NCBI GenBank assembly: GCA_020152595.1
Contig: JAIGNY010003262.1
Location: 1 to 64,000, forward strand
Reading direction: 5' to 3'
Origin: Chiridota heheva
Lineage: Eukaryota; Echinodermata; Holothuroidea; Apodida; Chiridotidae
Length of the DNA stretch: 64,000 nucleotides
Shown: in pieces, positions 1 to 64,000 of the stretch
Layout of the letters: each line of letters starts with the position of its first letter
How positions within the stretch are numbered: the first letter of the stretch is position 1
Made by a program: the position numbers and the translations under genes
Notes under the pieces: model-generated
Told to the model about the DNA's origin: nothing
What the model saw: only the letters and a program-made list of their open reading frames with translations
Databases searched by the model: none

Positions 1-420
1 GGGGATGTTGAAATATTCTGAGCATCTAATTATGATTAAGTGTGTCCTGAGGTATAAGATAAAACTGTGGTCAGAGATGAAGTATGTCGAACTTGGACTG
101 GTGATGTTGAGATATCTGGATATTTTGAGCATTTAGATATGATAAAGTGTGCCCTGAGTTATTTGTGGGGAGATGCACATGTTGTTTGATAATAAATTAA
201 GTGAGCACATCAGCAGAACATCTCTTGATATCAGTATTGTCAATAATTTTATAATGAAGTCACATGAAAGATTTTCCACATTTGAGAAAATCGAAGATCT
301 TAAGGCCACCGAAAATGTACACATCATTGCCCCCACACGCCATACATATACTGTACGATTTTAAGGACATAGCCTCTTCTTCGTCTTTCTGAGGCTTCTT
401 GAATTCAACTGATATACATG
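1..420. other. Non-coding left edge
   Basis: I see no supported gene. A short phrase is repeated imperfectly at about 1-50 and 100-160: GATGTTGAGATAT...GAGCAT..., then a GTGTG/CCCTGAG tail. This suggests a degenerate direct repeat. The short open frames here lack coding character. Confidence 0.4.
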
Positions 421-1020
421 ATGGTGAAGGCATATCTGCAGATTTTGGCCGTGAATTGGGTGACCACTTTGGACGCTTTATTAATGCAGTAAATAAAGAC
501 ATTACTTTTTATTTACCCGATATGATACGAATCCTAAGATAATACAGGAGGAAGTCAGGAAGCAATTTGGACGTGTAAAGCATGGGATTACTTCAGGGTT
601 TGATAATTTTCCATGGTGGGTATTCAAGCACTGTTCAAATGAGTTAGCTGATATCTTTACTGTAATTTATAACAAGAGTATCGACCAAAGTACCATTCCA
701 TCAGTCTGAAAGCATGCCAAAACTTCACCTGTACCCAAAATAGGTAAACCTTCTTCGGTGAATGATTACAGATCTATTGATATTTCAAGTATCGGGTTTA
801 ATTGCATGCAGAAAATACTGCTACCATATATAATTACGATGGATGATCAAAACCAATTGCATAGAAAAAGGCGTTTTTTGAACTGATGCCATACTTGTCC
901 ATGGTATAGTTTTAGGGCTAAATAAGAGAGATACAACCGTTTCCAAGTCTTGTTTGTTGATTTCTCAAGCGCCTTTGCCAAATCGTCTAATCAGTGACTT
1001 AACCAATTTCATTGAAGACA
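420..1020 (+). pseudogene. Degraded non-LTR retrotransposon (LINE) reverse transcriptase fragment
   Basis: Translation of the + strand gives phrases typical of a jockey/CR1-like LINE reverse transcriptase: WVFKHCSNELADIFTVIYNK, then STIPSV, KTSPVPKIGKPSSVNDYRSI, CMQKILLPYI and FVDFSSAF. The frame is broken by several stops, for example a TGA where a Trp codon normally precedes KHAK, and by small deletions. It is an old dead copy. Bases 420-540 (GDHFGRFINAVNKDI) look like the upstream linker of the same ORF. An A/T-rich tail with AAATAAATAAAT at about 1886-1900 may be the 3' end of this or a related element. Confidence 0.8.
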
Positions 1021-1900
1021 TGTCCTCGTAAATTCTGGAGGTCAAAATGTCAAAGGTCACAGAGCTATTGACCACTTTTCACCATTTTCGATCTAGTTAT
1101 GGAATGGTAATTGTAACGTGAGCATAAATGGTATGATCAATGTGAAAACTTTCAGAAGTTATTTCAGTGATTAGGGTCAAGGGTCAGAGGTCAGAGGTCA
1201 AATATGTGATTTTAGGGGTAATTATGCACTAATTTGTACAATTTGTGTGCCACTTTAAATTCCGAAAGTGCAAGACCTATACCAATCCTATGTTTGTATT
1301 ACATGGTACTTGAACTAGTGTCCTTAAATCTGAGGTCAAAAGGTCAAACGTAACAGAACTAGTGACCCCTTTTAACCAGTTCCCCCATAATTATTGTTAT
1401 TAGCTATTTTGCACCACTACCGTATGCTTATGAGATCAGCAACTCCATGGATTGCTGCTTTTTGTTTTAGTTTGTTTTCTTTCTTTTATTGTATGGAAAA
1501 GACAAAAGAACTATATATGTATATAGGCCTACTCAAAGTAAAGTAAGTCCTATTATCTCGATATTAATAGGTAGTGCTCTACTCGTTAAGCCATAAAGGG
1601 TTTTTTAGAGCACTCCTTTCACAACTCTTTGTATATTTGCAGTGGCGTGGCTAGGCACTGGGATTTAGGAGGAGGGAGGCAAGAGTGAGGCAGGGTTACA
1701 TTTTGCGGGGGCGAGATTAATAATGTATGTTAATAATATGTTAATATAATAATTATATTCTGCCATTTCATTTGGGGGAAACAGGGCGCAGAGCCTCTGA
1801 GATGGGACGTAATCCCCCTGCCCCCCTCTACCTACGCCCCTGTATATTTGTTATATGTATGTGTCTGTTTAATTGTTATGATGAAACAAATAAATAAATG
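1020..1900. repeat. Old dispersed repeat DNA with AGGTCA-like clusters
   Basis: No gene is visible. The stretch 1039-1346 repeatedly contains AGGTCA/GGGTCA hexamers, including four in a row at 1174-1200 and a pair spaced by 2 bp at 1333-1346. GTGGCGTGGC at about 1640 and CCTACGCCCC at about 1835 suggest the ends of a CAGTGGCGTA-type element. The segment ends in an (AAAT)-rich tail. Confidence 0.45.
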
Positions 1901-3176
1901 GAAATTTCCCTTAGATTGCAGTAAGTTGGCGTTTTTACGTGCGATGTACCTTATAGCTGTATGGGACTTATTCTAAATTGGCTACAGTCCCTAAAACAAT
2001 CTTTGACTTGATTGCAATTGAATTTGCCAATTTGTACAGTTGTATAAAGCAAACTGAAATTGAAATCATTCAGAATTCAGAGACATGAGCATAGGAAGAA
2101 TTCCCTGGGGTGGAAAAAAACCCAAAAATAATTCCCAGTCTCAATCGGAAAATGTCCACTGGTAAAATATGTTTCCATCAAATATTCTAATTAGTAGGGT
2201 ATTATGATTAAAAACGCTGTTAATGCAGAAATGGTAAAATTGGATTTGATAATTCTTTATTATGATATTGTTGTTGCTACCTGTCCATGGCACTGTAGAA
2301 AGGAATATCTTTATCATATTTATTGAGATTGTGTATGAAACCATACACATTAAAAATGCTGTGCGATTCTATGAAGACAGGAACACTTGTTAATTAAACC
2401 GTCTGTATTTCAAAATGATGACAGAGCTGACAGTTCAAGAGCGACCAAACTCCGACCAGCTGACATACCGTGCACTGCCGTGGCAACGTTCCACAACAAG
2501 GCAAAGACTTCCCCTAGAAAAAATACACAACTAGAAAAGAGTTATGTTATCTAAAAAAGCACTGAAATCATCAAAACAATAATTTGATTTATGAAAATGA
2601 GAAAACATGGGTAGGCTGGGATGGAAGGATGCGTCCATTTTAAAAACTAAAGCTGGGTCGAGTTTTATAAAAGAGAAATACAATTTATCAAGGTCTCTTT
2701 GTGCCATTATCCCCCGCAAAGAGGTCTGCTTTATTCCACGTTTGAACATCACTTTAAAAGGTGAAGAGGTAAAGAGGTTTGTTTGGGAGTAAGACTGTAA
2801 TCAATTAATCGATGGAGGAAATAAAAGCTCCCTTGTACCGTCCTCTATAAGTCTATGTAAAGATGGTTTCCAGTCCACAGTGGATTTCTATTCCAGCTGA
2901 AGTGTTCTTTTAATCGAAGTGAAATATTCGGGGTTTCGATAGTTTATCAATATTATCCTTTTCTATATTATAGGCCTACTGGATAAATACAGGAAAATTC
3001 AAACTCTGCATACAGTGTATATATGTTCGAAAGGGGAATGTTCTTCCAAAAATGGTGGAGAATACCCGGAGATGTTGATGCTCCTTGATCGCAAAGTAAT
3101 TCCAGAAAGTTTTCTCCGATGGCCTACAAATTAAAAATAAGTAAGGTTTCTGTTTTAATGCTATATAAGTTTAACG

Positions 3177-3180
<4 letters not shown>
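1900..3180. other. Non-coding, no recognised feature
   Basis: I see no supported exon, RNA gene or array in this stretch. The short open frames overlap on opposite strands and have no recognisable protein signature. Confidence 0.4.

Positions 3181-3220
<40 letters not shown>
3180..3220. repeat. (GT)n microsatellite
   Basis: About 20 perfect GT dinucleotides. Confidence 0.97.
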
Positions 3221-3222
<2 letters not shown>

Positions 3223-3299
3223 GCCTTCCTGAAGACAAATGTTCTGATCACTGTTGTTATTTGGGATGTGCGAATTATGTCAGATCTTCTTCATTATCT

Positions 3300-3900
3300 T
3301 TTGGTATAGTGCTCAGAGATGGCAGAAGATGTTTGAATCTGGGGTTGGGGGCACATGATCTGAGGGGCACATTCCAACTGTCGTATTTTAAAAGCAGCAC
3401 AGCAGTATAGCTTAATAGGGTCAACCTCCCCTTCCTCCCCTTTACCACCAGAAAATTTCGAAACTTTCATGGGTCCGAAAACTACTGGTGACCCATTTCC
3501 CCCTTTTTTTTAATTCACAGATTCAAATATTCAAATTATTTTGTTCCAAAATTCGGTAAAATAAAACAAATGCATACAAAAACTACAAAAATTTGGATTT
3601 TTTTTATAGATTATAAGTCTTGAAATCGGAAGGACTTAGACATATAGATCATGGTTAGCTAAGCATTGGTCATAAATCGGGAATATATTTTCTAATGTCT
3701 GAAATAATGTAAAAAGCAAATAAGGGGTCCTCATTTTCTTGCTGAGAATTGAAAGTTGATAGATTATAAGTCTTGAAATCGGAAGGACTTTTATGTATAT
3801 GTAGGGCTGTTTTAGGCCCCAACTTTGTCTTTAGGTGAAATTGAGAATAGTGTATGCGCGTGCAGCGGCGTAGGAATGTATTTGATATTGGGAGGCCAGA
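3300..3900. repeat. Dispersed repeat, copy A
   Basis: The order of short phrases (TTTGAATCT.GGG, GGGGCAC, TTTTAAAAGC, CCTCC...CACCA, GGTCCGAAAA, AATTCGGTAA) is repeated in diverged form at 6310-6640. Within copy A, TAGATTATAAGTCTTGAAAT and the following CGGAAGGACTT occur twice, at 3607 and 3759. It appears to be an old interspersed element; no coding potential. Confidence 0.5.
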
Positions 3901-4019
3901 TTTTATTATTTGCAAGTAAGTACAAAATGTATGAGTCTCTTATCACGGTCCAAAAACTATTTTTGCAAGGGAAGAAATAGGGAGGAATGGGAGGAGGAAG
4001 GGGGATTAGGGGAGGATTA

Positions 4020-4510
4020 TTTCCCCAAAATTGTTAAAGTTCCTGAAAATGATGGAAATTCCCCAAAATTGAAGAAACTTAAGGAAATTGCACAACACAA
4101 CAACTGAAGCAAATTTCACGAAAATAAAGGAAATTACACAAAAATTAAACACATTTCACAATAATGAAGGAAATTTCTACGAAAACTGAAGAAAATTTCC
4201 CGAAAATTAAAGATAACTTTTTAAATGGAAGAAAATTTCCCGAAAATGATGGAAATTGCATGAATATTGAGGGACATTTCCTGTGAAATTTCACAATTTT
4301 GGTCTTTTTAGAGCAATATTCTTTAATGGCTGAATGAAAAAATTATTTATAGTCTCTGAAGAAAAGTTTTTCAACGTTTGAAAGGGCAGGTTCCATCTCT
4401 AAAAAGGGCACTTGTCCTCTTTAATAGGACACTTTTCCATCTGAAAAAGGGCAATTTACCTCGGAAAAAAAGGCACTTTTCCTCTCTGAAAAAGGGCACT
4501 TTTAACTTTT
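4020..4510. repeat. Degenerate short tandem repeats
   Basis: Bases 4020-4280 repeat the theme GAAAATTTCCC / GGAAATT with much divergence. Bases 4380-4510 repeat AAAAGGGCACTTTTCCTC with variation. No coding content. Confidence 0.6.
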
Positions 4511-4688
4511 GAGAAAAGTAGAGACACGTGCCCCTATGCCCCCGGGTCCACTGCTTATAAAAATGCTAACTTCATATACTAGAAAGCTCGTGCACTTAAA
4601 TGGTTTGACAGGCTATGCGCAGCCATAGTCATAGAGGTTTGTCGCTTTTTTAAATGTCTCAGCTGAGGGGGCCTTCACAGTGTATGGA

Positions 4689-5204
4689 AACAGTGGCGTA
4701 ACGCCGGGCTGGAGGCCCATGGCATTTTAGGTGCCGGAGGGCCTTCACAGCGAGTGGAGCGAGCGTCGATTTGCTGAGGCCAGGGGCCGCATCGCCCTGG
4801 TGCCAACGTGATTCCAGCTATTTAGAGGCGGTAAAATGGCATTTCACAAACACATTAATGAAAAATGTTCAACTGCTTTAAAAAAAACAACAATTCCATG
4901 GGGGCCTATTTCGACTCGTCTATAGGCTGTTTAGACTGACTGGGGAACCCAGTCAAAACAAACAAAAAGGGGGATATTTTTGTATCGATCAAGGGGCCCA
5001 GTCAAATTATCGAGCGGGTATCGACTGGATGGTAAATACAAATATCGATCTTTTTAGACTTTTTTTAATTCGTTGGGCAATTGGGAATTTAAGTTATTTT
5101 CATATTTTTCTTTACAATTTTTTCGATTTATTTTGCTAATGGCCCCCTTGGGGTCTAAGGCCCGGGCTCTGTCCGGTGTAGCCCCACTGCGGTACGCCAC
5201 TGTG
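4689..5204. mobile_element. Putative non-autonomous DNA element with CAGTGGCGTA terminal inverted repeats
   Basis: The left end reads ACAGTGGCGTAACGC and the right end reads GCGGTACGCCACTGT, whose reverse complement is ACAGTGGCGTACCGC. These are imperfect inverted termini of about 15 bp enclosing about 516 bp with no transposase frame. Single CAGTGGCGTA- or CAGCGGCGTA-like ends also occur near 1641, 3864 and 6725, so the family is dispersed. A target-site duplication is not clear. Confidence 0.55.
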
Positions 5205-5735
5205 TGGAATCCTGAAGTCTGTTCTACTCTCTTACTGTTCCATGGGAAGAACGACTTTTTGAGATGGTCTCTTGCTGCATTCTAATTTATCTGATACACC
5301 CTAGTACAACATCAGTTGCACTGCGGTGCTAATTTCAATACAAAATAGCATCATAATTCTGACTTGTGTTATTTTTCAACCCCGGTCTACTATCAAGCAA
5401 TCAACGGTACGATAAGCTTTAAAACATTTCCAGCTAGATATAGAGTCTCATGCAATCCTATAGGATTATCTGTCTTTTTATCTCCAAGATGTGTAACTAA
5501 AATTTGTATGCAGATATCTTTTATTTGTAATTTACATTCATATCAACTGTTCAAGCCAATTGATTGTTACTCGAATAACTGCATTTCTGATTTAGACGAT
5601 GTTTTGGATTCCATTTTACAACATTTATTATAAGCTTTTCAGATATCTCAAATCTGAACATTGGTCCACCTCTTCAATGAGAATTCATTTTTAGAAAATG
5701 GCACCTCACTTTTATAATACTCAAAAGATTGCAAC

Positions 5736-5826
5736 ATGATTTATGCCACCAACGCTATATTATTTGTTTTCTTGTACTTTTCAGATTGTATTTACTTCAT
5801 CATCAGTGTTTTGGCCAATGGCATAA
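5736..5826 (+). CDS. Exon 1: probable start and signal peptide
   Basis: An ATG at 5736 opens a 30-codon hydrophobic stretch beginning MIYATNAILFVFLYF and ending IISVLANGI. It looks like a signal peptide with possible cleavage after VLA. An in-frame TAA at 5715-5717 lies upstream of the ATG. The exon ends with one base of a split codon at a good donor (GTAAGT, 5827), which fits the phase of exon 2: A + AT gives Asn, then GATYC. An alternative is that a strong pyrimidine-rich acceptor ending at 5784 makes 5785-5826 an internal phase 1-1 exon, with the true start further upstream. The frame is the same in both readings. The placement rests on phase and hydrophobicity only, without homology. Confidence 0.5.
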
Positions 5827-6309
5827 GTAAGTACCTTTCTTGAAAATGTATTATAACTACTTATTTGCAAAATTACTTTATTCATAACTTTTAAAACAAC
5901 ATAAAGGGAAATGGTGGTATATGCAAGAGAGCTAGGAACAAACAACAAATGTAATTAGAAGTGGTTTAACTGTTCAAGATTGCTAATGGTTAAAAATGAC
6001 TCATCTGTTTTGTTTTGCTTTCTACAGATTTTCTCGTATACAATGGTCGCATGCAATTCTACCAGTGATCTTGTGAAAAAATTGTTTAATTGCATATCAA
6101 TTAATTGGATCTAATCTATCCAAAAATTGGTCAGTAGTACCTTTCACCCCTCCCCTTGCCTTCTCCTCGTCTCTGTAAGTTGAGTGGTATTATTTCGCAT
6201 AGCCGTTAACTGGTTAATGGGTGACGGCACACACACAGCTAAGCTTCTGGTTACTTTGTATGAAATTTGGTGCTTACCAAAATGTTTGTTTGATACTTTA
6301 TTGTTACCA

Positions 6310-6900
6310 AATTAACAGGGGCGGTGGGTAATGTTTGAATCTTGGGGAAGGGTTGGGAATTTCACGCAATCGTAGGGGCACTTTCTGATTGACTTATTTT
6401 GAAAACTTGGGTACGGCATGTAGGCTTGCATAGGAAGATAGGCCTATAGATTGAGGGGAAATACCCCTCCTTCACCAAAACAATTATAACTTTTATCGGT
6501 CCGAAAATTACTGATGGCCAGGATTTTTTTACATTTTTTATTTGTAGCCCGAAAAAGTTTTAGATCAAAATATTTAGGACCAATATTCGGAATTTTAGTA
6601 GAGTAAGATTATACAAAAATTAAGGATAATTGTGTAAATCGGCAAGTTTAAGAACATGATTAGTCTCACATGATAATCCGGAATAAAAGCCTAATATATA
6701 ATTTCAGCAGGATAACTTTCTAACCAGTGGCGTAACTAAAGAGGGGACAGCGGGGGAAATTTCTCTTCTTCCTGGAAATTTCCAAAAAGTCGGAAAATTT
6801 GCACAACAAAATATCCAGTATTTTCGACTTTTTCAACATTGTTTTAATTATGCAAATAATTAGTTTGGTGCTGCATTTAGTTGTTCCACTTTTCAACTTC
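6310..6900. repeat. Dispersed repeat, copy B
   Basis: This is a diverged second copy of the 3300-3900 element. It shares TGTTTGAATCTTGGGG, GGGGCACTTTCTGATT, GGTCCGAAAATTACTG and ATATTCGGAATTTTAGTA, and is followed, like copy A, by a CAGTGGCGTA-type motif at 6725. Confidence 0.5.
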
Positions 6901-7194
6901 AACTAGTCCAAGTTCAAGACATTTTGCCTTGAAGGCACTTTTTTCCAAGAGGTTTCAGAAGTCTGACCCCTTGCCATCTTTGCAAAGAATCAGCTCCAAG
7001 CGCTTGCATAATTTTAATTATCTTGTCAGAGAGGTAGGTATGAAATAACATGTTAAACAGTTTTTTTCTTCTCGGCAATAAGTAGGCTAGGCCATGAGGT
7101 AGTAGTTACACGAAAAGTTCTTCAGGCATAGGGCTAACATACATAGTACCACAGGTGTTCCTAGCGTTATGGCGACATATGCTTATATACTTAT

Positions 7195-7902
<708 letters not shown>

Positions 7903-8135
7903 CAAGGTAGGTCACCTCCTACCGCGACATTCGAACCGTATATAAAAATTCCTTTTTTTAACCACTCGCAATTCTTAATTAGGCCTACATTTTTTTACTC
8001 AACTCACATTTGCCGGAAACTCCCTTCTTCGTTTATATCCACAGTATTTGTTATTTTTTTTCCGATGAGATGTACAAATGAATTTTCTATGAACATTACA
8101 GTCACGACAGTTTAAATGCCTGACAATTTGCTACA

Positions 8136-8207
8136 AACCAAAGAAATGTTGGGATGACGTCATGAAGAAAGAGCACTTCAATGACGTCATCGCAACATTT
8201 CTTTGGT
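8136..8207. promoter_or_regulatory. Hairpin-forming inverted repeat carrying two CRE palindromes
   Basis: The arms ACCAAAGAAATGTTG (8137-8151) and CAACATTTCTTTGGT (8193-8207) are exact reverse complements. The inner part also pairs: GATGACGTCATGAAG against CTTCAATGACGTCATC, with one bulge. Each arm holds TGACGTCA (8155-8162 and 8182-8189), the full CREB/ATF site. The loop is about 10 bases. It lies 2 kb upstream of exon 2, in intron 1. Regulatory activity is inference. Confidence 0.55.
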
Positions 8208-8783
8208 TAAAATGAAAATAAAATTATATGAAGTTACAAAAAGATTGTTGTCAGAGAAAAATTAATCTGCAGTTTAATGTGTTATTTGTGGAGGTTCGAA
8301 TGGTTGAAAACAAATGTGGGGTGACTAAGAAAGATGACCACCAAAACATGATTCAGATAATTTTATCCCGTCATGGTGTCAAATAGGTAACGATTTAGGA
8401 AAAGTTTTTTTAGTTGAAAAGTATATTATTTAGACTAATCAGTATAAGGACATCCAAAAAGTAAGGTATTTTTCAATTATCAATTTTCTACAACGTGTGA
8501 ATTCTCAAAAACATGGGAAATGTTTACTAGCTATAACAACCCTCGTACGGCAATTCCAATGTCAACCTTATTGAAGGATACAGTATGTATAATAACTAGG
8601 GCTAATAGTAGTTATAGCATATCATAGCATGGTTTAACATCCCAAAAGCATCCAGTGCTGGACATTATATCAAGATGGCCACAGCCTTTGATAACCAGTT
8701 GTGAACTCACTGGTTGCAGACACACTTGGATACCAACCATGTGCGGGTGTTAGGACAAAGCACTAACCACTACACCACAGGTC

Positions 8784-8895
8784 TATGGAATGCCATGAGT
8801 AACACAGAGTGTGACATAAGTTGGGATGCCATGTGTGACATAGGGTAGGATGCCATGTGTGACATAGGGTAGGAGGCTATGTGGCACATATTAGG
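8784..8895. repeat. Short outlier block of the GGGATGCCATGTGGGACAT satellite family
   Basis: It contains GAGTAACACAGAGTGTGACA, then GGGATGCCATGTGTGACATA and AGGAGGC. The same phrases occur inside the large arrays at 17085-17140 and 20640-20720, so the family is present in introns 1, 4 and 5. Confidence 0.8.
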
Positions 8896-9257
8896 CTCAT
8901 AGAGCTGGTGCTTATCCCCAGATGAGTGGACTGAAGCAAGTAGAGTAATGTATCTTGCTCAAGGACACAATGATTCCTCACGATGGGAATAGAACCTGTA
9001 CTTTTTGAATAGGAGCATGACTCCACTGAGCCACTGCACCTCAATTAAGAGAGGTGACCCTAAAACCCTGATATTGTCACTTTGTCAGGAGGACAGGATT
9101 ATTATGTCTAACTATGTCGGGCTTGATTCAGATGTTATATCTCTGATCTAAAGAGTACATCTGACATGTCACATCTCTGCCCACCTAAGATCGGTTTCAA
9201 GTGGACAGTAGGGACGGCCGCCCCCAGCTATCCCTTATACCCTTGTGTTTTGTTACA

Positions 9258-9603
9258 TACCATATTTGGCATAATAAATGCCCCTGCTCTAATAAGCCCC
9301 CACCATTTTTTGACTGATAACATATTCCAATATAAATACTGATCGCTGTTTATATGTATTTATGATCCATACCTTTTTTTGTATGCTATCCCAAATCTCT
9401 GTCAGGGGTGGAATTTTCCATGGTTCCACTGTTTCTAGAACAGTGCATTTTATGCAGGAACAGTGAATCTACAAACATCACTGTTCCAGTGGAACAGTGT
9501 TCTTTTAAATGCATATAAACAGCGATTAATATTTATGTTGGGCTATATTATCAGTCAATAAATCGTGGGTGCTTATTAGAGCAAGGGAATTTATGATCAA
9601 TAA
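9258..9603. mobile_element. Foldback (MITE-like) element with about 100-bp inverted repeats
   Basis: The left arm (about 9269-9365: GCTCTAATAAGCCCCCACCA, TTGACTGATAACATATT, GATCGCTGTTTATATG) is matched in reverse complement by 9513-9603 (CATATAAACAGCGATTAATA, TATTATCAGTCAATAAATCG, TGGGTGCTTATTAGAGC). The centre holds repeated GGAACAGTG/CACTGTTCC phrases. No transposase frame is present. Confidence 0.7.
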
Positions 9604-10014
9604 CTTGATTTCTGCTCTAAACAAATTGCATGTTGTCAAACAAGATTATCTTAAAAATACTTTCTCCCAGTAAGTGAAAGCTTTTCCCACCTTGTGTTTA
9701 AATTTCCACACAATTTATCATGAATACACATATGCAAGGCTGCTTGCAGGTGTACAACAACTGGATGCTACATCATGTAAATACTGGACATATGTATTTG
9801 CACATTAATAAACATTGAAGTAGTTGTAGATAACACCATTTTTAAGAAAGAATTTGTCCTGTTATTAGCAAAAAAGTTGGAACAGTGAAGTCTGATTTAA
9901 AACAGTATTATTTGAGAAACAGTGGCTTCTCTGTTAATACAGGAAGAAATAATTGTTGTAAAATCTTATGAATAGTGCTTTGCACTGTTGCGCTGTACGG
10001 GAATCCCGAGCATG

Positions 10015-10156
10015 GGTGCTTATATAAAACTAGTTTATACAATGCACTTCGAATAGTACTCTGTAGGCACCCGGAGCATGGAAGTAACTTTGGACCTAAA
10101 ATGTGGTGCAACTCTATTTTCTTAGCACTCGGCCGCATATTATGTCAAATGAGGTA
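10015..10156. repeat. Partial copy of a dispersed element related to the foldback family
   Basis: The phrases ACAATGCACTTCGAATAG, CACCCGGAGCATGG and AAATGTGGTGCAACTCTATT, followed by ATTATGTCAAATGAGGTA, recur in similar order at 49165-49316. The right end is similar, in reverse complement, to the left end of the foldback element (TACCATATTTGGCATAATA). It ends about 60 bp before exon 2. Confidence 0.6.
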
Positions 10157-10213
10157 TATCTATTTTGTACATCAGAACTAAACCTTGATTTTCTGCTTTC
10201 TTTTTTGTCTCAG

Positions 10214-10417
10214 ATGGAGCTACATATTGCCGTAAAGACTGGACGGAATATGGTAATGAGTGTTTTTACGTCAATAATAATGCGCTCACCAAAGCAGAAG
10301 CAGAGGCTTACTGTGTCAGCCAAGGAGGACATCTTGCAAGTATATCCAGCAGTGGAGTGAATAGTCAGATACTCAGTATGATATCAGGTATATCAGTGTC
10401 CAGCAAAGCTTTCATTG
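10214..10417 (+). CDS. Exon 2: C-type lectin domain 1, N-terminal half
   Basis: Acceptor TTTTTTGTCTCAG and donor GTAAGC bound a 204-nt phase 1-1 exon. The translation starts ATYCRKDWTEYGNECFYV, the usual beginning of a long-form C-type lectin domain with the extra N-terminal Cys pair. It continues with the alpha-1 segment (LTKAEAEAYCVSQGGHLASI) and the alpha-2 region (NSQILSMISG), and ends at AFI just before the WIGL-type strand. The mature protein therefore begins almost directly with this domain after the signal peptide. The gene continues in exon 3 after a 1.3-kb intron in which I see no array. Confidence 0.9.
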
Positions 10418-11717
10418 GTAAGCATTTGATCCCTTGCAGTACTTGAATTTGAATTATCAGTATAGCGTTTTGTTCAGTTGTTTGGCTCACTGCAAATATT
10501 TCTAACTTTACCTTCAAAGTTAAAAGGTGTAGATATTGTTTGATATCTGGTGGATTTTGATAAAAGGTAAATGGGACGCTTTCTTGAGTGACAGTACTGA
10601 TTTGTATGAGTTTTGAATAGATCAGAATAGAGGTTGGATAGTACTTGTATCTAGGCATTTGATCTAGATTCGGAAGGAATATGTCTATAGAGAAAGTGGT
10701 AAATTGATGAGGGTTGAGGTGAAGTATGCAAAGAATGTTTGCTGTGTAAAAAGATATACCAACAAGGTTTGCCTGGATTCAGATGAAAATTTATAAAATT
10801 GGCTGTAATGGAATTGGGATAATTGACCTTCTGAGTTAGTTGATTGACAGCTTATTCAACCAATCACCTTAAATTTGTCTAGAACAAAATCTGCATATAA
10901 CTAAGTGGGGCAAAAATCCTAAGAGGTACTAGTACAATACAGCTAGCTAGCAGTGGTCATGCAGCCAATGCAATATACTGCAATTAAACAAATTTCTGCA
11001 CTACAGACAACGTGATGGACAAGATAGGGAACAAAATTTGTGCCAACGGGTTTTTTAAATCTGATTCCCATTACCCAGAATGGTTGACAAACATAATTTT
11101 GTATTTCTTTTGCTGAAACTCTTAAGATCTGGAGAAGTGTCATAGATGGATCAAAGCTTGCGGCAGACCACATGAACATGAAATGTTTGCCCCACCACCC
11201 TATTTCTTTCTCAAAGAGGACAAGTGAATGGATTGAAATAACCTCACATGGTAAATTGAGAATTGGTACTTGGTGGACTGAATGCCACCAAACAAATGGA
11301 TCAGATTTTCAGGTAGATTGGAGTAGAGTGGGTATGTAGAAAGAGCACTGAGCATACTTTTGGAAACATGCATGTGAGAAGATACAGTAGCTGAGGTCTT
11401 GTAGTTAACAAGGAAGTTCTGGCCTGAAAAGTAATAAGTGTCTGGCTGCAGAATAGTATACAAAGGAGTATTTCCCATAAGAACAGGACATGATAAAAAC
11501 CTGGCCAGAACTGATATTAAGGCAATATGGATGTAACATATGATCTAGCTTCTTATATATCATCCTGGTATACTGTACTTTAAACTATAACATTCTTAAA
11601 AAGTACAATGTTATCAAGCTATCATCATATATGCAACCAATATTGAACTGTATGTTTTGAAATATCAATACAACAAAAAACATATAAGTTTGATCATTTG
11701 ATTCACATGTAAATCAG
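10418..11717 (+). other. Intron 2, no array
   Basis: The 1.3 kb between the two lectin 1 exons appears single-copy. I see no repeats, RNA genes or further exons. Short open frames on the minus strand have no recognisable signature. Confidence 0.6.
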
Positions 11718-11900
11718 CTTTCTTGGATACGGACTTGGAAGGATCTTGGGCATGGGAGGATGGAGAACCGGTGACATACACCAATTGGGATTCTAGCAGA
11801 CCATCTACCAGTGGAAGCAGTAACTGTTGTGCCATTAAGAAATCTGGTGGAAAATGGGAGGATGCTGTATGCAGCGAAAGAGTTGCAAGTGTCTGCAAAG
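11718..11900 (+). CDS. Exon 3: C-type lectin domain 1, C-terminal half
   Basis: This 183-nt phase 1-1 exon encodes FLDTDLEGSWAWEDGEPVTY, then TNWDSSRPSTSGSSNCCAI, KWEDAVC and ASVCK. It has the SWxWxDG strand, the W of the long loop and the final Cys pair of a C-type lectin fold. The sugar- and calcium-binding positions are not canonical: where EPN or QPD is expected the sequence reads RPS, and the WND position reads WED. Domain 1 is thus expected to keep the fold but lack classical calcium-dependent mannose or galactose binding. Donor is GTATTA at 11901. Confidence 0.9.
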
Positions 11901-13367
11901 GTATTAACAGTTCAAAAGTATTCCTGTATTTCTGGGATAGTAGTGTAACTAACGGACTATTCAATGTATTGCTTAAATGAATATTCATTAAAAATATGTT
12001 GATATCTTGTTCCATTTAAGAGTTTTTCCAAGATTTCATCATTTCACCATTTAGTTGGAAAGTGAACGTGTAGTGTAACAGTGTGCTGTCATGGTTACAA
12101 TCGTTTATGTTTCTATAAAACTATGAATGTTCACACCTTTTCTTTATTAAGAATTATTTCATGAACAGATGAACAAAGACTGTTCATGTAAAGTACATTT
12201 TATACACCTTCACAATAATTAAACAAAGAAGTGTTTCTTATTATTTATTTTTAAAGAAACACTGTACATAAAAAGAATGTCTATGCAGTTTTTATTTTGT
12301 TTTTATTGCTGCTTTACACATGCACATTGTTCGTGCTGCCTGACACACATGTTTTCTGGAATTGGATGCTGGATTACAATCCAGGATGTAGTTCTGGGAA
12401 TGTGTGAGGGTTGGGGGAGGGTACAGATTAAGAGGGTACAGATTGGGGAGGGTGATTAAGGCTGTGTCATATAATGAAAATAAACAGACAAAATGTATTT
12501 TACTTTTAAGAATGGTTGAAGATGAATAGAGGGTAACTTATTTGGTAGGTAAATGACTACAAAGTAATTGCATTATGCATCAAGGATGCTTTTGATATTT
12601 TAATCTTTGGCAAGGTAGGGTCTTTCCTTTATTTGTGGTTCAATGGATAGAACTAAAAGAGGTGTTTCAGTTATGAAGAGACCATGTGTTTTCTGAATAA
12701 CTGGGTGAGGTTACAACTTTGAATTTTTTTGTCGTAAAATGTCTGGGCCAACTTAGAGATATTTTGAAGCTTTTACCAAAATGTTGTGAGAATTTAAAGC
12801 AAATGAAAAGGTAAGTGCATTCTTCAAAGCCCAAGTAATTTGTAGTCTGCTGCCCCTACTAGCCCTATTTCTGCATGCATGCCCGTCATTAAACTCATTC
12901 TCTGTGTAGGCTTGAATGATAAAGCATGCTGATGGTTCTAGTTATCTTTAGTCTTCACCATGACTATTCAAAGAGCTATTCTACACACTCCAGCTTAGCA
13001 TCGAACATGGCGTCAAAACCTTGCTAATGTATCATGAAACTTTGTATATTGGTAGAAGTCATAGAAACCATGTCATTGATTGTATTTTGTGGGAACATGC
13101 ATGTTAATTAGTTGATTAGTGTAAGAAAGGAAGTATATCATGGGGTATGCAGTTGTAAATTGGTATGTGAGTGCATTATATTGAACTTCATGTTATGAGA
13201 ATTATTGCTCATGTTACTTCAGATTGATATAACAAAGCAGTCAGTCTTAACGTTTTGGTCAATAACTTGTAAAAGCTAAATAAGCCAGATATAAATCATA
13301 TATGCACAACTCAAATTTGTATAATTGTTTGATTTTTTGTTTTGAAACCTGTTCCATTGTTTCATAG
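11901..13367 (+). other. Intron 3, no array
   Basis: The 1.47 kb is mostly single-copy and AT-rich. A short G-rich direct repeat (GGGTACAGATTAAGAGGGTA then CAGATTGGGGAGGG) occurs at about 12415-12450. No additional exon is supported. Confidence 0.6.
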
Positions 13368-13544
13368 CTTACAAGCAATATACTGCAACAATCACTGGAT
13401 GCACATGCCCCTTTGACTCGACACGAACAAATTGTGCTTGCTGCAGAACTGGTGGTGAGCACTGTGGTCAAGAATATGCTGACCGATGTGTGCAGTCGGG
13501 TCAGACCAGCACCTGCAGCTCCATTTCAGCTGAACCAGTGGATG
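13368..13544 (+). CDS. Exon 4: short 8-cysteine module
   Basis: This 177-nt phase 1-1 exon has acceptor TTTCATAG and donor GTAAGT. It encodes about 59 residues containing GCTCPFDSTRTNCACC, then GGEHCGQEYADRC and TSTCSS, giving eight cysteines in all. The single symmetric exon is typical of a shufflable extracellular module. I cannot assign it to a named family with confidence; its CxCPFD...CxCC pattern is distinctive enough for a profile search. It links lectin domain 1 to the following unnamed domain. Confidence 0.85.
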
Positions 13545-13682
13545 GTAAGTTCCAATGATTTGTTTGAGGTTCTGATTGTAGTTTTATTGTATGTAGGAAC
13601 CTGAGACTCATCAGAAATCTCTTTTGAATGAAATGCCAGAGCTCTTTATTTTTATCTGCTGCTTAACATCATTTCTTGTGTG

Positions 13683-13985
13683 AAGAATGTATCATATGCT
13701 TGGATGTATCATATGCTTGCTGAAGGATGTATCATATGCTTGCTGAAGGATGTATCATATGCTTAGATGTATCATATGCTTGCTGAAGGATGTATCATAT
13801 GCTTGGATGTATCATATGCTTGCTGAAGGATGTATCATATGCTTGGATGTATCATATGCTTGCTGAAGGATGTATCATATGCTTGGATGTATCATATGCT
13901 TGCTGAAGGATGTATCATATGCTTGGATGTATCATATGCTTGCTGAAGGATGTATCATATGCTTGGATGTATCATATGCTCGCTG
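13683..13985. repeat. 40-bp minisatellite (about 7 copies)
   Basis: Each unit is made of a 17-bp piece (TGTATCATATGCTTGGA) and a 23-bp piece (TGTATCATATGCTTGCTGAA plus GGA). Both share TGTATCATATGCTTG, which includes the palindrome CATATG. Copies are nearly identical. The array begins about 140 bp after exon 4. Confidence 0.95.
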
Positions 13986-14117
13986 GGAATAAATTGTGTA
14001 AATAGATACGTACACCTCTCCATCTCATATGATGTTAAGTTCATAATGATGTGTGTCTTTGTGAAAATACCAGTGATATTTGTTTATATTTCTAGTAAAA
14101 CTTTACAAATGATGTTT

Positions 14118-14995
14118 TAGAATAAGAAGAAGACAAATGTTTATATTAGAAGAAGAAGACAAATGTTTAAGTTAAGAAGAAGAAGAAGAAGACAGATGTT
14201 TAGGTTAAGAAGAAGAAGACAAATGTTTTACTTAAGAAAAAGAAGACAAAAGTTTAAGAGGAAGAAAACAAATGTTTAAATTAAAAAGAAGAAGACAAAT
14301 CTTGAGAGGAAGAAGACAAATGTTTAAGCAATAAAGAAAAAGACAAATGTTTAAGTTAAGAAGAAGAAGAAGACAAATCTTTAAGTGCAAGAAGACAAAT
14401 GTATAAGTTTAGAAGAAAAAGACAAATATTTAAGAGAAAGTAGACAAATGTTTAAGTTTAAAAGAAGAAGACAAATCTTTAAGTGTAAGAAGACAAATGT
14501 TTAAGTTAAGAAAAAGAAGATCAATCTTTAAGTTAAAAAGAAGAAGACAAATGTTTTAGCTCAGAAGAAAAAGACAAATGTTTAAGCTAAGAAGAATAAG
14601 ACAAATCTTTAAGAGGAAGAAGACAAATGTTTAAGTTACTGTAGGAAGAAGAAAACAAATGTTTAAGTCAAGAAGAAGAAGACAAATCTTTAAGAAGAAG
14701 AAGACAAATCTTTAAGAGGAAGGAGATAAATGTTTAAGTTAAGAAGAAAAAGACAAATGTTTAAGTTAAGAAGAAGAAGAAGACATCTTTAAGTTAAGAA
14801 GAAGACATGTTTAAGAGGAAGACAAATCTTCAAGAGGAAGAGGATAAATGTATAAGCTAAGAAGAAGAAGACAAATGTATAAGTTAAGAAGAAGAAGACA
14901 AATCTTTAAGAGAAAGAGGATAAATGTTTAAGTTAAAAAAAAAGACAAATTTTTAACTTATTTAAAAGAAAACAGATATTCAACATAACTTGCCT
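14118..14995. repeat. Purine-rich degenerate array (AAGAAGAAGACAAATGTTTA theme)
   Basis: About 870 bp of irregular copies of a 25-35-bp unit combine an (AAG)n tract with ACAAATGTTTAAGTT. Unit length varies through (AAG)n slippage. The strand is strongly purine-rich. It lies in intron 4. Confidence 0.9.
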
Positions 14996-15419
14996 TTAAG
15001 TCACCACTTCCGTGATAGATTTTGCAAAAATATTGGCCAGAAATAACTCCACTTACAAATTTTTGTTCCAATATAAACAAAACACTCTTCACACACTTAC
15101 AAATGCAGTCAACAGCTATATTTATTGGAAACTTTGAAGGTAATATGCATTTAAACTTCAGAAAATCTACCTGGTGACTTTAAGGTTACCTTGCCTTTAT
15201 GTTGCCACTACATGTTATTCCAAGGTGAGCAGGGGATAAGTGATGATATGTACATGTTCAAATCTGCTGGTCTTCAATGTCCTTTCAAAATGAAAACAAA
15301 GTTATTGACAGCCATTGTCAATAAAAAAAAGTCAAAAAATGTCAAAACATATATTAAAAAGTAGTAAAAATACTCAATTATTAATGTTAATTCATTTTCA
15401 AAATCTGAAACTACCCTCT

Positions 15420-15725
15420 TAACTTATGACATGCCACCCTTCAACCTATGAAACCCTACTGTTTTAACCTATGAAACCCTACTGTTTTACCCTATGAAAC
15501 CTACCCCTTTAACATATGTTATCCACTTAACCAATTTCTCAATCTTTTTTTTACTTATGAAGATATCTTTTTCTTTAATTCATGACCTTTATCATCGTCT
15601 CTTTATCATTTCCTTAGCGCATGAACTCATAACGCCTATCCCTTAACATGTAGAACTCATAACGCCTATCCCTTAGCGCATGAACTCATAACACCTATCC
15701 CTTAACATGTAGAATGCATTTAATC
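15420..15725. repeat. Two small tandem repeats
   Basis: Bases 15430-15530 hold about four copies of an AACCTATGAAACCCTACTGT theme. Bases 15610-15720 hold about three copies of ACTCATAACGCCTATCCCTT followed by a short spacer. Confidence 0.8.
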
Positions 15726-15929
15726 ATACAGCCATTAGGTCACCACTTGGTGGGAGTTCATCTGCCCTAACTTCGCTACCCCCATTACAGACTATACAAA
15801 AGGTATTTAGCACTATTTGGCATCGTAGCAATGTTCTTGGGATAAAAAAACACTTAATAAAAATTACAATTGTGGAATGACGCCCCCTAATTTTGTAATT
15901 ATGACATAAACAACAAGAGTCAAGCAGTA

Positions 15930-17860
15930 AAAGTTTCTTAATATATCTTCATGGAATATTGGAATTTCCTTACAAAATGTTAAAGTATTTCAGAGACACT
16001 TAAGACCGATTGAAGACTTGTTTCCTTAAAATGTGATGATTATTAAACTCTATTTGCATAAAGTTGCTACAGTATTCATGTATGAACTGACAAGACTTAT
16101 ACTTAGTATGCTCAATCAGGGAGTGTTTCAGGATGTGACTGCATATGGACATGGAGGGGGGGGCACCATGTGGGGCATGGATGGGGGCGATGCGGGACAT
16201 CGGATAGAATACATACCATGTGGTATGCACCAAGGGCTATATCAGGCATGATTATTTGACTCGACCTTTATTTTCTTATTCAACACTTAATTTGCAAATG
16301 TTATTATATGAACTGACACTTCCATACATAGTATGCTCAATCAAGGCTACTTATGGAGTCTATGGGATGTCATGAGGGCCATGGAGTGGGATGCAATAAG
16401 GGACATATAGTTGGATATAATGTGGGACATATGATGGGATGCCATGTGTGACATAGGGTGGGATGTCATGTGGGACATGGTGTGGGATGCAATAAGGGAC
16501 ATATAGTTGGATATAATGTGGGACTTATAATGGGATGCCATGTGGGACATAGGGTGGGATGCCATGTGGGACATGGTGGAATGCCATGTGGGGTATATGT
16601 TGAATGCCATGTGGGACATAGGGTGGAATACCATGTGGGACATGGGATGTCATGTGGGACATGGGATGTCATGTGGGACATGGGATGTCATGTGGGACAT
16701 GGGATGTCATGTGGGACATGGGATGTCATGTGGAACATGGGATGTCATGTGGGACATGAAGTCTCTTGGTGGGATGCCATGTGGGAAATGGGATAGGATG
16801 TCATGTGGGCCATGAAGTGGGATGCAAAGTGGGACATATAGTTGGATATAATGTGGGACATATGATGGGATGCCATGTGTGACATAGGGTGGGATGCCAT
16901 GTGGGACATGGTGGAATGCCATGTGGAGTATATGTGGAATGCCATGTGGGACATAGGGTGGAATACCATGTGGGACATGGGATGTCATGTGGGATATGGG
17001 ATGTCATGTGGGACATGGAGTCACTTGGTGGGATGCCATGTGGGAAATGGGATGGGATGTCATGTGGGCCATGGAGTGGGATGCCACGAAAAACACAGAG
17101 TGTGACAGGTTGGAATGCCATGTGTGACATAAGGTAGGAGGCAAGTGGGACAGGGTGGGAGCTGATGCGGGACACAAGGTGGGATACCATGGGGGACATA
17201 GGGAGGGATGCCATGTGGGATATATGGTTGGATATTGTTCTTTGTTTTCTTTATATTTCATGCTAATCTTATTTACACATTTGTATTTGGGTTTTTTATA
17301 TGCATATTTTGTAAGGCGCATTAAAATACATTATTTAGATAATGCGCCATATTAATGTAATAAACTTAAACTTATAATGTGGAACATAAGATGGGATGCC
17401 TTCTGGGACATTGGGTGGGATGCCATGCGGGACATATGGTGGAATGTCATGTTGGACATATGGTGGAATGCCATGTGGGAGATATGGTGGAATGCCATGT
17501 GGGACAAGGGATGGGATGTCATGTGTGACACGGGGTGGGACGTCATGTGGGGCATGGGATGTCATGTGGGGCATGGGATGTCATGTGGGGCATGGGATGC
17601 CATGTGGGGCATGGGATGCCATGTGGGTCATGGGATGCCATGTGAGTCATGGGATGCCATGTGGGGCATTGGATGCCATGTGGGGCATTGGACGCCATGT
17701 GGGGCATTGGATGCCATGTGGGACATAAGATGCCATGTGAGACTTAGTGTGGGATGCCATTTTTATAATTGGGCGGGTCATATGATATGGGTATCAAGTT
17801 GGATGGGCATGCGAACCATGACGGTATTTACCATTCTTGTTCAAAGTGATGGTACAACCA
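15930..17860. repeat. Repeat module, copy 1 (intron 4), with GGGATGCCATGTGGGACAT satellite core
   Basis: A 19/20-bp satellite (GGGATGCCATGTGGGACAT; also GGGATGTCATGTGGGACAT) fills about 16360-17230 and 17372-17765. The left flank (TGCATAAAGTTGCTACA, TATGAACTGAC, TAGTATGCTCA, GGATGTGACTGCATATGGAC) and right flank (CATATGATATGGGT, GGGCATGCGAACCATGACGG) are non-satellite. They are shared with copy 2 at 19860-22105, so array and flanks form one module. Confidence 0.9.
17232..17372. mobile_element. Short insertion splitting the satellite core
   Basis: About 140 bp of AT-rich non-satellite DNA interrupts the array between GGTTGGATAT and AATGTGGAACAT, which would otherwise be continuous satellite. 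Near its 3' end, GGCGCATT and AATGCGCC form an inverted pair, followed by AATGTAATAAACTTAAA. This resembles a short LINE or SINE tail. Confidence 0.5.
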
Positions 17861-18022
17861 ATGGCATACATTATCAATATATATCACCTACAATATTTTT
17901 TGTAGGATACAAATTTAAATTGATTTATTAATTGTGCGTAATGTGCAGAGGTGACTGAAAATAAACATTGGACAGTTCATGAAATAATATTTACCTTGTT
18001 AATTAAAATGTCTTCTCTATAG

Positions 18023-18195
18023 ACTGGCAGCTAATGATGAAGGTTGTAGCTGGCAGCAGCGTCAATGCGTACAGTTTATGGACAGGGTCCTCAACCACCA
18101 ATGATGGTAGTACATCTGCAGCTTGCCTCAGCTCGACTTCATACAATTACAAGACATCGGCAGCAAACAATTATGACACCAACAGCATTGTTCAG
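18023..18195 (+). CDS. Exon 5: unnamed conserved extracellular domain, part 1
   Basis: This 173-nt exon runs from phase 1 to phase 0, with acceptor TTCTCTATAG and donor GTAAGG. It encodes DWQLMMKVVAGSSVNAYSLW, then STSAACLSSTSYNYKTSAAN and NNYDTNSIVQ. The WQLxxKVVAGS...YxLW opening is one I recall from predicted secreted proteins of lancelets, hemichordates and cnidarians; it has no name that I can give with certainty. The exon is flanked on both sides by paralogous copies of the same repeat module, in introns 4 and 5. Confidence 0.85.
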
Positions 18196-18905
18196 GTAAG
18201 GGGAATATTATTGAACAGTCAACCTCCAAACTCGAGTTAATAAGGTATTTGATATTATTCTCTTTTTTGGTTTCATTGCTAGAGGTATTAAAGGGAACCT
18301 ATGTAGTCTTGCTGGCCTGTGTATATTTGTACTTTAATTTATAACAAGGTGAGTACACAGATCTACATAGTGGATGTGAGGTCATTAAAAAAGAGAACGT
18401 TTTGCTGATGTCAAGTTGTTTCTATTATCATGTCCCACTGACCTCAAACCCCATTTGTTAAGCAGTTATTTTGATGTTAGATACTTTGATGCATGCATGC
18501 TGTTGCTGATGATGATGTTAAGCCCACAGTGGTTATAAATTTATGTATGTTGCTGACATGTGTGTATTGAAATGAGAACACATGCATACACTAGTGGAGA
18601 TGTAAGTGCTAAGCTCAGTGCATGATTTTGCTTTTGCTTGTGCTCATTTTTTCTGTCAGATCAAATATTTTGGAGATATTCTTAAATAATACTGTCAAGT
18701 CAATGGCGCTCCCTTAGCCCTGGCCTACAGCATCTTGCACTCCATATGACAAAACTTTAGTGTGTGAACAAAATGTGTTTCTGTTACACTTTATTCTATT
18801 GGGAATCCCTCCAAAGTCTGGTGTTTTTATATCTTACAGATTCGCCAACATTTTAAAAGTATTGTGCTGTTAAGATTGGTTTCAGTTATAAAGAGTGTTT
18901 TCATT

Positions 18906-19605
18906 ATAAGGTTCAACATCACAGTCACACAAACAGTAGGCCTATGTAAGGTTCAACATCACAGTCATACAGGCAGTAGGCCTATGTAAGGTTCAACATC
19001 ACAGTCATACAGGCAGTAGGCCTATGTAAGGTTCAATCACAGTCATACAGGCAGTAGTCCTATGTAAGGTTCCACATCACAGTCATACAGACAGTAGGCC
19101 TATGTAAGGTTCAACATCACAGTCATACAGGCAGTAGTCCTATGTAAGGTTCCACATCACAGTCATACAGGCAGTAGGCCTATGTAAGGTTCAACATCAC
19201 AGTCATACAGGCAGTAGTCCTATGTAAGGTTCCACATCACAGTCATACAGGCAGTAGGCCTATGTAAGGTTCAACATCACAGTCATACAGGCAGTAGTCC
19301 TATGTAAGGTTCCACATCACAGTCATACAGGCAGTAGGCCTATGTAAGGTTCAACATCACAGTCATACAGGCAGTAGTCCTATGTAAGGTTCCACATCAC
19401 AGTCATACAGGCAGTAGGCCTATGTAAGGTTTAACATCACAGTCATACAGGCAGTAGCCCTATGTAAGGTTCTGCATCACAGTCATACAGGTAGAAGGCC
19501 TATGTAAGGTTCAACATCACAGTCATACAGGCAGTAGTCCTATGTAAGGTGTAAAATCACAGTCATACAGGCAGTACTCTTGTGTAAGGTTTAACATCAC
19601 AGTCA
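18906..19605. repeat. 40-bp minisatellite with 80-bp dimeric higher-order structure
   Basis: About 17 units carry AAGGTTCAACATCACAGTCA followed by TACAGGCAGTAGGCCTATGT. From about 19030 on, two versions alternate: TTCAACATC with CAGTAGTCC downstream, and TTCCACATC with CAGTAGGCC. This makes an 80-bp dimer repeat. It lies in intron 5. Confidence 0.93.
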
Positions 19606-19754
19606 AAAAATTTTTTGTTGCAATACTCATACAATTTCAATTGGTAAATTTTTGCAGTTTTGTAACATTCTTTTCGTGTGTAAATATCATCATTGGTGAG
19701 CATACGAAGCATAATGTGAACCTATGTTATGGCGATTTCGTCTGTCCACAGTTT

Positions 19755-19900
19755 TTCCTCAGAAATGTTAGAGTTTTTTTAGAATTCCTCAGAAATGTTA
19801 GAGTTTTTTTAGAATTCCTCAGAAAATGTTAAAGTTTCTTTAGAGCTCCTCAGAAAAAGTTAATATTTCTTCAGATATCCTTATGGAAGGTTAGAATTTC
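19755..19900. repeat. Short degenerate repeat (CCTCAGAAATGTTAGAGTTT theme)
   Basis: About five decaying copies of a 29-35-bp unit lie just before repeat-module copy 2. Confidence 0.8.
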
Positions 19901-22105
19901 TTACAAAATGTTAAAGTTTTACAGAGACATTTAAAACAGATTGAAAACTAATTTCCTTAAAAAGTCTACAAAACATTTGATATTTCCTTAGAGGATAACT
20001 GTAAAATGATATGATTTTCCAATTTTCTTCAGAGATCCTCAAGCTTCTCTCTCGTAGCACTTCAGATTTTAATTGCTTAAAACTCTTAAAATTTTTGGAC
20101 ACCAACAGTTGTATAAGGCAAACTATGCCTTTATTATTGTGTTCATTTGCATAAAGTTGCTACAATATATGAACTGACCAGACTTTTTTAGTTAGTATGC
20201 TCAGTCAGGGAGTAGGCAGGATGTGACTGCATATGGACATAGGGAGGGATGCCATGTTGTACATGGATGGGGCCATGCGGGACATATGATATAATATATA
20301 CCATGTGGTGTACACTAAGGGCTATGTCAGGCATAATTATTTGACTCCTTTTTTTTTTCTTATTCAACAATTCATTTGCATATAAGTTATTATATGAACT
20401 GACACTTTCATACATAGTATGCTCAATCAGGGACTGTGATAGCTAGGATGAGACTTCTTATGGAGCCTATGGGATGTCATGTGGGACATGGGGTGTGATG
20501 CCATGTGGGACATGGGGTTGGATGCCATGTGAAACAGGGTGGAACGCCTTGTAGAATATATGGTGGAATGCCATGCAGGACATAGGGTGGAATGTCATGT
20601 GGGACATGGGGTGGGATGCCACGTGGGACATGGGGTGGGATGCCACGAGTAACACAGAGTGTGACATAGGTTGGGATGCCATGTGTGACATAAGGTAGGA
20701 GGCTTGGTGTGACATAGTGTAGGAGGCCATGGGGACATTGGATGTGCTGCCATGTGGGACATAAAGTAGGATGTCATTGGGACATTGGGAGGGATATCAT
20801 GTGGAACATATGGTGGATCCAATGTGGGACATAAGGTGGGATGCCATGTGGGATATCAGGAGGGAAGCTACTGATGTGAGACATACGGTGGGATGTCTTG
20901 GGGGATATAAGAAGAGATGCCACGTGGGACACAGGGAGGGATGCCATGTGGGACATAGGGAGGAATGTCATGTGGTACATATGGTTGGATTATGGTGGGA
21001 CATAAATGTAGGATGGGATCCATGTGGGACATAGGGTGGGATGCCATGTGGGTCATAAGGTGGGATGCCATTTAAGACATATGGTGTATTGCCATGTGGG
21101 ACATATGGTGGAATGCCATGTGAGACATACTGTATGGCGGAATGCCATGTGCGAGATATGGTGGAACGCCAAGTGGGACAAGGCGTGGGATGGGATGTCA
21201 TGTGGGACATGGGGTGGGATGTCATTTGGCACATGGGATGGGATCCATGTGGGACATATGGTGGAATGCCACATGGACAAGGAATGGGATGGGATGTCAT
21301 GTGGGACATGGGGTGGGATGTTATTCGGGAGATTTGGTGGAATGCCATGTGGGACAAGGGATGGGATGGTATGTCATGTGGGACATGGGGTGGGATGCCA
21401 TGTGGGACATGGGATGCCATGTGGGATGGGATGTCATTGTCATGTGGGACATGGGGTGGGATGCCATGTGGGATGGGATGTCATGTAGGACATGGGGTGG
21501 GACGCCATTTGGGACATGGGATGCCATGTGGAATGGGATGTCATGTGGGACATGGAATGCCATGTGGGATGGGGTGGGAATGCCATGTGGGACATGGGAT
21601 GCCATGTGAGATGGGATGTCATGTAGAACATGGGGTGGGATGCCATGTGGGACATGGGATGCCATGTGGGACATGGGATGCCATGTGGGACATGGGATGC
21701 CATGTGGGATGGGATGTCATGCTGGACATGGGGTGGATGCCATGTGGGACATGGGATGCCATGTGGGACATGGGATGCCATGTGGGACATGGGATGTCAT
21801 GTGGGACATGGGATGTCATGTGGGACATGGGATGTCATGTGGGACATGGGATGTCATGTGGGACATGGAGTGAGATGCCATGTGGGACATAGGATTGCAT
21901 GTGTGATGGCATGTCATGTTGGACATGGGATGCCATGTGGATATGGGATGCCATGTTGGATGGGATATCATGTGGGACATGGGGAGATGGGATGCCATGT
22001 GGGACTTAGTGTGAGATGCCATTTTCATATTGGCCGGTTCATATGATATGGGTGTCAATTTGCATGGGCATGTGAACCATGACGGTATTTACCGTTCTAA
22101 TTTTT
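19860..22105. repeat. Repeat module, copy 2 (intron 5), same satellite core
   Basis: It is the direct-orientation paralogue of 15930-17860. The satellite core is about 20460-22020, mostly GGGATGCCATGTGGGACAT variants; the last part (21600-21870) is nearly perfect 20-bp units. The flanks match copy 1. Open frames in every phase arise from the repeat itself and are not coding. Confidence 0.9.
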
Positions 22106-22299
22106 TCAAGCGTTATTTAAAAGTTTTGCAAAAATGATTTTGTTCTATCGATTCTTTGACCATGAATTCATCTTTGGTATGTGGTATGTTTAAACTCGTT
22201 TGAGATAGGCAGAATATGCACAGAAGAAAAGGAGCAAGAGAAGGAACAACTGTTCAGTTTGGAGATTGACTGTGAAAGCCATTTACAAGTGCAGAGAAT

Positions 22300-22620
22300 T
22301 AGTCAATCATGAGTTGTACACCAATATAAAGTCAATTGAGCACTTGAAGTGCTGTATTTTAATGCAGGCAATATAAAGAAGAAGATAGAATATATACGAA
22401 CAAAACAGCCAGTACACCACAACTGGTTATCAAAGGCCGTGGACATTGACTTGGTTGTCGATGTTATGTTTGTCCGTACGTCGTACCTGTGTTCTCGTCC
22501 GGGTCGTATTAAGCGTTTCGTGATAGCATTTGTACTATCATAACCGAATACGCAGGCGACGACCCCGTCATTGTAATTGTGTGTTCAACTATCTCTCTCT
22601 CTACGAACAAAACAATTTAA
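22300..22620. other. Compositionally distinct segment, unknown
   Basis: This stretch is richer in CG dinucleotides than its neighbours (GTCCGTACGTCGTACC, CGTCCGGGTCGTATTAAGCG, CGCAGGCGACGACCCCG). It contains a 64-codon open frame with no recognisable signature. It may be part of an inserted element. It lies 90-400 bp before exon 6. Confidence 0.35.
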
Positions 22621-22710
22621 TTAGAATTTTACAATTAATTTATCTCTGTTGGTGTGGTTTTTCTATAGCTTTTTACAGTTATTTGTAATTTTACATTCTT
22701 TCTTTTCTAG

Positions 22711-22868
22711 ACAAAATATACCCTTTATCAATCCGGGTATGAAATGATGAGCTTGACATTCTCAACATCTGGCACCAGCAAAACCAGTTGGTATAGTCAG
22801 AACTATCTGACTCATTCACCATACTCCAACCTTTACACATCTTCACACAATTACTTTTCCATGGAAGG
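22711..22868 (+). CDS. Exon 6: unnamed conserved extracellular domain, part 2
   Basis: This 158-nt exon runs from phase 0 to phase 2 (acceptor TTCTTTCTTTTCTAG, donor GTAAGC). It encodes TKYTLYQSGYEMMSLTFSTS, TSWYSQNYLTHSPYSNLYTS and HNYFSMEG. It continues the domain begun in exon 5; the HNYFSMEG end leads directly into the RRFFVSYGYGGC segment of exon 7, as expected for this domain. Phase agreement on both sides supports the boundaries. Confidence 0.85.
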
Positions 22869-23259
22869 GTAAGCTTTTCATTATTGCTTTTGCTAATTTT
22901 TAGCTCAAAGTATGTCTGAAAGGAAAACAATAATGACTGCAATCCACAGAGTTAATGATCTAATCACCACTAATCATGCAATCATATGCCTCATACATAT
23001 ACACAGTATATCATATAATTCATTTTGAATACTTATATGACCTTTGGCCAATGACCTTTGACCTTTAAAGCACCAAAACACTATTAACATCTCTTAGGTC
23101 CATCCATAACTTAGACTTATTTCCATTAAAGAAATGCAGCAAGAAGGTCAAAACTTATCCATTTTAAACATTTATGTGATCTTTAACACATGACCTTTGG
23201 GCTTTGAAGCATCAAACACCATTATCTCACTGACCTGTAATACATTATCCCTGGTATGG

Positions 23260-24060
23260 GGAATGGCTGGTGAATGGGGGATGTTGGTAAGTTAATGGGG
23301 GATGGTAGGTGAATGGTGCATGGTAGGTGATAGAAGTGAGGGGATAAGAGCTAAAGGAAAGAATGTTGGGTGACATAATGATTGGTATATGTAAGAATTG
23401 GGATGAGGGTGGGATGGCATAGGGGACAGGATGGGATGGAATGTGGAACAGGGTGGGATAGCATATGGGACGGGGTGTAATGACATGTGGTACAGTGTAG
23501 CATGGTGTGTGGGTCAGGGTGGCATGTCATGTAGGATATGTTGGGTGGTATGTGGGACAGGGTAGTATGGTACAGTATGTGGGACAGGGTTGTATAGTAT
23601 GTGGGACAATGTGGTTACATGACATGTAGGACATGGTAGGATGACGTGTGGTACAGGGTGACATGGTATGTGGGACAGTGTAGGATGGCATGGGGACAGG
23701 ACAGAATGGCATGATAAACAAGGTGGGATGGTGTTGGAACAAGGAGGGAGGGCATGTGGGACAGGGTGGCATAGTATGTGGGACAGGGTTACTTGGTATT
23801 TGGAATGTTATCTGGTTTTCAGGTATGGTGACATGTGGGATAGGATATAATGCCTGTGAGACAGGTTGTTGTGGCATGTGGTACATGAAGGGATGACATG
23901 TGGTGGGATGTCCTCTTAATTGCAGGTCTGATGACATATGGGTCATGTAGTGGACACATCTGGATTTCATGTATGATTTCCTTTAAGGTGAGATGTAGGA
24001 TGGGATGACATGTGGAATGGCATGTGGTACAGAGGGTGGAAGGTGTGTGATTAGCAGCGA
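23260..24060. repeat. Degenerate satellite relative (GTGGGACAGGGTGGCATGG theme)
   Basis: About 800 bp of poorly conserved 18-22-bp units lie in intron 6, related in style to the GGGATGCCATGTGGGACAT family. Much greater divergence than in introns 4 and 5 implies an older array. Confidence 0.8.
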
Positions 24061-24639
24061 GGAGATTTGTATTGTGTGTGATGTCTGGTTTTTATTTAGA
24101 TTACATTTTTTTTTTTGTTCATAACATCAAAAAATAATGGTAGAATAATATAACATTGAATATAGTTTGTCTTTAACTTACCTGCTGGGCTACAAACATT
24201 GTTTCAAAATAATTGTTCTTGCTTCAGATGCACTTATGCTGTAACTTATCCATAAACAAATATCCACACTGAAATCTTCAAAGTTTTGACTCTTCATAAT
24301 TCTGTTTGCAACAACGTAATTAGATAAAATTAAATACATACTTCAGAGATTTTGTTTCAAAAGGACCAGAAATCACTAAAAATTGTATAAATTTCCCTGA
24401 ATATGAAAACTTGTAACCTACAATTTGAGTGTCTTTGGAATTGTTTGTCAGAATGAGTTGACAGAAAATACAGTCCAAACTTGTTCTGTTTTTAAGTAAG
24501 TAAACCCTGAATTATTTTGAAAGAAATTCAATTAATTATAGGCAAGTTTTGGTAAAAAAATTAAGATTATGCATTTTTCAACATTGATTTACTCTGAAAA
24601 TCTCAATAGGATCAATATAAAACAAATGGTTAGAATATG

Positions 24640-24710
24640 AATATTGTTTTTGGTGCCGATGTCATGCATATTAATGAGTAGATAGGGCTTAAAGTTTGAA
24701 TCTTAAAATG
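24640..24710. repeat. Single diverged copy of the 152-bp repeat family
   Basis: TTTTTGGTGCCGATGTCATG, CATATTAATGAGTAGATAGG and GCT match the recurring TTTTGGTGCTGATGTCATGA, ATATTAATTAGTAGGCGGGG segment at 58800-60150. Confidence 0.55.
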
Positions 24711-24866
24711 CTCATATTTTAACAACTGCATGTTTGTTTCGTTTCTTATTTAGTATAGCTATGTTGTTAGCTAGTGTATACAAGTTGATGGGATAAAAAT
24801 GGTTGAACGTAATTAATTGTGAAATTTCATTCTTGTGAAAACTTAAGTTATTTGGTTGTCATTGTA

Positions 24867-25240
24867 ATGTTGAACCCATTGTGTTATAACATTTATTATG
24901 TTGAACCCATTGTGTTATAACATTTATTATGTTGAACCCATTGTGTTATAACATTTATTATGTTGAACCCATTGTGTTATAACATTTATTATGTTGAACC
25001 CATTGTGTTATAACATTTATTATGTTGAACCCATTGTGTTATAACATTTATTATGTTGAACCCATTGTGTTATAACATTTATTATGTTGAACCCATTGTG
25101 TTATAACATTTATTATGTTGAACCCATTGTGTTATAACATTTATTATGTTGAACCCATTGTGTTATAACATTTATTATGTTGAACCCATTGTGTTATAAC
25201 ATTTATTATGTTGAACCCATTGTGTTATAACATTTATTAT
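24867..25240. repeat. 31-bp minisatellite, 12 identical copies
   Basis: The unit starts ATGTTGAACCCATTGTGTTA and ends TAACATTTATT. By eye all twelve copies are identical. It contains the 8-bp palindrome GTTATAAC and the inverted pair AACAT/ATGTT. It ends 77 bp before exon 7. Confidence 0.97.
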
Positions 25241-25316
25241 ACAATTGTTCAAACTCAAAATCCATATTCCACGTCAGAACCTCAAAACCTTTCGTTTTCT
25301 GTTTTCTTTTATACAG

Positions 25317-25495
25317 TCATACTGGTCTTGGAAGACGTTTCTTTGTAAGTTATGGATATGGTGGATGTAACGTTGATAGTGGATGGGTGGTTGTGTGTGA
25401 TTATGAAACGAGAGCTGGTTGCTCATGGGAGAATTGGTACGATGCCCCCTACTTCATTTATTCAACTGCTTCAACACACACCAGTTGGTACAGTG
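25317..25495 (+). CDS. Exon 7: unnamed conserved extracellular domain, part 3
   Basis: This 179-nt exon (acceptor TTTTATACAG, donor GTAAGA) encodes GRRFFVSYGYGGCNVDSGWV, then CDYETRAGCSWENWYDAP and YFIYSTASTHTSWYSG. It carries the most recognisable core of the domain: RRFFV.YGYGGC...GW...CSWE...PYF.YS....T.W. Three cysteines are present. The 12-copy 31-bp array ends 77 bp upstream of its start, and the 158-copy 31-bp array starts about 180 bp after its end. Confidence 0.88.
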
Positions 25496-25671
25496 GTAAG
25501 ATTTTCATTGATTTTTGATGCAGTAGGAGTACAGTAGATTTACAAGAACAACATATAAACAAGCATGCTTGAACATACGTGCACATGTAGGGACTCAAGC
25601 TCAGCTAAACCATTCACTGATGCTCTCTCATATTTTTAGTAATACAAATAGATAGTATTATCTGTTGAGTC

Positions 25672-28600
25672 AGCAATCATGTCTATGCTACACGGCATAC
25701 CTCTGTATCATGTCAGTGCTACACGACATACCTCTGTATCATGTCTGTGCTACACGACATACCTCTGTATCATGTCTGTGCTACCTGACATACCTCTGTA
25801 TCATGTCTGTGCTACCTGACATACCTCTGTATCATGTCTGTGCTACACGACATACCTCTGTATCATGTCTGTGCTACACGACATACCTCTGTATCATGTC
25901 TGTGCTACACGACATACCTCTGTACCATGTCTGTGCTACACGACATACCTCTTTATCATGTCTGTGCTACACGACATACCTCTGTATCATGTCTGTGCTA
26001 CATGACATACCTCTGTACCATGTCTGTGCTACACGACATACCTCTGTATCATGTCTGTGCTACACGACATACCTCTGTATCATGTCTGTGCTACACGACA
26101 TACCTCTGTATCATGTCTGTGCTACCTGACATACCTCTGTATCATGTCTGTGCTACACGACATACCTCTGTATCATGTCTGTGCTACACGACATATCTCT
26201 GTATCATGTCTGTGCTACACGACATACCTCTGTATCATGTCTGTGCTACACCACATACCTCTGTATCATGTCTGTGCTACATGACATACCTCTGTATCAT
26301 GTCTGTGCTACACGACATACCTCTGTATCATGTCTGTGCTGCACCACATACCTCTGTATCATGTCTGTGCTACACGACATACCTCTGTATCATGTCTGTG
26401 CTACACGACATACCTCTGTATTATGTCTGTGCTACACGACATACCTCTGTATCATGTCTGTGCTACCTGACATACCTCTGTATCATGTCTGTGCTACACG
26501 ACATACCTCTGTATCATGTCTGTGCTACACGACATACCTCTGTATCATGTCTGTGCTACACGACATACCTCTGTATCATGTCTGTGCTACACGACATACC
26601 TCTGTATCATGTCTGTGCTACCTGACATACCTCTGTATCATGTCTGTGCTACACGACATACCTCTGTATCATGTCTGTGCTACACGACATACCTCTGTAT
26701 CATGTCTGTGCTGCACCACATACCTCTGTATCATGTCTGTGCTACACGACATACCTCTGTATCATGTCTGTGCTGCACCACATACCTCTGTATCATGTCT
26801 GTGCTACACGACATACCTCTGTATCATGTCTGTGCTACACGACATACCTCTGTATCATGTCTGTGCTACACGACATACCTCTGTATCATGTCTGTGCTAC
26901 ACGACATACCTCTGTATCATGTCTGTGCTACACGACATACCTCTGTATCATGTCTGTGCTACACGACATACCTCTGTATCATGTCTGTGCTACACGACAT
27001 AACTCTGTATCATGTCTGTGCTACACGACATACCTCTGTATCATGTCTGTGCTACACGACATACCTCTGTATCATGTCTGTGCTACACGACATACCTCTG
27101 TATCATGTCTGTGCTACACGACATACCTCTGTATCATGTCTGTGCTACACGACATACCTCTGTACCATGTCTGTGCTACACGACATACCTCTTTATCATG
27201 TCTGTGCTACACGACATACCTCTGTATCATGTCTGTGCTACATGACATACCTCTGTACCATGTCTGTGCTACACGACATACCTCTGTATCATGTCTGTGC
27301 TACACGACATACCTCTGTATCATGTCTGTGCTACACGACATACCTCTGTATCATGTCTGTGCTACCTGACATACCTCTGTATCATGTCTGTGCTACACGA
27401 CATACCTCTGTATCATGTCTGTGCTACATGACATACCTCTGTATCATGTCTGTGCTACACGACATACCTCTGTATCATGTCTGTGCTACACCACATACCT
27501 CTGTATCATGTCTGTGCTACATGACATACCTCTGTATCATGTCTGTGCTACACGACATACCTCTGTATCATGTCTGTGCTGCACCACATACCTCTGTATC
27601 ATGTCTGTGCTACACGACATACCTCTGTATCATGTCTGTGCTACACGACATACCTCTGTATTATGTCTGTGCTACACGACATACCTCTGTATCATGTCTG
27701 TGCTACCTGACATACCTCTGTATCATGTCTGTGCTACACGACATACCTCTGTATCATGTCTGAGCTACACGACATACCTCTGTATCATGTCTGTGCTACA
27801 CGACATACCTCTGTATCATGTCTGTGCTACACGACATACCTCTGTATCATGTCTGTGCTACCTGACATACCTCTGTATCATGTCTGTGCTACACGACATA
27901 CCTCTGTATCATGTCTGTGCTACACGACATACCTCTGTATCATGTCTGTGCTGCACCACATACCTCTGTATCATGTCTGTGCTACACGACATACCTCTGT
28001 ATCATGTCTGTGCTGCACCACATACCTCTGTATCATGTCTGTGCTACACGACATACCTCTGTATCATGTCTGTGCTACACGACATACCTCTGTATCATGT
28101 CTGTGCTACACGACATACCTCTGTATCATGTCTGTGCTACACGACATACCTCTGTATCATGTCTGTGCTACACGACATACCTCTGTATCATGTCTGTGCT
28201 ACACGACATACCTCTGTATCATGTCTGTGCTACACGACATAACTCTGTATCATGTCTGTGCTACACGACATACCTCTGTATCATGTCTGTGCTACACGAC
28301 ATACCTCTGTATCATGTCTGTGCTACACGACATACCTCTGTATCATGTCTGTGCTACACGACATACCTCTGTATCATGTCTGTGCTACACGACATACCTC
28401 TGTATCATGTCTGTGCTACACGACATACCTCTGTATCATGTCTGTGCTACACGACATACCTCTGTATCATGTCTGTGCTACACGACATACCTCTGTATCA
28501 TGTCTGTGCTACACGACATACCTCTGTATCATGTCTGTGCTACACGACATACCTCTGTATCATGTCTGTGCTACACGACATACCTCTGTATCATGTCTGT

Positions 28601-30583
28601 GCTACCTGACATACCTCTGTATCATGTCTGTGCTACACGACATACCTCTGTATCATGTCTGTGCTACCTGACATACCTCTGTATCATGTCTGTGCTACAC
28701 GACATACCTCTGTATCATGTCTGTGCTACACGACATACCTCTGTATCATGTCTGTGCTACACGACATACCTCTGTATCATGTCTGTGCTACACGACATAC
28801 CTCTGTATCATGTCTGTGCTACCTGACATACCTCTGTATCATGTCTGTGCTACACGACATACCTCTGTATCATGTCTGTGCTACACGACATACCTCTGTA
28901 TCATGTCTGTGCTGCACCACATACCTCTGTATCATGTCTGTGCTACACGACATACCTCTGTATCATGTCTGTGCTACACGACATACCTCTGTATCATGTC
29001 TGTGCTACACGACATACCTCTGTATCATGTCTGTGCTACACGACATACCTTTGTATCATGTCTGTGCTACACGACATACCTCTGTATCATGTCTGTGCTA
29101 CACGACATACCTCTGTATCATGTCTGTGCTACCTGACATACCTCTGTATCATGTCTGTGCTACACGACATACCTCTGTATCATGTCTGTGCTACACGACA
29201 TACCTCTGTATCATGTCTGTGCTGCACCACATACCTCTGTATCATGTCTGTGCTACACGACATACCTCTGTATCATATCTGTGCTACACGACATACCTCT
29301 GTATCATGTCTGTGCTACACGACATACCTCTGTATCATGTCTGTGCTACACAACATACCTCTGTATCATATGTCTGTGCTACAAGACATACCTCTGTATC
29401 ATGTCTGTGCTACACGACATACCTCTGTATCATGTCTGTGCTACACGACATACCTCTGTATCATGTCTGTGCTACATGACATACCTCTGTATCATGTCTG
29501 TGCTACACGACATACCTCGTATCATGTCTGTGCTACACGACATACCTCTGTATCATGTCTGTGCTACACGACATACCTCTGTATCATGTCTGTGCTACAC
29601 GACATACCTCTGTATCATGTCTGTGCTACACGACATACCTCTGTATCATGTCTGTGCTACACGACATACCTCGTATCATGTCTGTGCTACGACATACCAT
29701 ATCATGTCTGTGCTGTATCATGTCTGTGCTACACGACATACCTCTGTATCATGTCTGTGCTACACGACATACCTCTGTATCATGTCTGTGCTACACGACA
29801 TACCTCTGTATCATGTCTGTGCTACACGACATACCTCTGTATCATGTCTGTGCTACACGACATACCTCTGTATCATGTCTGTGCTACACGACATACCTCT
29901 GTATCATGTCTGTGCTACACGACATACCTCTGTATCATGTCTGTGCTACACGACATACCTGATTATCATGTCTGTGCTACACGACATACCTCTGTATCAT
30001 GTCTGTGCTACACGACATACCTCTGTATCATGTCTGTGCTGCACCACATACCTCTGTATCATGTCTGTGCTACACGACATACTCTGTATCATGTCTGTGC
30101 TACACGACATACCTCGTATCATGTCTGTGCTACACGACATACCTCTATCATGTCTGTGCTACGACATACCTCTGTATCATGTCTGTGCTACACGACATAC
30201 CTCTGTATCATGTCTGTGCTGCACCACATACCTCTGTATCATGTCTGTGCTACACGACATACCTCTGTATCATGTCTGTGCTACACGACATACCTCTGTA
30301 TCATGTCTGTGCTACACGACATACCTCTGTATCATGTCTGTGCTGCACCACATACCTCTGTATCATGTCTGTGCTACACGACATACCTCTGTATCATGTC
30401 TGTGCTACACGACATACCTCTGTATCATGTCTGTGCTACACGACATACCTCGTATCATGTCTGTGCTACACGACATACCTCTGTATCATGTCTGTGCTAC
30501 ACGACATACCTCTGTATCATGTCTGTGCTACACGACATACCTCTGTATCATGTCTGTGCTACACGACATACCTCTGTATCATT
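25672..30583. repeat. 31-bp minisatellite, about 158 copies (4.9 kb)
   Basis: The unit is CCTCTGTATCATGTCTGTGC followed by TACACGACATA. Variants include TACCTGACATA, TGCACCACATA and TACATGACATA. The unit has no stop codon in any + frame and 31 is not a multiple of 3, so open frames of up to 623 codons appear in all three phases; none is a gene. Truncated units (CCTCGTATC) cluster after 29500. It lies in intron 7. Confidence 0.98.
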
Positions 30584-31289
30584 ATTGCATTCATTGGTTA
30601 GTCCCATCCCTGATCAAACTTACCTATTATTACTTTGGAACTTGAAAATCATTTCAAGGCTGTTATTTGTAGATGATACAGATACGTTGAGCACATATGG
30701 ACATACAGTAGTGGTAATTATTTTAAACTTTTTCGATTTTTAAATCAATTTTGTATCATTATTTTAGCAGTATTTTTTTCTTTTAGCTCTCTTGCGATTT
30801 GGGGGTCCCTTTGGTTTGTTGGGAAAAGGTGGTAGTCTAGTGGCAAGAAAGTCATCAAAAAGAATTCTTTCTTTCATAAATACATGAAGTATTAAATGTT
30901 TAGTATATCTTCATTAAGTGCTACTTTCCAGTGCTTTCTAGACCAGTTTTCTATGATGTGATTGTTAATGCTTTATGCAGATTAGGGGATTAGCTTACAT
31001 TTTGTCTGTCATCGGCACAATTTGAAACAAGAACCACTTAATACCCTTTTCACCCAATGAAGCATGAAATAATGAGTACAATCAAAGACTGGTCTTTGAT
31101 TGTTTTTGCCGGCTCTGTACGTCTCGCATGGTAATGTGAAACTGCGTGGAGTGTGAATGATTCGAAAGGATGATTGGCATGTAGTGGAAGTTGTATCAGA
31201 TGTTGCAAATACAGCTGAGCAGCGAAGCGAAAAGCCATCGGGCATCACGATGGTTGGTTATATATTTGCTATTTAACGACTTGAGAAAG

Positions 31290-34105
31290 GTATTACTTGA
31301 ATCTTTGATTTCAAGAGCAATATCATTAGATGTGTTTCTGAGTAAAGGGGTGGAGTAATTTCATTAGATGTTTTTTGAGAGTAAAGGAGTGGAGCAATTT
31401 CATTAGATGTGTTTGAGAGTAGAGGAGTGGAGCAATTTCATTAGATGAAATTGAGAGTAAAGGAGTGGAGTAATATCATTAGATGTGTTTCTGAGTAAAG
31501 AAGCGGAGCAATTTCATTAGATGTGTTTTAAGAGTAAAGGAGTGGAGCAATTTTATTAGAAGTGTTTGGGAGTAAAGGAGTGGAGCAATTTCATTAAATG
31601 TGTTTTAAAAGTAAAGGAGTGAAGCAAGTTTATTAGATGTGTTTGAGAGTAAAAGAGTGGAGCAATTTCATTAGATGTGTTTAAGAGTAAAGGAGTGGAG
31701 TAATATCATTAGATGTGTTTCTGAGTAAAGGAGCGAAGCAATTTCATTAGATGTGTTTTGAGAGTAAAGGAGTGGAGCAATTTCATTAGAAATGTTTGGG
31801 AGTAAAGGAGAGGAGCAATTTCATTAGATGTGTTTTGAGAGTAAAGGAGTGGAGCAATTTCATTAGAAGTGTTTGGGAGTAAAGGATTGGAGCAATTTCA
31901 TTCAATGTGTTTTGAAAGTAAGGGAGTGGAGCAATTTTGTTAGATGTCTTTGAGAGTAAAGGAGTGGAGCAATATTACATGTGTTTGAGAGTAAAGGAGT
32001 GGAGCAATTTTATTAGATGTGTTTGAGAGTAAAAGAGTGGAGCAATTTCATTAAATGTGTTTGGGAGTAAAGGAGTAAAGCAATTTCATTAGATGTGTTT
32101 TGAGAGTAAAGGAGTGAAGCAATTTGATTAAATGTGTTTCTGAGTAAAGGAGTGGAGCAATTTCATTGGATGTGTTTTGAGAGTAAAGGAGAGGAGCAAT
32201 TTTATTAAATGTGTGTCTGAGTAAAGGAGTAAAGCAATTTCATTAGATGTGTTTTAAGAGTAAAGGAGTGGAGCAATTTCATTAGATGTGTTTTAAGAGT
32301 AAAGGAGTGGAGCAATTTCATTAGATGTGTTTTGAGAGTAAAGGAGTGGAGCAATTTCATTAGATGTGTTTGAGAGTAAAGGAGTGGAGCAATTTCATTA
32401 GATGTGTTTGAGAGTAAAGGAGTGGAGCAATTTCATTAGATGTGTTTGAGAGTAAAGGAGTGGAGCAATATCATTAGATGTGTTTGAGAGTAAAGGAGTG
32501 GAGCAATTTCATTAGATGTGTTTGAGAGTAGAGGAGTGGAGCAATTTCATTAGATGTGTTTGAGAGTAAAGGAGTGGAGCAATTTCATTAGATGTGTTTG
32601 AGAGTAAAGGAGTGGAGCAATTTTATTAGATGTGTTTGAGAGTAAAGGAGTGGAGTAATATCATTAGATGTGTTTTGAGAGTAAAGGAGTGGAGCAGTTT
32701 CATTAAATGTGTTTCTGAGTAAAGGAGTGGAGCAATTTCATTAGATGTGTTTTGAGAGTAAAGGAGTGGAGCAATTTCATTAGAAGTGTTTGGGAGTAAA
32801 GGAGTGGAGCAATTTCATTAGATGTGTTTGAGATTAAAGGAGTGGAGCAATTTCATTAGATGTGTTTGAGAGTAAAGGAGTGGAGCAATTTCATTAGATG
32901 TGTTTTAAGAGTAAAGGAGTGGAGTAATATCATTAGATGTGTTTCTGAGTAAAGGAGTGGAGCAATTTCATTAGATGTGTTTTAAGAGTAAAGGAGTGGA
33001 GTAATTTCATTAGTTGTGTTTTAAGAGTAAAGAGTGGAGCAATTTCATTAGATGTGTTTGGGATTAAAGGAGTGAAGCAATTACATTAAATGTGTTTTAA
33101 GAGTGAAGGAGTGGAGACATTTCATTAGATGTGTTTGAGAGTAAAGGAGTGGAGCAATTTCATTAGATGTGTTTCTGAGTAAAGGAGTGGAGCAATTTCA
33201 TTAGATGTGTTTTAAGAGTAAAGGAGTGGAGTAATTTCATTAGTTGTGTTTTAAGAGTAAAGAGTGGAGCAATTTCATTAGATGTGTTTCTGAGTAAAGG
33301 AGTGGAGCAATTTTGTTCGATGTGTTTTGAGAGTAAAGGAGTGGAGCAATTTCATTAGATGTGTTTGAGAGTAAAGGAGTGGAGCAATTTTATTAGATGT
33401 GTTTGGGAGCAATTTGATTAGATGTGTTTGAGCAATTTCATTAGATGTGTTTTGAGAGTAAAGGAATGGAGCAATTTTATTAGATGTGTTTGAGAGTAAA
33501 GGAGTGGAGCAATTTCATTAGATGTGTTTTAAGAGTAAAGGAGTGGAACAATTTCATTAGATGTGTTTGAGAGTAAAGGATTGGAGCAATTTCATTAGTT
33601 GTGTTTTAAGAGTAAAGGAGTGGAGCAATTTCATTAGATGTGTTTGAGAGTAAAGGATTGGAGCAATTTTATTAGATGTGTTTGGGAGCAATTTTATTAG
33701 ATGTGTTTGGGAGCAATTTCATTAGATGTGTTTGAGAGTAAAGGAGTGGAGCAATTTTATCAGATGTGTTTGGGAGCAATTTTATTAGATGTGTTTGGGA
33801 GCAATTTCATTAGATGTGTTTTGAGAGTAAAGGAGTGGAGCAATTTTATTAGATTTGTTTGAGAGTAAAGGAGTGGAGCAATTTCATTAGATGTGTTTGA
33901 GAGTAAAGGAGTGGAGCAATTTCATTAGATGTGTTTTGAGAGTAAAGGAGTGGAGCAATTTCATTAGATGTGTTTCTGAGTAAAGGAGTGGAGCAATTTC
34001 ATTAGATGTGTTTTGAGAGTAAAGGAGTGGAGCAATTTCATTAGATGTGTTTGAGAGTAAAGGAGTGGAGCAATTTCATTAGATGTGTTTGAGAGTAATT
34101 GAGTG
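31290..34105. repeat. 38-bp minisatellite, about 74 copies (2.8 kb)
   Basis: The unit is TTAGATGTGTTTGAGAGTAA followed by AGGAGTGGAGCAATTTCA. Variants have TTTTGAGAG, TTTAAGAG, TTTCTGAG or TTTGGGAG after GTGT. Units lacking the AGTAAAGGAGTGG part occur around 33400-33800. The + strand is purine-rich. The array ends 125 bp before the 48-nt exon 8. Confidence 0.97.
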
Positions 34106-34229
34106 AAATCACACCAACCTCAACAAATTTATTACATCTTTAAATAGCTGGTAGCATATCATTTTTAATAATAACCACAAAAAATATAAGTTTACTTGTA
34201 TTTCTTTTATTTCTTTTCTCTCATTAAAG

Positions 34230-34277
34230 GAAGCAGAACAACAGCAGAAATTCTGGCAATTTTCTACCGATATTCAG
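34230..34277 (+). CDS. Exon 8: unnamed conserved extracellular domain, last strand (microexon)
   Basis: A 48-nt exon, phase 1 to 1, encodes SRTTAEILAIFYRYS. It supplies the expected C-terminal strand (..A.ILAIF.RYS) of the domain started in exon 5. Acceptor is CATTAAAG and donor is GTCAGA, a weak site. The exon is isolated by an 8.7-kb intron on the left that contains two large arrays, and a 2.7-kb intron on the right. Its short length, fitting phase and fitting sequence support it. Confidence 0.75.
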
Positions 34278-34794
34278 GTCAGATACAGCCTCTTTTAATA
34301 GATTCTATGTGTGTGTTAATTATCCCCTTGCCAATTAAGTTATCTTTACCATCCTTCCATCTGCCTGTCCGTCTGTAGGTCTGTCCTCACAGTCCACACA
34401 TCCATTGTGCACTTCCTACAAAACAATGGATGTCTGCCATGAAAAGAAATCCTATTTATGCATCTCTTTAAAACAACATTTATATAATGGAGACTCTCTC
34501 CTTAATATAACTTAAAAACAATGCTTCCTGATATAAATAGCAATTGAAATTTTTGTGTCTGGCTTAAAAGGAAAATTAAACATTCTAGCATTTTGCCACA
34601 ATAGAACTAAGAATCTATACTTTTTGGATAAAGGAAACAATAATTGTTAGCTTGAATAGAGAAACAAAAGATTTATGTTAAGTTTAAGTCTAATTTGGTA
34701 GACAGATCGCCATTTCTGATTTTTAAGGGAAAATAAGTACGATTTTAAGGGGGATTCGGAGATAAAACTTTTACTTGATCTTCCATCTATTCCC

Positions 34795-34925
34795 AATTCT
34801 TCACACTCCACTCCACTTCACTCCACTCCTCTTCACTCCACTCCACCCACTCCCTCCACTCCACTCTGTCTGCTCCACTCCACTCTGCTCCACTCTGCTC
34901 CACTCCACTCCACTCCACCAGTCAC
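34795..34925. repeat. Pyrimidine-rich CTCCACT repeat
   Basis: About 130 bp of CTCCACTCCACTC-type short repeats. No coding signal. The rest of intron 8 (34278-36938) shows no large array. Confidence 0.85.
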
Positions 34926-36132
34926 CTTCTTCTCAACATTCTTTTGTCTGACCACATCTCCAGAGGATCAAATGGAAAGTGGATGCTCTGAAGCAAGATT
35001 GAAATAGTGAGTGGGACGTGGAGGGTAATGTCAAGAGATGTTATCATCAGTGGTGAGCAGTTGTGTATGATTGTTTGTATTCTTACTTATATTTGCTTAT
35101 AGGCTTATGTAAATTTTGCAAGGTATTCTGTGTGTTAATTCCTTTGACCGTGTTACATTTTTACTTACTGGCTCTAGCGACAAATGTATTGTTACCCTAA
35201 ATGTATTATTCACCGTTGTCTGGTAAAACATTTGGTGGTGTTCAGAAAGTTAACACGACGTTGATTGTTTTGAAGGAGACATACAAAAATCAAATTTGAT
35301 ATATGATAGAGATTTAAAAAGGAGACCTAATGCTAAAACCATCTCTTAAAAGCGTATTCCATTCCTGAAGTTATCCATTCTTAAAGCTGCAATATGGAGG
35401 CTGCCATTTTGTATTGCAGTATACCACCAATGTGATGAGATTATTTGCCCTATGTATTAGCACACAATAATGACATTCTATCCAGTATGCTTTGCATGAA
35501 ATTCTAAAGGTGTGCATCAATAGTATCATGCACAAATAAAAGCCACAGAACTATGCAAAGGAAAAATAGTTTCTTATACATTAGAAAATATGAAATAGAT
35601 TATAAAGAAATGCATAATATTTGTATAGGGCGGTATATGAACAAGATGTTCTTTTTGACAAAAATGATTGAAAAATGTATCTTAAATTGCTTTGAAAGAT
35701 CTGAAGTTTTGGCAAATGACTCATAAGTATTACCCATATCTTAACAAGTAGGAAAAGGCAGACTTTATGTCTCCTTTAATGTAAAAACTTTCTGTTAAGA
35801 GAATAGTAATGTCATATGGCACACAGGTAGCCTACGGTCTGTAGATGTGCCCTATTGATTTTGTGAGTGACATCATAAAGATCAATGATTAGGCATGGGC
35901 TTTAAGGGAGTTCTTGTCATATCGTTGTAATATTTATTAAACATGATTGGGGTTAATGTGATCATGCTTATCCTAGGCTATCATTACCATCATGTGCAAG
36001 AAAAAGTCTATCAATGTGAATATATCACAACTATACCTTTAATTTGAATGCAACTTGGTTTGGTCATTTGAGGAATGGGAAGTTGACCTCATTAATTATT
36101 AATTAGGATTTTGCTACAAAATGGGTTATTAG

Positions 36133-36256
36133 CACAACTGCTGAGTGGTGTAATGTAGAACAAAATAGTTCATGGTCACTAGGGGTGTGACAGGCACAAC
36201 TGCTGAGTGGTGTGATGTAGAACAAAATAGTTCATGGTCACTATAGGGGTGTGACA
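36133..36256. repeat. Two-copy direct repeat of about 60 bp
   Basis: GCACAACTGCTGAGTGGTGT, AATGTAGAACAAAATAGTTC and ATGGTCACTAGGGGTGTGAC are immediately repeated with few differences (GTGATG for GTAATG, and ACTATAGGGG). Confidence 0.92.
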
Positions 36257-36938
36257 ACATTCAAAGTAGATATTCTACAAATAATAATCAATTTTTAAAC
36301 AGCAATATTTATGATGATGATGATGATGAGGGGATAGCCTGTACACTGGTAACAAATATTTTCTATTTTGAATTAAAACAAGTATATAAAGCAACCAGTT
36401 TTATGGCTCAGGTCTTTGGGTGAGCTGCCACAAACATTATAAACATACAATAACCTATCTTGGACAAAACTATTTTGACACTTTAGGAAAGACAGTACTA
36501 ACTAAGGGGTGTAGTAGGATTATGTTATTTTAAATACATTTTTTCCCACTGTCACCTTTTGGGGCACGGAAAAAAATTATGTTGGCCTAAAATAAATTGT
36601 TTGTCAAAATGTCAATTTCCCCCAATTTGGAAAGCAGCCATCTTAGCTCCCATCATTGAACAAGACAGATATGGCAGAAACCGCTCTAGCTATCCCCCAC
36701 CATTGCTCTTATCACTTGCTAACTCAATTGGTTCCCCCGAACTAGAAGGATTCCCTTACCCCACCAAAATTGCATTAGAAAATGGTGCAATACCCGTGAC
36801 TAATTAATCAAAATCGACTAGAGGCCACCTTCCCATCTTCATTCAAAACTTGACCTTCCCCAGACATTTTCGGGTCGACATCAGCCACACCCTCACACAG
36901 CCGCACAATTTATTTTGTAGTCTGATTTTTTTAATTAG

Positions 36939-37128
36939 ATGATGGTACTGATGAAATGGATCTGTGTGACAGTGATTGGACCCATTTTGGTAATGCCTGC
37001 TACAGAGCCGTAACTTCCACTGCAACCTGGTTTGATGCTCTAGACGCCTGCCGCTCATTTAGAAGTGATGCTGACTTAGTGAGCATACTGGATGAAACTG
37101 AGGCTTTCTATGCACTAGCCATGTCCAG
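36939..37128 (+). CDS. Exon 9: C-type lectin domain 2, N-terminal part
   Basis: This 190-nt exon runs from phase 1 to phase 2, with acceptor TTAATTAG and a weak donor GTTTGA. It encodes an acidic linker (DDGTDEMD), then LCDSDWTHFGNACYRAV, TWFDALDACRSF and ADLVSILDETEAFYALAMSR. This is the start of a long-form C-type lectin domain: an N-terminal Cys pair, alpha-1 with Cys, and the LVSI..ETE segment. Reading through the donor reaches a TGA within about 20 bases. Confidence 0.88.
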
Positions 37129-37399
37129 GTTTGATATCAAAGATAAGATATGATAGATGAGACTTTAGGTACATCATACTAGTGTGAAAGTAACTTATAT
37201 ATATATATATATGTAAGAATTTGTTCAAGGATCAGGTCAAGTGTATTTTAAATACTTTAGTGAGACGGTTATCAAAAGGAATATAAAATTTCCAAAATAT
37301 AAGATGCTTATTGTAGCTAAATGCTATTTGCCTCCTTAAGTATAATACAGGACTAACATGTTGTCAAGAACAAAAGTAATTAAGACATTATGTTTTCAT

Positions 37400-37507
37400 T
37401 TATGTTTGTTGTTGTTTGTTTATTTGTCTGTTTGTTTGTCTGTTTGTTTGTCTGTTTGTTTGTCTGTCTGTTTGTTTGTCTGTTTGTTGTTTGTTTGTCT
37501 GTTTGCC
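37400..37507. repeat. (TTTGTCTG)n microsatellite
   Basis: Interrupted TTTGTTTGTCTG repeats of about 100 bp in intron 9. Confidence 0.92.
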
Positions 37508-37866
37508 ATCAACATATCTAAAAGCTGATGATTAGATTTTGATTAATTTGGTGTGTGGTCTTGTTACTGCTTAAGGAAGAAGTGATTAAAATTTGAGACA
37601 TGGAACAGGGGAAGGGCCCAAATAGGGGGGTGGGGATGTATCAGGGTGAGATCTGTCTATACCTTTCCAATGGAATGTGCTTAACAATAATTCATGCCTG
37701 AAAAGAAATCAAAACAGTCAATTTTTAGGACTCTAAGAAAATCAGATCAAGTGGTTTGTGGTATCAAAAGTAGAATTAAAACAATTGGCGTCTTGCCTGA
37801 AAGGAAAATGATGGAATGTTAATCTTGACTGGATAGAACTAAAACAATGAATAAAACAGAAATCAA

Positions 37867-38833
37867 TGATCAGAGAGTAGATCCTGAAGTGTTTAGAATG
37901 CTAATGGCAATACAGATTGACAATGACCAGAGAGTAGATCCTAAAGTGTTTAGAATGCTAATGGCAATACAGATTGACAATGACCAGAGAGTAGATCCTG
38001 AAGTGTTTAGAATGCTAATGGCAATACAGATTGACAATGACCAGAGAGTAGATCCTGAAGTGTTTAGAATGCTAATGGCAATACAGATTGACAATGATCA
38101 GAGAGTAGATCCTGAAGTGTTTAGAATGCTAATGGCAATACAGATTGACAATGACCAGAGAGTAGATCCTGAAGTGTTTAGAATGCTAATGGCAATACAG
38201 ATTGACAATGACCAGAGAGTAGATCCTGAAGTGTTTAGAATGCTAATGGCAATACAGATTGACAATGACCAGAGAGTAGATCCTAAAGTGTTTAGAATGC
38301 TAATGGCAATACAGATTGACAATGACCAGAGAGTAGATCCTGAAGTGTTTAGAATGCTAATGGCAATACAGATTGACAATGACCAGAGAGTAGATCCTGA
38401 AGTGTTTAGAATGCTAATGGCAATACAGATTGACAATGATCAGAGAGTAGATCCTGAAGTGTTTAGAATGCTAATGGCAATACAGATTGACAATGACCAG
38501 AGAGTAGATCCTGAAGTGTTTAGAATGCTAATGGCAATACAGATTGACAATGACCAGAGAGTAGATCCTAAAGTGTTTAGAATGCTAATGGCAATACAGA
38601 TTGACAACGACCAGAGAGTAGATCCTGAAGTGTTTAGAATGCTAATGGCAATACAGATTGACAATGACCAGAGAGTAGATCCTGAAGTGTTTAGAATGCT
38701 AATGGCAATACAGATTGACAATGATCAGAGAGTAGATCCTGAAGTGTTTAGAATGCTAATGGCAATACAGATTGACAATGACCAGAGAGTAGATCCTGAA
38801 GTGTTTAGAATGCTAATGGCAATACAGATTGAC
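37867..38833. repeat. 57-bp minisatellite, 17 copies, in-frame 19-codon unit
   Basis: The unit would read DQRVDPEVFRMLMAIQIDN in one + frame and stays open for 337 codons (37847-38860). Copies differ only by Glu/Lys at one codon (GAA/AAA) and silent GAC/GAT or AAT/AAC changes. Similar open frames exist on the minus strand. No splice signal or phase joins it to exons 9 or 10, so I treat it as an intronic array. Confidence 0.95.
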
Positions 38834-39064
38834 AGTGAGAAGGAGATTGTTTTAGGATAAAACTTGGTGGGCCTACGATTTCTTCAGTAGATTATATTGG
38901 GGATGGGGAATGAACAGGGCCGGGGGTATGTGCTCTATAGAGTACTAAAATTCTAGTTGTAACTGTCATTGTGGGTAATGACAGTTAACCTTATGATTGA
39001 TTTTGTAGTAACAAATGATAGACAATGTCATTAACTTTTGCAATGATTAAATCCACCTGTGCAG

Positions 39065-39189
39065 ACGAACTTATACAGAGAATTCTTATTGGATTGGACT
39101 ACATGATATATATGAGGAGGGGTCATGGGAGTGGTCAGATGGATCTCCATATAGTTATAGCAAGTGGAACAGCAATGAACCCAATAACA
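39065..39189 (+). CDS. Exon 10: C-type lectin domain 2, middle part with EPN motif
   Basis: This 125-nt exon runs from phase 2 to phase 1, with acceptor CACCTGTGCAG and donor GTAAGT. It encodes [40 protein letters not shown] and N. It contains the WIGL strand, the WxWSDG turn and the long-loop EPN motif, which in this family marks calcium-dependent mannose, fucose or GlcNAc-type binding. The intron that follows is 11.4 kb and is mostly one 53-bp array. Confidence 0.92.
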
Positions 39190-39354
39190 GTAAGTAACCA
39201 TCGACATGTGTATGTAGCCTTTGGTGATCATTATAAAATCGACACAATTTAGAAAAACTGTCTTGCATGAAAATAATTCACAGAAAATGTAATGTTAGGT
39301 TAGTTCACCGAAGATGCAATTAACTTTCCCAACCATATCTCTTTGCTGCAGAAT

Positions 39355-42300
39355 AATGGACAGTTGGTCTTCCTCTGTGGGCAGCTCCATGAACCATGTT
39401 CATGAATAATGGACAGTTGGTCTTCCTCTGTGCATGGGGAGCTCCATGAACCATGTTCATGAATAATGGACAGTTGGTCTTCCTCAGAGGGGAGCTCCAT
39501 GAACCATGTTCATGAATAATGGACAGTTGGTCTTCCTCAGAGGGGAGCTCCATGAACCATGTTCATGAATGATGGACAGTTGGTCTTCCTCAGTGAGGAG
39601 CTCCATGAACCATGTTCATGAATAATGGACAGTTGGTCTTCCTCTGTGGGAGCTCCATGAACCATGTTCATGAATAATGGACAGTTGGTCTTCCTCTGTG
39701 GGGAGCTCCATGAACCATGTTCATGAATAATGGACAGTTGGTCTTCCTTGGTGGGGAGCTTCATGAACCATGTTCATGAATAATGGACAGTTGGTCTTCA
39801 GTGAGGAGCTCCATGAACCATGTTCATGAATAATGGACAGTTGGTCTTCCTCTGTGGGGAGCTCCATGAATCATGTTCATGAATAATGGACAGTTGGTCT
39901 TCCTCAGTGGGGAGCTCCATGAACCATGTTCATGAATAATGGACAGTTGGTCTTCCTCGGTGGGGAGCTCCATGAACCATGTTCATGAATAATGGACAGT
40001 TGGTCTTCCTCAGAGGGGAGCTCCATGAACCATGTTCATGAATAATGGACAGTTGGTCTTCCTCAGTGAGGAGCTCCATGAACCATGTTCATGAATAATG
40101 GACAGTTGGTCTTCCTCTGTGGGGAGCTCCATGAACCATGTTCATGAATAATGGACAGTTGGTCTTCCTCTGTGGGGAGCTCCATGAACCATGTTCATGA
40201 ATAATGGACAGTTGGTCTTCCTCTGTGGGGAGCTCCATGAACCATGTTCATGAATAATGGACAGTTGGTCTTCCTCGGTGGGGAGCTCCATGAACCATGT
40301 TCATGAATAATGGACAGTTGGTCTTCCTCAGTGAGGAGCTCCATGAACCATGTTCATGAATAATGGACAGTTGGTCTTCCTCTGTGGGGAGCTCCATGAA
40401 CCATGTTCATGAATAATGGACAGTTGGTCTTCCTCAGTGGGGAGCTCCATGAACCATGTTCATTAATAATGGACAGTTGGTCTTCCTCAGTGGGGAGCTC
40501 CATGAACCATGTTCATGAATAATGGACAGTTGGTCTTCCTCAGAGGGGAGCTCCATGAACCATGTTCATGAATAATGGACAGTTGGTCTTCCTCAGTGAG
40601 GAGCTCCATGAACCATGTTCATGAATAATGGACAGTTGGTCTTCCTCTGTGGGGAGCTCCATGAACCATGTTCATGAATAATGGACAGTTAGTCTTCCTC
40701 AGTAAAGAGCTCCATGAACCACTTGCATGAATAATGGACAGTTGGTCTTCCTCAGTGAGAAGCTCCATGAACCATGTTCATGAATAATGGACAGTTAGTC
40801 TTCCGCAGTGGGGAGCTCCATAAACCATGTTTATGAATAATGGACAGTTGGTCTTCCTCAGTAAAGAGCTCCATGAACCATGTTCATGAATAATGGACAG
40901 TTGGTCTTCCTCAGTGAGAAGCTCCATGAACCATGTTCATGAATAATGGACAGTTAGTCTTCCGCAGTGGGGAGCTCCATAAACCATGTTTATGAATAAT
41001 GGACAGTTGGTCTTCCTCAGTGAGAAGCTCCATGAACCATGTTCATGAATAATGGACAGTTGGTCTTCCTTAGAGGGAAGCTCCATAAACCATGTTCATG
41101 AATAATGGACAGTTGGTCTTCCTCAGTGAGAAGCTCTATGAACCATGTTCATGAATAATGGACAGTTGGTCTTCCTCAGTGGGGAGCTCCATGAACCATG
41201 TTCATGAATAATGGACAGTTGGTCTTCCTTAGTGGGGAGCTCCATGAACCATGTTCATGAATAATGGACAGTTGGTCTTCCTCAGTGGGGAGCTCCATGA
41301 ACCATGTTCATGAATAATGGACAGTTGGTCTTCCTCAGTGGGGAGCTCCATGAACCATGTTCATGAATAATGGACAGTTGGTCTTCCTCAGTGAGGAGCT
41401 CCATGAACCATGTTCATGAATAATGGACAGTTGGTCTTCCTCAGTGAGAAGCTCCATGAACCATGTTCATGAATAATGGACAGTTGGTCTTCCTTAGTGG
41501 GGAGCTCCATGAACCATGTTCATGAATAATGGACACTTGGTCTTCCTCAGTGGGGAGCTCCATGAACCATGCTCATGAATAATGGACAGTTGGTCTTCCT
41601 CAGTGAGGAGCTCCATGAACCATGTTCATGAATAATGGACACTTGGTCTTCCTCAGTGGGGAGCTCCATGAACCATGCTCATGAATAATGGACAGTTGGT
41701 CTTCCTCAGTGAGGAGCTCCATGAACCATGTTCATGAATAATGGACAGTTGGTCTTCCTCAGTGAGGAGCTCCATGAACCATGTTCATGAATAATGGACA
41801 GTTGGTCTTCCTCAGTGAGAAGCTCCCATGAACCATGTTCATGAATAATGGACAGTTGGTCTTCCTTAGTGGGGAGCTCCATGAACCATGTTCATGAATA
41901 ATGGACAGTTGGTCTTCCTCAGTGGGAGCTCCATGAACCATGCTCATGAATAATGGACAGTTGGTCTTCCTCAGTGAGGAGCTCCATGAACCATGTTCAT
42001 TAATAATGGACAGTTGGTCTTCCTCAGTGGGGAACTCCATGAACCATGTTCATGAATAATGGACAGTTGGTCTTCCTCAGAGGGGAGCTCCATGAACCAT
42101 GTTCATGAATAATGGACAGTTGGTCTTCCTCTGTGGGGAGCTCCATGAACCATGTTCATGAATAATGGACAGTTGGTCTTCCTCAGTGGGGAGCTCCATG
42201 AACCATGTTCATGAATAATGGACAGTTGGTCTTTCTCAGTGGGGAGCTCCATGAACCATGTTCATAAATAATGGACAGTTGGTCTTCCTCAGTGAGGAGC

Positions 42301-45300
42301 TCCATGAACCATGTTCATGAATAATGGACAGTTGGTCTTTCTCAGAGGGGAGCTCCATGAACCATGTTCATGAATAATGGACAGTTGGTCTTCCCCAGTG
42401 AGGAGCTCCATAAACCATGTTCATGAATAACGGACAGTTGGTCTTCCTCAGTGGGGAGCTCCATGAACCATGTTCATGAATAATGGACAGTTGGTCTTCC
42501 TCAGTGGGGAGCTCCATGAACCATGTTCATGAATAATGGACAGTTGGTCTTCCTCAGTGGGGAGCTCCATAAACCATGTTCATGAATAATGGACAGTTGG
42601 TCTTCCTCAGTGAGGAGCTCCATAAACCATGTTCATGAGTAATGGACAGTTAGTCTTCCTCAGTAAAGAGCTCCATGAACCATGTTCATGAATAATGGAC
42701 ACTTGGTCTTCCTCAGTGGGGAGCTCCATGAACCATGCTCATGAATAATGGACAGTTGGTCTTCCTCAGTGAGAGCTCCATGAACCATGTTCATGAATAA
42801 TGGACAGTTGGTCTTCCTCAGTGAGGAGCTCCATTAACCATGTTCATGAATAATGGACAGTTGGTCTTCCTCAGTGAGAAGCTCCATGAACCATGTTCAT
42901 GAATAATGGACAGTTGGTCTTCCTTAGTGGGGAGCTCCATGAACCATGTTCATGAATAATGGACAGTTGGTCTTCCTCAGTGGGGAGCTCCATGAACCAT
43001 GCTCATGAATAATGGACAGTTGGTCTTCCTCAGTGAGGAGCTCCATGAACCATGTTCATTAATAATGGACAGTTGGTCTTCCTCAGTGGGGAACTCCATG
43101 AACCATGTTCATGAATAATGGACAGTTGGTCTTCCTCAGAGGGGGAGCTCCATGAACCATGTTCATGAATAATGGACAGTTGGTCTTCCTCTGTGGGGAG
43201 CTTCATGAACCATGTTCATGAATAATGGACAGTTGGTCTTCCTCAGTGGGGAGCTCCATGAACCATGTTCATGAATAATGGACAGTTGGTCTTTCTCAGT
43301 GGGGAGCTCCATGAACCATGTTCATAAATAATGGACAGTTGGTCTTCCTCAGTGAGGAGCTCCCATGAACCATGTTCATGAATAATGGACAGTTGGTCTT
43401 TCTCAGAGGGGAGCTCCATGAACCATGTTCATGAATAATGGACAGTTGGTCTTCCCCAGTGAGGAGCTCCATAAACCATGTTCATGAATAACGGACAGTT
43501 GGTCTTCCTCAGTGGGGAGCTCCATGAACCATGTTCATGAATAATGGACAGTTGGTCTTCCTCAGTGGGGAGCTCCATGAACCATGTTCATGAATAATGG
43601 ACAGTTGGTCTTCCTCAGTGAGGAGCTCCATGAACCATGTTCATGAATAATGGACAGTTGGTCTTCCTCAGTGAGGAGCTCCATGAACCATGTTCATGAA
43701 TAATGGACACTTGGTCTTCCTCAGTGGGGAGCTCCATGAACCATGCTCATGAATAATGGACAGTTGGTCTTCCTCAGTGAGGAGCTCCATGAACCATGTT
43801 CATGAATAATGGACAGTTGGTCTTCCTCAGTGAGGAGCTCCATGAACCATGTTCATGAATAATGGACAGTTGGTCTTCCTCAGTGAGAAGCTCCATGAAC
43901 CATGTTCATGAATAATGGACAGTTGGTCTTCCTTAGTGGGGAGCTCCATGAACCATGTTCATGAATAATGGACAGTTGGTCTTCCTCAGTGGGGAGCTCC
44001 ATGAACCATGCTCATGAATAATGGACAGTTGGTCTTCCTCAGTGAGGAGCTCCATGAACCATGTTCATTAATAATGGACAGTTGGTCTTCCTCAGTGGGG
44101 AACTCCATGAACCATGTTCATGAATAATGGACAGTTGGTCTTCCTCAGAGGGGAGCTCCATGAACCATGTTCATGAATAATGGACAGTTGGTCTTCCTCT
44201 GTGGGGAGCTCCATGAACCATGTTCATGAATAATGGACAGTTGGTCTTCCTCAGTGGGGAGCTCCATGAACCATGTTCATAAATAATGGACAGTTGGTCT
44301 TCCTCAGTGAGGAGCTCCATGAACCATGTTCATGAATAATGGACAGTTGGTCTTTCTCAGAGGGGAGCTCCATGAACCATGTTCATGAATAATGGACAGT
44401 TGGTCTTCCCCAGTGAGGAGCTCCATAAACCATGTTCATGAATAACGGACAGTTGGTCTTCCTCAGTGGGGAGCTCCATGAACCATGTTCATGAATAATG
44501 GACAGTTGGTCTTCCTCAGTGGGGAGCTCCATGAACCATGTTCATGAATAATGGACAGTTGGTCTTCCTCAGTGAGGAGCTCCATGAACCATGTTCATGA
44601 ATAATGGACAGTTGGTCTTCCTCAGTGGGGAGCTCCATGAACCATGTTCATGAATAATGGACAGTTGGTCTTTCTCAGTGGGGAGCTCCATGAACCATGT
44701 TCATAAATAATGGACAGTTGGTCTTCCTCAGTGAGGAGCTCCATGAACCATGTTCATGAATAATGGACAGTTGGTCTTTCTCAGAGGGGAGCTCCATGAA
44801 CCATGTTCATGAATAATGGACAGTTGGTCTTCCTCAGTGGGGAGCTCCATAAACCATGTTCATGAATAATGGACAGTTGGTCTTCCTCAGTAGGGAGCTC
44901 CATGAACCATGTTCATGAATAATGGACAGTTGGTCTTCCTCAGTGAGGAGCTCCATAAACCATGTTCATGAGTAATGGACAGTTAGTCTTCCTCAGTAAA
45001 GAGCTCCATGAACCATGTTCATGAATAATGGACACTTGGTCTTCCTCAGTGGGGAGCTCCATGAACCATGCTCATGAATAATGGACAGTTGGTCTTCCTC
45101 AGTGAGGAGCTCCATGAACCATGTTCATGAATAATGGACAGTTGGTCTTCCTCAGTGAGGAGCTCCATTAACCATGTTCATGAATAATGGACAGTTGGTC
45201 TTCCTCAGAGGGGAGCTCCATGAACCATGTTCATGAATAATGGACAGTTGGTCTTCCTCTGTGGGGAACTCCATGAACCATGTTCATGAATAATGGACAG

Positions 45301-48300
45301 TTGGTCTTCCTCAGAGGGGGAGCTCCATGAACCATGTTCATGAATAATGGACAGTTGGTCTTCCTCTGTGGGGGAGCTCCATGAACCATGTTCATGAATA
45401 ATGGACAGTTGGTCTTCCTCAGTGGGGAGCTCCATGAACCATGTTCATGAATAATGGACAGTTGGTCTTTCTCAGTGGGAGCTCCATGAACCATGTTCAT
45501 AAATAATGGACAGTTGGTCTTCCTCAGTGAGGAGCTCCATGAACCATGTTCATGAATAATGGACAGTTGGTCTTTCTCAGAGGGGAGCTCCATGAACCAT
45601 GTTCATGAATAATGGACAGTTGGTCTTCCCCAGTGAGGAGCTCCATAAACCATGTTCATGAATAACGGACAGTTGGTCTTCCTCAGTGGGGAGCTCCATG
45701 AACCATGTTCATGAATAATGGACAGTTGGTCTTCCTCAGTGGGGGAGCTCCATGAACCATGTTCATGAATAATGGACAGTTGGTCTTCCTCAGTGAGGAG
45801 CTCCATGAACCATGTTCATGAATAATGGACAGTTGGTCTTCCTCAGTGGGGAGCTCCATGAACCATGTTCATGAATAATGGACAGTTGGTCTTTCTCAGT
45901 GGGGAGCTCCATGAACCATGTTCATAAATAATGGACAGTTGGTCTTCCTCAGTGAGGAGCTCCATGAACCATGTTCATGAATAATGGACAGTTGGTCTTT
46001 CTCAGAGGGGGAGCTCCATGAACCATGTTCATGAATAATGGACAGTTGGTCTTCCCAGTGAGGAGCTCCATAAACCATGTTCATGAATAACGGACAGTTG
46101 GTCTTCCTCAGTGGGGAGCTCCATGAACCATGTTCATGAATAATGGACAGTTGGTCTTCCTCAGTGGGGAGCTCCATGAACCATGTTCATGAATAATGGA
46201 CAGTTGGTCTTCCTCAGTGAGGAGCTCCATGAACCATGTTCATGAATAATGGACAGTTGGTCTTCCTCAGTGAGGAGCTTCATGAACCATATTCATTAAT
46301 GATGGACAGTTGGTCTTCCTCAGTGGGGAGCTCCATGAACCATGATCATGATTAATGGACAGTTGGTCTTCCTCAGAGGGGAGCTCCATGAACCATGTTC
46401 ATGAATAATGAACAGTTGGTCTTCCTCAGAGGGGAGCTCCATAAACCATGTTCATGAATAATGGACAGTTGGTCTTCCTCAGTGGGGAGCTCCATGAACC
46501 ATGTTCATGAATAATGGACAGTTGGTCTTCCTGAGAGGGGAGCTCCATGAACCATGTTCATGAATAATGGACAGTTGGTCTTCCTTAGAGGGGAGCTCCA
46601 TGAACCATGTTCATGATTAATGGACAGTTGGTCTTCCTCAGTGGGGAGCTCCATAAACCATGTTCATGAATAATGGACAGTTGGTCTTCCTCAGTAGGGA
46701 GCTCCATGAACCATGTTCATGAATAATGGACAGTTGGTCTTCCTCAGTGAGGAGCTCCATAAACCATGTTCATGAGTAATGGACAGTTAGTCTTCCTCAG
46801 TAAAGAGCTCCATGAACCATGTTCATGAATAATGGACACTTGGTCTTCCTCAGTGGGGAGCTCCATGAACCATGCTCATGAATAATGGACAGTTGGTCTT
46901 CCTCAGTGAGGAGCTCCATGAACCATGTTCATGAATAATGGACAGTTGGTCTTCCTCAGTGAGGAGCTCCATTAACCATGTTCATGAATAATGGACAGTT
47001 GGTCTTCCTCAGTGAGAAGCTCCATGAACCATGTTCATGAATAATGGACAGTTGGTCTTCCTTAGTGGGGAGCTCCATGAACCATGTTCATGAATAATGG
47101 ACAGTTGGTCTTCCTCAGTGGGGAGCTCCATGAACCATGCTCATGAATAATGGACAGTTGGTCTTCCTCAGTGAGGAGCTCCATGAACCATGTTCATTAA
47201 TAATGGACAGTTGGTCTTCCTCAGTGGGGAACTCCATGAACCATGTTCATGAATAATGGACAGTTGGTCTTCCTCAGAGGGGGAGCTCCATGAACCATGT
47301 TCATGAATAATGGACAGTTGGTCTTCCTCTGTGGGGAGCTTCATGAACCATGTTCATGAATAATGGACAGTTGGTCTTCCTCAGTGGGGGGAGCTCCATG
47401 AACCATGTTCATGAATAATGGACAGTTGGTCTTTCTCAGTGGGGAGCTCCATGAACCATGTTCATAAATAATGGACAGTTGGTCTTCCTCAGTGAGGAGC
47501 TCCATGAACCATGTTCATGAATAATGGACAGTTGGTCTTTCTCAGAGGGGAGCTCCATGAACCATGTTCATGAATAATGGACAGTTGGTCTTCCCAGTGA
47601 GGAGCTCCATAAACCATGTTCATGAATAACGGACAGTTGGTCTTCCTCAGTGGGGAGCTCCATGAACCATGTTCATGAATAATGGACAGTTGGTCTTCCT
47701 CAGTGGGGAGCTCCATGAACCATGTTCATGAATAATGGACAGTTGGTCTTCCTCAGTGAGGAGCTCCATGAACCATGTTCGTGAATAATGGACAGTTGGT
47801 CTTCCTCAGTGGGGGAGCTCCATGAACCATGTTCATGAATAATGGACAGTTGGTCTTTCTCAGTGGGGAGCTCCATGAACCATGTTCATAAATAATGGAC
47901 AGTTGGTCTTCCTCAGTGAGGAGCTCCATGAACCATGTTCATGAATAATGGACAGTTGGTCTTTCTCAGAGGGGGAGCTCCATGAACCATGTTCATGAAT
48001 AATGGACAGTTGGTCTTCCCCAGTGAGGAGCTCCATAAACCATGTTCATGAATAACGGACAGTTGGTCTTCCTCAGTGGGGAGCTCCATGAACCATGTTC
48101 ATGAATAATGGACAGTTGGTCTTCCTCAGTGGGGAGCTCCATGAACCATGTTCATGAATAATGGACAGTTGGTCTTCCTCAGTGAGGAGCTCCATGAACC
48201 ATGTTCATGAATAATGGACAGTTGGTCTTCCTCAGTGAGGAGCTTCATGAACCATATTCATTAATGATGGACAGTTGGTCTTCCTCAGTGGGGAGCTCCA

Positions 48301-48842
48301 TGAACCATGTTCATGATTAATGGACAGTTGGTCTTCCTCAGAGGGGAGCTCCATGAACCATGTTCATGAATAATGAACAGTTGGTCTTCCTCAGAGGGGA
48401 GCTCCATAAACCATGTTCATGAATAATGGACAGTTGGTCTTCCTCAGTGGGAAGCTCCATGAACCATGTTCATGAATAATGGACAGTTGGTCTTCCTCAG
48501 TGGGGAGCTCCATGAACCATGTTCATGAATAATGGACAGTTGGTCTTCCTCAGAGGGAGCTCCATGAACCATGTTCATGAATAATGGACAGTTGGTCTTC
48601 CTTAGAGGGGAGCTCCATGAACCATGTTCATGATTAATGGACAGTTGGTCTTCCTCAGTGGGGAGCTCCATAAACCATGTTCATGAATAATGGACAGTTG
48701 GTCTTCCTCAGTAGGGGGCTCCATGAACCATGTTCATGAATAATGGACAGTTGGTCTTCCTCAGTGAGGAGCTCCATAAACCATGTTCATGAGTAATGGA
48801 CAGTTGATCTTCCTTAGAGGGGAGCTCCATGAACCATGCTCA
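39355..48842. repeat. 53-bp minisatellite, about 179 copies (9.5 kb)
   Basis: The unit contains AATAATGGACAGTTGGTCTT, CCTCAGTGGGGAGCTC and CATGAACCATGTTCATG. The last phrase is a 7-bp inverted repeat (CATGAAC/GTTCATG) around CAT. Copies are mostly 90-100% alike by eye, with recurring variants (CTCTGTGGGG, CTCAGAGGGG, CTCAGTGAGG, AATAACGGACAG). It fills most of the 11.4-kb intron 10, between the EPN and WND exons. Confidence 0.98.
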
Positions 48843-48985
48843 TGTACATCTTTCAAATTGAAATAAAGGTGAAAAATTCATAAAGTGAAATGCTATAATT
48901 TATCCAAAAAATACAAAACAGCAGAACTACCCACTATCCACTCTGAAGCAAGACAATTAACTTCCCTAGGAGAAAGTCTAATTCC

Positions 48986-49316
48986 GTATCCTACATACTA
49001 AGAGCCCCTGCTATAATGATTAAGCACCCACCCAACATATTTTGACTGACAACCTAATTCATTTGATTAATTTGAAAACTTAAAATAAGTTTTGTTACAT
49101 TATTTGCTTATTTTGCATCTGACTCTGACGATGTTTTTGTGGTGGTTATTGTGCGGCTAGTCTAGACAGAATTTACACAATGCAATTTGAATAGCACACC
49201 ATATGTGGCGCCGGAGCATGGGTGCTCATTAGAAACAAACTTAGGGTCTAAAAAGTGGTGCAATTTTATTTTCATAAGCGCCTCTTGTGCTGATTTAATA
49301 CGTCAAATACGGTAAC
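48986..49316. mobile_element. Diverged element related to the 9258-10156 foldback family
   Basis: AGCCCCTGCTATAATGATTA, AGCACCCACC and TTTTGACTGACAAC echo the left arm at 9280-9330. ACACAATGCAATTTGAATAG, GCGCCGGAGCATGGGTGCTC, AAGTGGTGCAATTTTATTTT and TACGTCAAATACGGTAAC echo 10040-10156. The right end TACGTCAAATACGGTA looks like an inverted terminus. Confidence 0.55.
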
Positions 49317-50602
49317 TTTATATAATGGTTTCAGGTTCACAACGTCCATTTGTCATATTGTACAACGCAAACTAATGTATCCTCTCATCCAGTCATATTG
49401 CAAAAAACAAACCTTAGATGTACATAAATTAATTAGGGAATAAATATCAGGATGCCCGGTTTAAAATGTCTTTTGAGAGGATGATATCATCATGGGGTTT
49501 GAGCAGACGGCTGACTCATATTTAGATGACATTATCCGAGGCCTCAATAGACATTTAGGGAAGCGACACCCTGATTTTTATTCCCATTAATAAATTGGCT
49601 CCTGACATTTCTTAGAAATATGAAAACTCACATTTTTAGCATTTATTTTGTTCGCATGAATTATTCTCCCATAGTGTGTGACGTAATAAAAGAATGGGCA
49701 ATTTTCAATCTATAGAATCAGAACTTGTAAAGAACGTTACACGACGGCTGGAATCCAGCCTACTTATTCATCATGTTATCATATCATTTCAACCTTCAAA
49801 TGACCTTTCCAAGGTCAAATCAAGTAGCATATTCTTTCCTATTTCAATCCAGCCTTGCATTAAGTTGCATGGCAGATGACAATCGCTGACTGGTGAACGA
49901 GTGTTAAGTGTTAATCATCAAAACAATCATATTACTTCTGATAGTTCTGTATCTTGCACTGAAATTCTTCAAGACTTCTCTTGAATGATAAGCATTAACA
50001 TTTTTGTAGGAAGACCGCAGCAGAAAAATTGAATTGAAGTCACTTATTTTCTCAAAAGAAGTTAAGGAGGCTACGGTCGAGACTTTTGATAGAAATAACG
50101 AGAAAAGTGCAGAGCAATTAAGTTTTACATGTTGTTCATTTCTTGATTGTTTTCTATAAAATGTAGAATGAAGATTGTGTTGATCAATTCTCTATACTTG
50201 CATAGCACTGCTCTCAATTGCCATTCAAGCCTGCATGAATTTCAACCAATCAGAAAGTTGAAAACTAAACTTACTGTTTATGAATGGTTCATAGACGTGC
50301 AGCTGTCACTGTGTGAAGATTTGATCAATATTGTCCACTTTTGTACAGATAGATTGTGGAGGGATTCAAGTCTATATAGCAACTACTTTAAAATGTTCAA
50401 GAATAAAGTCCACATGCAATGTAAGATTTCCATTAGATGATGTAGTGTTGTACAAAAATGTATCACAGACTTGCCCAATGACAAGAATTATGTGCTGCAA
50501 GCCATGGGACTAAAATGAATAACATAAAGTGTAATTTTGTAATTCCAGTTTTATTTTCAATATTAAAGAAATTGTATATGTTTGCTTTTCTTTAACATCA
50601 AG
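49317..50602 (+). other. Rest of intron 10, no recognised feature
   Basis: About 1.3 kb of mostly single-copy DNA lies before exon 11. I see no exon, RNA gene or array. Short open frames lack protein signatures. Confidence 0.5.
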
Positions 50603-50713
50603 GTGGTAACAATGAAAACTGTGCCTTGCTGAGATGGAGTGACGATGCTACTTGGAATGATGCCAATTGTGAGAGCAGCAATGGTTATATCTGCCAGTAC
50701 CCCCTAACTGTGG
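50603..50713 (+). CDS. Exon 11: C-type lectin domain 2, C-terminal part with WND motif
   Basis: This 111-nt phase 1-1 exon encodes SGNNENCALLRWSDDATWND, ANCESSNGYICQ and YPLTV. It completes lectin domain 2 with the NENC acidic and amide positions after the EPN loop, the WND motif and the last two cysteines. All usual calcium site 2 residues are therefore present across exons 10 and 11. Donor is GTAGGT at 50714. Reading through that donor stays open in frame into the 27-bp repeat array until a stop at 50842-50844. Confidence 0.92.
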
Positions 50714-50744
50714 GTAGGTACTTGTACAATTGTGAACAGAATAG

Positions 50745-52498
50745 TGTTTTATGGCTATTTCAAGTTGAGGACTTAATATGGCTATTTCAAGTTGAGGTGA
50801 TAATATGGCTATTTCAAGTTGAGGAGTTAATATGGCTATCTTAAGTTGACTTGATATGGCTATTTCAAGTTGAGGTAATAATATAGCTATTTTAAGTTGA
50901 GGAGTAAATATGGCTATTTCAAGTTGAGGTGATAATATGGCTATTTCAAGTTGAGGAATAATATGGCTATTTCAAGTTGAGGAGTTAATATGGCTATTTT
51001 AAGTTGAAAAGGTAATATAGCTATTTAAAGTTGAGGAGTAAATATGATTATTTAAAGTTGAGGATTTAATATGGCTATTTCAAGTTGAGTTAATATGGCT
51101 ATTTCAAGTTAAGGAGATAATATGGCTATTTCAAGTTGAGGAGTTAATATGGGTATTTCAAGTTGAGGAGTTAATATGGCTATTTTAAGTTGAGGAGTTA
51201 ATATTGCTATTTTAAGTTGAGGACTTAATATGGCTATTTAAAGTTGAGGATATAATGTGGCTAATTAAAGTTGAGGAGTTAATATGGCTATTTCAAGTTG
51301 AGGACTTAATATGGCTGTTTCAAGTTGAGAAGTTAATATGGCTATTTCAAGTTGTGGAAATAATATGGCTGTTTCAAGTCGAGTTAATATGGCTATTTCA
51401 AGTTGAGGAGTTAATATGGCTATTTCAAGTTGAGGAGTTAATGTGGTTATTTCAAGTTAAGGAGTGAATATGGCTATTTCAAGTTGAGGAGTTAATATGG
51501 ATATTTTTAGTTGAGGAGTTAATATTGCTATTTCAAGTTGAGGACTTAATATGGCTATTTAAAGTTGAGGATATAATGTGGCTAATTAAAGTTGAGGAGT
51601 TAATATGGCTATTTCAAGTTGAGGACTTAATATGGCTGTTTCAAGTTGAGAAGTTAATATGGCTATTTCAAGTTGTGGAAATAATATGGCTGTTTCAAGT
51701 TGAGTTAATATGGCTATTTCAAGTCGAGGAGTTAATATGGCTATTTTAAGTTGAGGAGTTATTGTGGTTATTTCAAGTTAAGGAGTTAATATGGCTATTT
51801 CAAGTTGAGGAATTAATATGGCTATTTCAAGTTGAGGAGTTAATATGGCTGTTTCAAGTTGAGGAGTTAATATGGCTATTTCAAGTTGAGGACTTAATAT
51901 AGCTATTTCAAGTTGAGGAGTTAATGTGGCTATTTCAAGTTGAGGAGTTAATATGGCTATTTCAAGTTGAGGATTTAATATGTCTATTTCAAGTTGAGGA
52001 GTTGATATGGCTATTTCAAGTTGAGGAGTTAATATGGCTATTTCAAGTTGAGGAGATAATATGACTATTTCAAGTTGAGTTGATATGGCTATTTCAAGTT
52101 GAAAAGTTAATATGGCTATTTCAAGTTGAGGAGTTGATATGGCTATTTCAAGTTGAGGAGTTATAATGGCTATTTCAAGTTGAGTTAATATGGTTATTTC
52201 AACTTGAGTTAATATGGCTATTTCAAGTTGAGGAGTTAATATGGCTATTTCAAGTTGAGGAGTAAATATGTCTATTTCAAGTTGAGGATTTAATATGGCT
52301 ATTTTAAGTTGAGGAGATAATATGGCTATTTAAAGTTAAGGAGATAATATGGCTATTTAAAGTTGAGGAGCTAATATGGTTATTTCAAGTTGAGATGATA
52401 ATATAGCTATTTCAAGTCGAAGAGTTAATATGGCTCTTTCAAGTTGAGGAGTTAATATGGCTATTTCAAGTTGAGGAGTTATATGGCTATTTCAAGTT
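50745..52498. repeat. 27-bp minisatellite, about 65 copies (1.75 kb)
   Basis: The unit is TTGAGGAGTTAATATGGCTA followed by TTTCAAG. Because 27 is a multiple of 3, one frame reads a nine-residue unit (WLFQVEELI). The array begins about 30 bp after exon 11, and the exon frame runs into it without a stop for three units. Variants include TTAAAG/TTTTAAG and deleted GAGGA. Confidence 0.97.
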
Positions 52499-53244
52499 TG
52501 ACCAATGCAAAATTGACAATGTACATGGATGACAACAAAATTCTTTATGAATTTTTTAAGCTTTCTTTCCTGTCATTCATTTCAGCTCTTGATATTGATG
52601 AGTTTTGTGTTGGTCTGCAGTTAGGGCTTAGAATTTTAAGAAACAATGGATTTACATTTGTTTTTAAATGAAAAGTTTTCTTCAATCATTAGGATTAAAT
52701 GATAAAAACAGATATTAGCCAATTGGTTTTTTTCTCACGCAATCAACATGTAGCTGGTGTTGCATGTAGTAAATATTTGAAACAATCTTTAGCTCCAATA
52801 TTCAAAGAATAGTGTGAGCTATCCTACTACCCCTGGTGTCAGCGTTGGCGTCCGCTGAGAGTTTTTCTTTGTTTTCTGTTAAATTTTTGGATGAGATTGT
52901 TTGTTATGATTATGACATACCTGACATGAATAGCAATTAAAATATTAGTCTTGGGATGAATGATGAAGCAAACAAAAGATTTCGCTCTGCAAAAGAATAT
53001 GAAAATAGGTGTCTTGGATATACAAAGAAATATAGACAAGGTTTTTGGAGGAGTGTTATGTTTGTTATGATAATGATATTCCTGATGTGTTGCACTATCA
53101 TAGATTTCAATTGCATTTTACAGTCCAGCAATTTCTTCTTCCAGTTGTTTAAGTCAGCAGAATTCATTGTAGAAATGGGATGCAAAATGTGCAATTTGTA
53201 GTTATTTTTAACTTCTGTTTTATTATTAATTCTTACTGGTTTTA

Positions 53245-53672
53245 AACATGGGTGATAGACACTTTTGAAGTTGTTCATTGTTGTAGAAATTCCATACAAA
53301 CTAGAATTGCATCAATATGCACCATTTCTGTCCTGGGACCACGTTTGTGGAATAATCTACCCATTGCAATCCGTCAGGCTCATACTGTTTATACTTTTAA
53401 GAAGGCCCTTAAGACTCATCTTTTTCCTACTGATTAAGTTTTATGCTGTCTATAATATTTAATTTCTTGTTTTATTTATCTAGTTTTTTGTTTGTTTATA
53501 TTTTATTTTTCATTAATTCTTTTATGCTTTTATATTGTCCCGCAAATGTTTTAAATTTGTTTTGATATTGTATATTAAGAGTTTGTCTATGTATTATCAA
53601 TTTTATTGTAAAGCGCTTCGATCCACGGGAGAGGCGCTATATAAATAACTGCAATAATAATAATAATAATAA
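53245..53672 (+). mobile_element. CR1-like LINE 3' end (RT C-terminus plus 3'UTR and (AAT)n tail)
   Basis: The + strand encodes RNSIQTRIASICTISVLGPR, LWNNLPIAIRQAHTVYTFKK and ALKTHLFPTD, then a TAA. This is the conserved C-terminal tail of LINE reverse transcriptase ORFs (LWN.LP..IR....TFKK.LKTHLF). The 3'UTR ends GTAAAGCGCTTCG, GGGAGAGGCGCTATATAAAT, then (AAT)n. It is a 5'-truncated insertion in sense orientation, about 22 bp upstream of exon 12. Confidence 0.85.
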
Positions 53673-53694
53673 TATATTTTCATTTTCCTCAAAG

Positions 53695-53823
53695 TGTCGT
53701 GCGCTGAATGGAAACGTAAAGGATACACATCCAATACTTACTACACCATTGACCCTGATGGAAGGGGTGTAGGGGAAGATCCATTCCGAGTTTATTGTGA
53801 CATGTCTTCCGATGGGAGCACTG
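53695..53823 (+). CDS. Exon 12: fibrinogen-like (CNTNAP-type) domain, part 1
   Basis: This 129-nt phase 1-1 exon has acceptor TTTTCCTCAAAG and donor GTAAGA. It encodes SCAEWKRKGYTSNTYYTIDP, DGRGVGEDPFRVYCDMSSDG and ST. The pattern C..W...G....YY.IDPDG.G...PF.VYCDM matches the start of the fibrinogen-like domain in contactin-associated proteins. A LINE 3' tail ends only about 22 bp upstream of the exon, inside the acceptor region. Confidence 0.9.
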
Positions 53824-54199
53824 GTAAGACAAGCAAATGATACCCTAAGCAAGTTTAGCCATACTGTAGGAGAGACCATATCCATATTGTTTTAATGTTT
53901 TTGACATCAGACCTCTATAGTGTTAGCAATTCTTTCAATGAATCATTTCATAGGTTTAAAGCTTTCTTGTCAGGCCAGAACTTTTGTTTACAACATTCTA
54001 CAAAGAGCTTTGAATTTTGTCCATATCTTCACAGATATGTCCTTAAAATGTTTTGCTCCTATCCCAGCTTTTCCAGAGTACCCTGAGATTAATTTCATTG
54101 AGAAGGTTAGAAGTAGATAGCTGGTGTGTAATTGAGGGAGGGAAGATGGGTTGAACCTGAAAGGAAGATGAGTAGGAGTACATGTACTTGGTCAGATTC

Positions 54200-57100
54200 T
54201 TAGTATTGGGAATGGTAGGTGGATGGAGGATCATTGGTAGATAGGGGTGGATGATAGTAGGGTATATTGGGGATGGTAGGTGGATGGAGGATCGTTGGTA
54301 GATAGGGGTGGATGATAGTAGGGTATATTGGGGATGGTAGGTGGATGGAGGATCATTGGTAGATAGGGGTGGATGATAGTAGGGTATATTGGGATGGTAG
54401 GTGGATGGAGGATCATTGGTAGATAGGGGTGATGATAGTAGGGTATATTGGGGATGGTAGGTGGATGGAGGATCATTGGTAGATAGGGGTGGATGATAGT
54501 AGGGTATATTGGGGATGGTAGGTGGATGGAGGATCATTGGTAGATAGGGGTGGATGATAGTAGGGTATATTGGGGATGGTAGGTGGATGGAGGATCATTG
54601 GTAGATAGGGGTGGATGATAGCAGGGTATATTGGGAATGGTAGGTGGATGGAGGATCATTGGGTAGATGAGGTGGATGATAGCAGGGTATATTGGGAATG
54701 GTAGGTGGATGGAGGATCATTGGTAGATAGGGGTGGATGATAGTAGGGTCTATTGGGGATGGTAGGTGGATGGAGGATCATTGGTAGATAGGGGTGGATG
54801 ATAGCAGGGTATATTGGGGATGGTAGGTGGATGGAGAATCGTTGGTAGATAGGGGTGGATGATAGCAGGGTATATTGGGGATGGTAGGTGGATGGAGGAT
54901 CATTGGTAGATAGGGGTGGATGATAGCAGGGTATATTGGGAATGGTAGGTGGATGGAGGATCATTGGTAGATAGGGGTGGATGATAGCAGGTTATATTGG
55001 GAATGGTAGGTGGAAGGAGGATCGTTGGTAGATAGGCAGGGTATATTGGGATGGTAGGTGTATGGAGGACTATTGGTAAATAGGGGTGGATGATAACAGG
55101 GTATATTAGGAATGGTAGGTGGATGGAGGATCATTGGGTAGATGAGGTGGATGATAGCAGGGTATATTGGGAATGGTAGGTGGATGGAGGATCATTGGTA
55201 GATAGGGGTGGATGATAGTAGGGTCTATTGGGGATGGTAGGTGGATGGAGGATCATTGGTAGATAGGGGTGGATGATAGCAGGGTATATTGGGGATGGTA
55301 GGTGGATGGAGAATCGTTGGTAGATAGGGGTGGATGATAGCAGGGTATATTGGGATGGTAGGTGGATGGAGGATCATTGGTAGATAGGGGTGGATGATAG
55401 CAGGGTATATTGGGAATGGTAGGTGGATGGAGGATCATTGGTAGATAGGGGTGGATGATAGCAGGTTATATTGGGAATGGTAGGTGGAAGGAGGATCGTT
55501 GGTAGATAGGCAGGGTATATTGGGATGGTAGGTGTATGGAGGACTATTGGTAAATAGGGGTGGATGATAACAGGGTATATTAGGAATGGTAGGTGGATGG
55601 AGGATCATTGGGTAGATGAGGTGGATGATAGCAGGGTATATTGGGAATGGTAGGTGGATGGAGGATCATTGGTAGATAGGGGTGGATGATAGCAGGGTAT
55701 ATTGGGAATGGTAGGTGGATGGAGGATCATTGGTAGATAGGGGTGGATGATAGCAGGTTATATTGGGAATGGTAGGTGGAAGGAGGATCGTTGGTAGATA
55801 GGCAGGGTATATTGGGATGGTAGGTGTATGGAGGACTCTTGGTAGATAAGGGTGGATGATAACAGGGTATATTAGGAATGGTAGGTGGATGCAGGATCAT
55901 TGGGTAGATGAGGTGGATGATAGCAGGGTATATTGGGAATGGTAGGTGGATGGAGGATCATTGGTAGATAGGGGTGGATGATAGCAGGTTATATTGGGAA
56001 TGGTAGGTGGAAGGAGGATCGTTGGTAGATAGGCAGGGTATATTGGGATGGTAGGTGTATGGAGGACTCTTGGTAGATAAGGGTGGATGATAACAGGGTA
56101 TATTAGGAATGGTAGGTGGATGCAGGATCATTGGGTAGATGAGGTGGATGATAGCAGGGTATATTGGGAATGGTAGGTGGATGCAGGATCATTGGTAGAT
56201 AGGGGTGGATGATAGCAGGGTATATTGGGAATGGTAGGTGGATGGAGGATCATTGGTAGATAGGGGTGGATGATAGCAGGTTATATTGGGAATGGTAGGT
56301 GGAAGGAGGATCGTTGGTAGATAGGCAGGGTATATTGGGATGGTAGGTGTATGGAGGACTCTTGGTAGATAAGGGTGGATGATAACAGGGTATATTAGGA
56401 ATGGTAGGTGGATGGAGGATCATTGGGTAGATGAGGTGGATGATAGCAGGGTATATTGGGAATGGTAGGTGGATGGAGGATCATTGGTAGATAGGGGTGG
56501 ATGATAGCAGGGTGTATTGGGAATGGTAGGTGGATGGAGGATCATTGGTAGATAGGGGTGGATGATAACAGGGTATATTGGGAATGGTAGGTGGATGGAG
56601 GATCATTGGGTAGATGATATTGGGAATGGTAGGTGGATGGAGGATCATTGGTAGATAGGGGTGGATGATAGCAGGTATATTGGGAATGGTAGGTGGATGG
56701 AGGATCGTTGGTAGATAGGGGTGGATGATAGCAGGGTATATTGGGAATGGTAGGTGGATGGAGGATCATTGGTAGATAGGGGTGGATGATAGCAGGGTAT
56801 ATTGGGAATGGTAGGTGGATGGAGGATCATTGGGTAGATGAGGTGGATGATAGCAGGGTATATTGGGAATGGTAGGTGGATGGAGGATCATTGGTAGATA
56901 GAGGTGGATGATAGCAGGGTATATTGGGAATGGTAGGTGGATGGAGGATCATTGGGTAGATGAGGTGGATGATAGCAGGGTATATTGGGAATGGTAGGTG
57001 GATGGAGGATCATTGGTAGATAGGGGTGGATGATAGCAGGTATATTGGGAATGGTAGGTGGATGGAGGATCATTGGGTAGATGAGGTGGATGATAGCAGG

Positions 57101-57668
57101 GTATATTGGGAATGGTAGGTGGATGGAGGATCATTGGTAGATAGGGGTGGATGATAGCAGGGTATATTGGGAATGGTAGGTGGATGGAGGATCATTGGGT
57201 AGATGAGGTGGATGATAGCAGGGTATATTGGGAATGGTAGGTGGATGGAGGATTGTTGGTAGATAGGGGTGGATGATAGCAGGGTATATTGGGAATGGTA
57301 GGTGGATGCAGGATCATTGGTAGATAGGGGTGGATGATAGCAGGGTATATTGGGAATGGTAGGTGGATGGAAGAACATTGGTAGATAGGGGTGGATGATA
57401 GCAGGGTATATTGGGGATGGTAGGTGGATGGAGGATCATTGGTAGATAGGGGTGGATGATAGCAGGTTATATTGGGGATGGTAGGTGAATGGAGGATCAT
57501 TGGTAGATAGGGGTGGATAATAGCAGGTATATTGGGAGTGGTAGGTGGATGGAGGATCATTGGTAGATAGGGGTGGATGATAGCAGGTTATATTGGGGAT
57601 GGTAGGTGGATGGAGGATCATTGGTAGATAGGGGTGGATGATAGCTGGTTATATTGGGGATGGTAGTG
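54200..57668. repeat. 61-bp minisatellite, about 57 copies (3.5 kb), G-rich
   Basis: The unit contains AATGGTAGGTGGATGGAGGA, TCATTGGTAGATAGGGGTGG and ATGATAGCAGGGTATATTGG. Variant sub-blocks (GGTAGATAGGCAGGGTATAT; GGTGTATGGAGGAC; GGGTAGATGAGGTGG) recur together at about 55010, 55490, 55790, 56010 and 56300, showing multi-unit higher-order duplication. It lies in intron 12. Minus-strand open frames are by-products. Confidence 0.97.
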
Positions 57669-57779
57669 GTAGCAGGTGAATGGAAGATGCTAAGTGAGTA
57701 AGACATGGTACAGTAGTTTATTGGGGTAGCGTAGGTGTAGGTGGGTTAAGTAGGGTGATTGAGTTCAATTAGGACTGTT

Positions 57780-58640
57780 TGGTGGGGACGTGAACTACAG
57801 GGAAGAATGTGGGGTAGAAGATGATTGGACATGATCAGCAGAAAATAAAGATAAATTGTTGTTGGAAAGAAGAAAAGGCTCCACAGGGATTTGTACCCTT
57901 AAAGGGAATTGCAACTATATTTTTGTCTCCCTTGAAAGGTAAATTATATAGTATATGGATAGCAATCAAAATATTTTGATCAGGCATGAAAGGAATCTCT
58001 TGCCTCAGTAGAAGTTAAAAACAAGAGTTCTGGTATGAAAATAAGTGTTTACAATATTTGCTGGCATGAATAGAAATGAAACATTAAAGATTTACCCTAA
58101 ATGAATCAACACTGGCAGTTCTGTCAGATTAGGTATATAGATAGCCTAATCTGATTTATGAGTGGAGGGCAGGTAGATGGACATAGAAAATGGATTCAAA
58201 ATATAGGACATGATGAATGAGAGATGAGGGAGATTGAGTGGGAGATTGTTGCTAGACAAAAAGTGGAAATAGATGCTGCAGAGCAAATATGAGAAGTAAG
58301 TGGGAGGTCTAGGAGTAACATTTTTTGGGGAATATGTGTATGTGCAAGAATTGCTATCAGTAGGGGATGGGATTTGTATTGTTTTGCAATACCTTTAACC
58401 CACAAAGTTGATAATCACTAAAGAAATCCCTGAAGGCATATAGACATGACAGGTAGAAGTTTTATATTTCCTATAGGTAGTTTTACATTCTGAAGTCTTT
58501 AAATTACCATAAGAGCACCTGTGGGTAATCATGTATTATCATATTTTAAAGAAATCGTGATGTATGAGAGAGAAGGCAGCTCAAATCATCAGTGTAATTT
58601 TTGGTTCCGATGCAATATAATAAGGAACCAGTATGTAGTC
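57780..58640 (+). other. Intron 12 segment, no recognised feature
   Basis: Between the 61-bp array and the 152-bp repeat family I see no exon, RNA gene or repeat array. Confidence 0.5.
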
Positions 58641-58699
58641 ATGCTGGTTTGTGTATGTGTATGTATGTGTGTATGGGTGGTGTATTGATGTATTTATGT

Positions 58700-60150
58700 G
58701 TGTATGTATGTATGTGTCTGTGGCACCAGCTTGTAAAATGATATCTCAAGAACCATGTGGTGGATTTGTGTCTACTTGGTATATGGATGCGTTGTGGTTT
58801 TTAGATGATCCCTTTTGTTTTTGTGCTAATGTCATGAATATTAATTAGTAGGCGGGTCTAAATGTAAAAATTATGTTTAAAAGCTTGTAAACACGATATC
58901 TTAAGAACCGTGCAGTGGATTTATGTCATATTTGGCATATGGATGTGTTGTGGTCTGTAGATATCCCTATCATTTTTGGTGCTGTCTTGAATATTAATTA
59001 GTAGGTGGGGCTAAATTTAAAATTCTCTTAACAAGCTTGTAAACACATTATTTCAAGAATCGTGCAGTGGATTTGAGTAATGCGTGGTATATGGATGTGC
59101 TGTTGTTTGTTTGTAGATGAGCACCATTGATTTTAGTGCTGATGTCTTAAATATTAATTAGTTGGTGTGGCTAACTAAAATTATGTTCACAAGCTTGTAA
59201 ACACAATATCTCAAGATCAGTGAGGTGGATGTATGTCATACTTGGTATTTGGTTGTGTTGTGGTCCGTAGATGATCCCTTTTGTTTTTTGGTGCTGTTAT
59301 CATGAATATTAATTAGTAGGCAGGGCTAAATGTAAATTCTGTTAACAAGCTTGTAAACACAATATTTCAAGAACCGTGCGGTGGATTTATGTCATACATA
59401 GTTTATGGATGTGCTGTTGTTTGTAGATGAGCCCTATTAATTTTGGTGCTGTTTTGTGCCAAAAAGTTTCTCTTTAAGCTTTTCTGCTGTCGACACCTAA
59501 GGTCATTTTGAAAACTAAGGGACGTATGGCAATTACCAACCCGACTTCCTGTTCAGTGTATTGTGTTTCCACTCCAAACAATTAATGTTTATCTGCCATT
59601 CCCATGCACACTACAGTCAAGTAGCCTTAGGTTATTTGTGTGTATAAGATTTACAGAAGCCAGTGCTTTTGTGATTGACATCACTCATCCGTGTTAAGTG
59701 TCTTAGTGTGAGAGATTTGTTTGCAAGCTGTTGATAGAAATAGTTGTATATTATATGCCGGAGGTGATGTGTACATTAACAGTGAATGATTGAAAGACCA
59801 TTTCTCCTAAAAAAGATATTGCTTCATGATTAGTGGGCGGGGCTAAATGTAAAATTCTGTTAAAAAGCTTGTAATCACGATATCTTAGGAACAGTGAGGT
59901 GGATTTATGTCATATTTTGTAAATAGATATATTGTTGTCTGTAGATGATTCCTATTGTGTTTGGTGCTGATGTCATGAATATTAATAGGCCAGGCTAAAT
60001 GTAAAATTCTCTTAACAATCTTAATAAACATGATATCTCAAGATGATTAAAGTGGATTTATGCCATACTTGGTATATGGGTGTGTTGTGGTCTGCAGATG
60101 ATCCATATTGTTTTTGGTGCTGATGTCAGAAATATTAATGAGAAGGCAGG
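58700..60150. repeat. 152-158-bp tandem repeat family, about 7 copies, interrupted
   Basis: Each copy contains AAGCTTGTAAACACGATATC, TCAAGAACCGTGCAGTGGAT, TTATGTCATACTTGGTATAT, GGTCTGTAGATGATCCCTAT and GTCATGAATATTAATTAG..GGCGGGGCTAAATG. Starts are near 58730, 58882, 59034, 59189, 59347, 59866 and 60017. The longer gap after 59347 is due to a separate insertion at about 59457-59828. Confidence 0.85.
59457..59828. mobile_element. Inserted short element, copy 1
   Basis: It interrupts a 152-bp repeat unit. It starts GCCAAAAAGTTTCTCTTTAA, contains ATTACCAACCCGACTTCCTG and TTCAGTGTATTGTGTTTCCA, and ends AAGATATTGCTTCATG. The same start, middle and end recur at 60619-60918. No coding capacity; its class is unknown. 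Confidence 0.65.
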
Positions 60151-60618
60151 AATAACTGTGAAATTCCATTTATGCTCATATATTTCCACAAACCAGATTC
60201 AAGGCTCACTCAGGTCTAACTCGATTTTTCAAAGTTATGCAGACAGATCATCAAAGCAGAAGCATTTCGTTTTAGCTCCTACTCATTCAGCTGTTGAGAG
60301 AAGTGACAATAGTTGAATGGCACACACCATTCTTTGGAGGGGATGTTAAGCTTTTGATCCTGATGGCAGAACAGTCACCCCTGCCTGATTCTCTGAAGAC
60401 TATTCGAGAAGAGAAGCGTTCATTTACTTCTAGTCGTGGCTCAGTCAAGTCCAAAGGTCTTGTGCGCTGAATCGTTGGCAGCCGGGGCTTTTAACTGGAG
60501 TGCAATGAGACGATGTAGCATTGTGATATTGTGCCTTATTAGATGCCGATATGATTGGTGACATTACAAATATAAATACAAATTCATATAATGCCTTTAA
60601 ATTCAAAACGCTGTAAAT

Positions 60619-60918
60619 CATGCCGAAAAATTTCTCTTTAAGCCTACCCGCACCCGACACCTGAGTTAATCCTTAAAACTCAGGTATGACAATTACCAAC
60701 CCGACTTCCTGTTCAGTGTATTGTGTTTCCACTCCAAACAATGATTGTTTATTAGCCATTCCCATGCACACCACAGCCAAGTAGCCCAAGGCTAGAGAAG
60801 TTTGTTTTCAAACTGGTGATAACAGTAGCTGTGTATCATAATGCCTGAGGTAATAATGTGTATTAACTGGGAATGATTGACGGACCATTTCTCTTAAGGG
60901 AAGATATTGCTTCATGTG
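60619..60918. mobile_element. Inserted short element, copy 2
   Basis: This is the direct-orientation relative of 59457-59828, starting GCCGAAAAATTTCTCTTTAA and ending AAGATATTGCTTCATG. It shares an exact core of about 50 bp around CCCGACTTCCTGTTCAGTGT. It is shorter by about 70 bp. Confidence 0.65.
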
Positions 60919-61224
60919 GTCAATTTTTAACAAATTGTTATAGCATTAAACACATTTATAGCATAGTTTCTTCCAGTTAAGCTCAAGCGTCCTGTCCATA
61001 GATTTTTTGAAAGGGAAGTTGAATACTTTATGCAATGTGTGAAACCATACAATCTTTACCAATGTTTTATGATTTTAGATCTTACCCTGTTACTCCCACA
61101 ATGTCCCCACAGGAAATCTATTATCACATCATAGGGCTTTATTTATTGCTATATTGTTTGCATGAGCATGTACTGGTTGGCCAGGAACATTGTGTGAGTT
61201 ACTTGGATATTTCCATATCTCAGA

Positions 61225-61660
61225 TGATCTACATATACTTGTACATGACATATACTTGTAAATGACATAAAACATACTTGTACATGATATATGCTTGTAA
61301 ATGACATAAAACATACTTGTACATGACATATGCTTGTATATGACATATACTTGTGCATGACATATGCTTGGTCATGACATGCTTGTACATGACATGCTTG
61401 TACATGACATATGCTTGTACATGGCATATGCCTGTACATGACATATGCTTGTACATGACATATACATTTACATGACATATACTTGTACATAACATATGCT
61501 TGTTCATGACATATGCATATACATGACATGCTTGTACATACTTGTACATGACATATATTTTTAAATGACATGCTTATACATTACTTGTTTGTACAAGACA
61601 TGTTTGTGCATGACATATACTTGTACATGGCATATACTTTTACATGACATACTAATAACT
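61225..61660. repeat. 17-19-bp degenerate repeat (ATGCTTGTACATGACAT theme)
   Basis: About 24 irregular units of CATATGCTTGTACATGA lie in intron 12, ending about 20 bp before exon 13. They overlap the region where a branch point and pyrimidine tract should lie. Minus-strand open frames here are by-products. Confidence 0.92.
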
Positions 61661-61678
61661 ACTTAATTCTTCTTCTAG

Positions 61679-61836
61679 GGATTTCAACTTTTCATCATAA
61701 TCAAGAGGATCGCTCTCGCATCAGCGGGTATGAGGGTGCTCGTTCTTATGTCCGTCCTGTCCGTTATGATGATGTCACACACTCACAAGCAGGAGCTTTA
61801 GCAGACATAAGTGGTAGCTGTTATCAGTATATCAAG
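61679..61836 (+). CDS. Exon 13: fibrinogen-like domain, part 2
   Basis: This 158-nt exon runs from phase 1 to phase 0, with acceptor TTCTTCTAG and donor GTATAA. It encodes ISTFHHNQEDRSRISGYEGA, RSYVRPVRYDDVTHSQAGAL and ADISGSCYQYIK. It follows the CNTNAP fibrinogen-like domain: an F.HN.ED/T..I..Y segment, a Y..........QA.AL..IS strand-helix and the Cys that follows. The preceding intron is 7.9 kb and holds the 61-bp array and the 152-bp repeat family. Confidence 0.88.
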
Positions 61837-62046
61837 GTATAATAATTGCAGAATGAGTTCTGGAACATTAATCATCTGCTGATCATGTATTTGGATATAT
61901 AGATAAGTAGAGCATTTGTTTCAGTCTATTTCATTTCAATCTAGAAGCTTTAAGGAGAGAAGATGAATAAAACAACATCAGGTTTCATCTTTAAAGCTAT
62001 ATCATGAACTAACGTTTTGTTTCTTATCTTTCTAAATTTCTTTTAG

Positions 62047-62170
62047 TGGGAGTGTCATGGATCATTATTAGTGAGTGGCTACACAGTGTGGTATGACAGA
62101 GATGGGACAATGAGGTTGAATTGGGGTGGTGCTCCTGTTAGCTACACTGGCTGTTCATGTGGTGTTCATG
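62047..62170 (+). CDS. Exon 14: fibrinogen-like domain, part 3
   Basis: This 124-nt exon runs from phase 0 to phase 1, with acceptor TTTCTTTTAG and donor GTAATA. It encodes WECHGSLLVSGYTVWYDRDG, TMRLNWGGAPVSYTGCSCGV and H. The WGG......GCSCG motif is characteristic of the CNTNAP-type fibrinogen-like domain. The intron before it is only 210 bp, the smallest in the gene. Confidence 0.9.
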
Positions 62171-62976
62171 GTAATACCCTCCACCTATTTGATCAAGGGT
62201 CTTCAAGTAGTATTTACATTTATATGGAGAAAATTCTGATTGGTTTGAAATTTTCTCAGAAAAACTACTGTGAACAATTTTTGAATAAACGTGGATCAAT
62301 TCTAACTTTGCAAACCTTTCTCTTAAAATTGGAACCTAGTTGTATTATAAAGAAAATCTTCATTTGATATTCATGAAGTGCATGGAAGATTTATTTCATG
62401 AATAACCTTATTATTGTATTGTAAATGAATGTACGTATCCCACATATAAAACAAGGGGTCAAGTCAAGTGTCTTACCAAACTAGTTTTATTGCAATAACT
62501 CATGACACTTTATCTGAAATCTATCTTTTAATTGTTTGGAAATAGATGACCTTTGCCAACTTGGCATTGGATTGATTTAAGAATCTTCTTGTGAACATAA
62601 TTCAAGGGCATTAACTCCATCAACTGAGAAACTAAATTCCCTAGATCAAATTGACAGATGATAGAAATAAAACAATTTTTATGTTCTGCTAAATTCTGTT
62701 TGTGTAATTTTTGGATGCTAGAAATCTGTTGGTTAAAGTCTGTTGGTTAAAAGTCAGACATATTGCCCTATTGCTTGTGAAAGAAAAAGTAAATGGTAGC
62801 AGAGAAAATTCAGGGGTGCATCAATGATTGAATATATTATTATAATTAAGTTTTATTGTTTAAAGTATAATAATGATGTGATCTCATAGTTTCAGATACA
62901 CTGGTACCTTTGTTTGCCCATAGGTAAATATTTAATAAACAAATCATTGAACTATAAATTAATTGGCTGTTTACAG
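62171..62976 (+). other. Intron 14, no array
   Basis: The 0.8 kb is AT-rich and mostly single-copy. No exon or repeat array is supported. Confidence 0.6.
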
Positions 62977-63162
62977 GTAACTGCGCCAATGGGCATACTT
63001 GCAACTGTGAAAATAATGATAATGCTTGGCGTGAAGATGGTGGTTATCTGGAGGAGAAAGATTACCTCCCTGTCTCACAAATGGCGTTTGGTGACACTGG
63101 AGATTCTTCTGAGGAAGGCTACATTACATTAGGAGCACTGTACTGCAAGAATGATGAGTCAT
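62977..63162 (+). CDS. Exon 15: fibrinogen-like domain, C-terminal part
   Basis: This 186-nt phase 1-1 exon has acceptor CTGTTTACAG and donor GTAAGT. It encodes NCANGHTCNCENNDNAWRED, GGYLEEKDYLPVSQMAFGDT and GYITLGALYCKNDES. It has the C.CxxN...WR.D.G.L..KDYLPV.Q...GDT...... LG.L.C pattern closing the CNTNAP-type domain. It is the last exon seen. Its terminal 19 bases, TGCAAGAATGATGAGTCAT, are also part of the tandem repeat unit that fills the following intron. Confidence 0.92.
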
Positions 63163-63712
63163 GTAAGTTTGACCCTTAAATAATGTACAGTATGCAAGAA
63201 TAATCAGTCATGTAAGTTTGACCCATTAGTAATGTATGCAAGAATGATTTGTCATATAAGTTTGATCCATAAGTAATGTATGCAAGAATGATGAGTCATG
63301 TAAGTTTGATCCATTAGTAATGTATGGAAGAATGATGAGTCATGTAAGTTTGACCCATAAGTAATGTATGCAAGAATGATGAGTCATGTAAGTTTGACCC
63401 TTAAATAATGTACAGTATGCAAGAATGATCAGTCATGTAAGTTTGACCCATTAGTAATGTATGCAAGAATGATTTGTCATATAAGTTTGATCCATAAGTA
63501 ATGTGTGCAAGAATGATGAGTCATGTAAGTTTGATCCATAAGTAATGTATGCAAGAATGATTTGTCATGTAAGTTTTATCCATAAGTAATTTATGGAACA
63601 TTGATGAGTCATGTAAGTTTAACCCATTAGTAATGTGTGCAAGAATAATGAGTCATGTAAGTTTGACCCATTAGTAATGTACGCAAGAATGAGAGTCATG
63701 TAAGTTTGATCT
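63143..63712. repeat. 44-bp minisatellite built from the exon 15 / intron 15 junction
   Basis: The unit is GTAAGTTTGACCCATTAGTA, ATGTATGCAAGAATGATG, AGTCAT. Its second part equals the last 19 bases of exon 15 (TGCAAGAATGATGAGTCAT) and its first part is the real 5' splice site. Twelve intronic copies follow the true junction; ten keep CATGTAAGT and two have CATATAAGT. Confidence 0.95.
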
Positions 63713-64000
63713 AACACTAATTTTATTTGACGGTGATACCACCCTTTAAGCATGTTATTTGACGGTGATGCCGTGAAAGTGATTCCTTTTGGAAAGTGTG
63801 GAATGTTCTACATTTCTTTTTGCTTTTTAGTATTTGATAGCGAGAATATCAAACTTTAATAGCAGGTTGAGGTATATGATCATGAACGAATTGGTGTCAG
63901 AAACCATGTTTATATTTAACGTTTATTGTTGAGATGGAGTATTTATATGTGTATTTACTTTATGCATCATGGTTGATCACATGGAGATAGCTTACTAAGT
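63713..64000 (+). other. Right edge, intronic
   Basis: No exon is recognised. TATTTGACGGTGAT occurs twice about 40 bp apart near 63726 and 63760. The next exon of the gene must lie beyond the window. Confidence 0.5.

Follow-up and report, generated by a model that had tools for sequence, protein, structure and literature searches.

A 44-bp minisatellite that spans a coding exon end and its splice donor in a lectin/PAN-type gene of Chiridota heheva

Gene structure and anatomy of the array

The window analysed here comprises the opening 64,000 nucleotides of contig C3117, which belongs to a 1.1-Gb assembly of Chiridota heheva, the one assembly examined. Its + strand carries a gene that reads as multi-exon, consisting of C-type lectin exons, the exon at 62977–63162 and a PAN-domain exon downstream. 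Nine pieces were scanned with Pfam, and four of them passed the threshold for Lectin_C, one of the four being a hand-made join that contains another of them; the exon starting at 67267 of the contig scored 40.2 bits for PAN_1, where the cut-off is 21.4. The exon at 62977–63162 matched no Pfam family when scanned alone, an upstream exon gave COLFI and Fibrinogen_C, both below threshold, and comparison of the exon's domain with the PDB, by sequence and by profile, returned nothing relevant. The domain presumably resembles the fibrinogen-like region of contactin-associated proteins.

The exon has an open frame and is directly preceded by an acceptor (...TTTACAG, ending at 62976); its last codons, TGC AAG AAT GAT GAG TCA + T, encode CKNDES. 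Joining 63162 to 67267, across an intron of 4104 nt, leaves the frame unbroken (...YCKNDES-Y-LITSRTDFIFIKGHAISGYND...) and leads into the PAN-domain exon. We infer that 63163 is the authentic donor, an assignment that fits this continuity of frame and the phase-1 GT seen in paralogous exons (described below).

Table 1. Features at the exon–intron junction and in the adjoining intron (positions are those of the window unless a contig or locus is named)
Feature	Position	Strand	Details
Coding exon	62977..63162	+	186 nt, phase 1 to phase 1
Authentic splice donor (inferred), array copy 1	63163..63168	+	CAT/GTAAGT (exon/intron)
In-frame TAA, kept if any later donor is used	63177..63179	+	
44-bp minisatellite	63139..63709	+	12.8 copies; Tandem Repeats Finder, period 44
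Five-unit block including the coding copy	63139..63363	+	225 bp
Five-unit block, second copy	63364..63588	+	Tandem Repeats Finder, period 225
Ten intronic GTAAGT decoy donors, first five	63212, 63300, 63344, 63388, 63437	+	the ten span 63212..63705
Ten intronic GTAAGT decoy donors, last five	63525, 63569, 63613, 63657, 63700	+	the ten span 63212..63705
Degenerate donor ATAAGT, copy 3	63256..63261	+	
Degenerate donor ATAAGT, copy 8	63481..63486	+	block-duplicate partner of copy 3
Second array, 66-bp unit	63962..64000, on to C3117:67235 (L004:1-3235)	+	about 49 copies; same intron

The exon runs directly into a minisatellite (Table 1). An earlier note on this DNA had described a 44-bp unit in which the exon end at CAT/GTAAGT is the first of 13 tandem copies, with GTAAGT kept in ten of the 12 intronic copies and ATAAGT in the remaining two; reading and counting the copies bore this description out, and Tandem Repeats Finder recovered the array with the same period. 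The unit is repeated head to tail, lies within the roughly 10–100 bp range of minisatellites, and joins about 19–23 nt of exon end to the donor and to some 21 nt of intron. The motif [G/A]TAAGTTT begins at each of the 13 donor positions in Table 1, and the copies are spaced by 44 bp, except for 49 bp after copies 1 and 6 and 43 bp before copy 13. CATGTAAGT is found in 11 of the 13 copies, namely the exon-end copy and ten intronic ones, and CATATAAGT occupies the two ATAAGT positions (63256 and 63481). Throughout copies 2–12, between 16 and 19 of the 19 bases preceding the donor are equal to the exon end.

Tandem Repeats Finder also reported a period of 225 bp (2.6 copies), a five-unit higher-order repeat that the earlier note does not mention. 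The two complete blocks are identical at 212 of 225 positions, and an exact match of 58 bp between them (63144–63201 in the first block) starts within the exon. Thus, the coding copy belongs to the duplicated block and took part in a rearrangement of the array at least once. Since the two ATAAGT copies are partners in this duplication, they probably represent a single decayed lineage.

The + strand of the window contains 25 GTAAGT sites, 11 in the array and 14 elsewhere, and about 29 are expected for the whole window from base composition. Their clustering is not due to chance, yet it is a trivial outcome of tandem duplication. That the copy number is an artefact of assembly is extremely unlikely: tandem arrays are indeed prone to mis-assembly, but the copies here are set apart by distinct substitutions that follow an ordered pattern, unlike simple collapse or stutter, and the array has a single full match in the genome. 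It is also very unlikely that the array is a transcriptional element, acting as an intronic enhancer through TGAGTCA, a palindrome in the unit which we take to be an AP-1-like motif. Although seven of the window's 13 TGA[C/G]TCA sites fall within the array, the motif is coding sequence in the first copy and is missing from six of the 13 copies.

The same intron holds the second array listed in Table 1, which fills most of it and stops 31 bp short of the exon at 67267, so that the intron consists almost wholly of two arrays. Tandem repeats make up about 51% of the window. At 37829–38857, a 57-bp unit is repeated in 17 copies with a 98% match, leaving an open frame of 343 codons with a period of 19 residues (NDQRVDPEVFRMLMAIQID) that is a candidate for coding; on the opposite strand, stretches of 94 and 113 codons are open as well. 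Just past the lectin exon at 39051–39194 comes an array of 9.5 kb (39351–48844), made up of 179 copies of a 53-bp unit. Additionally, a 31-bp unit in 158 copies (25676–30582) leaves frames open on the + strand for as many as 638 codons, as expected from a 31-bp unit that is free of stops in all three frames.

Origin of the repeat unit

At least nine further exons in the same genome match the exon at 62977–63162, with 35–47% identity (weakest E value 0.018). The ten aligned exons have five invariant residues in common, including a cysteine located before the last five whole codons of the present exon. The codon of this cysteine (TGC in the present exon) lies inside the repeat unit, which extends a few bases further upstream. 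In eight of the nine paralogs a phase-1 GT, judged by eye and in some cases a weak donor (e.g. L009), follows one to four codons past the shared cysteine. The unit has no match in any of the nine paralogous loci, which cover about 3.1 kb each (approximately 1.5 kb per side), and in none of them does an array cross the homologous junction, examined from the cysteine to 40 bases past it. Because the unit holds an invariant coding cysteine and is absent from all nine paralogs, it was very probably copied out of the exon–intron junction into the intron, a direction of copying that we infer with confidence and that agrees with the origin proposed in the earlier note. Among the paralogs themselves, the frame of one (L010, G000:C261) stops four codons past the shared cysteine, and the domain may there form the end of the protein, and two others (L016 and L017) are closely related and located on one contig (G000:C2156).

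The opposite order of events, in which a minisatellite of the intron would have extended into the exon or given it a new donor, the exon end being array sequence, has to be weighed against similar sequences elsewhere in the genome. A 14-mer core of the unit, GATGAGTCATGTAA, has 35 matches in the genome compared with three for the reversed control: six here, 13 at C3304, eight at C2235 and eight in single places, one of which (L051) sits in a 19-bp repeat of 2.3 copies. The arrays that carry this core have units of 23 bp at C3304 and 19 bp at C2235 which are otherwise different, although the C3304 unit equals the 44-bp unit at 19 of 22 bases when compared by eye. A DNA search of the genome returned the one full match mentioned above and weaker matches at C3304 (66%) and C3634 (73%), the latter being a 23-bp array of another unit. 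Moreover, the 44-bp unit shows a weak similarity between its 22-bp halves (p 0.0013 at this one shift, or about 0.03 when 22 shifts are allowed for).

The core-bearing arrays, the weaker DNA matches and the half-unit similarity are what an array that came first would lead one to expect, as is the distance of the present exon end from the cysteine, which by eye is one to four codons greater than in the eight paralogs that have a putative donor. Nevertheless, the unit covers a cysteine codon that is coding and invariant in all ten aligned exons, and the other two core-bearing arrays differ from this one in unit and in context. We accordingly give little credence to an array that preceded the junction. 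As judged from the sequences, convergence is more likely than descent for the arrays with the shared core. A genome-wide family of related arrays was also considered and was rejected, as the units at C2235, C3304 and C3634 differ, that at C3304 being close over 22 bases.

The 19-bp minisatellite at G000:C2235 (L045, 1236–3469; about 119 copies of GCAAGAGGTGACGAGTCAT) deserves separate mention. Its right flank resembles the flank of the L051 site and, by eye, could be where a LINE-like reverse transcriptase frame ends, as if this array had grown from a coding part of a transposon.

Predicted effect of the later donors

Translation past the first donor gives CKFDP followed by TAA, as the earlier note had also read in the first unit, and this TAA would be retained in frame from each of the 12 later sites. 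Consequently, the array cannot lengthen the protein, and use of a later donor could result only in truncation or in transcript decay. The predicted pairing with the U1 end amounts to -5.5 kcal/mol at all 11 GTAAGT sites and to -2.5 kcal/mol at the two ATAAGT sites. Judged by their shared 9-mer and by this prediction, the decoys should match the true donor in strength. When duplicated donors are equal, the intron-proximal (later) one is often favoured, a preference that would predict more leak to the decoys than the explanation we favour below assumes. In DOK7 intron 4, two competing donors are decided between by their strength and by the position of SRSF1, according to the available part of the report (PMC5585400). 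The RNA of 63100–63760 is predicted to fold more stably than all of 20 shuffled sequences (z -2.17; 0/20 as stable), a comparison in which shuffling destroys the tandem repeats.

Conservation of the donors was compared with that of the rest of the unit. With block duplicates collapsed, the donor 9-mer has one changed cell in copies 2–12, where a window of nine columns has 5.4 on average. The set comprises 11 intronic copies, of which fewer are independent; copy 13 was left out because of its deletion. Five of the 36 windows, the donor itself included, are as conserved, and random sets of columns gave p 0.058. The donors are thus not kept significantly better than the rest of the unit, a borderline result that is compatible with weak selection.

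At the scale of the genome, three tandem AGGTAAGT motifs 15–45 bases apart gave 903 overlapping matches, and the reversed pattern gave 3983, a control figure that a single abundant simple repeat may have raised. Donor-bearing arrays are therefore common in this minisatellite-rich genome and not in excess over the control, and genome-wide enrichment was rejected. Among the matches listed there were 16 contigs, from which C189 was dropped as a simple AGGT repeat; none of the 15 remaining arrays showed, by eye, a convincing exon entering its first copy.

Relation to known donor-bearing arrays and interpretation

The minisatellite of human IFI6 (6-16) is said, with reference to Turri et al. 1995, to provide multiple splice donor sites. 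In the available part of a paper citing that work (PMC4526556), donors are used in two of the downstream repeat units and three mRNA species result. IFI6 and the present locus are alike, as far as these excerpts go, in that several splice donors come from one tandem array; they differ in that the later donors produce different isoforms in IFI6, reportedly slightly longer proteins, whereas all of them lead to the same stop here.

A parallel in the consequences is described for human ABCA7, in the accessible portion of PMC5954066. There, the VNTR of intron 18 directly abuts exon 18, whose donor GT forms the opening two bases of the 25-bp unit. When splicing shifts to the next donor, one unit is retained and the transcript is out of frame, with a premature stop, and cycloheximide raised the level of premature-stop transcripts. 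The VNTR is highly length-polymorphic, with effects on expression; its length affected the skipping of exon 19 and not the retention of a unit (PMC5954066). To the extent covered by that portion, both loci have a minisatellite at an exon end, a unit that includes the authentic donor, later copies that are potential donors, and a premature stop once a unit is retained. The array studied here differs in its 44-bp unit, which also includes about 20 coding bases, and in the stop already located in the first retained unit. With ABCA7 as precedent, use of a next donor would be realistic in the present gene as well.

Tandem genomic duplication can also lead to intron gain, as in the potato RdRp gene (PMC4974935, available part), and it is likewise a source of new splice signals here. 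Gain of an intron by this route involves copying both donor and acceptor; the present unit, by contrast, repeats the exon end and donor without the exon's acceptor, so that only donors multiply and no new intron is evident. The available parts of PMC12771815 and PMC11506328 contain nothing on donor-bearing minisatellites. With a putative authentic 5' splice site inside its first copy and an identical CATGTAAGT in ten of 12 later ones, the array is of the same kind as those of the human genes ABCA7 and IFI6, an unusual feature but not a new one. What sets it apart is the coding sequence within its unit, how many identical decoys it holds, and a duplicated block that takes in the exon end.

Taken together, these data make it probable that the array derives from the junction and is a tolerated by-product. 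Slippage or unequal exchange would have copied the exon–intron junction of a lectin/PAN-type gene, in a segment reaching from the last 19–23 coding bases across the donor to about 21 bases of intron. This copy would then have grown into the intronic 44-bp minisatellite, helped by duplication of a five-unit block together with the coding copy. The first donor (63163) would predominate in splicing, and the ten downstream decoys would leak at a low to moderate level, each leaked transcript meeting the immediate TAA and being truncated or decayed. First-donor predominance, leak and decay are suggested here largely by analogy with the human arrays.

The decoys could instead form a regulated truncation switch, competing for U1 and setting the ratio of the full-length receptor to a form stopped after CKFDP, which would perhaps be soluble or decay. 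Their identity with the true donor in 9-mer and predicted U1 pairing, the close copies of the exon end that precede them, the single stop to which they all lead, and the use of a second donor within the donor-bearing VNTR reported in the accessible portion of PMC5954066 would suit such a role. On the other hand, the donors lack a significant excess of conservation, a lineage of donors has degenerated to ATAAGT and was even copied by the block duplication, the genome shows no excess of donor-bearing arrays over the control, the paralogs do without an array, and unit retention in ABCA7 was unaffected by VNTR length (PMC5954066, same portion). None of the present tests supports a switch, which we regard as unlikely and do not favour.

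Distinctly unlikely, too, is a hypermutable splice-and-sequence dial, in which exchange between copies would rewrite the exon end or its donor and copy number would set the fraction of truncated receptor. Variants present among the array copies would encode CKNDLS or CKNDQS at the exon end, or would install a dead ATAAGT donor, and the 225-bp duplication did involve the coding copy. The independence of unit retention from VNTR length in ABCA7 lowers the probability of a dial based on copy number. If such a dial did operate, the coding exon end would be a live member of an array on a lectin-type receptor.

As a tolerated by-product of junction copying, the array would still provide a natural experiment in donor choice, with eleven identical 9-mer donors placed in series on one pre-mRNA in a similar local context. 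The built-in stop would make any leak visible, and the locus could serve to test the effect of position alone on the choice of a 5' splice site. The finding extends the kind of array known from ABCA7 and IFI6 to another animal genome, with coding bases within the unit.
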